NCBI GenBank assembly: GCA_030168575.1
Contig: CP115555.1
Location: 682,001 to 746,000 of the forward strand
Length of the DNA stretch: 64,000 bases
DNA from: Methanomassiliicoccales archaeon LGM-RCC1
Lineage (GTDB): Archaea > Thermoplasmatota > Thermoplasmata > Methanomassiliicoccales > Methanomethylophilaceae
Direction: 5' to 3'
In this document: positions 1 through 64,000 of the stretch, in pieces
Numbering within the stretch: the stretch's first letter is position 1
Layout of the letters: each line of letters opens with the position of its first letter
Program-made: the position numbers and the translations under genes
Notes under the pieces: model-generated
The model's database searches: none
Told to the model about the DNA's origin: nothing
The model's input: the letters and a program-made list of their open reading frames with translations, nothing else

Positions 1-3000
1 GATTCCGTCGACTGTCAGGATCTTTCCGACCTGAACAGCAAGGGTTCCTGATGCGGGAACCTCCAGGGTCACTCCTGCAGGGATGGTGGTATTCATGTCG
101 ATGACCACAGTCTCGCTGGTGGTGATCTTGATGACCTCTCCTTCCTGTGCGCCGAGCAGTGCGTAGTACACATTGGTGTACTTCATGACGTTACCGTTGG
201 TGGAGGACACATCGCTGGTCACGGAGGTGTTCTTCAGTCCGGTCAGCTTGTTCTCGACGATGAATGTTCCCTTGACGTCAACGGAGGCGTTCTTAAGGAC
301 CGCTCCATCCTTGAGGGTCGCAGTTACGGACCTGTCATCGGTAGAACCGATGATGAGTGTCGCGCCGGCAGCCGCATCGATGGTGACATCCGCAGGGATA
401 TCGAGGTTGGACAGCACTTTGTTTGTTCCGCTGATTGTGAGCTTGGTGGCTCCGCTGTCGATCGCACTTGCGAGGGTGGTGTAGATGTAGGTCTTCGTTC
501 CGAGAGTATCCATCGTGTAGAGTGTTGCGTTGATGGTACCGGTTATTGCAGACTTGGCAAAGAGGGTTCCTACTGCGGTGATGGCACCATTGTTCGTGAT
601 GGTACCTGCATCGGACGAGGTCCAATACATACTGGTTCCATCGGTAACGGTGATCGTAGTGCCCTCACTGGTCGCGAAAGAAACGTCCTTTCCAATGGAG
701 AAAATCTCACCGGTGGCGAAGTATGCTCCATCCGTGTGAGCAGCGTTCAAAGTGATGGCAACGTCCGTTCCGGCGGCCGAGGCAAGGTCCGCACTGGTCG
801 CGCCAGAGAGAACGATGGCCGCGGAGAAATATTTGACACTGTTGTATGTCCAGGAGCTGATGCTCTCTGTGATAACGAGTCCGTAGATGATATCGTTCTG
901 AGCATTCGCGACAACGGTCATGGATTCTCCCTTGGGATCGGATCCCTCTCCGATGACTCTGCCCTTTGCCAATTTGAGACCATCGTCGGTGACCGTGATA
1001 GTCCTGTTTCCGTTGGTTCCTGCATCTGAATTATTTGTGAACTTGACCTCGGAGAGGTTGATCTCCGCAGCGTTCGCCTTCATGTTCAGTACGAGAGCGG
1101 CGGTAACGCTTCCGTCGATCTTGAGCTTTCCTGCGATACCGATGGTTCCGCTGACGGATCCGTCGATCGTAAGGACAGCATCGGATCCGACAATGAGTCC
1201 GGTTCCTCCCAAGACTCCGGTCGTGCCGACGTTCATCTTTCCTGCGGTGAGTTCGATTGCGGCGTCAGCAGTGAATGTTCCGTCCACTTCGATGGTTCCG
1301 CTGGAGACGACCTTATCAGCAGCGCCTGAATTCTCTGCGACGATAAACGTTCCCGCGATATCCATCGTACCCTGGTTGTCAAGCTGCATGATCTTGGATG
1401 TTATCAGACCAGGGACAGATCCGAGAGTAAGAGTACTATTCTTCATCACAGTAAGAGTGCTTCCGGGGGTGATGTTCAACGTTCCAAGGACATTGACAGC
1501 TACTCCAGGCAGGATGTTCACATTACCGACGATGTTTACCGTCTGATACTGTTTGAAAACGATGTCCGAGACGATATCGTGTGAAATATCGATGGTCTTC
1601 GAGGCATTCTCGATGTTGAAGTTGGATACGGTGATGTAGACCTTCTGACCGATGATCGCGTTTCCGTATGCGCTGAAGGTTCCATCATTGGTGGATGCTA
1701 CAGCAGGATTAATGGTCCTGTCTGCGGTAGATGTGATCGATCCGAAGACTGCGATCTCAGATCCTTTAGAGATCTTGACCGTTCCTTGTGTAGTTCTGCT
1801 ATTAACCGTCGTTGGATCGAGCGACAGCTCCGCACCCTCTCCCACGTTAAGCCTTCCGATGTTCTGTGTAGGGGAGTCATAATATCCCACTATCAATCCG
1901 TCAGTAGGCACGTTGAAGGTACCAGACTTCAGGGTAAGGGTTCCGATCAAGGCTTTCTTCGCGCCTGAACCGCTTGGACCGTCAATCGAGTCCACGACCG
2001 ATGTGGCCTCCTCGAGCATCCAGATCTTAGCTGTAAGGTTAGCGGCACCGATCTTATGTTCAACGGTTGTACCTACTTTCACAGTCAGGCTTGTCATCGT
2101 TGCCTTCTTGAGGTAAAGGTCATACTGTTGAGTGTCATCTGCGAGAGTTATCGAATCCTCTGCCACGACAGGGGTACCCATGACCGCAAGCACGCAATAA
2201 GTACTGCTAATCAACGGGGTACCCTGTTCGATCAGTGTACTCAACGCATCAGAAGCATAATACCAACCGTCGGCTTTACCACTTGCCACGAAGTTGTAAT
2301 CAAAAGCAGTCTGAGTCTTTATTTCAGAGCCATGTGCGCCTGTGCTAGCGTAGACTGTGAATACTCCGGAGTTGATAGTCATCGAACCGGCCGTGAGATC
2401 AGCATTGGAATCGAACTTGGGCATCGTCAGAGTTGTCACAGTTGCAGAGGTCCTGGTGACTTTGGTGACATCATTGGTCGAACTTGCACCTACATATCCT
2501 TTGAAAGTGATCTTGCTCACGATGTTGCTTGATTCCTTGTTCTGTACGATGGCGGATCCGTTGAATACGGTGAACTCGTCGGTGTTCGTATCCAGAGTGA
2601 TGGTCCCTGCATCGGCGCCTTTCGCGTAGTATGTGTATGAAGTATCAGAGTAATCGTAGAAGATCATTCCGTATACACCGTTAGCGTTGATTGCAACAGT
2701 CGATGTTATCGATCCGTCGGAATTAATCTTGAACGCCTTCGAACCGCTAGAATCCGCACACTGATATTTGATCAGACTGTCATCGTATGCTCCTCCACTC
2801 CATTTCTGGGTCGTGCTGTCATACGTGGCAGCAGCAGTCATGACATGGATGATCATATTATTGGCCGCTCCCGTGTCAACGTTCAGGGTAATTCCTGCCG
2901 TTCCAGGGTAAACGTACAGATTGATTGCGGCTCCGAACTCTGTTGTGTTCGTTATACTTGTAGAGGCTGTTCCGTCTACGTAAAACGACTTTACTTGGTC

Positions 3001-3144
3001 AACGGCAGAACTGGAAGAGAATCCATCCAGACTGTCGATAACACTTGCATCGTCGTCCTGAGCAGGAGCTATGGCAGCAAATACCGCGAAAGCCATTGCG
3101 AAGACAGCAAGGACAGCCAAGAACTTAGTTGTCTTTGTGTTCAT
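1..3144 (-). CDS. secreted adhesin-like surface protein, 3' end beyond window
   Basis: An uninterrupted minus-strand frame of 1048 codons runs from ATG at 3144 off the left edge, so it is a partial gene. The first ~28 residues (MNTKTTKFLAVLAVF...) form a signal peptide: basic start, Ala/Val/Phe-rich core, then QDDDAS. The rest is Thr/Ser/Gly/Val-rich with many short beta-type repeats of the form 'G-T-L-x-I/V-x-G/S', few charges and almost no Cys, as in archaeal parallel-beta-helix or adhesin-like proteins. AAAAGGA lies 9 nt before ATG 3144; an in-frame ATG at 3153 has no room for it. It is probably exported and N-glycosylated, possibly by the AglB encoded at 24.5 kb. No catalytic motif is visible and the exact ligand cannot be inferred. 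Confidence 0.8.
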   Translation of the reverse strand, partial: MNTKTTKFLAVLAVFAMAFAVFAAIAPAQDDDASVIDSLDGFSSSSAVDQVKSFYVDGTASTSITNTTEFGAAINLYVYPGTAGITLNVDTGAANNMIIHVMTAAATYDSTTQKWSGGAYDDSLIKYQCADSSGSKAFKINSDGSITSTVAINANGVYGMIFYDYSDTSYTYYAKGADAGTITLDTNTDEFTVFNGSAIVQNKESSNIVSKITFKGYVGASSTNDVTKVTRTSATVTTLTMPKFDSNADLTAGSMTINSGVFTVYASTGAHGSEIKTQTAFDYNFVASGKADGWYYASDALSTLIEQGTPLISSTYCVLAVMGTPVVAEDSITLADDTQQYDLYLKKATMTSLTVKVGTTVEHKIGAANLTAKIWMLEEATSVVDSIDGPSGSGAKKALIGTLTLKSGTFNVPTDGLIVGYYDSPTQNIGRLNVGEGAELSLDPTTVNSRTTQGTVKISKGSEIAVFGSITSTADRTINPAVASTNDGTFSAYGNAIIGQKVYITVSNFNIENASKTIDISHDIVSDIVFKQYQTVNIVGNVNILPGVAVNVLGTLNITPGSTLTVMKNSTLTLGSVPGLITSKIMQLDNQGTMDIAGTFIVAENSGAADKVVSSGTIEVDGTFTADAAIELTAGKMNVGTTGVLGGTGLIVGSDAVLTIDGSVSGTIGIAGKLKIDGSVTAALVLNMKANAAEINLSEVKFTNNSDAGTNGNRTITVTDDGLKLAKGRVIGEGSDPKGESMTVVANAQNDIIYGLVITESISSWTYNSVKYFSAAIVLSGATSADLASAAGTDVAITLNAAHTDGAYFATGEIFSIGKDVSFATSEGTTITVTDGTSMYWTSSDAGTITNNGAITAVGTLFAKSAITGTINATLYTMDTLGTKTYIYTTLASAIDSGATKLTISGTNKVLSNLDIPADVTIDAAAGATLIIGSTDDRSVTATLKDGAVLKNASVDVKGTFIVENKLTGLKNTSVTSDVSSTNGNVMKYTNVYYALLGAQEGEVIKITTSETVVIDMNTTIPAGVTLEVPASGTLAVQVGKILTVDGI

Positions 3145-3446
3145 ATATATCATTCCTTTTCAGCGGTGAACACTCGCCTCTGATCCGGGTTGTCCTCTTC
3201 ATCCAAAGAGGAAGATGTCGAAAAATCTCCGTTTACTTGCAGGACCCCATACCCTTAATCATGGATCCCGCGGGCCTTTCACCGCCCGACCACTTCTCTC
3301 TCCTCGGGCCCCTAATTTCCTTTGGATCGAAAAGAACGGTCGAAACAATCGAATCGCATTGCAGTATTAAGAAGGGACAAAAATCACGTCCAAGACTCTG
3401 AGTCCAGGAAGGATATTCAATGAATCTGCACGAAAGACGAAATCAA
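3145..3446. other. intergenic region between surface protein and regulator
   Basis: No coding frame is convincing here. The only structure seen is a short hairpin (CCTCTT/AAGAGG-type, about 3192-3214) in the 5' region of the surface-protein gene and pyrimidine-rich sequence around 3280-3310. The promoter of the surface-protein gene must lie here, but no clear TATA box was identified. Confidence 0.4.
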
Positions 3447-3875
3447 TCAGGGATCCGTCTTTCCCTCTACGATGTCGAGGATCTCCGACAGCAGCTCCGC
3501 CGCGGCACGTCCTTTCTCGGTGATGACGACCACGTTCGCGTTGGTCCTCCCGGTGAAGAACACCTGTACCAACCCCAGTCTCCGCAGGTCCTCGATCTTC
3601 CCGGCCATGTTCTGCCTCGCGACGTCGTTGTAGATGTCGCTCTTGGTCACCGGCGACATGGTGTTCAGGTACAGCAGCAGGGAGAGCACGTGCTTCCCCT
3701 CGAGCATCTCCAGGGCCGTCCTCTCGTCCCTGCTTTTGCTCTTCTGCTTCCTGGCGAGGAACTCCTTCACCTCGTCCGGCAGCTCGTCGTAGGAATGCGG
3801 ATTCTCCCACACGTTCCCCCTGTCGTCGAGCTTCTGCCCTATGGGGATGGACGTCCTCGCCTTCTCCGCCTTCAC
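3447..3875 (-). CDS. winged-helix transcriptional regulator
   Basis: 142 aa. Residues ~55-130 look like a winged helix: a helical segment (ALEMLEGKHVLSLLLYL), a recognition-helix region (TKSDIYNDVARQNMAGKIEDLRRLGLV), a beta wing (FFTGRTNANVVVITEKG) and a C-terminal helix. The 'L..LGLV......V.ITEKGR.AA' pattern is typical of MarR/PadR-like archaeal regulators. The N-terminal ~45 residues are polar and charged. The gene is divergent from the ribbon-helix-helix gene at 4102, and a TATTTC-N4-GAAATA palindrome lies 50 bp upstream of its start, which suggests autoregulation. The ligand is unknown. Confidence 0.75.
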   Translation of the reverse strand: MKAEKARTSIPIGQKLDDRGNVWENPHSYDELPDEVKEFLARKQKSKSRDERTALEMLEGKHVLSLLLYLNTMSPVTKSDIYNDVARQNMAGKIEDLRRLGLVQVFFTGRTNANVVVITEKGRAAAELLSEILDIVEGKTDP

Positions 3876-3924
3876 AGGGTCATCCTCCCTGGAAAACCGG
3901 AGGTTTCCGGCGTACTCGCAGCGA

Positions 3925-3940
3925 TATTTCTAATGAAATA
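3925..3940. promoter_or_regulatory. palindromic operator candidate, site 1
   Basis: TATTTC-TAAT-GAAATA, a perfect 6-bp inverted repeat with a 4-bp spacer, 50 bp upstream of the winged-helix gene. The same half-sites and spacer length recur at 4050-4065, before the divergent gene. Confidence 0.5.
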
Positions 3941-4049
3941 CGGCATAATTAGGCGGATTCCTTTAAGGAACACCGCAGCCAGATGTTCGGCGGGTATGCT
4001 GGAGCGACCGTCTTCCATGATGTTCTGATAGTGTTATCATCGATAAAAG

Positions 4050-4065
4050 TATTTCATTTGAAATA
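4050..4065. promoter_or_regulatory. palindromic operator candidate, site 2
   Basis: TATTTC-ATTT-GAAATA, with half-sites and spacing identical to site 1 at 3925-3940. It lies 36 bp before ATG 4102, inside the expected core promoter, so a bound protein would be expected to block transcription of the RHH gene. Confidence 0.5.
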
Positions 4066-4101
4066 CCTAATAAAAAGAACACACGAACAATCATAGGTAT
4101 C

Positions 4102-4314
4102 ATGGAGCGTAAAATCCGAACCGCACCGACATCGGTGAAGATTCCACCCAACATCCTCCAGTTCGTGGACAAGGATGTGGAGACCTCGGGAGAGTTCTCA
4201 AGCCGCACCGACTGGATAGTCGCCGCGATGCGCGAGTTCATGGCCAGGAGGATAGACATCCTCAGCAAGAGGAAGGAACTCTTCGAAAACGACGGCTCAG
4301 AGAAGAAGGACTGA
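4102..4314 (+). CDS. ribbon-helix-helix DNA-binding protein
   Basis: 70 aa. The pattern is typical of CopG/RHH proteins: a short beta strand (TAPTSVKIPP), helix 1 (NILQFVDKDVETSG), a turn with SSRTDWIV, and helix 2 (DWIVAAMREFMARRIDIL), then a charged tail. RHH proteins bind DNA as dimers through the beta ribbon. The gene is divergent from the winged-helix gene at 3875, and each gene has the same palindrome upstream, so one of the two proteins probably binds both. An antitoxin role is possible, but no toxin gene is adjacent. Confidence 0.7.
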   Translation: MERKIRTAPTSVKIPPNILQFVDKDVETSGEFSSRTDWIVAAMREFMARRIDILSKRKELFENDGSEKKD

Positions 4315-4516
4315 GCGAAACCGCTTGCTTACATAACACCCTTTTTTCATCCGACATTTGGTTCAATTAATTTGATAGTCCATCAAATGTTTGCTTTTTG
4401 ATCAACCCATGGATCCGTCCTTGACGTGATATTCGGCAATCAGCGTTCTCAGGTTACCATCTGATAAGGTGTTGGATAAATAATCCAAATTGATGACATG
4501 GCATTTGGGTTTGAAA

Positions 4517-4741
4517 ATGGACGAGAATAAGGTACAGATTTGCGGCATGGCGTTCATCAGTGGTTGGATCATGTTCTTCGGCTCGGCTATATTTCAGGCG
4601 ATAATCGATGTTAATCATACCACCATCGACTGGCTGAACCTTAATCCGTTGTATCATATCATCGGACCGTTGACCTACTTAGGATTGGCTTTCGTCATAG
4701 TATCTGCGATACTGCTGATCAGATTCTTCAGGAACAATTAA
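4517..4741 (+). CDS. small two-helix membrane protein
   Basis: 74 aa from ATG 4517 (MDENKVQICG). Two hydrophobic helices are visible: ~9-31 (MAFISGWIMFFGSAIFQAII) and ~48-70 (IIGPLTYLGLAFVIVSAILLI), followed by a positive C-terminus RFFRNN. TTG 4490 and ATG 4493 are possible earlier starts. A TATA-like TTGGATAAATAATCC around 4473-4487 would place transcription start near 4505-4512, favouring 4517 with a very short leader. No family recognised. A GC-rich hairpin follows the stop codon. Confidence 0.5.
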   Translation: MDENKVQICGMAFISGWIMFFGSAIFQAIIDVNHTTIDWLNLNPLYHIIGPLTYLGLAFVIVSAILLIRFFRNN

Positions 4742-4756
4742 CCTAACAAACAACAC

Positions 4757-4772
4757 GCCACCTCACGGTGGC
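4757..4772 (+). terminator. hairpin after small membrane protein gene
   Basis: GCCACC-TCAC-GGTGGC, a perfect 6-bp stem with a tetraloop, 15 nt after the stop at 4741. No long T-run follows, so it may instead be a 3' stabilising hairpin. Confidence 0.4.
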
Positions 4773-4828
4773 ATTAATCAATAAATGAATGCACGGACGA
4801 GACGTGTTTGGAACGGATCCGGTAATGA

Positions 4829-4836
4829 TTTTTATA
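4829..4836 (+). promoter_or_regulatory. TATA box of structured RNA copy 1
   Basis: TTTTATAC about 25 bp before the first predicted stem of the RNA. Copies 2 and 3 have equivalent boxes (TTTATACTT at 8318-8326; ATAAATACTT at 8541-8550) at similar distance, so each copy appears to be transcribed from its own promoter. Confidence 0.5.
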
Positions 4837-4854
4837 CTGACAACAGAATCGTAT

Positions 4855-5143
4855 GGTTGCAAGGCATGTAGCCTAGAGCAAATCTCCTCCCCCGAAGGGG
4901 AAGAGGTTTTTGGAGGTTGATTCCTCCTCACAACAGCATCCTGAAAGTCAGGATTGCTATTGCTAGCTCGGCTATGCGCCGGGCGAGCTCTAGGGCCAGG
5001 AACGCGGTTTGGAGTGCCTTGTTCCTCGGCCCGTTTTCATCAGACACTTTGTATCCTCCGATCAGAGCTTCTCAGGATAGGTATCCCAACCACGGAAGGA
5101 ATCCGCGGTGGGATTCCAAGTCCTGGCGCCACGAGATTTTTTC
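4855..5143 (+). ncRNA. unrecognised structured RNA, copy 1 (full length)
   Basis: A stretch without a credible ORF that folds into a chain of stems: AGGC 4862-4865/GCCT 4871-4874; CCTC+CCCC 4886-4893/GGGG+GAGG 4897-4906; GGAGG 4912-4916/CCTCC 4923-4927 with loop TTGATT; TCCTGA/TCAGGA 4939-4952; AGCTCG 4965-4970/CGAGCT 4984-4989; GGGCCAGGAAC 4993-5003/GTTCCTCGGCCC 5021-5032; and a 3' hairpin GGAATCC 5098-5104/GGATTCC 5111-5117, before a T6 run ending at 5142. The same architecture recurs at 8345 and 8566 with compensatory base changes. It shows none of the conserved motifs I know of RNase P RNA or SRP RNA. Ends are estimated from the TATA box and T-run. Confidence 0.65.
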
Positions 5144-5255
5144 GGGTAATATTTATGATATTGTCCGAGCGGTATAGTGGAAACTACGCTCTATCAATAT
5201 CTTTCCACTGAAGAATCTCCAAACTTTTTCTATTAGTATAGGATAACGACGGAGC

Positions 5256-6116
5256 ATGATAGTCATCGGCGGGTCCACATCCGAGGCTCTGGCGAAGCAG
5301 ATCGCCGAGGAGCTGGGATGCAGGTACATTCAGGCAGGCACAAGGAAGTTCCCCGACGGGGAAGTGTACACAAGGGTCGAGAGCGAGGAGTTCAACGACG
5401 ACGTCGTCATCGTACAGAACACCTTCCCGGACGACAAGCTAGTGGAGATGTTCCTCCTACAGGACATCGTCGCCGGGCTCAAGGCAAAGAAGGTGATCCT
5501 GGTCATCCCCTACTTCGGATACGCCAGACAGGACAGGCTCTTCAACCCCGGAGAGCCCGCCTCGGCCATTCTCATGTGCAAGCTGCTGGATTCGCTGGCG
5601 TGCGATCATGTCATCACGGTCGACATCCACAAGGAGGCCGTTCTGGACGCATTCACGTGCAAGCACACAGACCTCAAGGCCGCACCCGTCATCGCCGAGT
5701 ACTTCAAGGACAAGGGCATCGACCTGGTCCTGTCCCCGGACATCGGCGCGGCAGGCCGCGCCCAGTTGGTGGGAGAGACCATGGGCAAGCCCTACGACCA
5801 CCTCAACAAGACCCGCCTGTCCGGTACCGAGGTTAAGATCGCCCCCGCCTACATGGACTGCAAGGACAAGAGCATCCTGATCGTGGACGACATGATCTCC
5901 ACCGGAGGCACCATAATGACCGCCGCCCAGGCACTAAGGGACGCTGGCGCCAAGAGCGTTTCCGTGGCCTGCACCCACGGGGTGTTCGTGAACGGAGCGA
6001 TAGAGAAGCTCACCCACAGCGCCCTGGACAAGGTCCTGTGCTGCAACACTCTGGAGAACTCCCAGTCGCAGATCTCCGTCGCCAAGCTGATCGCCGATGC
6101 TGTGAGGAAGGGATGA
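5256..6116 (+). CDS. prs: ribose-phosphate pyrophosphokinase (PRPP synthetase)
   Basis: 286 aa, the usual length for archaeal PRPP synthetase. It makes PRPP from ribose-5-phosphate and ATP for purine, pyrimidine and amino-acid synthesis in the cytoplasm. Visible motifs are the N-terminal FPDGE region, the PYFGYARQDR segment (~86-95), VDIHKE (~122-127, catalytic/metal loop) and the PRPP-binding loop IVDDMISTGGT (~208-218). It is the first gene of prs-proS-trmI and overlaps proS. Its promoter lies just after RNA copy 1, with a TATA-like TATTAGTATAGG near 5231-5243. PurD and PyrF, elsewhere in the window, belong to pathways that consume PRPP. Confidence 0.97.
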   Translation: MIVIGGSTSEALAKQIAEELGCRYIQAGTRKFPDGEVYTRVESEEFNDDVVIVQNTFPDDKLVEMFLLQDIVAGLKAKKVILVIPYFGYARQDRLFNPGEPASAILMCKLLDSLACDHVITVDIHKEAVLDAFTCKHTDLKAAPVIAEYFKDKGIDLVLSPDIGAAGRAQLVGETMGKPYDHLNKTRLSGTEVKIAPAYMDCKDKSILIVDDMISTGGTIMTAAQALRDAGAKSVSVACTHGVFVNGAIEKLTHSALDKVLCCNTLENSQSQISVAKLIADAVRKG

Positions 6117-6118
6117 AT

Positions 6119-7522
6119 ATGTCCAACAAGGAAGACAACTTCGCTGAGTGGTATCTCGACATCGTCGAGAAGGCAGGGCTCTCGGACAAGAGGTACCCCA
6201 TCAAGGGAATGAACGTCTGGACTCCCTATGGATGGAGGATCATGAGGCAGATCGATTCCTACATACGCGAGGAGTTCGACGCAACGAAGCACGACGAGGT
6301 CTGCTTCCCCCTGCTCATCCCCGAGAGTCAGTTCGCCAAGGAGAAGGAGCACATCAAGGGATTCGACAGCGAGGTCTATTGGGTCACCCATGCGGGACTG
6401 GACGAGCTCGACGAGAGGCTCGTCGTAAGGCCCACATCCGAGACTGCCATGTACCCTATGTTCGCACTGTGGATCAGGTCTCACCAGGACCTCCCGCTGA
6501 AGACATATCAGATCGTCAACACCTTCCGTTATGAGACCAAGCAGACCAGGCCTTTCATAAGGGTGCGCGAGATCCACTTCTTCGAGTCGCACACCTGCCA
6601 CACCGATTACGATGACGCCCAGAAGCAGATCGACGAGGACATCGAGATCCTCGCCAGGATCGCGAAGAAGATCTGCCTCCCGTACACACTCCTCGTACGT
6701 ACCGAGTGGGACAAGTTCCCCGGAGCGTACTACACCGTCGGTATCGACACGTCGATGCCCAACGGAAGGACCCTCCAGATGGGTTCAATCCACCACTACA
6801 AGACGAACTTCTCCGAGCCCTACGAGATCACATACGAGGACAAGGACGGGGAGCACAAGTTCGTCCATCAGACCACCTACGGCATGTCCGAGAGGCTGGT
6901 CGGTGCGCTCATCGGAGTGCACGGCGATGACCAGGGCCTTATCATGCCTCCCGGAATAGCACCCTACCAGATCGTCCTGATCCCCATCTTCAAGAAGGAC
7001 AACCAGGAGACCGTGATGGCAGCCGCCAGGGAGATGGAGGCCATCCTGTCCAAGGCAGGATTCAGGGTCGAGTTCGACGACCGTGACGACCGTCCCGGTG
7101 CCAAGTACTACGAGTGGGAGATGAAAGGTGTCCCGCTGAGGCTCGAGCTCGGAGGACGCGACATAGAGAACAAGGTGGTCTCGTTCTTCAGGAGGGATTC
7201 CGGGGAGAAGGGAACCATCGACGTTGCCAACCTCGTTCCCGGAGTCCAGATGCTCCTTGATGATATCTCGGACTGCATGTTCAACAAGGCAAACGAGATA
7301 CAGAAACAGCGCACCCAGGACATCGATTCCCTTGAGAACATCCCTGAGGACAAGATCCTCAGGTTCGGATGGTGCGGATGCGACGAGTGCGGCCACAAGT
7401 TCGAGGACATAACCGGTTTCAAGATCCTGGGAAGACCCTACTTCAAAGAGGAGTTCAAGGGCAAGTGCATAATGTGCGGAAAGGATACGGATTCACCCGC
7501 TTACGCCGCACACACGATGTGA
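6119..7522 (+). CDS. proS: proline--tRNA ligase, archaeal/eukaryotic type
   Basis: 467 aa from ATG 6119 (MSNKEDNF). It charges tRNA-Pro. Class II motifs are visible: motif 2 'FRYETKQTRPFIRVREIHFFESHTCH' region and motif 3 around GMSERLVGALIGVHGDDQGLIMPP. An anticodon-binding domain follows, and a C-terminal domain with Cys ligands (GCDECGHK...GKCIMCGK) as in the shorter ProS type 3. ATG 6113 overlaps the prs stop (ATGA) and is the alternative start; 6119 places AGGAAGGG at better ribosome-binding distance. It is probably translationally coupled to prs and is followed 4 nt later by trmI. Confidence 0.96.
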   Translation: MSNKEDNFAEWYLDIVEKAGLSDKRYPIKGMNVWTPYGWRIMRQIDSYIREEFDATKHDEVCFPLLIPESQFAKEKEHIKGFDSEVYWVTHAGLDELDERLVVRPTSETAMYPMFALWIRSHQDLPLKTYQIVNTFRYETKQTRPFIRVREIHFFESHTCHTDYDDAQKQIDEDIEILARIAKKICLPYTLLVRTEWDKFPGAYYTVGIDTSMPNGRTLQMGSIHHYKTNFSEPYEITYEDKDGEHKFVHQTTYGMSERLVGALIGVHGDDQGLIMPPGIAPYQIVLIPIFKKDNQETVMAAAREMEAILSKAGFRVEFDDRDDRPGAKYYEWEMKGVPLRLELGGRDIENKVVSFFRRDSGEKGTIDVANLVPGVQMLLDDISDCMFNKANEIQKQRTQDIDSLENIPEDKILRFGWCGCDECGHKFEDITGFKILGRPYFKEEFKGKCIMCGKDTDSPAYAAHTM

Positions 7523-7526
7523 TCTC

Positions 7527-8300
7527 ATGGCTTTCGCTGAGAATGAGCTGATCTATCTGGAGGACGCCTCCGGGAAGAGGATATGGCTCAAGGTCGCAGA
7601 CGGTATGATGAAGGTCCAGTCGCTGGGTACGGTCGACGGTTCCAGGTTCAAGGACTTAGAGGAAGGGGACTCGGTCACCATAGTCGGTCGTGAGTACAGG
7701 GTTTTCAGACCCGGAGTGCTGGAGCTCATGGAGTCCCTGGACAGGGGTGCTCAGGTCATCACCCCAAAGGACGCTGCGACCATCCTTCTGCATTGCGACA
7801 TCAAGGCAGGCGACAGGGTCATCGAGGTCGGAGCTGGATCCGGAGGGCTCACCACCGCCCTGCTCCATTCCGTGGCACCCACTGGACAGGTACTCACTCT
7901 AGAACTCAAGGAGGAGAACGCCCTAAGGGTCAAGAAGAACACGGCCAGGGTCGGTCTGGACAAATATTGGTCCTACCAGATCGGCGATGCCAGGGAGATG
8001 AACGTGGATGTCGATTGGAAGGCCGATGCGCTGACCATGGACATGCCCGACCCGTGGCTCGCCCTTGACAATCTCGAGAAGCATCTGAGGGCCGGAGGAA
8101 GGCTCTGTGCATACGTCCCCAACATGAATCAGGCGGAATCCATCGTCAATGCCCTGAGGGAGCATGGATACAGTGACGTGCATGCATTGGAGAACATGCA
8201 GCGCGGCCTTGAGGTACACCCTGGAGGAGTGAGGCCTTCGTTCGAGATGCTCGGACACACAGGGTACCTAATCTTCGCCCGCAAAACGGCACGAATGTGA
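7527..8300 (+). CDS. trmI: tRNA (adenine-N1)-methyltransferase TrmI
   Basis: 257 aa. It is a class I SAM methyltransferase making m1A57/m1A58 in the tRNA T-loop. An N-terminal OB-like region (~1-60) is followed by the Rossmann fold with motif I VIEVGAGSGGLTTAL (~98-112), the acidic residue ending motif II (TLELKEENA), and motif IV 'ALTMDMPDPW' (~169-178), where D-[ML]-P is the adenine-site signature of the family. It is the last gene of prs-proS-trmI; two copies of the structured RNA begin right after its stop. Confidence 0.93.
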   Translation: MAFAENELIYLEDASGKRIWLKVADGMMKVQSLGTVDGSRFKDLEEGDSVTIVGREYRVFRPGVLELMESLDRGAQVITPKDAATILLHCDIKAGDRVIEVGAGSGGLTTALLHSVAPTGQVLTLELKEENALRVKKNTARVGLDKYWSYQIGDAREMNVDVDWKADALTMDMPDPWLALDNLEKHLRAGGRLCAYVPNMNQAESIVNALREHGYSDVHALENMQRGLEVHPGGVRPSFEMLGHTGYLIFARKTARM

Positions 8301-8344
8301 ATTCCTAGGTATAGTCATTTATACTTCACAATTTGTCTGAATGG

Positions 8345-8516
8345 TTAGGTGATGATAGACCTAAAGACATCCTCTGAATTGGGAAGAGGTTTGTGCGGTT
8401 AATTCCGCTCACGACAGGTACTCACTAATGGCGAGCACCAGTATCGCTAGGTCGATCAGAAACCGACCTATCTCTAGGGCCAGGGACGCCAGCTGGAAAC
8501 TATTGTCCCTTGGCCC
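8345..8516 (+). ncRNA. unrecognised structured RNA, copy 2 (lacks 3' hairpin)
   Basis: Begins about 25 bp after TATA box TTTATACTT (8318-8326). Stems: TAGGT/ACCTA (8346-8362), CCTCT/AGAGG (8370-8389), GCGG 8395-8398/CCGC 8405-8408 with loop TTAATT, TAGGTCG 8448-8454/CGACCTA 8464-8470, and GGGCCAGGGAC 8477-8487/GTCCCTTGGCCC 8505-8516. 109 nt are identical to copy 3. Unlike copies 1 and 3, there is no 3' hairpin or T-run; the promoter of copy 3 follows directly. It may be a partial duplicate. Confidence 0.55.
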
Positions 8517-8714
8517 GTCACTATTCTCTTGAGCGTAACAATAAATACTTCTCAGATGTTAGAACAATTAGGTTCTGAGATAACCTAGAGACCTCCTCCC
8601 CGAAGGGGAAGAGGTTTGTGCGGTTAATTCCGCTCACGACAGGTACTCACTAATGGCGAGCACCAGTATCGCTAGGTCGATCAGAAACCGACCTATCTCT
8701 AGGGCCAGGGACGC
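8381..8714 (+). repeat. tandem 109-nt direct repeat within RNA copies 2 and 3
   Basis: 8381-8489 and 8606-8714 read identically over 109 nt (offset 225 nt), from GGGAAGAGGTTTGTGCGG to CTAGGGCCAGGGACGC. Flanks outside this core diverge at once. It points to recent duplication or gene conversion of the RNA core. Confidence 0.85.
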
Positions 8715-8852
8715 AAGGTGGAACTATACATCCCTTGGCCCATCTTCTTCATCCATTCTTGTGGACCTCCAAAGACGGTATCAAGGTTGATAGCCCAACC
8801 AGGAGAAGTCCTCCATGGTCGGACTTCTACCCTGACGAGGTATGATTTTTTC
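8566..8852 (+). ncRNA. unrecognised structured RNA, copy 3 (full length)
   Basis: Follows a TATA-like ATAAATACTT (8541-8550). Stems: TAGGTT 8569-8574/AACCTA 8582-8587; CCTC+CCC/GGG+GAGG (8592-8613); GCGG/CCGC (8620-8633, loop TTAATT); TAGGTCG 8673-8679/CGACCTA 8689-8695; GGGCCAGGGA 8702-8711/TCCCTTGGCCC 8731-8741; and a 3' hairpin AGAAGTCC 8804-8811/GGACTTCT 8821-8828, then T6 near 8850. CCCAACCA precedes the 3' hairpin as in copy 1, although the hairpin sequence differs completely. This keeps structure rather than sequence. Confidence 0.65.
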
Positions 8853-8930
8853 ATTTACTATATAGAATATCGTCGCCGAATTATAGTGCCTAAAGACTCG
8901 CTTTATATATCCCGAGGGGGTTGTGAAAGT

Positions 8931-9347
8931 ATGCACGGCAGCATCGAGCACGTTCTTACACCAAGGTTGGTGAAGTCCTATCTGGACAGGGTCACCTCTC
9001 CGGAGCTCGAGAAGATCGGCATAACACCGTCAAGTGCTGCCTTCCTAATGAAGATCGGTCACAATGAGGGCATATCGCTCAAAGGTCTCTCGGAGATGAT
9101 GCTGGTCGACAAGGCCCATACGACCAGGATGGTCAACAAGCTGATACAGGACGGTCTGGTAGAGAATGTTGCGGAGGGCCATCAATACTCCCTCGTACTC
9201 ACCGAGAAGGGCAAGGACCTGTCGCACCGCGCATGGAAGGTTACAGACGATGCGCTCCAAGGATTGTACGGGAGCCTCACCCCCGAGGAAAGGGAGACCA
9301 TGCATGTCATCATGGAGAAGATCTTCAAAGTCATCAGCGAAGACTGA
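8931..9347 (+). CDS. MarR-family transcriptional regulator
   Basis: 138 aa from ATG 8931 (MHGSIEHVLTPRL). The MarR fold is visible: a dimerisation helix, then SLKGLSEMMLVDKAHTTRMVNKLIQDGLV (recognition helix ~50-75), a wing (VAEGHQYSLVLTEKG) and C-terminal helices. TATA CTTTATATATCC at 8901-8912 puts transcription start near the ATG. It is clearly a paralogue of the gene at 9415 (shared KxYLDRVT, SxLVDKxHxTRxV, GLVEN, TPEER), so the two arose by tandem duplication. It probably controls the adjacent exporter genes; the ligand is unknown. Confidence 0.85.
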   Translation: MHGSIEHVLTPRLVKSYLDRVTSPELEKIGITPSSAAFLMKIGHNEGISLKGLSEMMLVDKAHTTRMVNKLIQDGLVENVAEGHQYSLVLTEKGKDLSHRAWKVTDDALQGLYGSLTPEERETMHVIMEKIFKVISED

Positions 9348-9393
9348 TTTTTTTCGTCCTGGCCGTATGCCTCGGACTCAAGTTTAAATAAAA

Positions 9394-9407
9394 GTTGAGG
9401 ACTCAAC
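9394..9407. promoter_or_regulatory. MarR operator candidate at exporter promoter
   Basis: GTTGAG-GA-CTCAAC, a perfect inverted repeat directly after the TATA-like TTTAAATA (9383-9390) and 7 bp before the start codon at 9415. GGACTCAA also occurs at 9374-9381, giving an extra half-site on the other side of the TATA box. A repressor here would cover the transcription start. Confidence 0.55.
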
Positions 9408-9414
9408 CGCCTCC

Positions 9415-9837
9415 ATGGAAATCACGGTTAACCCTTCCTGCGGCCCCAGGATGATAAAGACATATCTGGACAGGGTCACTGCAGGCAGATTCCAGGAACT
9501 CGGCGTGACAGTCGCCGAGGCCCAGTTCCTCGGAGCAATCCATCATCACGAAGGTGCAACCCTCAAGGAACTCTCTGAACTTCTCTCGGTGGACAAATCC
9601 CATGTCACCCGCACGGTCACCGACCTCATAGAGAAAGGTCTGGTGGAGAACACAGCCTCCGGCCACGCATACAGCCTGAGGCTTACCGAAGAGGGAGAGA
9701 GGACCAGTGCAAAGGTGAAGGGGATCGTGGATGAAGCCTGGGCGCATCTTCTGGAGGATCTTACCTCTGAGGAGAGGGATGCCATGGATTCCATCATCCG
9801 TAAGATATCGCAGAAGATCAGGGAGGCCCAGGCATGA
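9415..9837 (+). CDS. MarR-family regulator, first gene of exporter operon
   Basis: 140 aa, with the same MarR layout as the neighbour at 8931: recognition segment TLKELSELLSVDKSHVTRTVTDLIEKGLV, wing NTASGHAYSLRLTEEGE, and C-terminal dimer helices. ATG 9415 is about 28 bp after the TATA-like box, so the mRNA is probably leaderless. The stop overlaps the ABC gene start (ATGA at 9834), so regulator and exporter are one operon. The palindrome GTTGAG-GA-CTCAAC over the start site suggests autorepression relieved by an exporter substrate. Confidence 0.87.
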   Translation: MEITVNPSCGPRMIKTYLDRVTAGRFQELGVTVAEAQFLGAIHHHEGATLKELSELLSVDKSHVTRTVTDLIEKGLVENTASGHAYSLRLTEEGERTSAKVKGIVDEAWAHLLEDLTSEERDAMDSIIRKISQKIREAQA

Positions 9838-11585
9838 TATTCAATTACTTCAGGAAGATCGACTGGGCGCTCCTGGCCGTTACGATAGTTCTGGTCTACA
9901 TACAGGTGTATCTGGAGCTTGAGATACCCGGATACATGGCAAACATCACCACTATAATGACCACCGGAGGAACAGGACAGGATGTTCTTGATGAAGGTGT
10001 CTGGATGATGGGCTGCGCCCTGGGCAGTCTGATATCCGCCGTCATCGTCGGATTGATCACGGCCTACATCGGGACCAATATGGGAAAGGCCATGCGCAAG
10101 AGACAGTTCGAGAACGTGGAGACCTTCTCTTCAGCAGAGATAAACAAGTTCTCCATCTACAGTCTGATCACCCGTTCCACCAACGATGTGAACCAGGTGC
10201 AGATGGCCTTCATCATCGGTCTCATGGTTATGATTAGAGCTCCGATGATGGCTGTTATGGCGCTGATGAAGATCAGCACCAAGAACATTGGCTGGGTAGA
10301 GGTCACCCTCATCGCCCTATTGGTGATGATCGCATGTATAGCGGTCATTATCTGGTTCACCTTCCCCCGTTTCAAGAAGATCCAATGGATGAACGATGAC
10401 GTGAACCGCATAACCAAGGAGGGCCTTTCAGGGATCCGTGTCATCCATGCTTACAACGCCGAGGGATATCAGGAGGCCAAGTTCAGCGCAGCCAACAATA
10501 AGCTTACCGACACCCATGTGTCGGTCACCCGTGCGATGGCCTTCCTGGCACCGACGATCATGACGGTCATGAGCATGCTCAGCCTCGGCATCTACTGGAT
10601 GGGTGCGATAATCATCTCGAACGCACCTACCCTTCAGGACAGACTGACAGATTTCTCGGACATGATCGTGTTCTCGTCCTACGCAATGCAGGTCATAGCG
10701 GCGTTCATGATGCTGATCATCGTCTTCATCGTCCTGCCTCGCGCTCTGGTATCCGCCAGGCGTATCGACGAGGTTGTGAATGTGAAGCCTACCGTCACGG
10801 ACGGCGGAAGGGATGAAGGCAACGAGGGGCAGGAGGGACAGCTGTCCTTCAGGAATGTGTCCTTCAGGTACCCGGAATCTCCTCAGGACTCGCTCACGGA
10901 CATATCGTTCGACGCCAAGAAGGGGGAGACTGTGGCCATCATCGGTTCCACCGGCTCCGGTAAGAGCACATTGGTGAAGATGATCCCCCGTTTCTACGAC
11001 GTCACCGAGGGAAGCATAACCATCGACGGAATCGACGTCAGGGAGTACAATCTGGACGCTCTCCACAGGAAGATCGGATACGTTCCCCAGAAAGCGGTGA
11101 TGTTCGCCGGTTCCATAGCATCCAACGTGAACTACGGGGATACCGAGGACCAGCGCGATATGGACGATGTGAAGAAGGCCGTGTCCATAGCTCAGGGGAC
11201 GGACTTCGTCGAGAGGGCCGAGGGCCAGTATGAGGCGAGCGTCGCCGAGGGAGGAACGAACCTCTCGGGAGGCCAGAAGCAGCGTCTCTCCATAGCGCGT
11301 GCCGTGTGCAAGAGGCCCGAGTTCTACATCTTTGACGATTCATTCTCCGCCCTGGATTACAAGACGGACCGCATCCTCAGATCCAAGCTGAAGAAGGAGA
11401 CCGCTGGCGTGACCACGATAATAGTCGCGCAGAGGATAGGTACCATAATGGATGCCGACAAGATAATCGTCCTGGACGAGGGCAGGATCGTCGGCATGGG
11501 AAGGCATCAAGACCTTCTGAGGGACTGCGAGGTCTACCATCAGATCGCCAGTTCACAACTTTCAGAGGAGGAGCTGGTAAGATGA
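9834..11585 (+). CDS. ABC exporter half-transporter with degenerate Walker B
   Basis: 583 aa: six transmembrane helices (~1-300) followed by a nucleotide-binding domain. Walker A is GSTGSGKST (~372-380) and the signature LSGGQKQR (~477). The residue after Walker B Asp is Asp (FYIFDDSFSALD), where an active site has Glu. The N-terminus EIPGYMANI / STNDVNQVQ is typical of bacterial BmrC/LmrA-like multidrug exporters. With the next gene it should form a heterodimer with one catalytic and one degenerate ATP site. It overlaps both neighbours by 4 bp. The substrate is unknown; MarR control suggests drugs or host antimicrobials. Confidence 0.92.
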   Translation: MIFNYFRKIDWALLAVTIVLVYIQVYLELEIPGYMANITTIMTTGGTGQDVLDEGVWMMGCALGSLISAVIVGLITAYIGTNMGKAMRKRQFENVETFSSAEINKFSIYSLITRSTNDVNQVQMAFIIGLMVMIRAPMMAVMALMKISTKNIGWVEVTLIALLVMIACIAVIIWFTFPRFKKIQWMNDDVNRITKEGLSGIRVIHAYNAEGYQEAKFSAANNKLTDTHVSVTRAMAFLAPTIMTVMSMLSLGIYWMGAIIISNAPTLQDRLTDFSDMIVFSSYAMQVIAAFMMLIIVFIVLPRALVSARRIDEVVNVKPTVTDGGRDEGNEGQEGQLSFRNVSFRYPESPQDSLTDISFDAKKGETVAIIGSTGSGKSTLVKMIPRFYDVTEGSITIDGIDVREYNLDALHRKIGYVPQKAVMFAGSIASNVNYGDTEDQRDMDDVKKAVSIAQGTDFVERAEGQYEASVAEGGTNLSGGQKQRLSIARAVCKRPEFYIFDDSFSALDYKTDRILRSKLKKETAGVTTIIVAQRIGTIMDADKIIVLDEGRIVGMGRHQDLLRDCEVYHQIASSQLSEEELVR

Positions 11586-13399
11586 ACGCCGAGGAACGTC
11601 GCAACAGAAGGAACAGGCAGGGTCCCGGCATGCCGACCGAGAAGCCTAAGGATTTCAAAGCGGCCTGGAGCAGGTTGTTCCAATACATGGGAAGGTACAA
11701 GGTGCTCTTCATCATAGCGGTCATCTTCGCCATCTTGGGAACAGCACTGACCCTGCTGGGCCCCAACATGCTCAGCGATATGACCAACCTGATCAAGGAC
11801 GGTCTGTTCACCGGCGACATAGACATGGAGGGCATCGTGGCCATCGCGGTATGGCTGACCATCCTCTATGCTTCCAGCGCCATCATATCGGTGGTCCAGG
11901 GTCTGATAATGGCCACAATCGCCCAGAGGACTGCAGGTAACCTTCCTAACGACATCTCTAGGAAGATAGACCGTATCCCGTTGAGATACTTCGACAGTGC
12001 GAAATCCGGAGATCTGATGAGCCGCGTCACCAACGATGCGGATTCCCTAGGCCAGGACACTAACCGCAGCGTCAGCACGATGATCGTGGCCATCACGCAG
12101 TTCCTCGGATCGCTGATCATGATGATGATCACCAATCTAACCATGGCCGGTGTCGCCGTGCTCTCAACTGCAATCGGTTTCGTCCTGATGATACTCATCA
12201 TGTCCAGATCGCAGAAGTACTTCGAGGCACAGCAGAATTACCTCGGAGCCATGAACGGTCATGTCACCGAGACCTACACCAATCATGAGATCGTCAGGAC
12301 CTACAACGGCGACAAGAGGGCCAGGAAGGAGTTCGACGAGATCAACGGCAACCTCCAGCACAGCGGTTTCATGGCCATGTTCCTGGCAGGGACGATGATG
12401 CCCATCATGAACTTCATCGGCAACTTCGGATACGTCGCGGTGTGTGTAGTCGGAGCCATCATGGTCCTCGACGGAACGACGGACATCGGAACGATCGTCG
12501 CGTTTATGATCTACATCAGGCTGTTCACCAACCCACTGCAGCAGATGTCGCAGGGATTGACCGTCATGCAGTCAGTGGCAGCCGCCGCAGAGAGGATCTT
12601 CGGGTTCCTAGATGAGCCCGAATTCGAGGACGAATCCCATAAGAGCCAGACTATCAATTCAAAGGGGCATGTAGAGTTCAGGGACGTCCACTTCGGATAC
12701 GTCCCCGGCAAGGAGGTCATTCACGGGTTCTCGGCCGAGGTCAAGCCTGGACAGAAGGTCGCCATTGTCGGCCCCACGGGTGCAGGAAAGACCACCATGG
12801 TCAACCTCCTCATGAGGTTCTACGAGGTGGACAGCGGGGACATCCTCATCGACGGCGTGTCGGTCAAGGACCTCACCAGGGAGAACATCCACGAGCAGTT
12901 CTGCATGGTCCTCCAGGACACATGGCTGTTCGGGGGAACGATCAGGGAGAACCTGGTCTACAGCAGGGAAGGGATCCCCGACGAGAAGCTGGAGGAGGTC
13001 TGCAGAGCAGTGGGGATACACCACTTCATCACCAGCCTGCCGGAGGGATACGACACCGTGCTCACAGAGAACGATACCCTCTCAGCCGGACAGAAGCAGC
13101 AGCTAACCATCGCCAGGGCCATGCTGGACACCTCTCCGATGCTTATCCTCGACGAGGCGACGAGCTCCGTCGACACCAGGACTGAGATGATCATCCAAGA
13201 GGCCATGGACAAGATGGCCTCCAACAGGACGTCGTTCGTGATCGCCCATAGGCTCTCGACCATCAAGAACTCTGATCTCATCCTCGTGATGAGGAACGGA
13301 AGCATCATCGAGCAGGGTACCCATGACGAGCTTCTCGCCAAGGGCGGCTTCTACGAGGAATTGTACGATAGTCAGTTCGAGGAGACGGAAATGGACTGA
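11582..13399 (+). CDS. ABC exporter half-transporter, partner subunit
   Basis: 605 aa: a 35-residue basic N-terminus, six transmembrane helices, and a nucleotide-binding domain with Walker A GPTGAGKTT (~400), signature LSAGQKQQ in place of LSGGQ, and complete Walker B LILDEATSSVD. In a heterodimer its LSAGQ faces the Asp-Walker-B site of the first subunit, so the degenerate features of both chains fall in the same composite site, while the other site (LSGGQ + Glu) is intact. Downstream is a strong hairpin terminator at 13422. Confidence 0.93.
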   Translation: MNAEERRNRRNRQGPGMPTEKPKDFKAAWSRLFQYMGRYKVLFIIAVIFAILGTALTLLGPNMLSDMTNLIKDGLFTGDIDMEGIVAIAVWLTILYASSAIISVVQGLIMATIAQRTAGNLPNDISRKIDRIPLRYFDSAKSGDLMSRVTNDADSLGQDTNRSVSTMIVAITQFLGSLIMMMITNLTMAGVAVLSTAIGFVLMILIMSRSQKYFEAQQNYLGAMNGHVTETYTNHEIVRTYNGDKRARKEFDEINGNLQHSGFMAMFLAGTMMPIMNFIGNFGYVAVCVVGAIMVLDGTTDIGTIVAFMIYIRLFTNPLQQMSQGLTVMQSVAAAAERIFGFLDEPEFEDESHKSQTINSKGHVEFRDVHFGYVPGKEVIHGFSAEVKPGQKVAIVGPTGAGKTTMVNLLMRFYEVDSGDILIDGVSVKDLTRENIHEQFCMVLQDTWLFGGTIRENLVYSREGIPDEKLEEVCRAVGIHHFITSLPEGYDTVLTENDTLSAGQKQQLTIARAMLDTSPMLILDEATSSVDTRTEMIIQEAMDKMASNRTSFVIAHRLSTIKNSDLILVMRNGSIIEQGTHDELLAKGGFYEELYDSQFEETEMD

Positions 13400-13421
13400 A
13401 AACGATGGTTTTTATGCCATC

Positions 13422-13470
13422 CTCCCCTATAAGTAATAGAAACGCGCCTTATAGGGGAGCAATCCTTTTT
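13422..13470 (+). terminator. terminator of exporter operon
   Basis: CTCCCCTATAAG (13422-13433) and CTTATAGGGGAG (13448-13459) form a perfect 12-bp stem with a 14-nt loop, followed by T5 at 13466-13470. It separates the exporter operon from tRNA-Lys. Confidence 0.7.
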
Positions 13471-13519
13471 ATAATAGTATATATTGCACCCGAATTACAA
13501 GCTTGAAAGCTATCCATAA

Positions 13520-13593
13520 GGGCCTGTAGCTCAGCTAGGTAGAGTACCTGACTTTTAATCAGGCTGTCAAGGGTTCGAATCCCTTCAGGCCCG
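13520..13593 (+). tRNA. tRNA-Lys (anticodon UUU)
   Basis: Acceptor GGGCCTG/CAGGCCC, D arm with AGCTAGGTAGAGT, anticodon arm CCTGA-CTTTTAA-TCAGG giving anticodon TTT, and T arm GGGTTCGAATCCC. The discriminator is G (13593) and CCA is encoded at 13594-13596. TATA-like GTATATATT near 13478-13486 lies about 35 bp upstream. No intron. Confidence 0.97.
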
Positions 13594-13709
13594 CCAATGG
13601 ACTTCATGAGAGATCGACGGCAGATCAAGTATGAGGAAAGGCACACACTTTTTCTCAAATCCAAACGTCTTCCCCAGATGACCGGTCTGGAAAAAAAGTA
13701 GGTGAAAAC

Positions 13710-13976
13710 TTGGCAACAGAAAACATCTCGTTCAATGTTCTCAGGCACTGTCTAGTGCCCGAGCATCACCTCTTGTCAGAGGAAGAGGCACAGGCGGTTC
13801 TCGACAGAAAGGGAATCAAACTGGAGCAGCTCCCCAAGATAAGAAAAAGTGATCCAGGAGTCAAAGTCCTGGAAAGCATTCACGGTCCCATCGAAGAGGG
13901 TCGTGTGATCAAGATCGTAAGGAAGAGCAAGACCGCCCAGGAATTCGTGGCGTACAGGCTCGTAACGAGGGGATGA
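13710..13976 (+). CDS. rpoH: RNA polymerase subunit H (RPB5-like)
   Basis: 88 aa, matching the archaeal H subunit, which equals the C-terminal domain of eukaryotic RPB5 (here with the motif HCLVPEHHLLSEEEA and RVIKIVRKSKTAQEFVAYRLV). It sits in the jaw of RNA polymerase. The start is TTG 13710: AGGTG at 13700-13704 is at proper distance and no in-frame ATG gives a full-length protein. It is the first gene of rpoH-rpoB-rpoA1-rpoA2-rpl30e-nusA and overlaps rpoB by 4 bp. Confidence 0.95.
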   Translation: MATENISFNVLRHCLVPEHHLLSEEEAQAVLDRKGIKLEQLPKIRKSDPGVKVLESIHGPIEEGRVIKIVRKSKTAQEFVAYRLVTRG

Positions 13977-16900
13977 GCATGAGGGACCTAGTACAGCTCT
14001 ATTTCTCGGAACACAACATCGTGAACCACCACCTCTCGTCCTTCAACGACTTCCTCGCATCCGAGGACAACCCCAACAGCAGGATGCAGAGGATCGTCGA
14101 CGACATCAGGGTCCCCACGGACGACGCGTCCCGTGGAATCATCAAGCTCGATCCCGAGCGCACCGGAGGCAGGAACATCGAGATCCGCCTGGGAAGGAAG
14201 AGGGACGAGGACGGACACATCGATGTCAACGCTAGACCGACCATCCGTGTTGGAGAGCCCTATGTGAAAGAGGCCAACGGATGCGAGCACTGGACCACTC
14301 CCATGGAGGCCAGGCTCAGAAAGTTCAATTACGCCTCCCGTGTCGAGGTCTTCTTCGAGATCATCGAGGACGGGCAGGAATCAGATGCTCCCGAGGCATC
14401 CGGATGGCTGTGGGTCGGAGACCTACCCATCATGGTCAAGTCCAAGGGATGCAGCCTATACCAGGACAATCTGGAACACCACCTCGACCGTCAGCTCACC
14501 CCCGAGGAATACGAGGAGGAGCTCGTCAAGGAGAAAGAGGACCCCAGGGAGCCCGGAGGATACTTCATCGTCGGTGGAACCGAGAGGGTTCTCATCACGC
14601 TCGAGGACCTCGCACCCAACAGGGTCATGGTCGAATACAACGAGAAATACGGCGCGGCAGTCGAAGTTGCCAAGGTCTTCTCACAGAAGGACGGATACCG
14701 CGCTCTGACCCTCGTGGAGAAGAAGAAGGACGGAATGCTCTCAGTATCCGTCCCCGCTGTCTCCGGATCCATCCCCCTCATCGCACTGATGAAGGCATTG
14801 GGAATGGAGTCCGATCAGGAGATCTACGAGACCATCGTCTCCGACGACCTCATGGCCAACACAGTTTACGCTAACATCGAGGCGGCATACGACAAGAAGA
14901 CGTACGCCCCCAATGGATTCCACACAACGGAAGACGCCATCCTGTTCCTTGAGAGGAACTTCGCCGCCGGTCAGGCGAAGGAGTACAGGACGAAGAAGGT
15001 CGAATCCATCCTGGACCGCTCGCTGCTCCCCCACCTGGGAGACACATACGAGGACAGGAAGAAGAAAGCCATCTTCCTCGGCCGTGTGGCCCGTTCAGTC
15101 CTTGAGCTTTCTCTGGAGAAGAGGAACGAGGACGACAAGGACCACTACGCCAACAAGAGGCTCAAGCTGTCCGGTGACCTCATGGAGGACCTCTTCAGGA
15201 CAAGCTTCAGCAGCCTCATGAAGGACCTGAAGTACCAGATCGAGAGGAACTGGGGAAGGAAGAAGAACGAGAAGTTCGACATCAACTCCATCCGTTCCTC
15301 GATCAGGACAGAGCTTCTGACGCACAAGCTCATCCACGCCCTCGCCACAGGAAACTGGGTCGGAGGACGTGCAGGAGTATCGCAGCTTCTCGACAGGACA
15401 TCCAACCTGTCCGCCATGTCGCATCTCAGGAGGGTCACTTCCTCGCTCACGAGGAGTCAGCCCCACTTCGAGGCCCGTGACCTTCACCCCACACAGTGGG
15501 GAAGGCTGTGCCCCTCGGAGACGCCTGAGGGACAGAACTGCGGTCTGGTGAAGAACGCCGCACTGATCATCGAGATCTCCGAGGGAATCCCGGAGATGGA
15601 CATCAGGTGGATGCTCAGGGAGCTCGGAATCAAATCTGTCAAGTCCGCTGACGAGACACGTATCTTCGTCAACGGGGACCTTGTCGGTGTCCACGAGGAC
15701 GCCAAGAAGCTGGTCAGCGAGATCAGGGAGCGCAGGAGATGCGGTCTCATCTCGGGCGAGATCAACGTCCGCTTCGACCAGGAGACCAACGAGGTCATCA
15801 TCAACTGCGATGAGGGACGTCTCAGAAGGCCCCTGCTCATCGTGAAGAACGGAAGGCTCGCGCTCACAAGGAAGCACATCGAGAACATCCGTGAAGAGAA
15901 GATCAAATGGAACGACCTGTTCCGCGAGGGAATCATCGAGTGGATCGATGCAGAGGAAGAGGAGGACGCTCTCGTCCTCGTCGACGCTTACGACGTGCCC
16001 AGCAGGTGCCCCTGCTGTAACCACGCCCTCTCACCCATGGACGCCGACTGGATGAACCCCGGAAAAGAGGGAGATGTCGTCCTGAAGTGCAAGTGGTGCG
16101 AGGATGAGTTCGTCGTCCCCACCAAGCTCGACCCCAAGTACACCCACATGGAGGTCGACCCCATGATCATCATCGGAGTGGGATGCGGTATCGTTCCCTA
16201 CCCCGAGCACAACTCCGCACCCCGTGTCACAATGGGTGCGGCAATGGGAAAGCAGGCTCTGGGAATCGCGTGCTCCAACTACAGGATCAGGCCCGACACA
16301 AGGGGTCACCTGATGCACTACCCCCAGAGGCCCATGGTCTACACACAGACCATGAACTACATGCACTACGAGCACAGGCCCGCAGGACAGAACTTCTGTA
16401 TCGCTGTCCTGTCCTACCATGGATACAACATCGAGGATGCGCTCGTCATGAACAAGAGCTCCGTGCAGAGGGGACTCGGAAGATCGACATTCCTGAGGTC
16501 CTATTCCGCAGAGGAGCACCGCTACCCCGGAGGAACCGAGGATGCGTTCGAGATCCCTCAGCCTGACGTCACCGGTGCACGTGAGGAGGACAAGTACTCC
16601 ATGCTCGGAGAGGACGGTCTCATCCTGCCCGGTTCTCAGGTCGGAAGCTCCGACGTTCTCGTCGGAAAGACATCGCCTCCCAGGTTCAACGAGGAGGAGA
16701 CAGACTTCCTCACTCCTCAGAAGAGGAGGGAGACATCCGTCACAGTCAGGCACGGAGAGAGCGGATACGTCGACTCAGTCATGATCACCGAGGACCTTGA
16801 CGGAAGGAAGCTCGTACGTGTCAAGGTCAGGGACCAGAGGATCCCCGAGCTGGGAGACAAGTTCTGTTCGAGGTTCGGACAGAAGGGAGTCGTAGGAAGG

Positions 16901-17593
16901 CTCGTCGACCAGTGCGACATGCCCTTCACGGCCGACGGAGTCACACCCGATCTGGTCGTCAACCCCCACGGTATCCCGTCGCGTATGACCATCGGTCACG
17001 TGCTCGAGATGATCGCCGGTAAGGTCGGATCGATGGAGGGACGCTTCATCGACGGTACCGCCTTCTCCGGAGAGAACGAGGAGTCCATCCGTGACGGCCT
17101 CGTCAGGAACGGATTCAAGGACACAGGAAAGGAGATCATGTACGACGGAAGGACCGGAAAGATGATCCAGGCCGACGTCTACACAGGAGTCATCTTCTAC
17201 GAGAAGCTGCACCACATGGTAAGCGGAAAGATGCACGTCAGGTCCAGGGGACCCGTGCAGATCCTCACCAGGCAGCCTACCGAGGGACGTTCCAGGCAGG
17301 GAGGTCTCAGGTTCGGAGAGATGGAGCGTGACTGTCTGATCGGTCACGGAGTATCCATGGTCATCAAGGACCGTCTCCTCGACGAGTCCGACGGAACGCA
17401 GCAGTGGATCTGCGGCAACCCGTCCTGCGGACACATCGCAATCATGGACAGGCACGGTTCCCTTTACTGTCCTGTCTGTAAGAATAATACAAACATCTAC
17501 CAGGTTCAGACATCCTACGCCTTCAAGCTACTGATGGATGAGCTCCTGTCCCTTGGTGTGGCCATGAGGCTTCAGCTGGAGGATTTGAAATGA
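13973..17593 (+). CDS. rpoB: RNA polymerase subunit B, undivided
   Basis: 1206 aa, a single chain covering both B'' and B' of the methanogens that split this gene. It is the second-largest catalytic subunit and contributes to the active site and hybrid-binding wall. Visible: the N-terminal protrusion/lobe, the fork and hybrid-binding regions (PTQWGRLCPSETPEGQNCGLVKN ~ 500-525), a zinc site CPCC...CKWC (~678-705), GDKFCSRFGQKGVVG (~960) and the C-terminal clamp zinc CGNPSCG...CPVC (~1146-1170). ATG 13973 overlaps rpoH; ATG 13979 is possible. Its undivided form fits the Thermoplasmata lineage. Confidence 0.98.
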   Translation: MSMRDLVQLYFSEHNIVNHHLSSFNDFLASEDNPNSRMQRIVDDIRVPTDDASRGIIKLDPERTGGRNIEIRLGRKRDEDGHIDVNARPTIRVGEPYVKEANGCEHWTTPMEARLRKFNYASRVEVFFEIIEDGQESDAPEASGWLWVGDLPIMVKSKGCSLYQDNLEHHLDRQLTPEEYEEELVKEKEDPREPGGYFIVGGTERVLITLEDLAPNRVMVEYNEKYGAAVEVAKVFSQKDGYRALTLVEKKKDGMLSVSVPAVSGSIPLIALMKALGMESDQEIYETIVSDDLMANTVYANIEAAYDKKTYAPNGFHTTEDAILFLERNFAAGQAKEYRTKKVESILDRSLLPHLGDTYEDRKKKAIFLGRVARSVLELSLEKRNEDDKDHYANKRLKLSGDLMEDLFRTSFSSLMKDLKYQIERNWGRKKNEKFDINSIRSSIRTELLTHKLIHALATGNWVGGRAGVSQLLDRTSNLSAMSHLRRVTSSLTRSQPHFEARDLHPTQWGRLCPSETPEGQNCGLVKNAALIIEISEGIPEMDIRWMLRELGIKSVKSADETRIFVNGDLVGVHEDAKKLVSEIRERRRCGLISGEINVRFDQETNEVIINCDEGRLRRPLLIVKNGRLALTRKHIENIREEKIKWNDLFREGIIEWIDAEEEEDALVLVDAYDVPSRCPCCNHALSPMDADWMNPGKEGDVVLKCKWCEDEFVVPTKLDPKYTHMEVDPMIIIGVGCGIVPYPEHNSAPRVTMGAAMGKQALGIACSNYRIRPDTRGHLMHYPQRPMVYTQTMNYMHYEHRPAGQNFCIAVLSYHGYNIEDALVMNKSSVQRGLGRSTFLRSYSAEEHRYPGGTEDAFEIPQPDVTGAREEDKYSMLGEDGLILPGSQVGSSDVLVGKTSPPRFNEEETDFLTPQKRRETSVTVRHGESGYVDSVMITEDLDGRKLVRVKVRDQRIPELGDKFCSRFGQKGVVGRLVDQCDMPFTADGVTPDLVVNPHGIPSRMTIGHVLEMIAGKVGSMEGRFIDGTAFSGENEESIRDGLVRNGFKDTGKEIMYDGRTGKMIQADVYTGVIFYEKLHHMVSGKMHVRSRGPVQILTRQPTEGRSRQGGLRFGEMERDCLIGHGVSMVIKDRLLDESDGTQQWICGNPSCGHIAIMDRHGSLYCPVCKNNTNIYQVQTSYAFKLLMDELLSLGVAMRLQLEDLK

Positions 17594-20406
17594 CATACGG
17601 AATCACGAAGAGGATCGGTTCGATCAAGTTCTCCTGCCTCTCCCCCGAGGAGATCAGGAAGATGTCCGCCATCAAGGTCATCACCCCCGACACGTACAAC
17701 GACGAGGGCTACCCCTACCCCGGCGGACTGATGGACCCCCACATGGGAGTTATCGAACCCGGAATCCGCTGTAAGACCTGCGGATGCAAGGTCGACGAGT
17801 GTCCCGGACACTTCGGACACATCGAGCTCGCCCTGCCCGTAATCCACGTCGGATTCATCAAGGACATCAAGATGCTTCTCGAGTCCACATGCTGCAAGTG
17901 CGGAAGGCTCATGCTTTCCGAGGAGCAGATCAAGGACCGTATGGACAGCATGGAGAAGATGGAGGAGCTCGGAGGAGGAACCATCGAGAAGAAGCTCTTC
18001 ACGAAGGACACCGCCAAGGATGCATCCGGAAAGACCGTCTGCCCCTACTGTAACGAGACGCAGATCAAGATCAAGCTCGACAAGCCCACCACATTCAGGG
18101 AGGTCGAGGACAACCACAAGCTCACACCCAAGGAGGTCCGCGAGAGGCTCGAGAGGATCTCCGACGATGACCTGAAGGCCCTGGGAATCGACCCCGAGAC
18201 ATGCAGGCCCGAGTGGATGGTGCTCACAGTCCTCGCAGTGCCTCCCGTGTCCGTCAGGCCCTCCATCACACTGGAGGCCGGTGACAAGTCCGAGGATGAC
18301 CTGACCCACAAGCTGGTCGACGTCCTCAGGATCAACCAGAGGCTCAGAGAGAACCGTGACGCAGGAGCACCCCAGCTGATCGTAGAGGATCTGTGGGAGC
18401 TTCTCCAGTATCACGTCACCACATACTTTGACAACCAGACATCCGGAATCCCTCCCGCGAGGCACAGGTCCGGACGTCCCCTCAAGACACTTGAGCAGAG
18501 GCTCAAGGGTAAGGAGGGACGTTTCAGATCCAACCTGTCCGGAAAGCGTGTCAACTTCTCGGCCCGTACCGTCATCTCGCCCGACCCGTTGCTCTCTATC
18601 AACGATGTCGGAGTGCCCACGTTCGCGGCAAGGGAGCTCACAGTCCCCCTCCGTGTCAACCAGTACAACATCGAGAAGGTCAGGGAGATCGTCAGGCGCG
18701 GTCCGATGGAGGACCAGCTGAACTTCCCCTACGTCCCCGGAGCGAACTACGTCATCCGTTCCGATGGAAGGAAGATCAGGGTCACAGAGAGGAATGCGGC
18801 AGAGGTCGCAGAGGGTCTCGACATCGGCTACACGGTCGAGAGACAGCTCGTCGACGGAGATGTCGTCCTGTTCAACAGGCAGCCTTCGCTGCACAGGATG
18901 TCCATGATGGCGCACCGCGTCAAGGTCATGGAGGGAAAGACATTCAGGTTCAACCTGTGCGTCTGTCCTCCCTACAACGCCGACTTCGACGGAGACGAGA
19001 TGAACCTACACGTCCTGCAGTCCGACGAGGCCCGTGCCGAGGCACGCATCATCATGCAGGTCCAGGAGAACATCCTGTCCCCCAGGTACGGAGGACCCAT
19101 CATCGGTGCCATCCACGACCACATCACAGGAGCGTATTTCCTGACTCACAACAACCCCCGCTTCAACGCAGAGGAGGCAGCAAACATCATGTTCAAGCTG
19201 CCCGAGGTGCCCCTCCCCGAGCCCATGGTGGACGAGGAGACCGGAGAGAAGTACTGGACCGGAAAGCAGCTCTTCAGCACTATCCTGCCCAAGGACTTCA
19301 ACACAAGCTTCAGGGCCAACATCTGCAACTGCACCAACCAGGCGGAGTGCAAGAAGGGCAATTGCCCCAACGACGGATACGTCATCATCCGCAACGGAGA
19401 GCTGGTCTGCGGTACCATCGACGTCAAGGCGATCGGAAACAGCAAGGGAAAGATCCTCGACCGTATCGCTCGCGACTACGGCTCCGAGAGGGCCGCCCTG
19501 TTCATCAACCAGGTCACAAGGCTCGCCCTCGGTGCCCTGATGAACCACGGATTCAGTACCGGTATCAGCGATGAGGATATCCCCAAGGAGGCCTCGCTGC
19601 AGATCAACAACAACACACAGGAGTGCATCGACAAGGTGACCGCTCTGGTGGACTCGTACCGCTCCGGTACCCTCCAGCAGATGCCCGGACGTTCCCTCAG
19701 GGAGACCCTGGAGGTCAGCGTCATGCAGGTCCTCGGAAAGGCTCGTGATGATGCAGGTACGATCGCAGGAAAGTACCTCGGTATGGACAACCCCGCCGTC
19801 ATCATGGCCAAGGCCGGAGCCCGTGGATCCATGCTCAACCTGTCTCAGATGGCAGGTTGTGTCGGACAGCAGGCTGTCCGTGGAGAGAGGCTGGCCAGAG
19901 GATACTGGGACAGGACGTTGTCGCACTTCGAGAAGGGAGACCTCGGTGCATACGCCAGAGGTTTCTGCTCCAACTCATACAAGTCTGGACTCACACCCAC
20001 CGAGTTCTTCTTCCACGCAATGGGAGGAAGAGAGGGACTGGTCGATACCGCTGTCCGTACCTCTAGGTCCGGATACATGCAGAGGAGGCTCGTCTCGGCA
20101 CTGGAGGACCTGAAGCTCACGTCCGACGGAACCGTCAGGAACACCGTGGGAACCGTCATCCAGTTCAAGTACGGAGAGGACGGAGTCGACCCTGCGAAGA
20201 CCGTCAGGGGTAAGGCCATCGATCTTGATGACCTGTTCTTCGAGGTCTTCGGAGACGAGGCGGAGAACTTCAACCAGGAAGTCGAGAAGGACGTCGGAGG
20301 AGACTACGGATCCCTTGAGAAGGACGAGATGGAGTACATCGAGGAAGAGGGAGACGGAGAGGACATGGACGACCTCGATCTCGACTACGATGGAGGAGGT
20401 GAGTGA
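17590..20406 (+). CDS. rpoA1: RNA polymerase subunit A' (RPB1 N-terminal part)
   Basis: 938 aa. The catalytic motif NADFDGDEMN (~463-472) carries the three Asp residues that hold the active-site magnesium. N-terminal zinc sites are visible: CKTCGCKVDECPGHFGH (~60-80), CCKCGRLM and CPYCNE. The bridge helix/trigger region starts near the C-terminus (GGREGLVDTAVRTSRSGYMQRRL). The protein ends in an acidic Asp/Glu-rich tail (~905-938), longer than needed for the fold. It overlaps rpoB by 4 bp and is followed by rpoA2, which supplies the rest of RPB1. Confidence 0.98.
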   Translation: MTYGITKRIGSIKFSCLSPEEIRKMSAIKVITPDTYNDEGYPYPGGLMDPHMGVIEPGIRCKTCGCKVDECPGHFGHIELALPVIHVGFIKDIKMLLESTCCKCGRLMLSEEQIKDRMDSMEKMEELGGGTIEKKLFTKDTAKDASGKTVCPYCNETQIKIKLDKPTTFREVEDNHKLTPKEVRERLERISDDDLKALGIDPETCRPEWMVLTVLAVPPVSVRPSITLEAGDKSEDDLTHKLVDVLRINQRLRENRDAGAPQLIVEDLWELLQYHVTTYFDNQTSGIPPARHRSGRPLKTLEQRLKGKEGRFRSNLSGKRVNFSARTVISPDPLLSINDVGVPTFAARELTVPLRVNQYNIEKVREIVRRGPMEDQLNFPYVPGANYVIRSDGRKIRVTERNAAEVAEGLDIGYTVERQLVDGDVVLFNRQPSLHRMSMMAHRVKVMEGKTFRFNLCVCPPYNADFDGDEMNLHVLQSDEARAEARIIMQVQENILSPRYGGPIIGAIHDHITGAYFLTHNNPRFNAEEAANIMFKLPEVPLPEPMVDEETGEKYWTGKQLFSTILPKDFNTSFRANICNCTNQAECKKGNCPNDGYVIIRNGELVCGTIDVKAIGNSKGKILDRIARDYGSERAALFINQVTRLALGALMNHGFSTGISDEDIPKEASLQINNNTQECIDKVTALVDSYRSGTLQQMPGRSLRETLEVSVMQVLGKARDDAGTIAGKYLGMDNPAVIMAKAGARGSMLNLSQMAGCVGQQAVRGERLARGYWDRTLSHFEKGDLGAYARGFCSNSYKSGLTPTEFFFHAMGGREGLVDTAVRTSRSGYMQRRLVSALEDLKLTSDGTVRNTVGTVIQFKYGEDGVDPAKTVRGKAIDLDDLFFEVFGDEAENFNQEVEKDVGGDYGSLEKDEMEYIEEEGDGEDMDDLDLDYDGGGE

Positions 20407-20408
20407 TA

Positions 20409-21860
20409 ATGGCGAAGAAAGACACCATGAAGGCACTGCTCAACAGGAGCATCAGCGAGGAGACCGCAACACTGCTCCTCACCAAGTTCAGCACCCTGAG
20501 CGACATCGCCCGTGCATCCGAGGAGGAGCTCGTGGAGCTCGGACTCAACGAGGAAGAGGCCAAGTACGTCCTCTCCAGCGTCGGATCCACCACCAAGAAG
20601 AGCACGGCATCCGCCACCAAATCCAAGAAGAAGAAGGACGAGGAGCCTGAGGTCAAGGCTGTGATGGAGGAGATCACTAACTTCTACACCTACAACGAGA
20701 CCGAGCTCAGGCTCAAGGGATTCATGGAGAAGCTGGAGATCAAGCTGCCCATGAAGGTCATCGTGGACATCGCGGCCCGCATCGAGGGACACGAGGTAAG
20801 CGATGCCAAGTGCAAGGAGCTGCTCACCAAGGCCTACGACATGTACAAGAGGCACATGATGGACCAGAACGAGTCCGCCGGAGTCATGGCGGCCCACTCC
20901 ATCGGAGAGCCCGGTACCCAGATGAACATGCGTACCTTCCACTACGCTGGAGTCGCTAACATCAACGTTACCCAGGGACTGCCCCGTCTGATCGAGATCG
21001 TGGATGCAAGGCGCATCCCCAGCACTCCTTCGATGGATATCCCTCTCGAGGGAATCGCAGCCCAGGACGAGAGCGTAGCACGCCTCGTCGCATCGAACAT
21101 CGAGACGACCTCCATCCTGGACGTCGCCACCATCGACACGGACATCACCAACATGACGCTCATCGTCAGGCCTGATGTCCGCAAGATGGAAGATAGGCAC
21201 CTGGAGATGGACGAGCTCGTCGACAGGCTCAACAAGGTCAAGGCCGTTCGCGGAATGGTCAAGCTGTCTGGATACGACATCGTGATCCAGTCGGATGAGC
21301 CTTCATACAAGAAATTACAATCCATGTACGACGCCGTCAAGACCGCGAAGATCAAAGGTATCGACGGAATCAACAGGGCCGTCCTGTCCAAGACAGAGGG
21401 CTACTGGAAGATCGTCACGGAAGGAAGCAACTTGAAAGAGGTCCTCAACGTTGAGGGAGTGGATGCTCCGAACGTCATGACGAACAGCATCCTGGAGGTC
21501 GCGGACGTCCTCGGAATCGAGGCGGCCAGGAACTCCATCATCCACGAAGCGATGGGAACCCTTGGAGAGGCAGGTCTTGATGTCGACATCCGTCACATCA
21601 TGCTTGTCGCCGATCTCATGACCAACGACGGTTATGTGAAGGCAATCGGAAGGCACGGAGTGTCCGGAAAGAAGTCCTCGGTTCTTGCCAGGGCAGCTTT
21701 CGAGATCACCGCCGCGCACCTTCTGCACGCAGCTATGGTAGGAGAGGTCGACCACCTTGAGGGAGTTACCGAGAACATCATAGTTGGACAGCCGGTCACC
21801 TTAGGTACCGGTGCTGTAAACCTTATTTACACACCCAAGAAAAAGGGGGATAAAGAATGA
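20409..21860 (+). CDS. rpoA2: RNA polymerase subunit A'' with N-terminal HhH-like extension
   Basis: 483 aa from ATG 20409, with GGAGGAGGTGA upstream (GTG 20403 is the alternative). Residues from ~155 on are A'': AAHSIGEPGTQMNMRTFHYAGVA is the trigger-loop region. In most archaea this motif lies near residue 60, so about 95 residues are extra at the N-terminus. They contain LLLTKFSTLSDIARASEEELVELGLNEEEA, which resembles a helix-hairpin-helix, and a Lys-rich linker (KKSTASATKSKKKK). The extension could bind nucleic acid near the jaw. Operon position is normal. Confidence 0.93.
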   Translation: MAKKDTMKALLNRSISEETATLLLTKFSTLSDIARASEEELVELGLNEEEAKYVLSSVGSTTKKSTASATKSKKKKDEEPEVKAVMEEITNFYTYNETELRLKGFMEKLEIKLPMKVIVDIAARIEGHEVSDAKCKELLTKAYDMYKRHMMDQNESAGVMAAHSIGEPGTQMNMRTFHYAGVANINVTQGLPRLIEIVDARRIPSTPSMDIPLEGIAAQDESVARLVASNIETTSILDVATIDTDITNMTLIVRPDVRKMEDRHLEMDELVDRLNKVKAVRGMVKLSGYDIVIQSDEPSYKKLQSMYDAVKTAKIKGIDGINRAVLSKTEGYWKIVTEGSNLKEVLNVEGVDAPNVMTNSILEVADVLGIEAARNSIIHEAMGTLGEAGLDVDIRHIMLVADLMTNDGYVKAIGRHGVSGKKSSVLARAAFEITAAHLLHAAMVGEVDHLEGVTENIIVGQPVTLGTGAVNLIYTPKKKGDKE

Positions 21861-22135
21861 GCGAAGTAGACATAAGCAGAGCTTTGAAATCCGCTATCAC
21901 CACTGGAAAGGTGCAGTTCGGATTGGATCAGACATTGAAAGCAGTGAAGGCCGGACAGGCACAGATGATCATCATCGCAAGGAACTGTCCGTGCAAGGAC
22001 CTTAAGGACGCAAATGTGAAGGTTCACATTTACGAGGGAAACAACATGGAGCTCGGTGCTCTGTGTGGAAAGCCTTTCTCGGTCTCTGCCCTTGCAATCA
22101 TTGACAAAGGTAGCTCCAACATCTTAACGCTGTGA
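21857..22135 (+). CDS. rpl30e: ribosomal protein L30e
   Basis: 92 aa L7Ae/L30e-fold protein: DISRALKSAITTGKVQFGLDQTLKAVKAGQAQMIIIARNCP, then CGKPFSVSALAIIDKG. It is a large-subunit protein that binds kinked RNA. It overlaps rpoA2 by 4 bp and nusA by up to 4 bp. Its place between rpoA2 and nusA is widely conserved in archaea. Confidence 0.95.
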   Translation: MSEVDISRALKSAITTGKVQFGLDQTLKAVKAGQAQMIIIARNCPCKDLKDANVKVHIYEGNNMELGALCGKPFSVSALAIIDKGSSNILTL

Positions 22136-22140
22136 GGAAC

Positions 22141-22569
22141 ATGTCCGCAGATATCGTACTTACCGAGGATACGCTCAGGTACATCGCTCTCTTCGAGCAG
22201 ATCACCAAGGCAAACGCCATCGACTGTATGGACACTGAGGACAAGCTCGTGTTCGTCGTCGAGAAAGGACAGGGCAACGTCGCTGTCGGAAAGAAAGGGG
22301 AGCATGTGATCAAGCTCAAGGACAAGACCGGAAAGAACATCCAGGTCGTTGAGTACTCAGATGATCCCGAGCAGTTCGTCAAGAACGTATTCCACATTTA
22401 CGGTCCTCAGAAGGTCGTTATCGAGCAGCGCGGAAACATCACTCATGCGACAATAACAGTCGATCCCAAGCTCAAGGGCCGTGCGATAGGCAAGGCCGGC
22501 AAGAATCTGCGCATCGCCAGGGATATCGTGAACAGGCATCACGAGATCCAGAGCATCAGCGTGGACTGA
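22141..22569 (+). CDS. nusA: NusA-like transcription factor (KH domains)
   Basis: 142 aa from ATG 22141 (MSADIVLTEDTLRY); GTG 22132, which overlaps rpl30e, is an alternative. Archaeal NusA has only the two KH domains, visible as GNVAVGKKGEHVIKLKDKTGKNIQVVEY and GRAIGKAGKNLRIARDIV (GxxG loops). It binds RNA in transcription elongation and termination. It ends the polymerase operon here; the rps12-rps7-fusA genes that often follow in archaea are not present. Confidence 0.94.
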   Translation: MSADIVLTEDTLRYIALFEQITKANAIDCMDTEDKLVFVVEKGQGNVAVGKKGEHVIKLKDKTGKNIQVVEYSDDPEQFVKNVFHIYGPQKVVIEQRGNITHATITVDPKLKGRAIGKAGKNLRIARDIVNRHHEIQSISVD

Positions 22570-22647
22570 CGGTCCCCCTTACGATCTGCCTATCGGCGGT
22601 TTGGGAATCAGTTCAAACCTCTTACTTCAAACCACTTATTTTTACAA

Positions 22648-23697
22648 TCAATTCAAAGGTGTTCTCTCCACCTCGAGGCCGTCCGCTGTGGGGTACTGCT
22701 CCGAGATGTAGCATTTGAAACCGAGGTCGTCGGCGATGTCCTCGAGCATCCAAGGAGCTACCTCGACCTTGTTCTCCAGTTTGATAAAAAGTTCATCTGG
22801 AACATTGAGTTCCCTCAGTTTCGAGACGATGGAATCCAGGTCCCCTCCGTAGACGTAGCCCCTCACGAGGGTGCCGTCGTCGGTGACCGCCTGATAGTCG
22901 GTGCAGATGTGCTCCGCACGGCGGATAAGCCTCTTCCTCAGCTGCACTCCGTCCTTGAAGGCCGAGGAACAGAAGTGAATGTTGGCCTTCTTGTTCGATT
23001 TCATCACGGCCATTGCGGTCTCGTAGGAACCGGACACAGCGGAGGATATGTCGTCCTTCACCTCGAAGGAGTGCTCCTCCATCATGCCCCAGTTGCTCTC
23101 CGAGAATTCCAACTCGTTGAAGTTGATGAATTTCACGCCGACCGAATCGGCGTACATCACCAGAGCGGAGAGCTTCTCGTCCTTCCCTGGGATCGCGGGC
23201 ACTTCGATGCCGACATCCATCTCGGTGGATGCGATGATGTCCTTCAGGCAGGTGTCCTGCATATGGGTCCACATGGGTATCATCGGGTGGAAGCGGATCT
23301 CATCCAATCCGGCTTCCTCCAGCTTCTTCACCTTGTCAATGTCGAATGTCGCGGTGTACAGATGGATGTGATGGTCCTTTCCGAATGTATCCTTCAGGAG
23401 CCTGATCATGTGGAGGGTCCTGTCGATGTCCAGCAGGGGATCCCCTCCGGTTATCCCGGTACCGGTGGCATCCATAGATTCCGCCTCGGCGATGATCTCC
23501 TCGTCGGTGGACACCTTGGCCTCGTTGGCGTAGATCACATCAAGGCCTTTCTTCTCAAGGGAGACGGGGCAGTAATAGCAGTTCCACTTGCACTGGCCGG
23601 TGACCAGCAGGACCATCTTGGATCCGTTTATACAGTGCTCGCATCCTTCCGCCACATGGCCGTTACATGCCGAACCGCACTCCATCTTCTTGATCAT
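22648..23697 (-). CDS. radical SAM protein, COG2108-like
   Basis: 349 aa from ATG 23697 (MIKKMECGSACNGH). The radical SAM cluster motif is C36-x3-C40-x2-C43 (GQCKWNCYYCP), with GGDPLLD downstream. Four more Cys (7, 11, 19, 22) precede it and may hold zinc or a second cluster. It resembles the archaeal group related to pyruvate-formate-lyase activase, whose reaction is unknown. A longer frame to 24021 exists but overlaps pyrF and lies upstream of the promoter, so it is not used. TATA at 23718-23728 puts transcription start at the ATG. Confidence 0.85.
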   Translation of the reverse strand: MIKKMECGSACNGHVAEGCEHCINGSKMVLLVTGQCKWNCYYCPVSLEKKGLDVIYANEAKVSTDEEIIAEAESMDATGTGITGGDPLLDIDRTLHMIRLLKDTFGKDHHIHLYTATFDIDKVKKLEEAGLDEIRFHPMIPMWTHMQDTCLKDIIASTEMDVGIEVPAIPGKDEKLSALVMYADSVGVKFINFNELEFSESNWGMMEEHSFEVKDDISSAVSGSYETAMAVMKSNKKANIHFCSSAFKDGVQLRKRLIRRAEHICTDYQAVTDDGTLVRGYVYGGDLDSIVSKLRELNVPDELFIKLENKVEVAPWMLEDIADDLGFKCYISEQYPTADGLEVERTPLN

Positions 23698-23717
23698 GTG
23701 CTGACGTACGGCCCGAT

Positions 23718-23728
23718 GGTTTATAACC
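23718..23728. promoter_or_regulatory. shared bidirectional TATA box, radical SAM gene and pyrF
   Basis: GGTTTATAACC reads as GGTTATAAACC on the other strand, so a TATA box is present both ways. The start codons lie 26 bp (minus, 23697) and 27 bp (plus, 23750) from its centre, the usual archaeal TATA-to-start distance, so both mRNAs should be leaderless. Confidence 0.6.
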
Positions 23729-23749
23729 CCTGTCGTGGTTAGAGTGGGC

Positions 23750-24394
23750 ATGAAGACAGACAGCAGACTCGTGCTCGCGCTGGACGAGACCGACGGGAAG
23801 AAGGCATTGCAAGTGGCGGAATCCGTCAGCGGCATCGTCGATGCCATCAAGATCAACTGGCCCCTCGTCCTTTCTGAAGGGCCGCAGATGATCACGAAGC
23901 TGTCTGAGTTCTCCGATGTCATCTGCGATTTCAAGGTCGCGGACATACCGAACACCGTGAAACTCATCGTCGAGAACGCTGTTTCCAGGGGGGCATCGGC
24001 CGTCATAGTCCATGCATTCACCGGGGACGATTCGCTGAAGGCAGCAGTCGAGGCCGCAGGCGATGCGGAGATCTACGCCGTCACGGAGATGAGTCATCCC
24101 GGCGCGAAGATGTTCACCGCCCAGCACGCGGAGGAGATGGCAAGGCTCGGAGTGGAGTGCGGGGCGAAGGGATTCATCGCACCTGCCACGCGTCCTGACA
24201 GGATAGCAGCCATCCGCAGCGTGGTCGGCGACCTGAAGATCCTGTCCCCCGGAGTGGGAGCCCAAGGAGGCAAGGCATCCGATGCCATCAGGGCCGGTGC
24301 GACCTACGCCATAGTCGGCAGGTCGATCTACGGTTCAGACGATCCCAAGTCAGCGGCGGAGGCCTTCGCCGAGGATATAAAGACGGCCCTCTGA
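23750..24394 (+). CDS. pyrF: orotidine 5'-phosphate decarboxylase
   Basis: 214 aa TIM barrel converting OMP to UMP, the last step of de novo pyrimidine synthesis. The catalytic motif DFKVADIPNT (~60-69, D-x-K-x-x-D) is intact, and the phosphate-binding C-terminal part SPGVGAQGG...VGRSIYGS is present. ATG 23750 is chosen over GTG 23735 because it lies 27 bp after the shared TATA box. It is divergent from the radical SAM gene; an AT-rich stretch with T/A runs follows at 24403-24425. Confidence 0.96.
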   Translation: MKTDSRLVLALDETDGKKALQVAESVSGIVDAIKINWPLVLSEGPQMITKLSEFSDVICDFKVADIPNTVKLIVENAVSRGASAVIVHAFTGDDSLKAAVEAAGDAEIYAVTEMSHPGAKMFTAQHAEEMARLGVECGAKGFIAPATRPDRIAAIRSVVGDLKILSPGVGAQGGKASDAIRAGATYAIVGRSIYGSDDPKSAAEAFAEDIKTAL

Positions 24395-24489
24395 CCGCCG
24401 TCCCTTATTATAATAAAAAAAATTACACGCACAAACGATTTAATATCTAACCGAGTATCAACGCCATTCATAAGACGGAGACTTATAGA

Positions 24490-27400
24490 ATGCGCAAATT
24501 CGGAAAGGACTCAGCCGGCCCCTCTGAAGGGGCTGACCGCGAAAGCGGTACAGGGTGGTTGCAGAACCACTGTGCTATCGCCGTTTGCATCATCGCAATA
24601 CTCGCTTTTGTATTGAGGACGGTGTTCGTTTACGGCGTTTCCGCAGGCAGCGACTTCGCGCTGTCGGGCGGTTCTGATGCACAATATCATCTGCACGTTG
24701 TCGAAAGCATACTCGATGGAAGCTTCATTTTTGGAAGTGATGCGGCTATCAACTATCCCATCGGAGGGTTGAACGTCAACCCGCCGCTCTACGATATGAT
24801 CGCTGCCGCAATCGGAGCTATATCCTCGGCGTCGTTCGCCCTTGCCATCCTCGCACCGATATTCGGCGCACTCACGGTCTTCCCCGTGTACTTCATCGGG
24901 AAGGAGCTGGGAGGATACAAGATCGGCTTCGTTGCCGCACTCCTCTACGGTCTGATGGCGTTACCCATCAGTTCCTCGGTATTCTCCAACGGAACTGAAT
25001 ACGCCTTTGCAGCATTCCTAGTTGCAATCTTCACACTGGCCTTCATCAAGGTCGTCAGGAAGGTCAACGACAATGAGTTGGCCTTCAAGGAGATTGCCAT
25101 CGCAGGTGTAATCCTCGGTCTGATAGCACTCTCGTGGAACGGATTCCGCGCAGTGTTCGTGATGCTGATCATCATCATGGTCATCCAGCTCGTCATGGAC
25201 CGCTTCAACAGCAAGGATTTCAAGGAGCCTCTCTACAGTTACTCGATCATGATGTTGATCGGTATCGCAATCGGAGCGGCCTACTACATACCTGCAGGCC
25301 TTTGGGATGCGGTTTTCTCCGGACCTGTTCTCATCACAATCATCGCCGTGGCATTCGGATTCATCTTCAAGGCGCTCGAGAGCAAGCCTTGGATTTTCAC
25401 GATCCCCGGCCTCGTCGCGGCATTCATCATCATCGCCGTGGTGCTGTTCTTCGCAGCACCCGACTACTGCAATGCCCTGATATTCGGAAACTCGATCTAC
25501 AGCAACTCCCTTATGGAAGAGCTCGCTAAGGTCGGTGTGTCCATCTCGAAGATGTCCGCCTACTACGGATGGCTCCTCATGTGGATGCCTGCCATGCTCG
25601 GAATCTACGAGTTCTACAAATACGCAAGGAAGGAGCGCACCCACACCAAGCTCGCCTACACAATGTGGCTCTTGGTCCTCTGGTTCGCAGCCTGGACATC
25701 ATATGGAACCGCAGTCGCAATGGGCTGTGTGTTCGCAGTCGCTTCCGCCATCGTCCTGGTCAAGGTCATCACGAAGGCCGACCTCAAGGCATGGTACGCA
25801 AGCATGAGGGGTGCCGGATTCCCCGGATTCCTCAGGAAGATGATCAAGCCTCTGCCCTTCCTCTCAGTAGTTATCGCGGTCTTCCTCGTGGCAGCACCCT
25901 GCATCGTCAACGCAGTCGACGCAGGAATCTCTTCCAACGAGGACTACGACTACTTCGGATACGGAAACACGACCTACACGGTCGAGACGAACGACGACTC
26001 ATACCCCATGAGCTACATCTACGAGAACCTCCTGCCCCACATCAGCGACAACATCGCATTCGCCTCTTGGATCGATTACGCCGCAGATCTGGAAGCCAGG
26101 GGATTCATGACGGTGAACGATCCTACGGGAAGCGGCGCCTCAGCAGTAGCCCAGATGTATCTGGCACAGGGTAGCGCAGGAGCCACCGCGGCACAGATCG
26201 TCCGTCTGATGATGGCCAACCCTGAAGTTTCCTTCAACACAGCGTTCGGAGATTTCAGCAGGGTAGGAATGAGCATCAGCGACTACATCCAGAGCCCTGA
26301 TGTCGCAAAGGACATCGTCCTCAACGACTCATCGTTCGGAAATGTCAAAGCCGACATCACCGACGAGAACGCGGTCTATCTTGCATCCATCAAGAAGATC
26401 ACCGACAACATGAGCACATATGACATCATGGAGACCTACCAGAAGGCACGTGCGCTCACCGGTCAGCAGATCGGATACTACGTCTTGGACGGATCCATGC
26501 TCCCCCTGATGTACGGCGACGGAGACATCCTCTCCACTATCGCTTACTTCGCAGGCTACACCGTTGATGGATACGGAGCGGCTAGTCAGTTCTATTCCCT
26601 TATCACATACTACTCCAATTACTATCCCGCAGCCGCGACGGATGCTCTCTACGGCACCTTCCTCTGGAAGGCACTCATCGGAAACACTCCCGAGGACGCA
26701 GGATACTCATCATCGTTCTCGTACCTCTACGACCTCGCTTCCAGCAACGGAAAGGTCAAACCCACTCCCGGCGAGGGACTGGCCGGATACGAGATCATGA
26801 GCTGGTACGTCAAGTACAACCCCGACGCTCACGCTGCTGCATCCGACGACGGATGGGAGTACATGGACTACGCCGACGCGGTGGCCAAGCAGAGCAAGGA
26901 CGGAGGAATCATCAACTACCTCTCGTCCATCATCGTCTACGAGTACGTCGGAACGGGATCATCCCTGATGACCTCCAGCGTCGCCAATGAGAACGACGAG
27001 CCCCTGAGCGGAATCACCGTCCAGGTGAAGTCATACAACGACTACTACGGTAAGAACACAGTCTACTACGAGACCAAGACCAACTCCAACGGAGAGTTCA
27101 CCGTCATGGTCCCCGAGGATGGAGACTACACTCTGGTGTTCAAGAACGGAAGCCTCGAGCTCACCGCCACCGAGGGAGTCAACTACACCATCCTCAGTGC
27201 GAGCTTCATCGGATTGGTCACGCTCGGAAGCTCCCTCGAGATCATGGAGGATTACCTCTACGTGCTCGACTCCGGCGATGAGAAGTACTACCTCCAGTCC
27301 GTGATCGGAATGATCAGCAGCGCATCCGCGGTCGACGAACAGGGCAACTCGGTCCTGATCAAGCCCGGAGTGTACAGCTACGAGCTCCGCAACACCTCCG

Positions 27401-29946
27401 CAGCCGCGGTCGCATCCGGAACAATCACGCTGTACCCCGGAGAGAACAACGGACTGATGGTATCCCCCACATCCTACAAGGTCACCTTGTCGGCGACCGA
27501 CTCGCACGGACAGGCCGTCTCTGAGGGTACCTTCGTGCTCACCAACACCTCCACCGGCGAGACATACACCACGGCCAACGTGGGAAGCGACACGTACATC
27601 TACGTCCCCAGCGGAACATACACCGTCAAGATGGAGGGCGGATACGTCACCACCTACTCGTCATCCCAGTCTGTGACCAGTTCGAGGACCATCAGCCTCA
27701 CCGCATACGAGTCCGACAGCATCACCGTCAGGAACGCGAGCGAGCTGCTCCTCAACGCATACGGAGGAGGATTCACCACAACGGTCAGCTACGGACTCGT
27801 CGACCTTCCGGTCACGATCGGAGCCAACTCGACCGCATTCATGATCTACGGCAGCGACGGAACGGATGTCTACTACGGACAGTACACCGGAGCATCCACC
27901 AGCATCACCCTCCAGAGCAGCAAGGCCTGCGAGGTGACTGGATCCATCGGATCCGCAGGAACCGTCGTCTTCGTCAACGGCAGCATGTACTTCACGGCGA
28001 CAGCCGGATCTGACGGAAAGTTCAGCATCCTCCTGCCCAGCCTCAGTTATGTCGTATATGCGTACAACGACAGCAACAAGGCATACCTCGGAACCGAGAA
28101 CATCACCGGTGACAAGGACCTCGGAACGCTGTCCCTCGGAGACGGAAAGAAGATCACGGCAACTTACAACTACGCATCCGGAACGAGCTCGTCCAATGTC
28201 GGATTGGCATTCGCTCCGATCAGCCTCAGGTGCGAGATCGGCAACGGTACCTACACCCTGCCGGCACTGACCGACACCAGCGGAAAGGCGACGTTCGTCA
28301 TCCCCAAGGATGCAACCGGAGTCACCGTCACCGCAGCCAACGGATCGGTCAACAACAGCAGCTTCAACGCATCTTCGCTCAGCAAGTCTGTCGAAGACGG
28401 AACCGCTGATGCATCCGCGACCGTCACCATCGACAAGTCCGGAATCGTCAGCCAGACTGTCAGGGCACCCTACACCATGACTCTCACTCCCTACGGAGGA
28501 GGAGACGACATCAAGTTCGACAGATCCGCGGTCCTCGCACCCGGACAGTACACCGCTAAGATCGACCCGGCTACTGGCAGCTACTTCAACGGTACCGTAT
28601 ACGTCCACCCCGGAGAGACATCCTTCACCGGATTGAACGTCATCGTGGTCTACGGAGTGAAGATCGTCAAGGGAGACCTCGACGAGCTCACCATCACCGG
28701 AGACAAGACACATGACAACTACAACGGTGACGATGTCTACTACTTCGAGTACGACTGCGACTACTACCTGAAGACCTCCAACCCCAGCACCGGCATGATC
28801 AGGAACGGCTACCTCAACCCCACCAAGACGGGAAGCGTGCCTGCATCCCTTGACATGACCACCAACGCCAGGACGAACGTCATAACCGGATACGTCGGCG
28901 CGATCGCTGACGGAACCGTCTACTTCTCCTACGAGGGCGGAGTGGTCGTCGAGGCAGAGGTCGAGAACGGAGCATTCACAATCGACATCCCCGACAACAT
29001 CACAGTCGCGGCAGTCAAGGCGGAGGTCACAAAGACCATCGACGGCGAGGTCTACGGATACTTCGGATCCGTTTCCAATGTGGACCTGACGAGCGGAGTC
29101 GTGAACATACCCGTGTACAACAACGATGTCGCGGTCGACTACACCAGCGGAGACCTGCAGGTGAAGTTCAACTATGCCAACTTCGTCGGAGGATACGCGG
29201 ATGCCAACATCACGGTGTACAACAACACCGATTCGCTGAAGACCTACGTCATCACCGCAGGCAGCGCATGGACCCTGGACGGAACATACCAGATCATCCT
29301 GCAGGCCGGAGAGAGCGGAAGCATCACGGTCGAGGGAACCTACGACGAGAAGTCGTCGGGAATCGGATCGCAGGGAGCGACCCTGACGGTCAAGGATTTC
29401 AACGGAACCACTTCAAAGACGGTCCACATCCTCGAAGGAGGGGCCGAGATCGATTTCAGCAGCGTCACTATGAAGACCGCCAGCGAGTGCGATAACAAGG
29501 ACAAGCTGTCCGGATCGGAGTACATGTATGCATTGACATTCGTCAACGATGGGGCCGCTACCGCTCTCGACATCAGTGCGAGCGTCGGAGCAGGATACAC
29601 CGTCGTGCTCATGACCGAGAACGGTGAACTGATCAAGCAGGCCGAGGACAGGTTGTTCGTCATCCCCGCAAAGACCACCACCGTGATCTACGCCAAAGTG
29701 ATGACCATGACCAGTCAGATGACCACCGCACCTTCGATCACAGTGTCGACAGATCTGGGCTCCAAGACGCTCAGCCCGTCGACCATCGACCTCGAGATCG
29801 ACTCGATGACCGTTTCCGGAGACACCGCAGTGGACGAGAGGTCCGGAATCCCCATGGGAATCTGGTTCATCTTCGGTCTTTCGATCATCATGCTCATCCT
29901 CATTGTCTGGATGGGCTCCAAGAGGGGGGTGTTCTCACGCAGATGA
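24490..29946 (+). CDS. aglB: oversized oligosaccharyltransferase, STT3/AglB family
   Basis: 1818 aa; archaeal AglB is usually 600-1000. The N-terminal ~480 residues carry about 12 transmembrane helices with the first-loop acidic motif SGGSDAQYHLHVVE (~58-71) and YPIGGLNVNPPLYD. The acceptor-site motif appears as FASWIDYAADLEARG (~525-540) instead of the usual WWDYG. From ~830 to ~1790 follow beta-rich segments resembling carboxypeptidase-regulatory/Ig-like repeats (SGITVQVKSYN..., GEFTVMVPEDGDYTL), then a transmembrane helix and basic end (IMLILIVWMGSKRGVFSRR). It transfers lipid-linked glycan to Asn of exported proteins. It overlaps the next gene by 4 bp. Confidence 0.88.
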   Translation: MRKFGKDSAGPSEGADRESGTGWLQNHCAIAVCIIAILAFVLRTVFVYGVSAGSDFALSGGSDAQYHLHVVESILDGSFIFGSDAAINYPIGGLNVNPPLYDMIAAAIGAISSASFALAILAPIFGALTVFPVYFIGKELGGYKIGFVAALLYGLMALPISSSVFSNGTEYAFAAFLVAIFTLAFIKVVRKVNDNELAFKEIAIAGVILGLIALSWNGFRAVFVMLIIIMVIQLVMDRFNSKDFKEPLYSYSIMMLIGIAIGAAYYIPAGLWDAVFSGPVLITIIAVAFGFIFKALESKPWIFTIPGLVAAFIIIAVVLFFAAPDYCNALIFGNSIYSNSLMEELAKVGVSISKMSAYYGWLLMWMPAMLGIYEFYKYARKERTHTKLAYTMWLLVLWFAAWTSYGTAVAMGCVFAVASAIVLVKVITKADLKAWYASMRGAGFPGFLRKMIKPLPFLSVVIAVFLVAAPCIVNAVDAGISSNEDYDYFGYGNTTYTVETNDDSYPMSYIYENLLPHISDNIAFASWIDYAADLEARGFMTVNDPTGSGASAVAQMYLAQGSAGATAAQIVRLMMANPEVSFNTAFGDFSRVGMSISDYIQSPDVAKDIVLNDSSFGNVKADITDENAVYLASIKKITDNMSTYDIMETYQKARALTGQQIGYYVLDGSMLPLMYGDGDILSTIAYFAGYTVDGYGAASQFYSLITYYSNYYPAAATDALYGTFLWKALIGNTPEDAGYSSSFSYLYDLASSNGKVKPTPGEGLAGYEIMSWYVKYNPDAHAAASDDGWEYMDYADAVAKQSKDGGIINYLSSIIVYEYVGTGSSLMTSSVANENDEPLSGITVQVKSYNDYYGKNTVYYETKTNSNGEFTVMVPEDGDYTLVFKNGSLELTATEGVNYTILSASFIGLVTLGSSLEIMEDYLYVLDSGDEKYYLQSVIGMISSASAVDEQGNSVLIKPGVYSYELRNTSAAAVASGTITLYPGENNGLMVSPTSYKVTLSATDSHGQAVSEGTFVLTNTSTGETYTTANVGSDTYIYVPSGTYTVKMEGGYVTTYSSSQSVTSSRTISLTAYESDSITVRNASELLLNAYGGGFTTTVSYGLVDLPVTIGANSTAFMIYGSDGTDVYYGQYTGASTSITLQSSKACEVTGSIGSAGTVVFVNGSMYFTATAGSDGKFSILLPSLSYVVYAYNDSNKAYLGTENITGDKDLGTLSLGDGKKITATYNYASGTSSSNVGLAFAPISLRCEIGNGTYTLPALTDTSGKATFVIPKDATGVTVTAANGSVNNSSFNASSLSKSVEDGTADASATVTIDKSGIVSQTVRAPYTMTLTPYGGGDDIKFDRSAVLAPGQYTAKIDPATGSYFNGTVYVHPGETSFTGLNVIVVYGVKIVKGDLDELTITGDKTHDNYNGDDVYYFEYDCDYYLKTSNPSTGMIRNGYLNPTKTGSVPASLDMTTNARTNVITGYVGAIADGTVYFSYEGGVVVEAEVENGAFTIDIPDNITVAAVKAEVTKTIDGEVYGYFGSVSNVDLTSGVVNIPVYNNDVAVDYTSGDLQVKFNYANFVGGYADANITVYNNTDSLKTYVITAGSAWTLDGTYQIILQAGESGSITVEGTYDEKSSGIGSQGATLTVKDFNGTTSKTVHILEGGAEIDFSSVTMKTASECDNKDKLSGSEYMYALTFVNDGAATALDISASVGAGYTVVLMTENGELIKQAEDRLFVIPAKTTTVIYAKVMTMTSQMTTAPSITVSTDLGSKTLSPSTIDLEIDSMTVSGDTAVDERSGIPMGIWFIFGLSIIMLILIVWMGSKRGVFSRR

Positions 29947-30713
29947 ATAAAGCAATCTTCGGAATGATGGCTTTCCTGGCCCTGGCAGCTGTCTGCCTCG
30001 TGCCGGTCAGCCTCGATGCTAGCGGCGAAATTACCACCGACGGTGACGGAGTGTACAAAGTCTCAACCTCCGAGACCTTCAAGATCAAATACGATCTTGA
30101 AGAGGGCCAGGAGGGAGCTCTTACCTTCAACGCCAAGGTCGTCAACAAGGCCGGAGAGGCTCAGGCGAGCGCTATCTCCCCAAGCACCGGATCCCTCGAG
30201 GACGGAGTGGAGAAATCCCTCACCCTCACGGTCCCCAAGACCGCAGGCGAGTACACGATCGTGGTCGAGTTCCTGCTGGATGAGGTCAGGGTCGGCAGCG
30301 AAGAGAAGTACACCTTCTACGCAGTCAACCCCATCGTGCTCACAGTCAACCTGAAGGCGGACGACGTTACCCTCAACCTCGAGGAGTTCGGAGTCTACTT
30401 CTACATCGACGATGAGAAGATGGATGACAGTTACACCACCATCACTCTCGCCTCGAACGGTACCGGATCGGTCACATATGACTGGATCGCACACCCCGAG
30501 CCCAACAGCACCCACACGTTCTACGTGAAGTCTATCGGAGGAGAGGGAATGATCACCGGTCTGGATGAGGTGCACGTCTTCTACGCCAACGACAACGACT
30601 ACGGCGGGATCACAGCATTGGCATTCATGCTGCTGATCCTTCTGATCGCAGCCGCTGTTTGGGTCTACCGCAAGCCCGTCAAGAACTTCGGTAAGCCCAA
30701 GTCCAGGCGCTGA
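29943..30713 (+). CDS. membrane-anchored extracellular beta-domain protein, AglB partner
   Basis: 256 aa: signal peptide (~1-27, MNKAIFGMMAFLALAAVCLVP), one or two Ig/CARDB-like beta domains (AGEYTIVVEFLLDEVRVGSEEKYTF is a typical strand pattern), a few N-x-S/T sites, and a C-terminal transmembrane helix (ALAFMLLILLIAAAVWVY) with a basic tail. Its start overlaps the aglB stop (ATGA), so the two should be translated together and it may be an accessory or substrate-presenting subunit. No known family name assigned. A hairpin terminator follows. Confidence 0.75.
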   Translation: MNKAIFGMMAFLALAAVCLVPVSLDASGEITTDGDGVYKVSTSETFKIKYDLEEGQEGALTFNAKVVNKAGEAQASAISPSTGSLEDGVEKSLTLTVPKTAGEYTIVVEFLLDEVRVGSEEKYTFYAVNPIVLTVNLKADDVTLNLEEFGVYFYIDDEKMDDSYTTITLASNGTGSVTYDWIAHPEPNSTHTFYVKSIGGEGMITGLDEVHVFYANDNDYGGITALAFMLLILLIAAAVWVYRKPVKNFGKPKSRR

Positions 30714-30728
30714 AAACCTTAAAATCAA

Positions 30729-30759
30729 GGGAGGGGAGACCCTCCCACCTTACTTTTTT
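30729..30759 (+). terminator. terminator of aglB operon
   Basis: GGGAGGG-GAGA-CCCTCCC (30729-30746), a 7-bp stem with a GAGA loop, then T6 at 30754-30759. It lies between the converging aglB and truA operons. Confidence 0.7.
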
Positions 30760-30788
30760 GCACTTCTCTTGAGAAAGATGCAATCGAT

Positions 30789-31568
30789 TCACAGCGAATC
30801 GAAGAAGTTCTTGCGGAGATCACGTACGAACGAATCCTCGTTCTTCCTCTCCTCAAAAAGGGATTGATCAGCCGGTTCGAAGCTCAGCCAGTCGTAGTTC
30901 ACATCGACCAGGGTCAATGCGTCGGGCCTTGCTACGCCGAAGTTGATCTCTTCAAGGTCGTCCAATGCCCTGTGTACGTCCTCCATGTCATGGATTCCTT
31001 TGGCGACGGATTCTATGGCTGCCACCATCCTGCGGATCATGTTCCAAAGGAAGAAGCGGGCCTCGAACTCCAGGATCATGATGTCGCCCTGAACATCGAT
31101 ATCGATCCTGTCCACCTTGGCTACGGTCGGCTTGTTGTCAGGTTTGCAGAATCTCGCGAAATCATGCTCTCCCAGGAAGATGTCTGCGCATTCTAGGGCA
31201 AGATCTATGTCCAGGCATTCGGTCGGAAGGATGTATCTGTAGATGCGGCTCGTTGCGTAGCGGACGTTGAAGTCCTCAGTCACCTCGCATACTGATCTGA
31301 AGTAGATGTCCCCTCCTATGGCGTTCAATGCCTTCAGGAGGGTTGTGTTGTGTGTGAAAACGGAGTTGAAGCAGATCGCGTTGCCGAGGGCGTTCACACC
31401 CTTATCGGTCCGGCTCGAGAACTTGAGGTCCAGGTCCTCCGGCGTCAGCTTGGAAACCGTGACCAGTTTGTCCAGAACCTCGGATTCCACCGTCCTTCCG
31501 GAAGGTTGGATCTGGGAGCCGTTGAATCCCTCGCCCAGGTAGGCGATCTTGACTGCCACTCTCTTCAT
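30789..31568 (-). CDS. truA: tRNA pseudouridine synthase A
   Basis: 259 aa. It makes pseudouridine at positions 38-40 of tRNA. The catalytic Asp sits in FSSRTDKGVNALGN (~50-63; consensus R-T-D-x-G-V-H-A, with Asn here for His). Other TruA landmarks are the N-terminal KIAYLGEGFNGSQIQP and FLWNMIRRMV in the second domain. It overlaps purD by 4 bp and is the last gene of hypB-purD-truA. Confidence 0.93.
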   Translation of the reverse strand: MKRVAVKIAYLGEGFNGSQIQPSGRTVESEVLDKLVTVSKLTPEDLDLKFSSRTDKGVNALGNAICFNSVFTHNTTLLKALNAIGGDIYFRSVCEVTEDFNVRYATSRIYRYILPTECLDIDLALECADIFLGEHDFARFCKPDNKPTVAKVDRIDIDVQGDIMILEFEARFFLWNMIRRMVAAIESVAKGIHDMEDVHRALDDLEEINFGVARPDALTLVDVNYDWLSFEPADQSLFEERKNEDSFVRDLRKNFFDSL

Positions 31569-32887
31569 GCCGAGCGGAGTTCCTTCATGTGGTCGACCCT
31601 CTTCTGAACGAGGGCGCGGGTTCCGATGTCATGCCTCAGGAAGATGGCATCGCACTTGACGTACTGGAGAGCCTTCTCGCAGTTCTGCTCGGCCTCCTCG
31701 AGGTCCTTTCCGATTCCGACGATTCCGATGGATCTGGAAGTGCCTGTGACGAGTTTGCCGTCCTTCTGGTCCACATTGGCGTAGTACACGACCGCACCGC
31801 TGTCCTTGATGCCCTTCTCATCGACTGTGATCTCGTGACCGGACTCTGACTTCACGCCGTATCCCTTGGGCACGATGTACTTGCACACCGTGGCCTTGTC
31901 GAAGAACTTCACATCGTCGCTGAGCGTTCCAGTGGCCATCTGAAGGCAGATGTCCTGGAAGCTGGATTCCAATGCAGTGAGGACGTTCATTGCCTCGGGG
32001 TCCCCGAATCTTGCGTTGAACTCGATGATCTTCGGTCCGTTGACCGTGAGCATGAACTGTCCGTAGATGGGTCCGCGGTAGGGGCATCCCTCCTTTGCCA
32101 TAGCGTCTATGACGGATTGGATGATCGCTATCGCCTCCTTCCTCTCGGATTCCGTTATGAAGGGCAGGAGATGGTTGGAGTCGCTGTAGGAACCCATTCC
32201 TCCGGTGTTCGGCCCTACATCGCCCTCGTAGGCCCTTTTATGGTCCTGCACGAGGGGCATCGGGACGACCTTCTTGCCGTCGACGAACGCCATCTGCGTG
32301 AACTCCTCTCCGACAGCCTTCTCCTCGAGTATGACACCGGCCCCGCCGATGTTGCCGTCGAAGATCTCGTTGATGTATTCCATGGTCTCCTGCATGTTGT
32401 GCAGGTGCTCTCCCTGGACCTTCACTCCCTTTCCGCCTGTGAGACCTACGGGTTTCACCACGATCTCGTGGTCTATGGTCTTCAGGTAAGCCTCTGCGTC
32501 CTTGGCGTTGTCGAAGTGGGCGAATCCCAGGTTGCCCTTGATCTTGTACTTGTCCACGAGCTCCCTCATGAACGTCTTGGAAGTCTCGATCCTGGCAGCC
32601 GCTTTGGTGGGCGCGGCGCATTTGACGCCGATGGCCTCAAGGGCATCGACGATGCCGACCTCCAGAGGGGCCTCCGGTCCGATGTATGCGACCTCAACGC
32701 CGTTCTCCTTGGCGAATGCGCATACCTGGTCCAGGTCCTTCTCGCTGCAGAGCAGGTGCTTCCTCGATCTGGCGATGATGCCGGGGTTGGCGTTCTTCAT
32801 GACCGAGTAGATCTCGGCCCCTGACCTGTACAGCGCCTCCACTGCCGCGTGCTCTCTTCCTCCGCCTCCGACTGCTAGTACCTTCAT
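31565..32887 (-). CDS. purD: phosphoribosylamine--glycine ligase (GAR synthetase)
   Basis: 440 aa ATP-grasp enzyme for step 2 of purine synthesis. Visible: the N-terminal GGGGREHAAVEAL, the ATP-grasp core VVKPVGLTGGKGVKVQG, DHKRAYEGDVGPNTGGMGSYS, and the metal-binding FNARFGDPEAMNVL. It starts 9 nt after the hypB stop and overlaps truA by 4 bp, so it lies in one minus-strand operon with a hydrogenase-maturation gene. That pairing has no obvious metabolic reason. Confidence 0.96.
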   Translation of the reverse strand: MKVLAVGGGGREHAAVEALYRSGAEIYSVMKNANPGIIARSRKHLLCSEKDLDQVCAFAKENGVEVAYIGPEAPLEVGIVDALEAIGVKCAAPTKAAARIETSKTFMRELVDKYKIKGNLGFAHFDNAKDAEAYLKTIDHEIVVKPVGLTGGKGVKVQGEHLHNMQETMEYINEIFDGNIGGAGVILEEKAVGEEFTQMAFVDGKKVVPMPLVQDHKRAYEGDVGPNTGGMGSYSDSNHLLPFITESERKEAIAIIQSVIDAMAKEGCPYRGPIYGQFMLTVNGPKIIEFNARFGDPEAMNVLTALESSFQDICLQMATGTLSDDVKFFDKATVCKYIVPKGYGVKSESGHEITVDEKGIKDSGAVVYYANVDQKDGKLVTGTSRSIGIVGIGKDLEEAEQNCEKALQYVKCDAIFLRHDIGTRALVQKRVDHMKELRSA

Positions 32888-32896
32888 TTCAATCCC

Positions 32897-33547
32897 TCAC
32901 AGGTTCAGGGCCGCCAGGATCTCGTCCAGGCCCTCTTCCTTCCTGACACTGCACTTGTAGATCTGCTTGAGACCTCCGGTCAGCTTGTTGTAGTCCTGGG
33001 CGATGACCTCGGGGTCAACTCCCACTGCGTCGCATATGTCCATCTTGTTCAGCACTGCGATGTCCGAGTGCAGGAAGATATCGTGGTGCTTCCTCACCAT
33101 GTCGTCGCCCTCCGTTGTGGAGATGACGACGACCCTGTAGTCCGTTCCCAGGGGGAAGTCCGCGGGGCACACCAGATTGCCGACGTTCTCGATGAAGACG
33201 ACGTCGTAGTCATCCAGGTTGATCTGCGCCAGGGTGTGCTCCACAAGGTGTGCGTCCAGGTGGCATTCCTTCTGCGTGTTGCAGTTGAATGCCTTCAGTC
33301 CAGATTGCTCGAATCTCGTGTAGTCGTCCACGCCGGTGACATCGCCTGCTATGGCGCAGACACGGACGCCCTTGGCCCTGAGCTTCTCGGCGAGCTTGAT
33401 GATAAGAGCGGTCTTGCCGGCTCCGATGGATCCCATGAAGTCCACGGACTTGATCCCGTGCTGCTTCAGAAGCTTGTAGTTCTCGTGGGCGAGCTTGCCG
33501 TTCTCCTTCAGAACGTCGATCTCCATACCTGGCTGGACTATATGCAT
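32897..33547 (-). CDS. hypB: hydrogenase nickel-incorporation GTPase HypB
   Basis: 216 aa. Walker A is GSIGAGKT (residues 39-46). The metal-site segment 'NCNTQKECHLDAHLV' corresponds to the Cys/His site between subunits, and the G4-like motif is NKMD. HypB delivers nickel with HypA to [NiFe] hydrogenases. The His-rich N-terminal nickel store of some bacteria is absent, as in other archaeal HypB. TATA-like CCTTAATAGT upstream, about 25 bp from the ATG, suggests a leaderless mRNA. No hydrogenase structural genes are in the window. Confidence 0.93.
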   Translation of the reverse strand: MHIVQPGMEIDVLKENGKLAHENYKLLKQHGIKSVDFMGSIGAGKTALIIKLAEKLRAKGVRVCAIAGDVTGVDDYTRFEQSGLKAFNCNTQKECHLDAHLVEHTLAQINLDDYDVVFIENVGNLVCPADFPLGTDYRVVVISTTEGDDMVRKHHDIFLHSDIAVLNKMDICDAVGVDPEVIAQDYNKLTGGLKQIYKCSVRKEEGLDEILAALNL

Positions 33548-33743
33548 GGATTATGGAACGCAACACTCACTATTAAGGGGTTCGTTCACCGGTAACACCC
33601 ATGTGTGAGGGTCGATATCATGTGCCAGATGATTGAAAATGACGAGATTGGAAGCCTTAACGGTCGTGCATGCACGGGTGCGGCTGCACGGATGCGCACG
33701 CGAACAGTTTTAAGACGGCTACATCTATCGGTCGCTGAACAGC

Positions 33744-35039
33744 ATGTACTCAGATTCGCTTTCAAAGCAGCTGGAGGCCCTCGGCGCGGTCGAGGGTTCC
33801 AAACTATCCGTCACGAAGGACGGCAGGAACTCCGTGGGAACACTGATGCCCCACCACGAGTTCAGCGCCCCCGACGTACTGATCATCAAGGTCAAGAGCG
33901 GATACAACGTCGGAATCAGGATCACGCCCGATACGAAGATCGAGGTTCTGGAGAAGCCCATGGAGAGGGTCAGGAAGGACGTCCCTGTCGAATTCCAGAA
34001 GGGACTGCCCAAGCTGGTCCTCATCGGTACCGGCGGTACCATCGCATCCTATGTGGACTACAGGACCGGTGCCGTGCACCCTGCGCTATCCACTTCGGAC
34101 ATGGTAAACGCCGTCCCGGAGATCAGGGAGATCGCCAATGTCGATGCGACCGTTCTCTTCTCCATATTCTCGGAGAACATGGACGTGGACCACTGGCAGG
34201 AGCTCGCTCAGGAGGTCAAGAGGCAGATCGACGGCGGAGCCGACGGTATCATCATCCCCCATGGTACGGATACCATGGGATACACCGCAGCCGCTTTGTC
34301 GTTCATGCTGGGCGACGTTCCCAAACCCGTCGTGCTCGTCGGAGCACAGAGGTCCTCGGACCGTCCGTCCTCCGATGCTTCCAGCAATCTGATGGCATGC
34401 GCCAGGTTCTGCGTCAACGGGAAGAAGTCCGGAGTCTACGTCATCATGCACGACACCTCCGGTGACGATTCCTTCGCCGTCCACCTCGGAACGAGGGTCA
34501 GGAAGATGCACACCTCAAGGCGCGATGCGTTCCATTCAATTAACGTAGCTCCCGTCGCACATCTGGACAAGGACGGGAAGATCGAGATGCACATCGATGG
34601 CCACAACGTAAGGTCGGGAGAGACCGTCGTGAAGTCCGACATGGAGAAGTCGTGCATCCTGCTCCAGTACTATCCGGGTATGGACCCCAAGCTGTTCGAG
34701 GACATCATCATGAAGTCCAAAGGGGTCGTCATCGCCGGATCGGGTCTGGGGCACGTAAATTCGAACATGGTCCCCCTGCTGAAGAAGGCATGCGACAACG
34801 GAACGGTCATCGTCATGACCTCCCAGTGCCTCAACGGAAGGACCAACCTCAACGTCTACAACACCGGCAGGGACATGCTGTCTGCCGGAGTGATCACGGT
34901 ATGGGATATGCTCCCGGAGACCGCCTACGTCAAGCTGATGTGGGCGCTCGCCAACTCATCTTCGGTCGAGGAGGCCAAGGAGCTGATGAAGACGCCTCTC
35001 GCAGGCGAGATGTCTGACAGGAGGACCATCGATGTCTGA
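33744..35039 (+). CDS. gatD: Glu-tRNA(Gln) amidotransferase subunit D
   Basis: 431 aa. It is an asparaginase-type subunit that releases ammonia from Gln or Asn. An N-terminal beta barrel (~1-85) is followed by the first catalytic Thr motif IGTGGTIAS (~93-101), HGTDTMGYTAAALSFM (~173), and the later Lys/Asp positions of L-asparaginases. It works with GatE to convert Glu-tRNA(Gln) to Gln-tRNA(Gln), an archaea-specific system. It overlaps gatE by 8 bp. TATA-like GTTTTAAGA lies around 33708-33716. Confidence 0.95.
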   Translation: MYSDSLSKQLEALGAVEGSKLSVTKDGRNSVGTLMPHHEFSAPDVLIIKVKSGYNVGIRITPDTKIEVLEKPMERVRKDVPVEFQKGLPKLVLIGTGGTIASYVDYRTGAVHPALSTSDMVNAVPEIREIANVDATVLFSIFSENMDVDHWQELAQEVKRQIDGGADGIIIPHGTDTMGYTAAALSFMLGDVPKPVVLVGAQRSSDRPSSDASSNLMACARFCVNGKKSGVYVIMHDTSGDDSFAVHLGTRVRKMHTSRRDAFHSINVAPVAHLDKDGKIEMHIDGHNVRSGETVVKSDMEKSCILLQYYPGMDPKLFEDIIMKSKGVVIAGSGLGHVNSNMVPLLKKACDNGTVIVMTSQCLNGRTNLNVYNTGRDMLSAGVITVWDMLPETAYVKLMWALANSSSVEEAKELMKTPLAGEMSDRRTIDV

Positions 35040-36900
35040 GGAATACGAGATGATGTGCGGTATCGAGATCCACCAGCAGCTCGATACCAAGAAGCTCTTC
35101 TGCTCGTGCGACAGCATCCTCCACGAGGAGGGTACCGGCGCCATCTACAGGAGGCAGAGGCCCACCACATCCGAGATGGGAGAGATCGACAGGGCCGCTC
35201 TGATGCAGTTCCAGAAGCACTTGGGCTACAGATACCAGTGCTGCGAGGGATCCTCGTGTCTTGTTGAATTGGACGAGGAGCCTCCTCACGAGTGCAACCC
35301 CGATGCCATGGACATCGCACTGACGTTCTCCGAGATGCTCGGAGCGAACATCATCGATGAGATCCACTACATGAGGAAGATCGTCGTGGACGGATCGGAC
35401 ACATCCGGATTCCAGAGGACCGCTCTTATCGCAACGGACGGTTCAGTGGATGTCGGAGACAGGAAGATCTCGATCCTGTCCGTATGTCTCGAAGAGGACG
35501 CCAGCCGTAAGGTCGAGGCGAACACCAGCGAGGTCCTCTGGAGGACCGACCGTTTGGGAATACCCCTCATCGAGGTAGCTACCGGACCCGACATGAGGAC
35601 ACCCGAGGAGGTCATGGAAGTGGCCTTCAGGCTGGGAACCCTGTTGAGGGCCACCAGGAGGGTCAAGAGAGGTCTCGGAACCATCCGTCAGGACCTTAAC
35701 ATCTCCATCCCCGGAGGAGCCCGCATAGAGCTCAAGGGAGTCGGAGACCTGAAGCTGATCCCGGATTACGTCAGGAACGAGGTCACCAGGCAGAAGATGC
35801 TCATCCGCGTCAGGGACATCCTGAACGAGAGGGGCACAAAGGCCGTGCCGTTCGAGCCCATCGACGTCACCGACATCTTCAAGACATGCGAGTCCAAGGT
35901 CATCAAGGGCGCGCTGGACGACAAGGGAAAGGTCATCGCCGTCAAGCTCCCCGGATTCGCGGGCGTCATGAACGGTGATAACAAGACCCTCAGGCTCGGA
36001 TCCGAGATGGCGGGATACGCTAGGACCAAGGGAGTCAAGGGAATCTTCCATTCCGACGAGCTCCCCAACTACGGCATCGACCAGAAGTACGTCGACGACC
36101 TGAGGAACTTCCTCGGATTGACCGGCGAGCACGACGCGTTCGTGATCTGCGCCGCGAAGGAGAAGAAGGCAACAGAGGCCCTCGAAGTGGCCGTCGGAAG
36201 GGCCAACCAGGGCCTTATCGGAGTCCCGGAGGAGACCAGGGATCCCCTACCGGATGGAACCACGAAGTATTCGAGGCCCCTGCCTGGAGCGGCGAGGATG
36301 TATCCCGAGACGGACGTCCCCCCGATCACCATCATGCAGGACAGGCTGGACAGGATCAAGGCCAACATGCCCGAGTTCCCCGAGCAGATACAGGAGCGCC
36401 TGGTGAAGGATTACGGCATCAACGCCCAGCAGGCCAGGCAGCTCGTCAGGGAATCCTATGACGAGAGCTTCGAGAAGATCGTCTCCAAGCACAGGGACTT
36501 CGCTTCGGTCGCAGCTACCATGTTCCTCAACGTCTACAGCGAGATGGAGCACGACGGCATCGATACCGCAGCCCTCACGGATGAGGGTCTTCTCCAGGTC
36601 TTCGACATGCTGGCGCAGAACCGCTTCGCAAAGGAGGCTCTGCCCAAGCTCCTGAGGGAGATGGCGGTGGGAACCGATGCCGAGGCAGCGATCAAGAAGC
36701 TCGGCCTCGAGGCTGTGGATTCCGACGAGGCGAGGCAGATCATCGAGAAGATCGTCAACGAGCGTGCCAACTTCGTCAAGGAGAAGGGAATGGCCGCCAT
36801 CGGCGGTCTCATGGGACCAGTCATGGGCGCTCTCAGAGGGAAGATCGACGGTAAGCAGGCCAACGAGCTCCTCACCGAAGCCATAAAGAAGATCCTTTGA
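35032..36900 (+). CDS. gatE: Glu-tRNA(Gln) amidotransferase subunit E
   Basis: 622 aa. It is a GatB/E-family kinase-transamidase: MMCGIEIHQQLDTKKLFCSC at the N-terminus, the cradle domain with VDVGDRKISI, an AspRS-like insertion that GatB lacks (~270-400), and the C-terminal YqeY/tail domain (EKIVNERANFVKEKGMAAIGGLMGPVMG). It activates the Glu of mischarged tRNA-Gln and uses ammonia from GatD. A large hairpin is found 33 nt after the stop. Confidence 0.96.
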   Translation: MSEEYEMMCGIEIHQQLDTKKLFCSCDSILHEEGTGAIYRRQRPTTSEMGEIDRAALMQFQKHLGYRYQCCEGSSCLVELDEEPPHECNPDAMDIALTFSEMLGANIIDEIHYMRKIVVDGSDTSGFQRTALIATDGSVDVGDRKISILSVCLEEDASRKVEANTSEVLWRTDRLGIPLIEVATGPDMRTPEEVMEVAFRLGTLLRATRRVKRGLGTIRQDLNISIPGGARIELKGVGDLKLIPDYVRNEVTRQKMLIRVRDILNERGTKAVPFEPIDVTDIFKTCESKVIKGALDDKGKVIAVKLPGFAGVMNGDNKTLRLGSEMAGYARTKGVKGIFHSDELPNYGIDQKYVDDLRNFLGLTGEHDAFVICAAKEKKATEALEVAVGRANQGLIGVPEETRDPLPDGTTKYSRPLPGAARMYPETDVPPITIMQDRLDRIKANMPEFPEQIQERLVKDYGINAQQARQLVRESYDESFEKIVSKHRDFASVAATMFLNVYSEMEHDGIDTAALTDEGLLQVFDMLAQNRFAKEALPKLLREMAVGTDAEAAIKKLGLEAVDSDEARQIIEKIVNERANFVKEKGMAAIGGLMGPVMGALRGKIDGKQANELLTEAIKKIL

Positions 36901-36932
36901 AGCCCTAGCGGTCCGCGAGTTGTTGATAAAAC

Positions 36933-36984
36933 ATGACCAGCGACGATTACGGGTGACACAATACCCGTCTTAGTCGCTGGTCAT
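36933..36984 (+). terminator. long double hairpin after gatE
   Basis: ATGACCAGCGAC (36933-36944) pairs with GTCGCTGGTCAT (36973-36984); inside it ACGGGT (36949-36954) pairs with ACCCGT (36963-36968). There is no T-run after it, so a 3'-end stabiliser, a small RNA or a recombination site are alternatives to a terminator. Confidence 0.45.
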
Positions 36985-37215
36985 TTCGTGGATTCTTTGC
37001 GATTAGTATCGTGATTGAAGAGATCAGAGTGCATTCTCTTTCCGATTTTACACAGGATTGAGTGTTATGGCCATAGGTCTCTTGGGAGACCCTCTTTTGG
37101 ATAGCTTCCAATAACTTTGGACGGTCGGAACGAGTTCCGGAATTGCACCGGGAGTTGGGAAGTGCATGAATCCGATATGTGTTTATGTCAACATCAACGA
37201 GATTATTAATATCAA

Positions 37216-37243
37216 GAATTTATTGGATATATCCAATAAATTC
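37216..37243. repeat. perfect 28-bp palindrome before ATPase gene; left copy of direct repeat
   Basis: The arm GAATTTATTGGATA is followed by its exact reverse complement TATCCAATAAATTC. The right 20 nt (37224-37243, TGGATATATCCAATAAATTC) recur exactly just after the gene at 38503-38522. It lies 12 bp before the start codon, so it also covers the expected transcription start. Confidence 0.8.
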
Positions 37244-37254
37244 ACAGTGATATC

Positions 37255-38502
37255 ATGGAGATTAGCAGACCAAGGTACCTGGACAGGCTCATAAGGCTGA
37301 GATTCAAGGGAGGTGTGAAGGTCATCACCGGTATGAGACGCTCCGGGAAGTCATATCTGTTGTTCAACTTATTCAAGGATTATCTCCTGTCAATAGATGT
37401 ACCCGATAGGAACATCATCTGCATAGCATTGGACTCTGTTGAGAACGCTCATCTTCGTGACGCTGTAGCACTGTATGAACAAGTATCGTCTCTAATCACC
37501 GATGATTCAGAATATTACATCCTCCTGGACGAGATACAGCTGGTAGAAGGCTTTGAGGAGGTCGTTAATAGCCTGAAGAGGAGAAGGAACGTGGATGTGT
37601 ACATCACTGGCAGCAATTCCAAGTTTCTTTCCTCCGACATTGTCACGGAGTTCCGCGGAAGGGGGACGGAAATAAACGTGAGGCCGTTGTCCTTCTCCGA
37701 ATACCTTCCCTATTCTGGAAAGGATGAACGCACAGCATGGTATGATTACCTGACTTATGGAGGGCTTCCGGAATCCATTGATCTGGAAACGGAGGATAGG
37801 ATGGCATATCTATCCGAACTGATCGATGTCGTGTACATGAGGGACATCATCGAGAGGAAAAGGATCCGGATGCCCGATGTGATGGATTCCGTGTTCAGCG
37901 TCCTCTCCTCGGCGATCGGTTCTTTGACCAATCCGAATCGTCTCACCGATACGCTGCGCAGCCATCACGTAGATGTCGCCGGCACCACTGTGTCCGAATA
38001 CATAGACCATCTGAAGGATTCCTTCCTGTTCGAGGAATCGAAGCGCTTCGATCTCAAAGGCAGAGCGTATTTCGATACCCCTTCCAAATACTACGCCACC
38101 GATCTCGGACTCAGGAATGCTAAGCTAGGCTTCAGGCAGACGGAGTTCAACCATCTTATGGAGAATGCGATATACAACGAGCTCAGGTACAGGGGATATT
38201 CCGTTGATGTAGGCATCATAGGTTTCAGGGAGTACATAGAAGGCAAACGTGAATACAGGCAGCTGGAGATCGATTTTGTCGCCAACAAGGGGAGCGAGAG
38301 GTACTACATACAATCGGCCTATCGCATAGATGACGATTCGAAGAGGAAACAGGAGGTCAGACCCTTCTTGAAGATGAATGACGGTTTCAGGAAGATCATC
38401 ATCGTCGATGGGGATGCACCGAAGACCATAGACGAGGACGGGGTTGTGACCATGAATGTAATCGATTTCATGAAGGATCCTGAAAGTCTAAACAGAATCT
38501 AA
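37255..38502 (+). CDS. AAA-type ATPase with DUF4143-like C-terminus
   Basis: 415 aa. Walker A is TGMRRSGKSYLL (~25-36) and Walker B YYILLDEIQLVEG (~87-99). A sensor Asn/Arg segment VYITGSNSKFLSSDIVTEFRGRG and the 'PLSFSEY' motif are typical of archaeal AAA_14 ATPases. The C-terminal half (~190-400) has KYYATDLGLRNA and 'ENAIYNELRYRGYSVDVG', the winged/nuclease-like DUF4143 region (K/E/D residues in 'LEIDFVA'). The family is abundant in host-associated archaea and of unclear role. It is flanked by identical 20-bp repeats, suggesting a mobile or inserted cassette. Confidence 0.88.
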   Translation: MEISRPRYLDRLIRLRFKGGVKVITGMRRSGKSYLLFNLFKDYLLSIDVPDRNIICIALDSVENAHLRDAVALYEQVSSLITDDSEYYILLDEIQLVEGFEEVVNSLKRRRNVDVYITGSNSKFLSSDIVTEFRGRGTEINVRPLSFSEYLPYSGKDERTAWYDYLTYGGLPESIDLETEDRMAYLSELIDVVYMRDIIERKRIRMPDVMDSVFSVLSSAIGSLTNPNRLTDTLRSHHVDVAGTTVSEYIDHLKDSFLFEESKRFDLKGRAYFDTPSKYYATDLGLRNAKLGFRQTEFNHLMENAIYNELRYRGYSVDVGIIGFREYIEGKREYRQLEIDFVANKGSERYYIQSAYRIDDDSKRKQEVRPFLKMNDGFRKIIIVDGDAPKTIDEDGVVTMNVIDFMKDPESLNRI

Positions 38503-38522
38503 TGGATATATCCAATAAATTC
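38503..38522. repeat. right copy of 20-bp direct repeat
   Basis: TGGATATATCCAATAAATTC begins immediately after the ATPase stop codon (38500-38502) and equals 37224-37243. It may be a target duplication, an attachment site or a second regulator-binding site. Confidence 0.8.
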
Positions 38523-38651
38523 TTGATATAAACGATATCGTTGATAGAAACACAGTCATCCGTTGGATTCATATCCATCATAGTTCTCGAAACATTTACA
38601 GAGCGTACTGTGTCGAAGTCAGGCAGATCGTCATAAACCTCTTTTGAATCA

Positions 38652-39560
38652 TCATTCCATGTGAGTGTTCCCGGGGTCTTCCTTTCTGTTGATAACGATC
38701 AGGGCCAGTAGGATCAATGTTATCCCCGTGGCCGTATCGATCCCGACGCCCTCTCCGTAGATTATCAGCCCTATCACAGTCGCGGCCAAAGGTTCCGCGT
38801 AGGTCAGTACAGATGCTTTCCCCGCTTCGATCTTTGTGAGGGAGTAATTGAACAGCACGAACGGCAGCAGGGTGACGAACAATCCCATGCCGACCACGAT
38901 GAGCAACGCATCCGCTGAATGCATCATCAGATCGAATGCTCCGGGCAGGTCGCAGAACGGGGCCAGCCCCACCCAGCAGATCAATGAGGTGTAGAAAAGA
39001 ACGGTCGATACGCTGTATCCGTCCCTGCTCATGATCTTCGAACCGATAGTGTAGATGCTGAAGCAGAATCCCGACAGCGCTGCCAGGAATATGCCCCAGA
39101 GATCCATCGAACCAGGGTCCGTCAGAACCCCTGTGCACAGGACGCTCCCTATGAAGGCGCCGATCACGGCCAGCACCTTGTTCCTGGTCAGCTTCTCCTT
39201 GAGCACGGGGACCGATATCAGAATTACGAAGAAGGGAGCGACGTACTGTAGGACCGATGACAGCGAGAGCGATATCAGGGTCATAGATTCGAGATAGGTG
39301 TAGGAGTTCAGGATAGTACCGATCAGACCCATCATCAGTAGGACGCCCACTGTCTTCCTGTCGACCCTGAACATCTTCATGTTTCTGACCATGATGTACG
39401 CCCAGACGATTACGAAGATCATCATGTAGCGCAGGCAGGTGAGCTGCATCGGAGATATGCCCAGATCGTCCGAGGTGCGAACGAACAATCCGAGGAGACC
39501 CCATATTATACCCGCGGATAATGCGGCAATGATACCGAGATGCTCGGAGTATGAGGTCAT
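38652..39560 (-). CDS. EamA/DMT-family transporter
   Basis: 302 aa with ten predicted transmembrane helices arranged as two five-helix EamA repeats; each begins with a G-rich helix (SAGIIWGLLGLFVRTS; AALSGFCFSIYTIGSKI). The first repeat ends in VPVLKEKLTRNK, the second in EPLAATVIGLIIYGEGV, both family landmarks. It exports or imports an unknown metabolite. It lies 36 nt downstream of the HemK-like methylase gene on the same strand. Confidence 0.9.
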   Translation of the reverse strand: MTSYSEHLGIIAALSAGIIWGLLGLFVRTSDDLGISPMQLTCLRYMMIFVIVWAYIMVRNMKMFRVDRKTVGVLLMMGLIGTILNSYTYLESMTLISLSLSSVLQYVAPFFVILISVPVLKEKLTRNKVLAVIGAFIGSVLCTGVLTDPGSMDLWGIFLAALSGFCFSIYTIGSKIMSRDGYSVSTVLFYTSLICWVGLAPFCDLPGAFDLMMHSADALLIVVGMGLFVTLLPFVLFNYSLTKIEAGKASVLTYAEPLAATVIGLIIYGEGVGIDTATGITLILLALIVINRKEDPGNTHME

Positions 39561-39596
39561 GAACTGTCCATTCTGAGCAATCTATATGGTTGTTAC

Positions 39597-40172
39597 TCAC
39601 TGTGCCTTAGGCCTGATTTCCAGGACCGCTAGCTTCTCGAAGAACAGCTTGAGCTCCCCGATGCTCTCTACATCGTAATCGTCCAGAAGATCCCAGAGCG
39701 CCTGTGTGTCCATCAGCGACGAGATGACCACGACTATCCTGCCCTCCGGATTCAGATGGTCAGAAGATCCGTCGAGGAGGTCCGGAAAAGGTCCGAGGCC
39801 GTCGGGTCCTCCGGACCATGATCTGGCCAGCAGTCCGTCCTCGTCCACAGGGAGATAGGGCAGATTGAACAGGATCGTGTCGAACCTTCCTTCGATGTTA
39901 GAATAGACGTCCGTCTCCACCACGGTGATATGCACCCCATTCTCTCCGGCGTTCCTCTTGGTGAGCTTCACGGCCTTGGGGTTGATGTCCCCGGAGGTTA
40001 CGATGCATCCGTTCTTCGCACAATGGATGGAGACGACGCCGGAACCGCAACCGATCTCCAGCACCTTTTCACCCTTCCTAACGTTCAGCGATTGGATGAA
40101 CAGGATGCTGTCGTCCGACGGGGGATAGACATCTGGGTTGGATAATATGTGGATCTCGGGATCGTAGTCCAT
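39597..40172 (-). CDS. HemK-like N5-glutamine methyltransferase
   Basis: 191 aa class I SAM methyltransferase. Motif I is VLEIGCGSGVVSIHCAK (~36-52), the acidic motif-II equivalent is 'VTSGDINPKAV', and the active-site loop is FNLPYLP (~105-111), where HemK/PrmC/Mtq2 enzymes have N-P-P-Y. It is short and lacks the N-terminal substrate domain of bacterial PrmC, like archaeal Mtq2, which modifies release factor aRF1. TATA-like GCATATTGTATCC about 25 bp before ATG 40172 suggests a leaderless mRNA. Confidence 0.82.
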   Translation of the reverse strand: MDYDPEIHILSNPDVYPPSDDSILFIQSLNVRKGEKVLEIGCGSGVVSIHCAKNGCIVTSGDINPKAVKLTKRNAGENGVHITVVETDVYSNIEGRFDTILFNLPYLPVDEDGLLARSWSGGPDGLGPFPDLLDGSSDHLNPEGRIVVVISSLMDTQALWDLLDDYDVESIGELKLFFEKLAVLEIRPKAQ

Positions 40173-40257
40173 GCTGCTGTATCGGCAGGATACAATATGC
40201 TACTTTCCAGTGCCTAGGACTGTTAATGCAGGAGGAACGGACGGTGGGGATTGTGTT

Positions 40258-40530
40258 TCAGAGCTTGGAGAACTGCCTGACGACCTCTGCGAACTCCTTT
40301 ATGGTCTTGTCCGCATCGCCGTGCTCTATGCCGTCCCTGACGCAGTGGTTGATGTGTCCCTCGAGGACGATCTGGCCCACGCTGTGTATGGCGCTCTTGA
40401 TAGCATTGATCTGAATCATGATCTCCTCGCAGGGGACGTCCTCGTCGATCATGCGGTCGACCGCGGCAACCTGTCCGGCGATTTTCTTCAGACGCTTGTG
40501 GAGGTTCTCAGAGTCCATGCAGTCTATCAT
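40258..40530 (-). CDS. csoR: CsoR-type metal-sensing repressor
   Basis: 90 aa all-helical protein of the CsoR/RcnR/FrmR family. Cys34, His59 and Cys63 have the same spacing (25 and 4) as the Cu(I) ligands of CsoR, which favours copper over nickel or formaldehyde sensing. It binds DNA until metal loads it. It follows a small HMA-domain gene by 37 nt on the same strand, so the pair is probably a copper-responsive unit. An internal Met at residue 5 is an alternative start. Confidence 0.87.
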   Translation of the reverse strand: MIDCMDSENLHKRLKKIAGQVAAVDRMIDEDVPCEEIMIQINAIKSAIHSVGQIVLEGHINHCVRDGIEHGDADKTIKEFAEVVRQFSKL

Positions 40531-40567
40531 GATGGGTGGAAAGGGATCGTCTGATAAATCTTATCTC

Positions 40568-40783
40568 TTATTGGATGCGTTTGGCCACAACATCCCCCTG
40601 TGCCTTAGGTGCCGAGGTGAGGACTTCGTTGGCGATCTCCTCTGCCCTGTCCTCGTCGCAGTCGATGATGAACCTTCCGTTGACCATGAGTGCGGCACCG
40701 TTGACTCCAGGCATCTTCTGGATGTGGGCCTCGAGCTTGTCGGCGCATTCCTGGCAGGTGAGTCCGGTTACGAAGAAAAGCAT
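40568..40783 (-). CDS. small heavy-metal-associated (HMA) domain protein
   Basis: 71 aa from ATG 40783 (MLFFVTGLTCQEC); ATG 40789 is possible. The ferredoxin-like HMA fold is visible, with metal motif GLTCQECADKLEAHIQKMPGVNGAALMVNGRFII (C-x2-C, where the classical chaperone has M-x-C-x2-C). It binds Cu(I) or Zn(II). It is the first gene of a two-gene unit with csoR. A longer frame to 41110 overlaps the divergent gene and is not used. Confidence 0.8.
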   Translation of the reverse strand: MLFFVTGLTCQECADKLEAHIQKMPGVNGAALMVNGRFIIDCDEDRAEEIANEVLTSAPKAQGDVVAKRIQ

Positions 40784-40883
40784 CCTCATGAGGATGGGAA
40801 CGCATCGGTCGTATTTGATTCCGTTTGAACATGGAGGCTGAACCAAACCATGTGTTATATTCGGCGTTGATCTATACAATACC

Positions 40884-41216
40884 ATGATGTTCGGTGACAA
40901 GATCAGGACGATCGTGAACAGGGTCACGAAGGAGTACGAGCCGGAAGCGATCATTGTCTTCGGTTCCGTGGCCAGGGGCGAAGCCACCGAGGAAAGCGAT
41001 CTGGGCATCGCTATCATTATGGATTCCGACCTGTCGGAGCACGAACGCAACGTGAGGATGCGCGTATGTATAGGTCCGATCGGTATGGCCGCGGATCTGC
41101 TGGTCTTCACTCCCTAAGAGGTCTACATCGGCGACCGATTCTGCATCGATAATATCCGAGATAATGAGGACGGGAAAGGTAGTCCATGGATCCGCTTGAA
41201 TCTGCGGTATCCCTGA
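40884..41216 (+). pseudogene. decayed MNT-type nucleotidyltransferase
   Basis: ATG 40884 opens a Pol-beta-like nucleotidyltransferase: IIVFGSVARGEATEESDLGIAIIM (~24-47). The second metal-binding Asp of G-S...S-D-x-D is Gly (SDLGIAI). After 77 residues the family motif 'VFTP-E-E-V' is cut by TAA (41115-41117), and the same frame carries on plausibly (EVYIGDRFCIDNIR...) to TGA at 41214. MNT proteins normally pair with a HEPN toxin; none is present, only a 29-codon frame after 41186. The TATA box TGTTATATT about 25 bp upstream is intact. Confidence 0.65.
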
Positions 41217-41312
41217 ACACGTCTACCGTTGATATCTCTGAACTACAGAGAATCAGATTTCAGAACAAAAGATGAGGGGAAGATTCCCTCGGATAAATTG
41301 AGATCGAGTCTT

Positions 41313-41897
41313 TTAACAACAGCCGCACAGGTACAGAATGAATAACATGACCGCTGCGCCACCGTACAGGAGCCCCAATAGGCAGACGACGTAGCATCCT
41401 AATTTGAATACCCCTACGAACAGAAAGTAGAAGACAGCGACGATACCGCATAACAGGCCTTCAAGCAATGAAACATCCGTATCAGGATTGCTGACCGACG
41501 ATGTTCCGTATCCGAAACCGGCGGAGGGGAGGGTGCTGACCGAAGGAGAAACTTCACAACTGCTGTCATAACAGCTGCTGTAATCATCATAGTATGACAA
41601 AGGGATGCTGGAATCCGAACTGCTGGAATCGGAACCGCCGGACGGAGTTTCCTCGTCCCCGAACAGCTCCTTTAGACATCTCCAATCATCAGTGGTCCCT
41701 ATCTTCTGGGAGCCACTTCCATGGATCGTTCCGTCAGGATCTATGTTACCTAAGATTCCATGCTGTGAGCTTATGATCTAACCGTTAGGATAGATTGTGG
41801 CGATGTTATCGTAACCGCGGTAGATCTCCTTTGATCCGAACCACGAATCAACTATATCCACGATTTCGCCGTTATCACATCTCTATACTTCTGTCAT
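41313..41897 (-). CDS. Ser/Cys-rich membrane protein frame with two in-frame TAG codons
   Basis: The frame from ATG 41897 (MTEV) is open except for TAG at 41883-41885 and 41778-41780. Between and after them it reads like protein: CDNGEIVDIVDSWFGSKEIY, then YDNIATIYPNG-TAG-IISSQHGILGNIDPDG, a Ser-rich linker, Cys-rich SCYDSSCE, and two C-terminal membrane helices (LLCGIVAVFYFLFVGVFKLGCYVVCLLGLLYGG...). AAGGG precedes the ATG by 8 nt. A conservative annotation would keep only TTG 41600-41313 (95 aa). If TAG is read as pyrrolysine the product is 194 aa; otherwise it is a decayed gene. No known family. Confidence 0.5.
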
Positions 41898-42035
41898 ATC
41901 TGTAACCCTTGTTGACCTTGTGAAGGGTATTGGTAAAGGGTTTGACGAGCAGTCCAGAGAGCCTCCGACATGAAAGAATCGGTGGCTGACATTCATGCTC
42001 TCGATTCAACACCGATCGGTTCGTGGGTCTGTACC

Positions 42036-42185
42036 TCATGGATAGATCTTGGTCCCGCACCTGTCGCAGCTGTATTCGGTGTTGCTTGCTGTTCCGTTGA
42101 GGCCCAGGTCGAGGGTCTCGACCATCTCCATGACGCCTACTTCGCCTTTCTCCTTGCAAATAGGACAGATCTTACAATCTGACAT
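42036..42185 (-). CDS. 49-aa zinc-ribbon protein
   Basis: ATG 42185 has a good ribosome-binding site (AGGAGTG, spacing ~8). The product starts MSDCKICPICKEKGEV and ends YSCDRCGTKIYP: two C-x2-C knuckles about 30 residues apart, the signature of a rubredoxin-type zinc ribbon. It may bind nucleic acid or protein. The membrane-protein frame with TAGs follows 138 nt downstream, so they may form a unit. A TATA-like ACTTATATACC lies about 90 bp upstream. Confidence 0.65.
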   Translation of the reverse strand: MSDCKICPICKEKGEVGVMEMVETLDLGLNGTASNTEYSCDRCGTKIYP

Positions 42186-42264
42186 TTCTAGACACTCCTT
42201 TTGTTTTTACAAGTCGCAGGTCGGAAGACTCCGGCCCACCGTACTTGTTGATTATAGATAGTAT

Positions 42265-42302
42265 AGTTGGTATATAAGTTTTTAGATATTTGTACTAACT
42301 AA
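42265..42302. promoter_or_regulatory. inverted repeat TAGTTGGTA...TACTAACTA
   Basis: TAGTTGGTA (42265-42273) and TACTAACTA (42294-42302) form an inverted repeat with one mismatch around the TATA-like sequence TATATAAG, upstream of the zinc-ribbon gene. The same half-sites occur before the TraG-like gene at 43118-43141. Confidence 0.4.
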
Positions 42303-42390
42303 ATTACAGAATATGACGGCGATGTGAATTTTGAATAAAGATGAAGAGAAGATCCTGAAAGAAGACATCAACCGTCTGGATGACGGACGA

Positions 42391-43032
42391 TCATTGAGAT
42401 TTGGTCTCGGATAACCCGGGGTTTGAGACAGGGTCGGGATCAGGTATTGCGTTTTGTCTGAGCTTCTCGACCTCTTTGAGAGCGCTCAACAGGGCAGCGT
42501 TGATGAGGTCCAGATCCGGAACCTCTTCGTCCATGATGGAGTTGATGGTATCTATGCGCTTCTTGAGGGTCAGGTAAGCTGGATCCAACATGATTTGGAT
42601 CTGTTTGTAGAACTGGTCAGAGTCTCTGGCATCCGAGGAAGCGGTTATTTCGTCAGCGCGTCCGCTTTCCGCATGTCTGTTTGACATGCGGGATCTGGGT
42701 GCCTTATATCCGAGCGTTATCGTGCTGCCATTGGGCATTCTGCGTCTTCTGAGGGGGACTGGTATCTCCGGATTGGACATGAGCCGGATCTTATCTATGC
42801 CTTTATCGGTCAAACCGAGATATTGAGTATTGTGGGCCCCTACCCTGGTGACTTCCACGTATCCTTCGGAGATGAGATCCTTGAGCAGGGCGATCTTGGT
42901 CTGTCTAGAGTATCTGATAACGCCGTAAAGATCCTCTTTCTTGACCTCCACTCCGTTGTTGCTCTGTTCCGCCAGATAGCAAAGGGCCTTGTAGACCTCC
43001 TCCTCGCGTGTCTTCCAGGATGAACCTGCCAT
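42391..43032 (-). CDS. winged-helix DNA-binding protein
   Basis: 213 aa. The N-terminal ~85 residues form a winged helix: EEEVYKALCYLAEQS, DLYGVIRYSRQTKIALLKDLISEGYV (recognition helix) and VTRVGAHNTQYLGLTDKG (wing). A basic linker RRRRMPNG follows, and the C-terminal half is helical (LTLKKRIDTINSIMDEEVPDLDLINAALLSALKEVEKLRQ), probably for dimerisation. It sits between two sites that share TAGTTGGT/TACTAACT half-sites, so it is a candidate regulator of the accessory block. Confidence 0.75.
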   Translation of the reverse strand: MAGSSWKTREEEVYKALCYLAEQSNNGVEVKKEDLYGVIRYSRQTKIALLKDLISEGYVEVTRVGAHNTQYLGLTDKGIDKIRLMSNPEIPVPLRRRRMPNGSTITLGYKAPRSRMSNRHAESGRADEITASSDARDSDQFYKQIQIMLDPAYLTLKKRIDTINSIMDEEVPDLDLINAALLSALKEVEKLRQNAIPDPDPVSNPGLSETKSQ

Positions 43033-43117
43033 GGAAGTATCATGAATGTAGAGGTATAATTAATTTGTAGTTGTATGATTTATCTGTCTAGATGTATGAT
43101 TTTATAGATATATTTAT

Positions 43118-43141
43118 TAGTTGGTTCTACTAATACTAACT
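43118..43141. promoter_or_regulatory. inverted repeat TAGTTGGT-N8-TACTAACT
   Basis: TAGTTGGT (43118-43125) and TACTAACT (43134-43141) lie 6 bp before ATG 43148, where a bound protein would cover the start. It shares half-sites with 42265-42302, 0.85 kb away. Confidence 0.4.
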
Positions 43142-43147
43142 GATAAC

Positions 43148-44767
43148 ATGACGACGGTAAAGGACAGGATCAGGGGGAACGCGGAAACAGATGATTACTA
43201 CATAATCGATGATGATGGGATCAGGATCCCCGATCATACAAGATTAGAAGGGACCAACGAATTCCTAAGGCGGTGCCAACCGGTGGATGTGGCCGACGTC
43301 GAAGACAGAACATACGGTACACCCGTGGCCAGCAGAGATGGGACGGTGTATGTGGATACTGAACCGTGTCATTGTCTCATAATAGGGGGATCAGGCACCG
43401 GGAAGACGCTGTCGTTCACACTTATCAAGGCCATACAGGCACTGAAGGCCGGTCATTCTGTGGTATATCAGGCTTCGAGAAGGAACAATCTGAAGGTCCT
43501 TCAGGACACCGCCAAGCAATTGGGGATCGAGCCTGTCATTATCGATCTGGAGAATCCCCAGTACTCAGACCCCTTCCCGATCCTATTCCCTGTCAGTAAG
43601 AATATCAGGAGTGAGGACCCTTGGGATAGGATCAGGGGCATGAATATGGCCTCGTCGATCGTCAACAGCGCACTTCTGTTCAATAGCACACAGAATGCAG
43701 AATGGCTGATGGGCACCACCAATTTCACGGAAGGAGCATTGGAATTTGTAACGAGGGAGATAGATGGACCGGAGATGAACACCAGGAGTATACTGAAAGT
43801 CGTCGAAACGGTTCTGGATCCGGAAGACAGCCCATTGAAAAGAACCATAGAGGATGATGATCACTACAAAGCGAAATTCGGACCCATCCTATTGCAGAGT
43901 GCCATGACAACGCTCGAAGGATACAAATCGGTGTTCCATTCCACCTTTGTGTTAACCCTCTGCAGCCCTAGGTTCGCACCGGTTTTGAATGGTTCGCGGA
44001 CCGAGATCTTCTCTATGGATCAGAAGCAACAGCTGCTGATCCTGATCAGTCCCGAAGGGGACCCGATAGCTGCGTCGATCACAAAGATGATCCTTTCGAT
44101 TCTGCATGACGTCATCGTAGACAATGTAGGATCATACGGAGGTACATCGGAGCTCCCTGTGGACTTCATCCTGGATGAGTTCGGATTTCTCGGATTTGAA
44201 GCAGCTCGGCAATGGGTCTCTCAGGACAGGGAACGCGGATTCTACCACACCCACGGATGCCAGAGCCTCAGACAGATCACCGCAGATGACGATTCCATCT
44301 TGGACAACTACAAGATTTTGATCTTCACCGGGAGCTCGAACATCTCAACACTCAATGAATTCCAGTCTATGCTGGTGGTAAACCGGATCCCATTGATATC
44401 AGCTGACCAGCTCAGGAAGATGCAAGTGGGGGAAGCGGTCATCATTACAAGAGGCAGGAACCCATACTATGCAAGGATGATGAACCTCAGAGATATGGTG
44501 GACTCCGGGCCTCTAGAAGGAAAAAAGAGGGAATATGTGGACCTGCCCACGATCGACAAAGATTTCGTCCCTAAGAGTAAAAAGAGCAAGAAGGTGATCT
44601 TCGATCTCAACTATAGCGAGTACCTAAGACTCACCAACAATGTGAAAGAACCTGAGGACGCCTCTAACGAGAATAAGAAGAAAGCTGTAAAGAAAGAAGT
44701 CGAGGATGATCAGGAGAGAAGGATCAAGCATGACGAAGAGGTCATTTCCTTGCTTCACGGGGTCTAG
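43148..44767 (+). CDS. VirD4/TraG-like conjugation coupling ATPase, ends at TAG
   Basis: 539 aa from ATG 43148 (MTTVKDRIRG); TTG 43121 is unlikely. Walker A is IIGGSGTGKTLSFTL (~80-94) and Walker B VDFILDEFGFLG (~337-348). The VirD4/TraG hallmarks 'QASRRNNLKVLQDTAKQLG' and 'HTHGCQSLRQI' (the Gln of motif III) are present. No N-terminal membrane helices are seen, so it is a soluble form. VirD4 ATPases feed DNA or proteins into type IV secretion. The stop is TAG (44765-44767), and the same frame continues into the next ORF. No relaxase or other Tra genes are in the window. Confidence 0.85.
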   Translation: MTTVKDRIRGNAETDDYYIIDDDGIRIPDHTRLEGTNEFLRRCQPVDVADVEDRTYGTPVASRDGTVYVDTEPCHCLIIGGSGTGKTLSFTLIKAIQALKAGHSVVYQASRRNNLKVLQDTAKQLGIEPVIIDLENPQYSDPFPILFPVSKNIRSEDPWDRIRGMNMASSIVNSALLFNSTQNAEWLMGTTNFTEGALEFVTREIDGPEMNTRSILKVVETVLDPEDSPLKRTIEDDDHYKAKFGPILLQSAMTTLEGYKSVFHSTFVLTLCSPRFAPVLNGSRTEIFSMDQKQQLLILISPEGDPIAASITKMILSILHDVIVDNVGSYGGTSELPVDFILDEFGFLGFEAARQWVSQDRERGFYHTHGCQSLRQITADDDSILDNYKILIFTGSSNISTLNEFQSMLVVNRIPLISADQLRKMQVGEAVIITRGRNPYYARMMNLRDMVDSGPLEGKKREYVDLPTIDKDFVPKSKKSKKVIFDLNYSEYLRLTNNVKEPEDASNENKKKAVKKEVEDDQERRIKHDEEVISLLHGV

Positions 44768-44812
44768 GCGTGGTTTGACCGGGATTTCTCGGATGAGGAC
44801 CTTCTCGGATAT

Positions 44813-45229
44813 ATGGCGATGAAGACCAACGCAGAACTCATGAAGCTGATTAGGGAGGAAGGGTTCACCATAAAACGCAGGAAGGCAGATCCGACCCTCA
44901 CCGACGCGCTATATGAGTGGTTGGCCGTAAAGGGGTACGATGTGAATCCGAATATGGGAGCGACAATAATCAACATGGCCATCGAGGGTGAGCAATTTGA
45001 CTTCATGTGCGTCTCATCCAAAGCATACAGGGTGCCGGCATTCCACGGAAGGCCTTTGAACATCGGGAAGCATTACATACTCACGACGGAGAAGTTCGCC
45101 TATGCTGAAGTGGCCTTATCCATCATTGTGCATGCGGTCCGCTGCATCCATGGGATGGAAGAAGGGGATTTTCTGAAAGACGGCGATCTCTGGGAGGGGA
45201 GGTTCGAGCCTCTGAGGAAAGTGATTTGA
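44813..45229 (+). CDS. unknown protein or C-terminal extension of the TraG-like ATPase
   Basis: 138 aa from ATG 44813 (MAMKTNAELMKLIREEGFTIKRRKA), in the same frame as the TraG-like gene and separated from its TAG by 15 codons (AWFDRDFSDEDLLGY) without a stop. The segment LIREEGFTIKRRKADPTLTDALYEWLAVKGYDVN looks like a small DNA-binding or effector domain, but no family is recognised. GAGGA lies 10-11 nt before the ATG, so independent translation is possible. If TAG is read through, the fusion would be 693 residues. Confidence 0.6.
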   Translation: MAMKTNAELMKLIREEGFTIKRRKADPTLTDALYEWLAVKGYDVNPNMGATIINMAIEGEQFDFMCVSSKAYRVPAFHGRPLNIGKHYILTTEKFAYAEVALSIIVHAVRCIHGMEEGDFLKDGDLWEGRFEPLRKVI

Positions 45230-45331
45230 TCTCAAGTATGGGAAAGTGTTGGATCGGGAGCGGAAAAACGATCGCAACAGCACTGAGCATCCGGGAACAT
45301 GTATCTTATATCGGTACCGAGACTTCGAAGC

Positions 45332-45363
45332 ATGTTCCGTTCGGATGATGTTCCGAGCGGATG
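45332..45363. repeat. two 16-nt tandem repeats
   Basis: ATGTTCCGTTCGGATG (45332-45347) and ATGTTCCGAGCGGATG (45348-45363) differ at two positions. They lie in the 190-nt gap upstream of the MBL hydrolase gene and may be regulator-binding sites. The rest of the gap shows nothing clear. Confidence 0.4.
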
Positions 45364-45420
45364 GTCCGATAAGCATGCAAAGTCCGAAGCATCATCGCTA
45401 AATCCTCGTACCAGATATCA

Positions 45421-46005
45421 ATGGACATGATCCAACTGGACATCCTGGCCGTCGGCTACCTGGAGAGGGACGAGGACGGGAACATACTCAAGGCAGATTC
45501 CACCAGCGTGCTGGTCCGCACGCCTAAGCACACCATAGTGGTGGATCCCAGCACGAAGTACATGAAGCCGTTCCTCAAGACGTCCTTCCAGCAGATCGGG
45601 GTGTTCGTCAGGGATGTGGATATCGTGGTGCTCACGCATACACATGAAGATCACATCGAGAACCTGGACATGTTCCCGAAAGCGAAGGTCTACGTGCACA
45701 GCGGTGCCGAGAAGGAGATCCCGGGAGCCATCATCGTGGACAAGGACGAGTACGATCTCTGTGAAGGTGTGAAGCTGGTCTACACTCCTGGGCACTGCCC
45801 GGAGGAGATCTCCGTGTTCGTCGACGCGGACAGACATTATGTCATAGCCGGCGACACGATCCCTCTGGAGGATAACTTCTTCAAGAACATCCCTCCCCGT
45901 CTGAATACTGACCCCGAGCTCGCACTGCAAAGTATTAAGAAGATAAGGGACTACGCAGACGTAATCATACCGGGACATGGATTCCCGTTCATGACGGAAC
46001 AGTGA
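45421..46005 (+). CDS. MBL-fold metallohydrolase
   Basis: 194 aa metallo-beta-lactamase fold. The metal motif is LTHTHEDHIEN (~71-81, H-x-H-x-D-H), with further ligands in YTPGHCPE (~121-127), AGDTIPL (~143) and PGHG (~187). The substrate could be a thioester, nucleotide or other hydrolysable group; no RNase-type beta-CASP domain is present. ATG 45421 is taken; ATG 45427 is possible. The stop and the next start overlap (TGATG). Confidence 0.85.
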   Translation: MDMIQLDILAVGYLERDEDGNILKADSTSVLVRTPKHTIVVDPSTKYMKPFLKTSFQQIGVFVRDVDIVVLTHTHEDHIENLDMFPKAKVYVHSGAEKEIPGAIIVDKDEYDLCEGVKLVYTPGHCPEEISVFVDADRHYVIAGDTIPLEDNFFKNIPPRLNTDPELALQSIKKIRDYADVIIPGHGFPFMTEQ

Positions 46006-46688
46006 TGCAGATGATCAAGAGAGAGATGCCGGACACGATCTACTTCGATTGCCCCGATTGCGACGAGGAGACCGAGCACCAGATCCTGAAAGGAAGGATG
46101 GGCAAGGCCTCGATAGAGGGTACCTTCAGGTGCACCTCCTGCAACCGCATCTCCTCGATGACAATCAAGATCCCCGAGCTCATCGAGGTGCCCGTCGTCT
46201 TCAGCGACGGGGACGTCTCAGAGACAGTAAGGACCACCATCGAGAGCAATGACATCATCCAGGAGGAGGACGAGTTCTTCCTCGACGACGGAAGGAGGGT
46301 CTGCGTCACCCATGTGGACACCAAGGACGGAAAGTACAGGAAGAAGGTGCTGGCCACAGATGTGAAGAAGCTGTGGGTGAAGCAGTTCGACATCCTGACC
46401 ATCAAGGTCTCCGTCAACGATGACGACCACACTTATTCTCTCAGGGTAGAGGCCGAGCCGGACGACGAGTTCGTTGTCGGTACACAGCTTTCTTTCGAGG
46501 ACTTCGACTGTCTGATCCACGCCATCAAGACCAAGCACAGCCTTGTGAAGAAGGGCGTTGCCGAGGCCAGGGACATCACCAGGATCTACGGCAAGATCAG
46601 GAAGAAGAGGTACGAGGTCCTTGATTTCGAGGACGATGACGAGGACTTCGACGAGGACGACTACATCATCGACGATGATGACGAATGA
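46005..46688 (+). CDS. HVO_0476-like zinc-finger protein
   Basis: 227 aa. The N-terminal zinc ribbon is YFDCPDCDEETEHQILKG...FRCTSCNRISSM (two C-x2-C), followed by an all-beta middle region and a very acidic C-terminus (DFEDDDEDFDEDDYIIDDDDE). This matches the archaeal COG1326 group, whose function is unknown. It overlaps the hydrolase stop by one base (TGATG) and converges on the HAD phosphatase gene, with no gap. Confidence 0.82.
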   Translation: MQMIKREMPDTIYFDCPDCDEETEHQILKGRMGKASIEGTFRCTSCNRISSMTIKIPELIEVPVVFSDGDVSETVRTTIESNDIIQEEDEFFLDDGRRVCVTHVDTKDGKYRKKVLATDVKKLWVKQFDILTIKVSVNDDDHTYSLRVEAEPDDEFVVGTQLSFEDFDCLIHAIKTKHSLVKKGVAEARDITRIYGKIRKKRYEVLDFEDDDEDFDEDDYIIDDDDE

Positions 46689-47345
46689 TCATTCCTCTTC
46701 TTCGAGGATGTAATCGAGAACGTCAGCGATGTTATCGGAGACCACTGTGTAGGTGGCCGCATCGCTGGTGTAAGGGTCCGTCGGATTGAATGCGATGGAC
46801 ATGCCCGAGTTCTTGAACATGGGGATGTCAGTGAACGAGTTGCCGATGGAGACCGTCCTCTCGGGAGTGGTCCTGTACTTCTCGATGAAATGGCGCACGT
46901 TGATGCCCTTGTCCTTCAGGTCCACGATGAGCTTGCCTTCTCCGGTCAGTGTGCCGTCTGGATTGGTGCAGATCTCGTCCGCGGCGAAGTCGTCGAAGCC
47001 GAACTCGTTCTTGATCAGCAGAGCGGCCTTGTCTATCCCTCCGCTGACTATGACGCATCTCACGCCGTTCTCCTTCAGGCAGGCCACCGTCTCCTGGATG
47101 CCTCCGATGAGGGGCATGTCCTGGAAGAGCTTGGCGATCTCGTCGATGGTGACGTCCGGCTTCTTGTTTGTCCAGAGGGCTATGTCCCTCCTCATGAACT
47201 CCGATTCGTCTATCTCCCCGTTGCAGTAGGCCTGGTACGTGGGTTCGTTGTCCACGTCGAAACATTGATGCACCCAACACCATGAGCTCCTCAGTTTGGT
47301 CAGGACTCCGTCCATGTCGAAGCAGACGAGATCGTACTTGTTCAT
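46689..47345 (-). CDS. HAD-family phosphatase, SerB-like
   Basis: 218 aa. HAD motif I is CFDMDGVL (Asp10, Asp12), motif II IVSGG (~97), and motif IV GNSFTDIPMF (~169). The cap is a helical insert after motif I (WCWVHQCFDVDNEPTYQAYCNGEIDESEFMRRDI), similar to phosphoserine phosphatase. It could make serine from phosphoserine or act on another small phosphate ester. It is oriented against the zinc-protein gene and starts 47 nt from the end of a small membrane-protein gene. Confidence 0.82.
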   Translation of the reverse strand: MNKYDLVCFDMDGVLTKLRSSWCWVHQCFDVDNEPTYQAYCNGEIDESEFMRRDIALWTNKKPDVTIDEIAKLFQDMPLIGGIQETVACLKENGVRCVIVSGGIDKAALLIKNEFGFDDFAADEICTNPDGTLTGEGKLIVDLKDKGINVRHFIEKYRTTPERTVSIGNSFTDIPMFKNSGMSIAFNPTDPYTSDAATYTVVSDNIADVLDYILEEEE

Positions 47346-47392
47346 TCAGGCACCTCGGTGTGATACCCGATGCAGGACAGGGATAAAACTGA

Positions 47393-47671
47393 TTACGGTC
47401 TCTCCTTGTCTTTTTCATCGACGGGAGGGAGACCGTTCTCCATCCTGTACTGGGCGACGAGTTTCGGACGTACGGAGTACGAGTATGCACCGAAGAGGAT
47501 GACGATCACGAACATGAGTCCCGACAGCATCGTGCTGCCCATGAGCATGGCCTCCTCGCTTATGCTTCCCGCGGAACAGAAATAGACGATGGCCGCCAGA
47601 GCTATCATGACGATGGTTACGCTGACGATGGTGATCAGGGTGATTATTTTGTCCTTCTTCTTCGGGCTCAT
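47393..47671 (-). CDS. small two-helix membrane protein
   Basis: 92 aa. Basic N-terminus MSPKKKDK, helices ~9-33 (ITLITIVSVTIVMIALAAIVYFCSA) and ~42-64 (LMGSTMLSGLMFVIVILFGAYSYSV), and a charged cytoplasmic tail ending VDEKDKERP. No family recognised. It lies upstream of the SerB-like gene on the same strand and may be cotranscribed. Confidence 0.65.
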   Translation of the reverse strand: MSPKKKDKIITLITIVSVTIVMIALAAIVYFCSAGSISEEAMLMGSTMLSGLMFVIVILFGAYSYSVRPKLVAQYRMENGLPPVDEKDKERP

Positions 47672-47774
47672 CTTCAGAACTCCGTTGGATTAATGTTCCA
47701 AGGTATCCTGGTCTACGTAGAAAAATGATTGCCGCCTCATCGCCATTATATCTCTCGGACTCCTTCGGATTCTC

Positions 47775-48494
47775 ATGATCACCATAATCGGCACGGGCCA
47801 CGTGTTCAATCTTGCGGAGCCCGTATCCTTCATCGTGAAGAATACATGGCCGGATGCGGTGCTCATAGAGTTGGACAAGGCTCGTTACGAGACCATGATG
47901 AACGACTACAACGGTGTGAAGCCCAAGGGCGATCAGAAGATGTCCGCCATTTACGCCAACACCGCCAAGTATCAGCAGAAGATGTCCGAGCAGAGCGGCA
48001 GCCAGCTGGGAGGCGAGTTCCTCGCAGCGGTGAACACAGGCAAGCTGGTCAACGCCGACATAATCCCGATCGACACCGATGCCATGCGCGTCATGAACGA
48101 GATGTGGGACGAGATGTCGGCATCCGAGAGGCTGCGCTACCGTCTATCCGGAATCAAGGACTCCTTCGGAGGCATCAAGAAGGTGGAGAACACGCACAAG
48201 AAGTTCGCCGCCAACGAGGAGGACTATGTAGAGAGCATGCGCAAGAGGTATCCTACGCTGGTCAGGAAGCTGATCGACGAGAGGAACGTCTACATGGCCG
48301 ACCAGATAAACGAACTCTCCGAGAAGTACAAGAACATGGTCGTGGTCGTCGGTGACGCCCACGTCGAGGGTCTGTGCAAGCTCCTCAAGGAGGAGCACAT
48401 CAGGAAGATCAGGCTGAGCGACATCATGGACCGTGAGAAGATGAACAGGATCCGTCAGATGGTTTGGGACGGGAGGGAGACACTTGAAGGTTAA
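47775..48494 (+). CDS. TraB/PrgY-family protein
   Basis: 239 aa. TraB family landmarks are GTGHVFN (~5-11), a conserved E in VLIELDKARYE, the Arg/Asn segment IDERNVYMADQI (~173) and VVVVGDAHVEGL (~192-203). Unlike many archaeal TraB proteins there is no C-terminal set of membrane helices. The family includes pheromone-shutdown proteins and likely metalloproteases (TIKI/GumN fold), but the role in archaea is unknown. It overlaps thyX by 11 bp. Confidence 0.85.
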   Translation: MITIIGTGHVFNLAEPVSFIVKNTWPDAVLIELDKARYETMMNDYNGVKPKGDQKMSAIYANTAKYQQKMSEQSGSQLGGEFLAAVNTGKLVNADIIPIDTDAMRVMNEMWDEMSASERLRYRLSGIKDSFGGIKKVENTHKKFAANEEDYVESMRKRYPTLVRKLIDERNVYMADQINELSEKYKNMVVVVGDAHVEGLCKLLKEEHIRKIRLSDIMDREKMNRIRQMVWDGRETLEG

Positions 48495-49143
48495 GCTATT
48501 GGCATGCACACAGAATGCGGACAGGATATGCGCGGCGGCAGGGAACTCATGTTACTCGGAGAGGTCCTCCGCAGAGATCGTCGAGGACATCGATCCCGAG
48601 AAGACCCTTTCGAGGATCGTCGGCATGGGGCACCACTCCGTCATCGAGCATGCGGTCTTCACATTCTCAGTGGAAGGCGCTTCGCGCGCCCTCACGCATC
48701 AGCTTGTGAGGCACAGAGTAGCCTCCTATTCTCAGCAGAGCCAGAGGTACGTTTCGATGGACAAGGCGGCCTTCGTCACACCCCACACGGTTGAGGACAA
48801 CAAGGATGCCGTAAAGCTCTACGATTCCGTCATGGACACCATTTGGGATGCATACAAGAAGCTCGAGGAAATGGGGATCCCGGCGGAGGATGCGAGATAC
48901 CTCCTTCCCAACGGTTGCACCACCAACATCACCATCACCATGAACGCCAGGGAACTGCTCCATTTCTTCTCCCTCAGGAGCTGCAACCGCGCTCAGTGGG
49001 AGATCAGGGAGATGTCCGATCAGATGCTGAGGATCTGCAAGGAGATTTCGCCCATCATCTTTAAGAACGCTGGTCCGCCCTGTGTCAGGGGACCTTGCCC
49101 AGAGGGCAAGAAGACCTGCGGTCAGCCAAGGACCGACCTATGA
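48484..49143 (+). CDS. thyX: FAD-dependent thymidylate synthase
   Basis: 219 aa. The ThyX motif R-H-R-x7-S-x-R is present as RHRVASYSQQSQRY (~76-89), and the N-terminal 'GHHSVIEHAVFTFSVEGASRA' is characteristic. It makes dTMP from dUMP with methylene-folate and FADH2. TTG 48484 is the start: GGGAGGGAGA stands 2-5 nt upstream and the codon lies inside the traB end. It overlaps msrA by 4 bp, giving a traB-thyX-msrA operon. Confidence 0.95.
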   Translation: MKVKLLACTQNADRICAAAGNSCYSERSSAEIVEDIDPEKTLSRIVGMGHHSVIEHAVFTFSVEGASRALTHQLVRHRVASYSQQSQRYVSMDKAAFVTPHTVEDNKDAVKLYDSVMDTIWDAYKKLEEMGIPAEDARYLLPNGCTTNITITMNARELLHFFSLRSCNRAQWEIREMSDQMLRICKEISPIIFKNAGPPCVRGPCPEGKKTCGQPRTDL

Positions 49144-49637
49144 AGGAGATCTATCTGGCAGGCGGATGCTTCTGGGGCGTCGAGAAGGCGATGTCCCTGC
49201 TGAAGGGCGTGGTCGGCACGGAGTGCGGATACTCCAACGGCGATCCTCATCTAACCCCAGATTATCTCCTGGTCTGTTCTGGGCGCTATGGTTACGCAGA
49301 GACCGTCAGGGTAGTCTACGACGAATCCATCGTTGCTCTGGACAGGATACTTCAGGCGTTCTTCATGATCATAGATCCCACGAAGCTTAACAGGCAGGGT
49401 AACGACAGGGGTATACAGTACCGCACCGGAATCTACTGGACCGATGAGCAGACAGGCGAAGAGGTCTCTCGCAAGGTCGCCAGCATAGCGGAACATTATT
49501 CGGAGTTCTATACCGAGGTCTTGCCCCTTCAGAACTTCACCAGGGCCGAGGAGAATCATCAGAATTATCTGGACCGGACACCGAACGGTTACTGTCATAT
49601 CTCTCCGCAGATCATGGCAGAGATCGCGAAGATGTGA
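49140..49637 (+). CDS. msrA: peptide methionine sulfoxide reductase A
   Basis: 165 aa from ATG 49140, which overlaps the thyX stop (ATGA). The catalytic motif GGCFWG has the nucleophile Cys10; DPTKLNRQGNDRGIQYRTGIYW and the C-terminal region are typical. It repairs oxidised methionine (S form). No second Cys is seen near the C-terminus, so recycling may be by a one-Cys route. The function matches the peroxiredoxin further on as oxidative defence. Confidence 0.94.
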   Translation: MKEIYLAGGCFWGVEKAMSLLKGVVGTECGYSNGDPHLTPDYLLVCSGRYGYAETVRVVYDESIVALDRILQAFFMIIDPTKLNRQGNDRGIQYRTGIYWTDEQTGEEVSRKVASIAEHYSEFYTEVLPLQNFTRAEENHQNYLDRTPNGYCHISPQIMAEIAKM

Positions 49638-49669
49638 GACGTCCGCATCCAGCTCGCTTGAAGATGCAA

Positions 49670-50287
49670 TCATCTTTTCAGCAGATCCTCGATCGAGCAT
49701 CCAAGACTGCGGGAAAGATTGTACAGCGTGTCACCAGCCGCTTTGCCGATGTCCAAGGCCCCCTGTTCATATCCGCGCAGCGTCCTGATGTTCATATTGG
49801 CGAATCCCGCGAGCTCCGACTGTGTGTAGCCCAGAGCTTTCCTGCGTGTCTTGATGATGTTGTCCTCCACCAGATACGTCCCGATCTCGTCAGCGATGTA
49901 ATCCAGCGATGACGAATGCAGACGCTCGTAATTGTCGAGGAGCATCGATACGGGATATCTCTCCAGGATGATGCTGAACGGTCTGAAGAACTTCCATTGA
50001 AGGTAGGCCACCACGAAGCCTGTCCAGTATTCGGGTCCGGCGATCATCACGTAGCCGTCAGGATAGCGGATGGGATGGTCGATAATGATGGAGGCAAGCT
50101 CCTGTCCCGAACGACCGGCGAGAAAGTCCGGATGGGAGGATTCAATGCCCTGGGCGACCTCCGACTCAGAGAACAGGCGGGAGAATTCCGACTCGTCCAT
50201 ACGCTCCTGTCTGAGCAGCAGATCGAACACAACCCCGACATTACGCTGGACAAGATCGAGATATGTTTCACTGTAAGGATGGATCAT
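49670..50287 (-). CDS. HTH antitoxin of ADP-ribosyltransferase-type toxin pair
   Basis: 205 aa. The C-terminal ~65 residues are an XRE/Cro HTH (IIKTRRKALGYTQSELAGFANMNIRTLRGYEQG). The N-terminal ~130 residues (YLDLVQRNVGVVFDLLLRQ... SEVAQGIESSHPDFLAGRSGQELASII ... PEYWTGFVVAYLQWK) match a domain I know from gut Clostridia, next to DUF3990 toxins. Its start overlaps the toxin stop by 4 bp, so it should be the antitoxin and autoregulator. The toxin-first order is unusual for classical pairs but common with HTH antitoxins. Confidence 0.75.
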   Translation of the reverse strand: MIHPYSETYLDLVQRNVGVVFDLLLRQERMDESEFSRLFSESEVAQGIESSHPDFLAGRSGQELASIIIDHPIRYPDGYVMIAGPEYWTGFVVAYLQWKFFRPFSIILERYPVSMLLDNYERLHSSSLDYIADEIGTYLVEDNIIKTRRKALGYTQSELAGFANMNIRTLRGYEQGALDIGKAAGDTLYNLSRSLGCSIEDLLKR

Positions 50288-50937
50288 AGTTCAGCCCTCC
50301 CGGTGATGAGGTCCATCAGGTAGATGTCGTCCTTTTTCGGCGGGATCGCAACCATTTTCCCGTAAGCATCGCGTGCGGCGCAATCCCTATTTCTGCGTCT
50401 GATCGCATATGTTGATGCGGGAACCTTCTCGCATCCGCTGAAGGCCATCCTGTCAAAGGCCTTCTCCGATCTGAGCACCACCTGTCTGCCCAAATCCCCC
50501 AGATTCATCGCTTCGGATAATTTGCTCAGAGGGATCACGTTCTCTAGGAAGTCCCTGGCGAAATTGAAGTAAGAATCATCGGCACGGTATCCGCAGACGA
50601 TGTCGTATCCTTCCAGATCTATCAGGTAGTTGTCGAGGATGTATTGCTTCCCCAACACCGAGGTCTGGCTGCGGGGTTCGAAGACACGGTTATCGATCAA
50701 CACGGCCAACCAATTCAGGATGTTGCTGTCCTTGGAATTCAGATCGATCTTCTTCAGCCCTGATGAGTCCAACGAATAGGTGTTGACGAAACCATCCGAC
50801 CCGTTGCGGCAAGCCCATTCCTTAGCGAGCTCTATCGATTCTGTGCAGTAGAATCCGCGGCCGTAATCGTTGTCCTTCCTGCCGTATCCGAATATCGGGG
50901 ACGAGACTATCTGGTTGGATCCGTGATATAGTATCAT
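50284..50937 (-). CDS. DUF3990-like ADP-ribosyltransferase-fold toxin
   Basis: 217 aa. The N-terminus LYHGSNQIVSSPIFGYGRKDNDYGRGFYCTESIELAKEWA is the DUF3990 signature: a Y-H-G-S strand and G-x-G-F-Y-x-T as in diphtheria-type ART folds. YDIVCGYRADDSYF follows, and the C-terminal 'QVVLRSEKAFDRMAFSGCEKV' has the conserved 'Q.vl.sekal' of the family. It is a presumed toxin modifying a cellular target with NAD; the activity is not proven for the family here. It is the first gene of the pair, behind an inverted-repeat promoter. Confidence 0.78.
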   Translation of the reverse strand: MILYHGSNQIVSSPIFGYGRKDNDYGRGFYCTESIELAKEWACRNGSDGFVNTYSLDSSGLKKIDLNSKDSNILNWLAVLIDNRVFEPRSQTSVLGKQYILDNYLIDLEGYDIVCGYRADDSYFNFARDFLENVIPLSKLSEAMNLGDLGRQVVLRSEKAFDRMAFSGCEKVPASTYAIRRRNRDCAARDAYGKMVAIPPKKDDIYLMDLITGRAEL

Positions 50938-50938
50938 T

Positions 50939-50980
50939 ATAATGTCACTTTCAATAATAAAAATAACATTGTGATATTAT
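50939..50980. promoter_or_regulatory. inverted repeat at toxin-antitoxin promoter
   Basis: ATAATGTCAC (50939-50948) and GTGATATTAT (50971-50980) are inverted repeats with one mismatch, in AT-rich DNA right before the toxin start codon. This fits an operator for the HTH antitoxin. Confidence 0.4.
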
Positions 50981-51142
50981 ATGATTATGCCCGCCCGTTC
51001 CTAAACAGCCATCAAGTCGAGTCTTGCGAGGGTAAGATTGAAATTCCAGACACCTTACCAGATGTTACTTTTGAAACCGCTAATGCTTTCAAATAGGATT
51101 ATATAGGGTATCGGCTTAATCGGGTTCAATTCGGTGAACGAT

Positions 51143-51334
51143 ATGGGAAGAATAAGACCCACCTACATCAAGAGAGTCTCCATCGAGTTGCTCAACAAGT
51201 ATCCTCAGGCATTCACCAAGGATTTCGAGGGCAACAAAGAGATGGTCGCGACCCTCACAGATGTCTCATCAGTGACAATGAGGAACAGGATCGCTGGTTA
51301 CATCACCCGCTACCTGTCGCACCCTGAGGCATGA
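51143..51334 (+). CDS. rps17e: ribosomal protein S17e
   Basis: 63 aa from ATG 51143 (MGRIRPTYIKR), with GGTGA 6 nt upstream; GTG 51134 is rejected. The whole sequence matches archaeal S17e: helices TYIKRVSIELLNKYPQAFTKDFEGNK and SSVTMRNRIAGYITRYL. It is a small-subunit protein specific to archaea and eukaryotes. It lies 37 nt before tRNA-Arg. Confidence 0.94.
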   Translation: MGRIRPTYIKRVSIELLNKYPQAFTKDFEGNKEMVATLTDVSSVTMRNRIAGYITRYLSHPEA

Positions 51335-51371
51335 AAACCTCTTAACCTTACCTTAAGGTACCGCATATTCT

Positions 51372-51445
51372 GCCCGCGTGGGGTAGCTTGGATATCCTGT
51401 GAGATTGCGGATCTCTTGACCCGGGTTCGAATCCCGGCGCGGGCA
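51372..51445 (+). tRNA. tRNA-Arg (anticodon GCG)
   Basis: Acceptor GCCCGCG/CGCGGGC, anticodon arm GAGA-TTGCGGA-TCTC giving anticodon GCG (with T at position 33), and T arm CCGGGTTCGAATCCCGG. Discriminator A at 51445; CCA is encoded at 51446-51448. The outermost anticodon-stem pair is T-T. No intron. Confidence 0.93.
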
Positions 51446-51506
51446 CCATCGTACTGATTTCTCGGAAAATTAGAAGAAAAGAGGGGGCTGTATGCCCCGT
51501 TTTTGT

Positions 51507-51890
51507 TCAGTTAGCCTTCCTCTTGTACAGGTAGTCTGAAAGCGTGAACATGGTGAAGATGATGCTTCCTGCGATCATCATCCACGGGCCGATCCCAACA
51601 TCCATGAATCCGGCTGCTTCAACGATCTCGGCTATGCGGAAATAGCACAGCACGGATATGACTATGGCAAGCACACCCACCACGACGTTCAGCAATGCTG
51701 ATTTGGTATTGAGGTTGGGTTTGATGGTGGAAGCGGATGTCAATGTCACCAAGACGAAGACGATCAGATCCAATAAGTCCGCTCCTCCCGGAGGGTTGTT
51801 GAAAGCCAGGATAACTCCGATCAACGCGATGACGGCCCCTATCGTGGCTATCACTGCGACGAGATTGAACTTATACTTCAGTTCTTCCAT
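51507..51890 (-). CDS. four-helix membrane protein
   Basis: 127 aa with four hydrophobic helices (~8-30, 36-55, 64-86, 100-120; for example FNLVAVIATIGAVIALIGVILAF) and short loops, ending YLYKRKAN. No family recognised; the layout resembles DUF-type integral membrane proteins of unknown role. It lies downstream of rqcH on the same strand, 46 nt from its stop. Confidence 0.6.
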   Translation of the reverse strand: MEELKYKFNLVAVIATIGAVIALIGVILAFNNPPGGADLLDLIVFVLVTLTSASTIKPNLNTKSALLNVVVGVLAIVISVLCYFRIAEIVEAAGFMDVGIGPWMMIAGSIIFTMFTLSDYLYKRKAN

Positions 51891-51935
51891 GGCCTTTCGA
51901 TGCGAATCGTAGTATAAAGTAATGAGTTCTGGAAT

Positions 51936-53870
51936 TCATTCCTCGGACTCATCGTCCTTAGGCCAGACCTCTTTCACGATCTCGCTCTCTCCCGGCGGCA
52001 GGATCCTGGAGATCTCCTCCTCGGGAACGTTGAAGCGCTTCGCCATATCTCCTGAGATGCGGTTCTTGTTCTTCCCGGGACGGATCACGAAGTACTTCTC
52101 GCAGTCCTTGAAGCAAGATGCTGGGCCGCACATGACCTTCCTTGATCCCTGGTAATCGATCTCACCAACGATGAGCTCCAGAGGCAGGTGGTATTCGTAG
52201 TTCCTCTTTCCGCGGATGATGAACGCGCCGCGGGGGACGAACTCTCCGGGGTTGGGGGTCTTGCTGACCTGGTCAGGGTACACCCAATAGGCACTTCCCT
52301 CGGATACCGCTCCGACCCATCCCTTGGACTGGGCCGTAGCGAATTGGCAGGCCTCTCTCAATTCCTGATTGGATGCTGATGCGCCGTCCTTTATGATGGT
52401 GGAAGGTGCTCCGTGGATGTCGGTATGGCAGTACAGGTCCTTCTCCTTGAGATGCTTCTTGACTACGCCGTCGTTGGTGTGGGCGTCCCTTCCTGCGATG
52501 ACCAGTTTGCCTTCGGATGTGAAGAACCATTTGAATCTCTCGAACCAGAACTGCTTGGTAGGCTGCGCTCTGCCGGCCATCGCGGCCTTCTCCTTTGCGA
52601 TGCCCTTCTCCTTCTTGGCGAGCTCCGCGCGGCTGTCGTTGAGAGCATCCTCGGCGTGCCTGCCCTTCTCGCCGATATCCTTGCTCTGCTGGTAGATGTC
52701 GGATGCGTTGGCGTCCAGTCCCTTGGTGTAATCGAGGGTGACGGTCTCTCCTGCGAACTCGCCCGTGACCAGGTTCTTGGAGGGGTCGATGTCCTTGACG
52801 TAGGGGATCTTCATGGCGCCCTCCTTCAGCTTCTCCCATGTGAGCTTCTGGCTCTGTTCGTTCAGGACCCCCAGAAGCTGCGATACGTTCTGGTAGTCGG
52901 TGTACAGAGCTTCGGCTTTCCTCTTGAGCTCCTCGCACCTCTCCTTGTACTCCTGGACGGTCTCTTCCTGCTTGAGGATCCTCCTGTTGAGCTTCTCAAC
53001 CTCGGGGTCGACATAGGCCTCCTCTTCCTCGTCCTTCATCTGCTGAACGAAGGCGTCGATGACCTCGGACATGCTGCCGAATGGCTTGGATTCCAGATCG
53101 TCGTGGGAGAGCATCTGGATGGGTGCGAAGTCCTCTATCTTTCCGTCCTTGATGTAGGCGGTGGTCTCCGGAACATCGATCACATGTTTCACGATGTCCT
53201 TCACCTGGGCGTACATCTTGGAGAGCATGTCGTCAGGGATTTCCGATGCGGGCATGGTCTTGTCCGCTCCGGTGCGCTTGCAAACCTCCTCGGCATACTG
53301 GCCTCCGAGGTTCACCGCAGTGGCGAGGGTCCTGACGCAGTCCGATTCCGATTCCTTCATAGCCTGGATGAAGTCCGCCTCGGTTGATTCAACCGGATTG
53401 AATCTGGGCTGGGGCCAGATGTAGGGCTCCTTCGGACGGACCTTACGGTCCCTCATCGTCTTCTGGATGAGGCAGGTGTCGATGATGCCGTCCTTCACGA
53501 GGAGGACGTTTCCTCCTCCGAAGATCTCGAAGATCAGCTTGTACTCCGAATCGGCCTTCAGCAATTCCATCTCCACGACCCTGTCGAATCCGACTTGCCT
53601 GACCTTGCCGATGCGAGCATTGTCAAGGTATTTCCTGAGGTATGTGGCGAACGAGGTGGGCTGTATTGGAGTCTCCGGTTTCGCAGCCGGTGAGTACAGC
53701 CATTTCTTGTCCTTGAAGAAGAGATCCTTCTTGCCTTCGCCCTGGACGTTGATGCGGAACAGCACGTTCCCTGCACCCCATTGGAAGATCTTGTCCATAT
53801 GGGCACCTTCCAGAGCGGACAGCTCCGTCGCTATGGAACGGACGTCGAAGGAACTCATCTCTTTCTTCAT
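51936..53870 (-). CDS. rqcH: ribosome quality-control factor RqcH (NFACT family)
   Basis: 644 aa. NFACT-N (~1-180, DVRSIATELSALEGAHMDKIFQ), an HhH region, a coiled coil (~300-350, EVEKLNRRILKQEETVQEYKERCEELKRKAEAL) and the C-terminal DUF814/NFACT-R domain (WFERFKWFFTSEGKLVIAGRDAHTNDGVVKKHLKEKDLYCHTDIHGAPSTIIK). The archaeal homologue of bacterial RqcH and eukaryotic Rqc2 binds split 60S-type subunits with stalled peptidyl-tRNA and may add C-terminal tails. The N-terminal start overlaps nothing; a shared terminator lies downstream of the ABC genes. Confidence 0.92.
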   Translation of the reverse strand: MKKEMSSFDVRSIATELSALEGAHMDKIFQWGAGNVLFRINVQGEGKKDLFFKDKKWLYSPAAKPETPIQPTSFATYLRKYLDNARIGKVRQVGFDRVVEMELLKADSEYKLIFEIFGGGNVLLVKDGIIDTCLIQKTMRDRKVRPKEPYIWPQPRFNPVESTEADFIQAMKESESDCVRTLATAVNLGGQYAEEVCKRTGADKTMPASEIPDDMLSKMYAQVKDIVKHVIDVPETTAYIKDGKIEDFAPIQMLSHDDLESKPFGSMSEVIDAFVQQMKDEEEEAYVDPEVEKLNRRILKQEETVQEYKERCEELKRKAEALYTDYQNVSQLLGVLNEQSQKLTWEKLKEGAMKIPYVKDIDPSKNLVTGEFAGETVTLDYTKGLDANASDIYQQSKDIGEKGRHAEDALNDSRAELAKKEKGIAKEKAAMAGRAQPTKQFWFERFKWFFTSEGKLVIAGRDAHTNDGVVKKHLKEKDLYCHTDIHGAPSTIIKDGASASNQELREACQFATAQSKGWVGAVSEGSAYWVYPDQVSKTPNPGEFVPRGAFIIRGKRNYEYHLPLELIVGEIDYQGSRKVMCGPASCFKDCEKYFVIRPGKNKNRISGDMAKRFNVPEEEISRILPPGESEIVKEVWPKDDESEE

Positions 53871-53946
53871 GATGGAGGGTTAGTGCCGTTTATGTGATAA
53901 AAGGTCGCATCCTTATGTCGGGATATAGGATGGAGAAAAGGGAGGA

Positions 53947-53965
53947 AGGAGGGCACTGCCCTCCT
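53947..53965 (-). terminator. terminator of ABC importer operon
   Basis: AGGAGGGCA-C-TGCCCTCCT is a near-continuous inverted repeat (effective stem GGAGGG/CCCTCC), 8 nt after the end of the ATP-binding gene on the minus strand, with pyrimidine-rich sequence following on that strand. Confidence 0.5.
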
Positions 53966-53972
53966 GTTTTCA

Positions 53973-54830
53973 TCATTCGTCCATCGGATCGGCTTCCTGC
54001 AGATCCTCCTTGGAGACGGTGTCCACGACCCCGCACTGGAAATCGGGATCGTCGATGCTGTCGTCCGCATGGAAGATCACATACGGGCGTCCGTCCACCA
54101 TCTGTATGTCCGCTTTGACGTTGTAGACGTTGAAGATGGTCTCCTCTGTCAGGACCTCCTGTGCCGTGCCGTCGGCGTAAACGGAACCCTTGCGGAACAC
54201 GATGACACGGTCCGAGAACCTCGAGGCTATGTTGAGGTCGTGACAGATGATAAGGACCGTCATGTTCTTCTCGTGCGCGATGTCACGGAGCAACCTCATG
54301 GTGTAGATCTGATGGTAGATATCGAGATTCGATGTGGGCTCGTCCAGCATCAGCAGGTCCGGCTGCTGGGCAAGTCCGCGTGCGATCATCACCCTCTGGT
54401 GCTGTCCCGCGGAGAGCTCGTTGAAATTCCTCAATGCGAATTCTCCCATGTTCATCTTCTGCAGGCAATCGGCGGCGATCTCCAGATCCTCCTGCGTTAC
54501 AGAGTAACCGGAATGGGGATACCTTCCCATGAGGACGGTGTCCATAACGGTCATGGCGAACGTCTCTCCGGATGCCTGGGGGACGTACGCGACCTTCTTC
54601 GCGATGTCCTTGTATCCGAGTTCTAGAACATCCGTGCCATCTAGGAGTATCCTTCCGGAGCTCGGTTCCAGGATCTTGTTGATGGTGTACATGAAGGTGG
54701 ATTTTCCCACTCCGTTGGGCCCGAGGATGCTGATCAGTCCCGGCTCATTTATGTCGAGGTTGATGTGTTCCCAGATGACATTGTCACCGTAGGATGCACC
54801 GAGGTCCTCAGCTTTGATACGTACAGCCAT
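53973..54830 (-). CDS. iron/cobalamin-type ABC transporter ATP-binding protein
   Basis: 285 aa, FecE/BtuD-like. Walker A is GPNGVGKST (~36-44), the signature LSAGQHQRVMIARG, and Walker B LLMLDEPTSNLD. The Q-loop lies in AYVPQASGE. About 45 C-terminal residues (HADDSIDDPDFQCGVVDTVSKEDLQEADPMDE) extend past the normal domain and are acidic. It powers the permease encoded upstream. It is the last gene of the four-gene importer operon. Confidence 0.92.
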   Translation of the reverse strand: MAVRIKAEDLGASYGDNVIWEHINLDINEPGLISILGPNGVGKSTFMYTINKILEPSSGRILLDGTDVLELGYKDIAKKVAYVPQASGETFAMTVMDTVLMGRYPHSGYSVTQEDLEIAADCLQKMNMGEFALRNFNELSAGQHQRVMIARGLAQQPDLLMLDEPTSNLDIYHQIYTMRLLRDIAHEKNMTVLIICHDLNIASRFSDRVIVFRKGSVYADGTAQEVLTEETIFNVYNVKADIQMVDGRPYVIFHADDSIDDPDFQCGVVDTVSKEDLQEADPMDE

Positions 54831-54831
54831 A

Positions 54832-55977
54832 TCACCAGACCTCCTTCTTCTGCCTCAGGATGAGGAACATGAACACTGGCCCTCCTAGAAGCGATGTGAC
54901 GACTCCTATTGGGACGTTGGTTCCGACGATCTGGACGAGACTGTCGGCAAGCAGCATGACGGCCGCTCCCATCAGTCCCGCCGCGGGTATCAGGATCTTG
55001 TTGTCCGATCCTACGAACATACGTGCGATGTGAGGTCCGACCAGACCTATGAATCCGATGACTCCGGTGAAGGAGACGATTCCTGCGGCGATGAGGGATA
55101 TCGTCACAAGGACGATTATGCGTGCCCTCTCGACGTTGATACCTATGCTCTTGGCGTAGGCATCACCTGAATTCATCGTGTTCAGCACCCTTGCCATGTA
55201 CATGAGTACGATTCCGCCTATGAGCGAGAACTCGAGCAGATAGGGGATGTTCGCCCATTTCGCTGTGTTGAGCGAACCGACGGTCCAGGTGTATACCGCG
55301 GCCGCGGCATCTGGATTCGCGATGAGCATGATGTAGGACTGCACGGCATTGAAGATGTACATCAGCGAGATTCCGGATAGGATGATCATCGCTGGCGAGG
55401 GCTTGCGGACGGTGGAAAGCAGGATGATGAATCCTGCGGGGAGGAGCGCGAACACGAATGCGTTGAAGACGGTTCCCAGCCCCCCGGGGATGAGCGTGAT
55501 GCCCATTACGATGGCCAGGGTGGCACCCAATGCGGCTCCTGAGGAAATTCCGGTGGTATAGGGGTCCGCGAGAGGATTCTTCATCATGCTCTGCATCGCA
55601 GCACCCGCCATCGCCAGACCTATTCCTGCGATCAGCGCTTCAAGGACACGCGGCATACGGAGATTCCATACGACTAACATGGGCGTGGTCATGTCCTGAT
55701 CCCAGTCGAACAGCCTGCTGAAGATCAGCTGGTAGACCTTGATGAAATCCAGGTCGTAAGGTCCGAGGGCAATATCCACCGCGAAGAAGATCAGACAGAA
55801 GATGAGCACCGCAAGGAGCATCAGCATCTTGGAGTACTTGTAGGCACGGTATTGACCGATCATCATCGCACTTGCGGACTGTCCTCCAGTGCTCCGCAGC
55901 TTGCTTATCGTATTGCCTGAAAGACGTAGTTTCAGGGCGATGTTGTTGATCATATTACTGTACTTTATCTTGGTCAT
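54832..55977 (-). CDS. FecCD-type ABC transporter permease
   Basis: 381 aa, about ten transmembrane helices with the FecCD/BtuC features: LRMPRVLEALIAGIGLAMAGAAMQSMMKNPLADPYTTGISSGAALGA and the EAA-like loop 'GFIGLVGPHIARMFVGSDNKILIPA'. A 45-residue polar N-terminal extension precedes the first helix; an internal Met at ~39-40 might be the true start. It forms a channel with the ATP-binding protein and takes substrate from the binding protein at 57913. Confidence 0.93.
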   Translation of the reverse strand: MTKIKYSNMINNIALKLRLSGNTISKLRSTGGQSASAMMIGQYRAYKYSKMLMLLAVLIFCLIFFAVDIALGPYDLDFIKVYQLIFSRLFDWDQDMTTPMLVVWNLRMPRVLEALIAGIGLAMAGAAMQSMMKNPLADPYTTGISSGAALGATLAIVMGITLIPGGLGTVFNAFVFALLPAGFIILLSTVRKPSPAMIILSGISLMYIFNAVQSYIMLIANPDAAAAVYTWTVGSLNTAKWANIPYLLEFSLIGGIVLMYMARVLNTMNSGDAYAKSIGINVERARIIVLVTISLIAAGIVSFTGVIGFIGLVGPHIARMFVGSDNKILIPAAGLMGAAVMLLADSLVQIVGTNVPIGVVTSLLGGPVFMFLILRQKKEVW

Positions 55978-55990
55978 TTCCTATCCTCTC

Positions 55991-56482
55991 TTAAGCGATC
56001 GTACCGCTCAGATCCAGGTTCTGTGATGCCACCTTGAATGCGATGAGCTTGCAGGCTTCGCCGATGTAAACCGTGTATTCAGTCGACTTCTCGTTGTATT
56101 TCCAAACCGTGGTCTCGACGTTGTCCAGGGTTTCCTTCCCCACATATTTGTAGGCGGAATCCAGAGGGTTTTCGTCCAGGCCGAAAATCAGACCCAATTT
56201 CAGCTCTTCGGAGTGGTTGTCCGAGGAGCATTCTATGCTGAGTTGGTAGAGGTAATAATTTGAGTTCTCCGGTGTGTACTCCAGTACGCCTGAACCGCTG
56301 CAGGATTCGCCGTAGCAGAATCCCTCCACAACATATTCTGAGGAATAGTCGTGAGGGTCTGGCGTCATGTTCTTCCACAGGTCGGTGATCATGAATGTCA
56401 TGACAGAGCCCACTATGAGAAGTGCGACCAGAGCAACGGTCAGTATCACGTTGTTGTCGTTGTTTTCTGTCATGTCCATCAT
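55991..56482 (-). CDS. membrane-anchored small extracellular protein in importer operon
   Basis: 163 aa: one N-terminal membrane helix (~10-32, DNNVILTVALVALLIVGSVMTFMI), then an extracellular domain with a Cys pair (FCYGESCSGSG) and a single later Cys. The segment YYLYQLSIECSSDNHSEELKLGLIF is beta-rich. It is sandwiched between the binding-protein and permease genes and may be a chaperone or receptor for the same metal complex. No family recognised. Confidence 0.65.
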   Translation of the reverse strand: MMDMTENNDNNVILTVALVALLIVGSVMTFMITDLWKNMTPDPHDYSSEYVVEGFCYGESCSGSGVLEYTPENSNYYLYQLSIECSSDNHSEELKLGLIFGLDENPLDSAYKYVGKETLDNVETTVWKYNEKSTEYTVYIGEACKLIAFKVASQNLDLSGTIA

Positions 56483-57913
56483 TCAAGCTTCCGGTTTGTA
56501 GAGTATCAAAGTGTCCTTGAGGGAATCGTAGCTCCACTGGCCGGGTTCTTCGTCCCCGTATATCCCGAGGAACTCGAGGCTCTTGTTGAGGATCTCCTCC
56601 ACATCGTAATCCCATCCGTAGAGGACGTTCCCCACGCTTGCCAGGAACGCAAGGTCGTTGGGCCCGGTACCGTAGATCCATCCGTATTCGAGGAGCTCGG
56701 TGTTGTCCCCCTCGGAGTAATTCCTCAGTTGTTTTATGCGGATGTCGTACTCGGATTGGAATTTATCCTTGGTGATGTTGTAGGGTCCGGACGAGAGACC
56801 TACGATGAGGTCCACATCGAAAATGCTGAGGATCTGCACAAGGTCCTGCTCTGCTATGTCGTACTTGTAACCCTGCGGGACATCCCCTTTGTATTCGATG
56901 TACATCTTGTTGATGTCGACTATCCCTATCTGCAGCATGTTCCTGTAGTAACCGTCGTTGAAGACGCAGAGCTGGTATCCGTCACCGACCTCATCGGTCG
57001 TCTGGATGTATGCCACCAGGACGCCTTTCCTTTCCGAATCGTCAAGCGCTGCGGCCTTCTGCAGCATATCGTTCTTGATGCTGTCATACCAGTCCACGAA
57101 CTCGTTCGCTCTTTCCCATTTGTGGAAGAGGTAGCCCGCGGTGAGTATTCCGTTCACCATGGCGGCCTTCTCCCATGAGGGCAGGGCCACGAGCTGAACC
57201 CCGGAGCTTCTAAGCATTTCGATGTCCAGGTTGTAGCTGCGGACGGTGTTCATCCACACTGTGAGGTTCCCGCCGGCGTACTTGGCGGCTGCTGCGGTCA
57301 TTGTCTCGGGATTTAGGGCCTTGTGGGATCCTATGTTACCTACGTTCTTTCCGTCCGGACCGTAGTCGATCACGTACTCGAATTCCTTGTAGAAGTTCCC
57401 CATGGAACTCTGATAGGAGCATCTTTCGTCGGTGGCTACGATGTTCTCCGGACATAGGATGCATTCCATCTCCAGTGTCTGCGTCAGGATGTTGGCGACA
57501 TTCAGCGGACGGCTCATGTCATAGCTTGAGATCCTGTAGTCCACATCGTGGTAGTATGCGATCCCGTTGAAGTTGTCGTAGTCCATCATCGCCCTGACCT
57601 TATCGATATCATTCTGGTCTATCACGCCGTCGTAGTTCGCGTCCGCGAAGTAGTCCTCGATGTAATCGTAGCCATTGGCGATGAGCATCTCGATGACCTT
57701 TATGTCATCCTCATCAAAATCGCTGTCCAGGTCAGCATTCCCCAGAATGAGGAGGCGCGCAGGATAGTCTGCACCTGCGTTGTAGTTGCTTTCAAGGACG
57801 TTCTTCAGTTCTTCTTTGACAGCGGATTCCTCACCCTCCATGGGAGTGAAGATTGCACCTACGACTAGTATGACTGCAATGGTCGTGATGAGTGCTATTT
57901 GTCCTCTGTCCAT
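56483..57913 (-). CDS. ABC substrate-binding protein with dockerin-like Ca repeats
   Basis: 476 aa. The N-terminus (~4-22) is a membrane anchor helix. Residues 59-80 (GNADLDSDFDEDDIKVIEML) and 90-110 (ADANYDGVIDQNDIDKVRAM) match the type I dockerin calcium loop D-x-D/N-x-D-G-x-I-D-x-x-D. From ~120 on there is a TroA/FepB-like binding fold (NILTQTLEMECILCPENIVATDERC, LEYGWIYGTGPNDLAFL). It starts the operon; an inverted repeat lies before it. It would capture siderophore, corrinoid or metal complex. Confidence 0.85.
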   Translation of the reverse strand: MDRGQIALITTIAVILVVGAIFTPMEGEESAVKEELKNVLESNYNAGADYPARLLILGNADLDSDFDEDDIKVIEMLIANGYDYIEDYFADANYDGVIDQNDIDKVRAMMDYDNFNGIAYYHDVDYRISSYDMSRPLNVANILTQTLEMECILCPENIVATDERCSYQSSMGNFYKEFEYVIDYGPDGKNVGNIGSHKALNPETMTAAAAKYAGGNLTVWMNTVRSYNLDIEMLRSSGVQLVALPSWEKAAMVNGILTAGYLFHKWERANEFVDWYDSIKNDMLQKAAALDDSERKGVLVAYIQTTDEVGDGYQLCVFNDGYYRNMLQIGIVDINKMYIEYKGDVPQGYKYDIAEQDLVQILSIFDVDLIVGLSSGPYNITKDKFQSEYDIRIKQLRNYSEGDNTELLEYGWIYGTGPNDLAFLASVGNVLYGWDYDVEEILNKSLEFLGIYGDEEPGQWSYDSLKDTLILYKPEA

Positions 57914-58277
57914 CGAATCACTTGGATATTTAATCCAGTCATGTAGGTGCTGGCGTGATATTTAATCTTGACTAAAAAATTAGTAATGAAAATAATATTA
58001 TTTTGTTGCTAACAACCAGTGTCCGATTGCACATTCTGGCTCATTCGATTATCATGGGCAGGATGACTATAGATTGCAACAGGCGATCAATCGCATACAT
58101 TCACATAAGGGATCGAATCCTTGCGATCATCACGACAGATGATTGTTGTATCCACAGGACTAATCCAAGTGATCGGACGGGAAAAGAATAGGTCTTTCCG
58201 TAACGTCATTGAACAATGCGTTTTTCGGCAATCCCCTTTTTGTATCTACAAATGATTCATTTTTTCAGAGGTGAACT
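57914..58277. promoter_or_regulatory. AT-rich divergent promoter region
   Basis: 364 nt without a credible gene. GATATTTAATC occurs twice (57925-57935, 57957-57967), with TATA-like boxes for the importer operon; ACTAA-AAAA-TTAGT (57971-57984) and AAAATAATATTATTTT (57989-58004) are inverted repeats that could be metal-repressor sites. AGAGGTGA (58267-58274) is the ribosome-binding site of the peroxiredoxin gene. Nothing clear is seen in 58010-58250. Confidence 0.45.
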
Positions 58278-59117
58278 ATGCCTAAGAAGACAAAGAATGA
58301 AGAATGTGAATGCTGCAACGACTCTGGATGTGACTGCTGCAACGGATGCACTTGCGAATGCTGCAAGAACAAACCCCCTATGATCGGGGACGATGCACCT
58401 GCCTTCACGGCAAACACCACCCAGGGCGAGATCAACTTCCCCGGAGACTTCAAGGGAAAGTGGATCATCCTGTTCTCCCACCCTGCCGACTTCACTCCCG
58501 TATGTACTACTGAGTTCATGACCTTCGGGAGCATGATGAAGGAGTTCGAGGCCCTCAACGTTCAGCTGGTAGGACTTTCTGTTGATTCGATCTATGCGCA
58601 CATCGCTTGGCTGAGGAAAATCCAGGAGATCGACTGGAACGGCAAGAAGAATATTGAGATCAAGTTCCCTCTCATCGAGGACATCAAGATGGAGGTAGCA
58701 AAGAAATACGGAATGATTCAGCCCCAGGTCTCCACGACACAGGCTGTCAGGGCCGTGTTCTTCATCGACCCCGTCGGAAAGATCAGGGCTATGATCTACT
58801 ACCCCCAGTCACTCGGAAGGAACTTCGATGAGATCAAGAGGGTCATCCTCGCACTGCAGAAGGCCGACAAGGACAACGTCGCAACCCCTGCAGACTGGAG
58901 ACCCGGAGACGATGTCATCCTCCCCGCACCTGGATCCTGTGGAACCGCGAAGGACAGGGTCGAGACCAAGGAGGCTGACAAGATCTGCTATGACTGGTTC
59001 CTCTGCTTCAAGAAGGACAAGCCTGTCAAGAAGACAATCGCCAAGAAGGCCCCGGCAATGAAGGTTCCTGCTAAGAAGGCACCCGTCAAGAAGGCCCCTG
59101 CCAAGAAGAAGGCATGA
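58278..59117 (+). CDS. peroxiredoxin with Cys-rich N-terminus and Lys-rich tail
   Basis: 279 aa. Residues ~33-240 are a Prx6-type peroxiredoxin with peroxidatic Cys in HPADFTPVCTTEF (Cys ~76) and PQVSTTQAVRAVFFIDPVGKIRAMIYYP. The C-terminal arm has further Cys (GSCGTAKDR, KICYDWFLCF). Residues 10-29 hold ten Cys (ECECCNDSGCDCCNGCTCEC), like a metal-binding or metallothionein tail, and the last ~35 residues are Lys/Ala/Pro repeats (KKAPVKKAPAKKKA), as in histone H1-like tails. It reduces peroxides. A terminator hairpin follows. Confidence 0.9.
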   Translation: MPKKTKNEECECCNDSGCDCCNGCTCECCKNKPPMIGDDAPAFTANTTQGEINFPGDFKGKWIILFSHPADFTPVCTTEFMTFGSMMKEFEALNVQLVGLSVDSIYAHIAWLRKIQEIDWNGKKNIEIKFPLIEDIKMEVAKKYGMIQPQVSTTQAVRAVFFIDPVGKIRAMIYYPQSLGRNFDEIKRVILALQKADKDNVATPADWRPGDDVILPAPGSCGTAKDRVETKEADKICYDWFLCFKKDKPVKKTIAKKAPAMKVPAKKAPVKKAPAKKKA

Positions 59118-59123
59118 TCAAAA

Positions 59124-59152
59124 CCAGGGCGGTATTCCGCCCTGGACCTTTT
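59124..59152 (+). terminator. terminator of peroxiredoxin gene
   Basis: CCAGGGCGG-TATT-CCGCCCTGG (59124-59145), a perfect 9-bp stem with a tetraloop, followed by ACCTTTTC. Confidence 0.7.
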
Positions 59153-59270
59153 CAGATAAAGTTCGAGTAATACTTTCTGGCCTGCGATCTCTCCAGCATC
59201 GGTTACAATTATATCGCAGTCATACGGTTATCAGACTGGATTTACATCCAGTGCCCTTTGGTGTGTTCAG

Positions 59271-60071
59271 ATGAAATTCGAGAAGATTCTTGTCCCTGTG
59301 GACGGCAGCCCGCTGTCCGATATCGCAACCGAGGTCGCGATCAATTCCGCAAAGCTCTTCGGCTCCAAGCTGACGTTCCTGAACGTTGTAGATTTCTCTT
59401 CCAACATGAAGTACGGGACCGTCGGCAACGTGGATGAGATCCTGGAGCTCCAGACCGAGGGACAGAAGGCCACCGACAGGGTGGATTCCAGGGCAAAGGA
59501 TGCAGGTGTCGATTACGAGACCAAGATCGTCCAGGGAGTTCCCTGGGAGGTCATCGTCAAGTTATCTAAGACCTATGACCAGATCATCCTCGGCGTCACA
59601 GGTAAGGGCGGCATGGGACGCATCGGGAAGACCGTCGAGAAGGTGCTCGAGGAGAGCTACTGTCCCGTCATCACGATAAAATCCGGATCCAGGAGGATAG
59701 AGGAAGTCCTCATGCCCGTTTCCAACATCAACGAGGCCGCGATAGATGTGGCCGTATCCACGGTCAAGAAGGTCAACGGAAGGCTCACGGTATTCGCAAT
59801 CAGAGGAGAGGGTGTGGATGCGGAATCCCTGCTGAAGGATATCGCGGACAGATGCAGGGCAGAAGGCATCGAACCAACTATGATGATCGGAGAGGGCGAT
59901 CCCGCAGAAGCGATCACCGCTCAGTCGGGGATGTACGATCTCGTGATAATGGGTACTATGAGCAGGTGCTCCGGTGACGTCCTTCACGGAGGGGTCACTC
60001 AGAGCATCATCTTGAATTCGGCATGTCCCGTGACGGTCGTCAGGGAAGAATGCAAGGACTGCTGGTGCTGA
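59271..60071 (+). CDS. tandem universal stress protein
   Basis: 266 aa with two UspA domains (~1-140 and ~145-266). The first has KILVPVDGS and GVTGKGGMGRIGKTVEKVL, the ATP-binding G-x2-G-x9-G pattern; the second is similar but less conserved (MGTMSRCSGDVLHGGVTQSIIL). It ends with a Cys-rich tail ECKDCWC. It probably senses nucleotide or stress. Upstream ACTGGAT-TTAC-ATCCAGT (59235-59252) is a 7-bp inverted repeat that may be an operator. Confidence 0.92.
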   Translation: MKFEKILVPVDGSPLSDIATEVAINSAKLFGSKLTFLNVVDFSSNMKYGTVGNVDEILELQTEGQKATDRVDSRAKDAGVDYETKIVQGVPWEVIVKLSKTYDQIILGVTGKGGMGRIGKTVEKVLEESYCPVITIKSGSRRIEEVLMPVSNINEAAIDVAVSTVKKVNGRLTVFAIRGEGVDAESLLKDIADRCRAEGIEPTMMIGEGDPAEAITAQSGMYDLVIMGTMSRCSGDVLHGGVTQSIILNSACPVTVVREECKDCWC

Positions 60072-60085
60072 TCTGAAGCATCTGA

Positions 60086-60454
60086 TCATTTCTTGGGGCA
60101 GGTTATCTCCATCAGGTCCTCGATCATCTTGTGGAGGAACCTGACTTCCGGAGAATCCACGGCTTTGTAGTAGACCTCTTTCCCCTCGCGCCTGCTCTCT
60201 ATAAGCCCGCCGTCCTTGAGCTTGCGAATGTGATGGGAAACGGCAGGGCTGGACATGCCTAGTATAGCGGAGATGTTGATCACGCATCCCTCGTAATGAC
60301 ATAGGAGCCAGAATATACGGATCCTAGTCTCGTCCACCATCTTCGAGAGCAGTTTGGCGACATCGTCGAACCCGGAGGTCTCGGACAGAAGCGTCTTGAA
60401 ATCGTCGATATCTTTGATATCTCCGTGGTCATGAGGAAGCGTGCTCCCATTCAT
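60086..60454 (-). CDS. ArsR/SmtB-family metal-responsive repressor
   Basis: 122 aa. It has the ArsR winged helix: DDVAKLLSKMVDETRIRIFWLLCHYEGCVINISAILGMSSPAVSHHIRKLKDGGLIESRREGKEVYYKAV. The alpha-3 Cys pair of CadC (E-x-C-V-C-D) appears only as 'YEGCVINIS', so the metal site may use Cys plus His of the N-terminus (HDHGD) and the C-terminal 'CPKK'. It is divergent from the HMA/P-type ATPase genes and probably represses them. Confidence 0.88.
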   Translation of the reverse strand: MNGSTLPHDHGDIKDIDDFKTLLSETSGFDDVAKLLSKMVDETRIRIFWLLCHYEGCVINISAILGMSSPAVSHHIRKLKDGGLIESRREGKEVYYKAVDSPEVRFLHKMIEDLMEITCPKK

Positions 60455-60551
60455 TATGTCACCAGGGTTGTGATTTGTTCCTAGATATATTAAAAATGAC
60501 TATACTGGTCAGATCTTCCTACAATCGTTATTATATATTCGTTCAATCATA

Positions 60552-60582
60552 CAATTAAATAATTGCTTAATTGTTTAAACAA
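60552..60582. promoter_or_regulatory. operator candidates before HMA-ATPase operon
   Basis: CAATTAA (60552-60558) and TTAATTG (60567-60573) form a 7-bp inverted repeat with an 8-bp spacer; TTGTTTAAACAA (60571-60582) is a perfect palindrome. They overlap the expected core promoter, 16-46 bp before ATG 60598, which suits ArsR-type repression. Confidence 0.45.
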
Positions 60583-60597
60583 GCAAAGGTGACCAAA

Positions 60598-60816
60598 ATG
60601 AAAAAGACCTACAAGATCGAAGTCGACTGTGCAAGCTGTGCAACCAAGATGGAAGACGCCGCCAAGAAGACCGAGGGTGTGAAGGACGCATCCATCAATT
60701 TCGTGCTCCAGAAGATGAACGTCGAGTTCGAGGACGGAGCCGATGTCGACGCAGTCATGAAGCAGGTCCTCAAGAACTGCAAGAAAGTCGAGAGCGACTG
60801 TGAGATCGAACTCTGA
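60598..60816 (+). CDS. small heavy-metal-associated domain protein
   Basis: 72 aa from ATG 60598 (MKKTYKIEVDCASCATKMED), with AAAGGTGA about 6 nt upstream. The metal motif is D-C-x2-C (CASC), close to that of Zn/Cd-type HMA domains (D-C-x2-C) rather than the Cu motif (M-x-C-x2-C). It lies 30 nt before the P-type ATPase gene, which has no HMA domain of its own, so it acts as the detached N-terminal domain or chaperone. Confidence 0.88.
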   Translation: MKKTYKIEVDCASCATKMEDAAKKTEGVKDASINFVLQKMNVEFEDGADVDAVMKQVLKNCKKVESDCEIEL

Positions 60817-60846
60817 TCACTAACATAACAATCAACGGGTGAGACC

Positions 60847-62769
60847 TTGGTCCAACTCAGAAAGAAGCAGAAGAAGATGCTGTACAGGATAATCATAGCC
60901 TCAGCGCTGACCATAATCTTCGCGCTCTGCTCCTACCTCAACATCATCCCCGTGGATGAGGAGAACCTGAAGTACGTGATGTTCGTACTGTATTTGATCC
61001 CGTATCTGGTCATCGGTTACGACATCCTGATCAAGGCAGCCAAGGGTATAGCCCACGGTCAGGCGATGGATGAGAATTTCCTCATGGCCGTCGCCACCAT
61101 AGGTGCGATGATCCTCGGAGTCACTTACACCGGTGACTACGACGAAGCCGTCGCCGCCATGACATTCTATCAGATCGGAGAGCTCTTCCAGTCCATAGCA
61201 GTGGACAGCAGCAGGACCAGCATCTCCAAGCTTCTGGAGATCCGTCCGGACGCCGCTTACGTGGAGGAGAACGGAGAGCTCGTCGAGGTCTCTCCGGACG
61301 AGGTAGCCATCGGAACCACCATCGTCGTCAGGCCCGGTGACAGGATCCCTATCGACGGTATCATCATCGAGGGTTCCTCGTCCCTGAACACCTCTGCCCT
61401 CACCGGAGAGAGCATCCCTCGCGATGTCATCGTCGGCGACGAGGTCCTCAGCGGAAGCATAAACCTCTCAGGCGTCTTGAAGATTCAGACCACCAAGGAC
61501 TTCGGCGAGTCTACGGTTTCCAAGATCCTCGATATGGTGGAGAACGCCAGCAGCAGGAAATCGGAATCTGAAGCATTCATCACCAGGTTCGCCAAGGTTT
61601 ACACCCCGTTCGTCGTGGCAGCCGCACTTCTGCTGTCAGTCATACCGACGGCCCTGTTCTTCCTCACGGGAATCGAGCTTCTCGACACCAACTATGCGGA
61701 TTGGATCTACCGTGCATTGACCTTCCTGGTCATCAGCTGCCCCTGCGCTCTGGTCATCAGCATCCCACTCGGATTCTTCGCCGGTCTCGGCGGAGCCAGC
61801 AGGGAAGGCATCCTGATAAAGGGATCGAACTTCCTCGAGATGCTTTCCGATGTGGAGACCGTCGTCTTCGACAAGACGGGAACCCTCACCCAGGGTGTTT
61901 TCGAGGTAACCGATGTCATTAGCGATGAGGTGCCCCGCGAGAGGCTGATCGAGATGGCCGCGGCAGCGGAGTCGTCATCGCCTCACCCGATAGCAGCGAG
62001 TCTAGTCCGTGCCCACGGTGCGGATATCGACCGTTCAAGGGTGACCGATGTGGAGGACATCCCCGGAAAGGGAGTAGTCGCCAAGGTCGACGGTGTATCC
62101 GTCGCGGTCGGAAACAAGAGACTCATGGAGATGCTCAACCTCACGTTCGAGGAGGTCCCCATGATAGGCACCACCGTCTATGTCGCGTTGGACGGCAAAT
62201 ATGCGGGATCCATCACGATCTCTGATGTGATCAAACCTGAATCACCAGAGGCGATGAGGGATCTGAAGGCCGCAGGCATAAAGAAGACCGTCATGCTCAC
62301 CGGCGATACCGATGCTGTAGCCCAGAAGGTGGCGGGAGACATCGGTCTGGACGTAGTCCACAGCCAGCTTCTCCCCGGTGACAAGCTCGAGCATCTCGAG
62401 AAGATCATGAAGGACACCAGCGCCAAGGTCGCGTTCGTAGGCGACGGAATCAACGATGCACCGTCGTTGGTCAGAGCGGATATCGGAATCACTATGGGTG
62501 CCATTGGATCCGATGCAGCCATCGAGGCGTCGGACGTTGTAATCATGGACGACGACCCGAGGAAGGTCGCTACCGCCATGGGAATCTCCCGCAAGGCCAT
62601 GAAGATCATCCACGAGAACATCGTAGGTACATTGCTCATCAAGTTCCTGTTCCTCGGACTATCAGCGGTGGGAATCGTGAACATGTGGCTGGCCATCATC
62701 GCAGATGTTGGAGTCATGATCGTTGCGGTTCTGAACTCCGCCCGCGCCCTTAGGTACAAGAGACGCTGA
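60847..62769 (+). CDS. P1B-type heavy-metal ATPase, ZntA/CadA-like
   Basis: 640 aa. TTG 60847 is used (GGGTGAG just upstream). About eight membrane helices are seen, with the metal-binding SCPCALVISIPLGF (~297), phosphorylation motif DKTGTLT (~341), HP motif SSPHPIA, and GDGINDAPSLVRADIG. The CPC motif with D-K/G environment fits Zn/Cd/Pb export (P1B-2). The N-terminal HMA domain is absent and is encoded as the separate upstream protein. It exports metal under ArsR control. Confidence 0.94.
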   Translation: MVQLRKKQKKMLYRIIIASALTIIFALCSYLNIIPVDEENLKYVMFVLYLIPYLVIGYDILIKAAKGIAHGQAMDENFLMAVATIGAMILGVTYTGDYDEAVAAMTFYQIGELFQSIAVDSSRTSISKLLEIRPDAAYVEENGELVEVSPDEVAIGTTIVVRPGDRIPIDGIIIEGSSSLNTSALTGESIPRDVIVGDEVLSGSINLSGVLKIQTTKDFGESTVSKILDMVENASSRKSESEAFITRFAKVYTPFVVAAALLLSVIPTALFFLTGIELLDTNYADWIYRALTFLVISCPCALVISIPLGFFAGLGGASREGILIKGSNFLEMLSDVETVVFDKTGTLTQGVFEVTDVISDEVPRERLIEMAAAAESSSPHPIAASLVRAHGADIDRSRVTDVEDIPGKGVVAKVDGVSVAVGNKRLMEMLNLTFEEVPMIGTTVYVALDGKYAGSITISDVIKPESPEAMRDLKAAGIKKTVMLTGDTDAVAQKVAGDIGLDVVHSQLLPGDKLEHLEKIMKDTSAKVAFVGDGINDAPSLVRADIGITMGAIGSDAAIEASDVVIMDDDPRKVATAMGISRKAMKIIHENIVGTLLIKFLFLGLSAVGIVNMWLAIIADVGVMIVAVLNSARALRYKRR

Positions 62770-62865
62770 AACCAATCTCCCGGGGGGACCCGGGATTTTT
62801 AGTATTATCAAAAATCAAATGGTATTAATTTAAATACTGAGCCAAGGTAGAGGAATAAGATCGGA

Positions 62866-64000
62866 ATGACGGCTGAAACAGACCTCCAGAGGATGTTGGG
62901 TGAGCCTAAGGCCGCAATCCGTAACATGATTCTTCCATTCCTGATCGCATTGGCCATCGTAGAGGTCAATCAGTTCGTGGATACGTATTGGGTGTCCGGA
63001 CTCGGAATAGCACCCGCATCAGCGGTCTCCACCATCATCCCAATCTACGGTCTGATGACCTGTGCCGGGATCGGTGTCGCAGCAGGGATCACCGCAACAG
63101 GTGCGGCGCACCTAGCCCGTGGAGAATACGAGATAGCGGGAAAGCTGGCGTCCAATTCGGTAATCCTCGGAATCATCTTCGCCATTCTGTCATCCATCCT
63201 GGTGGCGATATTCCTCAATCCTATCATCGACTTCATGGGCGCTGATGAGGTCCGCGAGGAAGCGATCCAATACATGATACCGTACATCCTCCTCTCACCG
63301 ACCATCACTCTGCTGTCGATCTTCGGAGGTATGCTGAGAGCGGAAGGCGCTGCATCAAAGTCCACCATCATTCAGACCATATCCGCCGTATTGAACATGG
63401 TCATCGACCCGATCCTTATCTACATGATGGGAATGGGTGTGTTCGGCGCCGGCCTCTCAACCGTCGTATCCTCGCTGATAGCGATCCTCGTCGGAGTATT
63501 CTGGTATCTGAGGGGGCGTACCATCATCCAGGTCAACCGTTCCAATTTCCGCCCGGACAAGGATGCCATGAGGGAGGTCCTTGGAATAGGCGGTCCTAAG
63601 ACCGTCCAGATGATGATAACGAGCTTAACGGACTTCCTGCAGAGGATATTCCTCATCATCGCCGGAGGAACGGTCGCCGTCATGCTCTACAACTATACCT
63701 GGAGGTACATAGGTCTGGTCAACCTGCCTGGAAGGGCGGTGGACATGGCCATGCTGCCGGTATGCTCCGCAGCTTACGGAGTGAAGGATCTGGAGAGGAT
63801 GAAGACAGGATTCATCTACTCCACCAAGCTGGTCTTCCTGTTCGGCACGGTACTTGGCATCATACTGTTCGTCTTCGCCGAGCCGTTCATGTCCATAATG
63901 ACCTACGAGGAGTCCATGCACGAGATCCTCCCGATGTTCGTCTGGACCCTGCAGGCATCGGTGCTCCTCATACCCTTCGCCATGATGATGGGCGTGGCAT
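62866..64000 (+). CDS. MATE-family efflux transporter, 3' end beyond window
   Basis: ATG 62866 (MTAETDLQRMLGEPKAAIRNM) opens a 378-codon frame that runs off the right edge. MATE features: repeated six-helix bundles, QFVDTYWVSGLGIAPASAVSTIIPIYGL (first helix pair), GGMLRAEGAASKSTIIQTISAVLNMVIDPILIYMMGMGVFGAGLSTVVS, which is characteristic. It exports cationic compounds with Na+ or H+. TATA-like ATTTAAATAC (62828-62837) gives a near-leaderless mRNA. Confidence 0.93.
   Translation, partial: MTAETDLQRMLGEPKAAIRNMILPFLIALAIVEVNQFVDTYWVSGLGIAPASAVSTIIPIYGLMTCAGIGVAAGITATGAAHLARGEYEIAGKLASNSVILGIIFAILSSILVAIFLNPIIDFMGADEVREEAIQYMIPYILLSPTITLLSIFGGMLRAEGAASKSTIIQTISAVLNMVIDPILIYMMGMGVFGAGLSTVVSSLIAILVGVFWYLRGRTIIQVNRSNFRPDKDAMREVLGIGGPKTVQMMITSLTDFLQRIFLIIAGGTVAVMLYNYTWRYIGLVNLPGRAVDMAMLPVCSAAYGVKDLERMKTGFIYSTKLVFLFGTVLGIILFVFAEPFMSIMTYEESMHEILPMFVWTLQASVLLIPFAMMMGVA

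Follow-up and report, generated by a model that had tools for sequence, protein, structure and literature searches.

REP palindromes and their RAYT genes are a known case of palindromes that flank a single gene and co-diverge with it, and the RAYT proteins are HUH-type transposases. Phage repressors and toxin-antitoxin genes are autoregulated through twin operators around the promoter, and Orc1/Cdc6 proteins bind the repeats of replication origins. In this study, we analyzed a stretch of 64,000 nucleotides from the Methanomassiliicoccales archaeon LGM-RCC1 (contig CP115555.1, positions 682,001 to 746,000; hereafter the window), in which a single AAA ATPase gene is accompanied by a palindrome at each end. 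Unlike the REP-RAYT pairs, the gene encodes an AAA ATPase and not an HUH tyrosine transposase, and its palindrome is not dispersed in the genome. As in twin-operator autoregulated genes, two dyads straddle a promoter at a fixed spacing in members of the family, but a large AAA+/nuclease-like protein would be the regulator here, and the second site of the window clade is 1.28 kb away. The predicted combination of AAA+ and winged helix resembles that of Orc1/Cdc6, which was also recovered as a fold match, whereas the nuclease-like C-terminal domain and the location of the sites at the gene itself, not at a known origin, distinguish the two.

By profile, the window protein is a member of PDC-S01 (AAA_14 plus DUF4143), a single-gene phage-defence candidate in PADLOC, with an anti-phage role as its candidate function. 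The accessible text of one article describes PDC-S01 as the fourth most common defence across prokaryotes, with multiple cross-domain transfers and with the ATPase fused to a PD-(D/E)XK fold, and states that most PDCs await validation (PMC12988326). In their accessible parts, this article and a second one stress the abundance of PDC-S01, for which they give no validated mechanism (PMC12988326, PMC13356809). As to cognate palindromes, neither 'palindrom' nor 'inverted repeat' occurs in the former (PMC12988326), and we found no account of them in the open-access literature searched for DUF4143, AAA_14 and PDC-S01, where the family itself is already known as a defence candidate.

The ATPase gene (415 aa) occupies positions 37255-38502 on the plus strand. 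The sequence TGGATATATCCAATAAATTC is present exactly at 37224-37243 (+) and at 38503-38522 (+), and none of 100 shuffles of the window reproduced this match. A perfect 28-bp palindrome at 37216-37243 (GAATTTATTGGATATATCCAATAAATTC), the proposed operator, contains the left copy as its right part, and the right copy starts directly 3' of the TAA (38500-38502). In these respects the preliminary description of the locus, which had reported an exact 20-bp repeat before the start codon and after the stop and a palindrome around the left copy, was borne out; its distance of 12 bp between the left copy and the start codon was not, since 11 bp separate the palindrome from the ATG at 37255. It had also missed that the right copy, 1.28 kb from the left one, is likewise palindromic (28 bp, 2 mismatches, 38495-38522), and that both ends form an imperfect inverted repeat of 78 nt, with 37166-37243 (+; TATA region and palindrome) as the left arm and 38495-38572 (-) as the right arm, 77% complementary to the left. 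Because it spans 38495-38522, the right palindrome overlaps the last codons and the stop of the gene. A TATA-like stretch (TTATTAATA, 37203-37211, +), recognized by eye and regarded as a putative promoter element, lies directly 5' of the left palindrome, and the same arrangement is found in L015, L042, L085, L018 and L013.

A genome-wide search, which the preliminary description had suggested, confined the 20-mer with up to 3 mismatches to the two palindromes in the one-contig genome of 1,664,211 bases, and the reversed 20-mer, used as a control, had no match in the whole genome. The preliminary description had also asked whether other ATPase copies carry the repeat; in the window genome, the other two close family genes have upstream dyads of their own with other sequences, and thus the site is gene-specific. 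The ATPase unit is contained in an interval of 1,751 bp (36901-38651) between two genes that we take to be gatE and a DMT/EamA-type transporter gene. Just 3' of gatE, this interval, which is nearly absent from congeners, also holds an imperfect 22-nt inverted repeat at 36933-36984 (86%, 8 nt between the arms) that is unrelated to the palindromes.

Both Pfam profiles scored above their cut-offs (AAA_14, 109.9 bits with a cut-off of 27; DUF4143, 58.6 bits with a cut-off of 28.1), and the PADLOC model of PDC-S01 (PDLC04787) matched residues 3-408 of 415 with an E-value of 7.7e-122. In the AlphaFold model, which is confident (mean pLDDT 89.7), the AAA+ part is followed by three helices and a beta hairpin at 207-281, in winged-helix order, and the C-terminal core has the order helix-strand-strand-strand-helix, as in PD-(D/E)XK folds. 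The predicted architecture would be an AAA+ module, a winged helix and a nuclease-like domain. A Foldseek search with the whole model, in which the TM-scores were modest, gave the Walker-type ATPase PABY2304 as the top match (TM 0.49), followed by Orc1/Cdc6 bound to origin DNA and then Cdn1; VC1899 and Can2 were also found. Across 29 aligned relatives, E303 is nearly invariant and D340 and Q353 are invariant, and two positions beyond Q353 the 29 aligned rows have A, S, V or C in place of the lysine of PD-(D/E)XK. With the motif assigned by ourselves, the catalytic PD-(D/E)XK motif appears to be incomplete; since the usual lysine is absent, nuclease activity is doubtful.

To place the locus among its relatives, 196 loci were collected and 186 family ORFs were found, of which 147 entered the analysis: their E-values were below 1e-15, the start was covered, each side had at least 100 bp, and identical genes were counted once. 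Other long ORFs of the same loci (480 neighbour genes) served as the control set. A bracket, defined as a repeat with a score of at least 16 common to the 120-bp stretches that precede the start and follow the stop, was present in 24 of the 147 family genes versus only one of the 480 neighbour genes, and in this single control, from L174, the repeat is simply direct and not palindromic. At L174 3546-4134 (minus-strand frame), a small membrane-protein ORF lies between copies of a 65-bp direct repeat. The bracketing palindromes differ in sequence between subfamilies and branches, and in nearly all bracketed genes the first base of the downstream palindrome falls in a range from about 15 bp before the stop to 11 bp after it, and the stop codon is often provided by the palindrome. 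Bacterial family members may be bracketed as well (L061, Lachnospiraceae; L086, Bacilli). Among 25 bracketed loci, 17 were best read as direct copies and 8 as inverted ones. Of the loci collected, L001 and L041 are one locus sampled from two strains of a single species, and L056 and L057 are near-copies. A tree of 139 family proteins, from which 8 of the 147 with weak or partial matches were left out, grouped 20 of the 25 rows with a bracket (score at least 14) within a single clade of 43, with at least 14 changes needed to explain the bracket state. In the nearest clade of the window gene, all nine members have the 5' palindrome and three lack the 3' palindrome.

Palindromes are more widespread upstream of the genes. 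Scanning 120 bp per side for dyads (score at least 10) revealed a strong dyad before the start in 72 of 147 family genes versus 27 of 480 neighbour genes, and after the stop in 30 of 147 versus 57 of 480, a slight excess. At a repeat score of 12, 91 of the 147 family genes had an upstream repeat (75), a repeat common to upstream and downstream (25) or both (9), and 56 had neither upstream repeat nor bracket; the corresponding controls were 28 and 4 of 458. Two similar palindromes were found upstream of 29 of 147 family genes versus 4 of 480 neighbour genes. The centres of these twins are 38.5-42 bp apart in 19 of the 29, approximately four helical turns (counted within family genes only), and the spacing is kept although the palindrome sequences differ. 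In the bacterial loci L051 and L081, twin TTGCGATAACTCGCAA sites straddle TTGTRA-17-TATAAT, which we read as a putative sigma-70 promoter. Moreover, palindrome likeness tracks protein likeness among the 71 members that have a dyad upstream (Mantel r 0.475, reached in 0 of 2000 permutations): a common palindrome was shared by 39% of the 59 pairs at 50-65% identity and 74% of the 27 pairs at 65-80%, and by 3-8% of the pairs below 50%.

Palindromes of the window type also occur alone. A search of 60 relatives, allowing up to 3 mismatches in 21 bases, gave three places with at most 2 mismatches on both strands and no adjacent family gene (G013:C13, G024:C9 and G034:C2); with the reversed sequence as a control, the same 60 relatives had one match, on a single strand. 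To its left, the solo palindrome of G013 is joined to 152 bp that match the left flank of the L085 gene (90%); its other half, starting at the centre, corresponds to the right palindrome (half-site) of L085, and the match continues for about 12 bp beyond. L085 lies just 3' of a tRNA-Arg(CCG), and the stretch common with G013 begins in the last bases of that tRNA. With a right-hand match this short, the hybrid may be either the outcome of an exchange between two palindromes or an insertion target. In G034, where no ATPase relative was detected, the solo palindrome lies just 5' of what is presumably an sfsA-like gene, and that of G024 lies 5' of a gene that we take to encode an M20-type peptidase. 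In three genomes (L085, 4781-4857; L292, about 5330-5475; L141, 3436-3487), sequence of the tRNA-Arg(CCG) 3' end adjoins either family ATPases or a solo palindrome, and this 3' end is likely an insertion hot spot.

Comparison of related genomes revealed that the ATPase gene is gained or lost as a unit between strains and species. In the congeners G012 and G024, gatE and the transporter gene lie within a few tens of bp of each other, with no ATPase between them. A second bracketed gene of G024 lies between orc1/cdc6 and rfcS, a place that is often close to the replication origin, and these neighbours are adjacent in G000, G003, G007 and G012; the neighbours of the first G024 element are not syntenic. 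In L184 (8533-9759), a bracketed ATPase lies between orc1/cdc6 and rfcS. The preliminary description had proposed looking for empty sites in relatives, and gene-free spots were indeed found, but no palindrome is present at those of G000, G003, G007, G012 and G024. With 100-350 bp of additional sequence, the filled sites show no clean footprint or exact junction, and the orc1-rfcS spot was dropped as a clean empty/filled pair for this reason. G060, a second strain of the window species, has the window gene at the corresponding position, where its 5' palindrome differs by one base, and an extra family ATPase (C2:150565-151833) without a counterpart at the same place in G000. The counterpart spot in G000 consists of 192 bp with one palindrome-like remnant; it was rejected as a clean same-species empty site, because the remnant means that it is possibly a decayed copy and not a virgin site. 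L135_3260 and L141_2013, which belong to two species and have no 3' palindrome, are 96.6% identical from -261 to stop+11. Members without the 3' palindrome come and go too, and thus movement does not need the bracket. The unit contains no transposase: the ATPase is the only long ORF on its coding strand and has no transposase domain. It is present at a single locus and not, like an insertion sequence, in several genomic copies. No target-site duplication was seen at the outer edges, with empty sites too diverged or rearranged for an exact junction. A composite arrangement was observed in L068 (2700-5640), with a window-type palindrome, a different family ATPase (2880-4058), a second window-type palindrome and a window-type ATPase (4266-5513), and a GC-rich direct repeat surrounds the last of these, with copies about 170 bp ahead of its start and about 70 bp past its stop.

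Based on these sequence comparisons, the palindrome is probably the DNA site cognate to the ATPase and most likely acts as its operator. A dimer of the ATPase would occupy the dyad that separates the TATA-like box from the start codon, keeping its own gene repressed until it is released by a signal such as infection or the nucleotide state. One or two upstream sites of this kind appear to serve most of the family, and in the window clade a second operator copy would be located at the stop codon, where it could pair with the first and loop out the gene or, alternatively, block read-through and antisense transcription. We infer that the ATPase itself is the binder and that the effect is repression, as well as any role for the 3' copy. 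Autoregulation by cognate palindromes is favoured because it explains the upstream sites, their promoter position, their specificity for the gene's own subfamily and their spacing. Thus, of the two readings offered by the preliminary description, self-regulation through a paired binding site is the better supported, although only in part, owing to the family-wide promoter palindromes, the subfamily-specific sequence, the fixed twin spacing and the predicted winged-helix fold. Since three of the nine nearest-clade members lack it, the stop-codon site may be an addition in some branches, acting in looping, as a roadblock or as a cassette end; because the two copies are alike, our guess is that the 3' copy was made by copying the 5' one. 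Against an operator, 56 of the 147 members have no upstream repeat and no bracket at a score of 12, the 5' palindrome has no fixed distance from the start or the TATA-like stretch, and in L023 and L024 it lies 5' of that stretch. An operator also leaves unexplained why a second copy hugs the stop codon, why the asymmetric bases of the 3' copy often match the 5' copy directly beyond the palindrome (about 15 bp in L024; up to the start codon in L020), and why solo window-type palindromes exist in G013, G024 and G034. The solo sites 5' of the sfsA-like and peptidase genes would be expected if the palindromes served a host regulator as operators, or belonged to another defence factor controlling the ATPase, a reading that we consider very unlikely. 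Each subfamily has its own sequence, the likeness of which follows the ATPase, and the site is found nowhere else in the window's genome. Both copies could be transcribed, and the dyads of several members have loops of 9-17 nt (L036, L061, L122_6375 and L193), as might suit RNA hairpins, one on the 5' side near the ribosome site and one on the 3' side at the stop, that act in translation control, mRNA stability or termination. This role in RNA seems extremely doubtful, however, as many dyads are loop-free (the window, L020 and L023), twin spacing and promoter straddling fit DNA binding, and some copies lie 40-75 bp before the start, beyond the TATA-like stretch (L023 and L024). The private DNA site of each subfamily offers a direct handle, predicting what the protein binds, and suggests that the gene is kept silent by its own product.

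The other reading of the preliminary description, gene movement by recombination at these sites, would make the palindromes the ends at which a palindrome-gene-palindrome cassette excises or integrates, leaving or using one palindrome. The agent could be the nuclease-like domain of the ATPase, a host enzyme or homologous recombination between the repeats. The excess of brackets over controls and the position of the 3' palindrome near the stop agree with this cassette, which we nevertheless regard as rather unlikely. Homology between copies stops at the outer palindrome edges in several pairs, but at about 70% nucleotide identity homology ends at any conserved site, so that these edges are weak evidence; the simple mobile-element reading from homology edges was demoted, with closer pairs without the 3' palindrome showing similar limits. 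Sites of the same locus are more alike (mean 30.9, n = 14) than same-side sites of sister loci (21.1, n = 38), and the own partner is the best match in 8 of 14 bracketed loci from four subfamilies, although the site windows were picked from the within-locus alignment, which favours within-locus likeness. The gene is missing at the orthologous spot in congeners, the orc1-rfcS spot included, but the empty sites hold no palindrome and the filled ones hold extra sequence. The G013 hybrid is what palindrome-to-palindrome exchange would be expected to leave, but shares only the approximately 12 bp with L085 to the right of the palindrome. Members without the 3' palindrome also move as single genes, with limits 0-15 bp beyond the stop, and the unit has neither transposase nor integrase and is present in a single copy. 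Thus, the claim of movement has weak support in that the gene comes and goes and one hybrid solo palindrome fits recombination, and is weakened in that the bracket is not needed, three of nine nearest-clade members having the 5' palindrome alone, and in that neither transposase nor target duplication was seen. In view of the hybrid and of the strain-level loss or gain of the gene, recombination at the palindromes may still take part in the movement. A combination of both functions is also conceivable, if improbable: the window-clade PDC-S01 ATPases might be minimal transposase-free selfish genes, in which one site serves as both repressor site and recombination end. The AAA+/nuclease-like protein would recognize its own operator, a second copy of which marks the other end of the gene, and exchange between the two copies would excise or insert the single gene. 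The stop-codon copy and the solo palindromes are concrete places to study the spread of such single genes.

Further observations concern transfer and extrachromosomal forms. The ATPase gene of L019 (archaeal genome G040) and that of L081 (a Clostridia MAG) have 76% DNA identity from the start to stop+18, which reflects either a recent cross-domain transfer or a binning error. One scan of viral contigs gave 18 pattern matches, none of which was confirmed. Finally, a 2,630-bp circle of Prevotella nigrescens (L328, NZ_CP133466.1) matches, with 100% identity, a segment of a 568-kb record (L329, NZ_CP082843.1 region) with a PDC-S01-type ATPase and a partial Eco57I-type methylase, next to an Mpi-family recombinase gene. 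It was rejected as an excised element of the kind discussed here, as its gene has no repeat common to upstream and downstream, and is probably an excision product of a shuffling restriction locus.

Follow-up and report, generated by a model that had tools for sequence, protein, structure and literature searches.

A candidate pyrrolysine-containing, beta-flower-like membrane protein gene on a strain-specific archaeal island

Is a frame interrupted by TAG codons alone a real gene whose TAGs are read as pyrrolysine (Pyl), or a gene in decay? The question is raised by a minus-strand frame in the window, by which we mean the whole 64-kb stretch of DNA analysed here. The original prediction had described, from the ATG at 41897, a frame of 194 codons holding two TAGs and no TAA or TGA, and our translation confirmed this count up to the terminal TAA. 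Translated from 41897 to 41310 on the minus strand, the sequence reads MTEV-(TAG)-RCDNGEIVDIVDSWFGSKEIYRGYDNIATIYPNG-(TAG)-IISSQHGILGNIDPDGTIHG...ILYLCGCC-(stop). The frame and its two TAGs are placed as follows.

41313..41897, minus strand: TAG-containing coding sequence, 194 codons and a TAA stop (41315-41313), based on translation, codon usage and a structure model
41883..41885, minus strand: TAG1, in frame at codon 5, probably Pyl; alternatively, translation starts after it, at GTG 41861
41778..41780, minus strand: TAG2, in frame at codon 40, probably Pyl, at the polar position of a beta-flower repeat 17 residues long (PNG-O-I)

Among the six frames of the region, this is the only one without TAA or TGA, and it also has the highest codon-usage score of the six at the locus. 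Under a first-order Markov model of the region, 194 codons free of TAA and TGA have a probability of 0.0025, and the entire 230-codon opening has one of 0.0007. Long TAA/TGA-free frames are common in the shadow of genes (236 in 464 kb); unlike these shadow frames, the TAG-interrupted frame overlaps no called gene. Of the stop triplets in non-coding frames here, just ~19% are TAG and ~63% are TGA, which makes it notable that TAG accounts for both interruptions. The segment between TAG1 and TAG2 scores 0.31 bits/codon, which is attained by 2.6% of shadow windows and ranks at the 27th percentile among true coding windows. After TAG2 codon usage is weak (-0.05 bits/codon), with the first 59 codons there at the 7th percentile of coding; this score fits the Ser/Cys-rich, membrane composition of that part and, taken alone, is poor evidence for coding.

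A reading of TAG as Pyl requires a genome that can decode it. The window lies on a single 1.66-Mb contig. The genome encodes PylS (259.5 bits, above the cut-off), with tRNA-Pyl(CTA) ~160 bases upstream of this match. Codon 202 is TAG in two MtmB genes, which served as positive controls. We sampled 464 kb, made up of the 64-kb window and twenty 20-kb stretches, and found that coding continues in frame after TAG in 12 of 27 coding stretches, compared with 27 of 415 stretches ending in TGA and 1 of 50 ending in TAA (12/27 versus 28/465 for TGA and TAA combined; Fisher P = 1.1e-7). The remaining 15 TAG-ended stretches have no coding sequence after the TAG. This pattern suggests that TAG is often read as sense across the genome and that some TAGs may still terminate; newer papers favour consistent or ambiguous decoding of TAG in such archaea. 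A coding test on 30 codons either side of every stop was dropped, as shadow frames made it noisy. Gene callers that treat TAG as a stop truncate or miss genes in this genome.

Other genes of the genome also contain TAG. A Na/Pi-cotransporter-PhoU protein has TAG at codon 399, inside its PhoU domain (L061:13313-14989; G000:C1:1173313-1174989). This TAG is kept in nine genomes of the genus, its own and eight others at 77-98% identity, and in eleven more distant genomes the site is Lys in eight, Glu in two and Arg in one. The dN/dS ratio is ~0.08-0.2 on both sides of the TAG, with similar dN and dS before and after it (e.g. 0.136/0.971 and 0.101/0.782), and in the same-species pair dN is 0 downstream. 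This is the pattern that translation through the TAG would predict, and the gene, which is unnamed in Table 7 of PMC4153887, makes a stronger case for routine TAG translation in housekeeping-type proteins of these archaea. A 449-codon frame (L053:11551-12900; G000:C1:491551-492900) contains six TAGs and neither TAA nor TGA, and its LMWPc domain match lies solely after the last TAG. An IS110-type transposase frame occurs in two copies (L047:18618-19658 and L066:3086-4126) with TAG at codon 197 in each; the copies are equal in length and score, Pfam having been run on the L047 copy only. In a ThiF-family gene (L063:17884-18507), TAG at codon 112 is spanned by the Pfam domain (residues 4-198).

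What would the frame encode? The best explanation is a small membrane protein in which a Ser/Asp-rich linker joins N-terminal beta-flower-like repeats to two hydrophobic helices at the C-terminus. Two of these parts can be placed on the sequence.

41688..41882, minus strand: beta-flower-like repeat region, residues 6-70, with PF21785 and phrog_18536 matches and strands predicted at low confidence
41319..41477, minus strand: C-terminal hydrophobic helices, residues 141-193, from the AlphaFold2 model

PF21785 (Bflower_2) matches residues 31-71 (E 0.014, 15.7-15.8 bits, below the curated cut-off of 38), and phrog_18536 matches residues 32-70 (E 1.8e-4). The two matches are weak yet concordant, and both span residue 40, the position of TAG2, lying mostly downstream of it. 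The motifs DNGEI, PNG-O-I and PDGTI start at residues 8, 37 and 54, with spacings of 29 and then 17. In a TAG-free relative from another genome (L031 in G022), the motif xDG[T/R][F/V] recurs with a period of 17 residues throughout, and TAG2 falls where the other repeats have T, R or E. AlphaFold2 run on the single sequence predicted short strands that extend, at low confidence (pLDDT ~55), across both TAGs (residues 3-6, 12-17, 23-27, 30-35, 41-43, 48-52 and 58-60), followed by helices at 141-178 and 181-193 in a block with pLDDT 71-94. Foldseek with both models returned nothing at E <= 0.001, as expected given a pLDDT of 55, and a sequence search of the PDB gave nothing convincing. In many beta-flower proteins a hydrophobic helix at the C-terminus is enclosed by the fold, and some seem to associate with membranes (PMC10584680). 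We infer that the product is placed in the membrane; by analogy with these proteins, its function is perhaps lipid- or envelope-associated.

The position of the start codon decides how many TAGs would have to be crossed. The first standard start (ATG, GTG or TTG) past TAG2 is the TTG at 41600 (residue 100), so that, from a standard start, the part of the repeat domain in between can be translated only if TAG2 is crossed. A sole product of 95 residues from this TTG, comprising the linker and the membrane helices with everything upstream untranslated, would make use of that first available start. Such a product would leave the repeat-domain matches at residues 31-71 entirely upstream of its start, and the TAG1-TAG2 segment looks coding. 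Homologues starting near 41600, which the original prediction had named as the finding that would speak against it, were searched for and none was found. We regard this short product as very improbable.

The case is less clear at TAG1. The original prediction had judged the frame protein-like to either side of the interruptions; this holds at TAG2, as judged by domain matches, codon usage and the repeat motif, whereas TAG1 is preceded by only four codons from the ATG. Together with the in-frame GTG available downstream, this shortness would suit a start at GTG 41861 (codon 13) or elsewhere past TAG1, with Pyl at TAG2 only and TAG1 in the leader. No recognisable Shine-Dalgarno sequence precedes the ATG at 41897 in a crude test that was positive for 109 of 207 strong genes, but by the same test the GTG has none either. 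Against the GTG, the first repeat motif, DNGEI at residues 8-12, lies between TAG1 and codon 13, which lends mild support to a start upstream of TAG1, and a strand is predicted, at low confidence, at residues 3-6. A start past TAG1, which is a variant of Pyl reading at both TAGs and overlaps it, seems to us a minority possibility, and TAG1 as Pyl is less certain than TAG2.

The genomic setting bears on whether the gene is decaying. The TAG-interrupted gene is absent from a genome of the same species (G005), as is the whole island on which it sits. In that genome the flanks of the island adjoin each other (39001-40832 at 98.6% and 45385-46888 at 98.9%, by blastn of L007).

40833..45384, no strand: strain-specific island of ~4.55 kb, missing from G005
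40884..41202, plus strand: nucleotidyltransferase pseudogene, with a TAA and a frameshift relative to the intact copy in G009
42036..42185, minus strand: 49-aa CxxC...CxxC zinc-ribbon-like ORF upstream of the TAG-interrupted gene, from direct reading and sub-threshold zinc-ribbon matches
42391..43032, minus strand: winged-helix-like protein, with weak PF22665/HTH matches and a match to the transcriptional regulator phrog_11046 (E 0.0019)
43148..45229, plus strand: ATPase resembling T4SS coupling proteins (PF02534, E 8.9e-8; PF12696)

The ATPase frame reaches a TAG at 44765-44767 and stays open to 45229, giving 693 codons from the ATG at 43148. The part downstream of this TAG has an ATG of its own, and the frame may represent one fused protein or two adjacent in-frame genes. 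It is conceivable, if rather doubtful, that the island represents a mobile element fitted to its host's altered code, with in-frame TAGs in two of its genes, this ATPase and the TAG-interrupted gene. If true, it would be fully expressible only in Pyl-decoding archaea, and its amber codons would form a code-based barrier to spread. The island ORFs examined include no integrase, and the ends of the island show no clear terminal repeats.

Searches for relatives gave the following picture. No full-length relative of the TAG-interrupted gene was found in 147 genomes of the order or in phages, and scans of genome_contigs and viral_contigs yielded relatives neither of this gene nor of the ATPase. Likewise, the HTH protein had no relatives in viral_contigs, and orf138 showed no detectable relationship to the small partner genes beside ATPase homologues. 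The only C-terminal match, in G025, was rejected as an unrelated surface-protein frame without membrane helices, and N-terminal matches in G021 and G016 were too short or too interrupted to be homologues.

Amber decay tolerated through tRNA-Pyl, the other account offered by the original prediction, is the main rival of Pyl reading and the less favoured of the two. The gene would be a remnant in decay, carried by a strain-specific island, its TAGs early nonsense mutations tolerated via tRNA-Pyl suppression, and its product, if any, would no longer matter. Its place on such an island next to a pseudogene, its weak codon usage past TAG2 and the lack of relatives among the 147 genomes of the order that could reveal constraint all agree with this account. 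However, the neighbouring pseudogene is broken by a TAA and a frameshift and its SDLD has become SDLG relative to the intact copy (L098 in G009), whereas the TAG-interrupted gene has neither kind of lesion over 194 codons. Decay is under way in the island, but its appearance differs from this gene's pattern of TAGs alone. Two interruptions that are both TAG would be improbable under unsuppressed nonsense, TAG being about one-fifth of non-coding stop triplets, and coding-like codon usage is kept between TAG1 and TAG2. Taken together, these observations make decay unlikely in our judgement.

We propose instead that TAG2, and probably TAG1, is read through as Pyl in a real beta-flower-like membrane protein, a reading that we consider probable. 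Ribosomes would pass TAG2, and probably TAG1, using tRNA-Pyl charged by PylS, and the product would carry one or two Pyl residues at non-critical positions. The TAGs would probably have arisen from the polar codons AAG, CAG or GAG by a single-base change and would persist because the lineage often reads TAG as sense; we propose no catalytic role for Pyl. We infer that the gene is expressed, with Pyl at its two TAG sites. Of the two accounts in the original prediction, that of two Pyl residues outside the methylamine methyltransferases is thus the one favoured, by PylS, tRNA-Pyl, the frequent use of TAG as sense across the genome, and the repeat domain and missing start codons, which call for TAG2 to be crossed, with TAG1 the less certain part.

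The surprise implied by such residues is smaller than the original prediction suggested, as Pyl outside the methyltransferases has already been predicted in this lineage (PMC4153887, PMC5011839). In the rumen strain ISO4-H5, in-frame amber codons are reported in 46 genes, including those of hypothetical proteins and insertion sequences (PMC5011839); in the sections of that paper considered here, no beta-flower gene is named among them. The likeness to Bflower_2 (PF21785; Durairaj et al. 2023, PMC10584680) lies in the short-strand repeats and G-x-I/F motifs; the gene differs in its TAG codons, in having fewer clear repeats and in its score, 15.7 bits where the cut-off is 38. For 'Candidatus Methanomethylophilus alvus', 16 Pyl proteins are predicted besides the methyltransferases, and TAG accounts for 1.6% of stops (Borrel et al. 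2014, PMC4153887). Its cases were found where both halves of a gene matched one BLASTP hit, which the TAG-interrupted gene does not have, and in Table 7 of that paper there is no similar entry; unlike that set, the gene has two TAGs. Both genomes have in-frame TAG in ordinary genes, they share low usage of TAG as a stop and a complete Pyl system, and they are probably of the same lineage (PMC4153887). The gene described here would be a further instance of behaviour already known in this lineage, with no new mechanism, and it extends the predicted pyrrolysine proteome of gut methanogens by one candidate.
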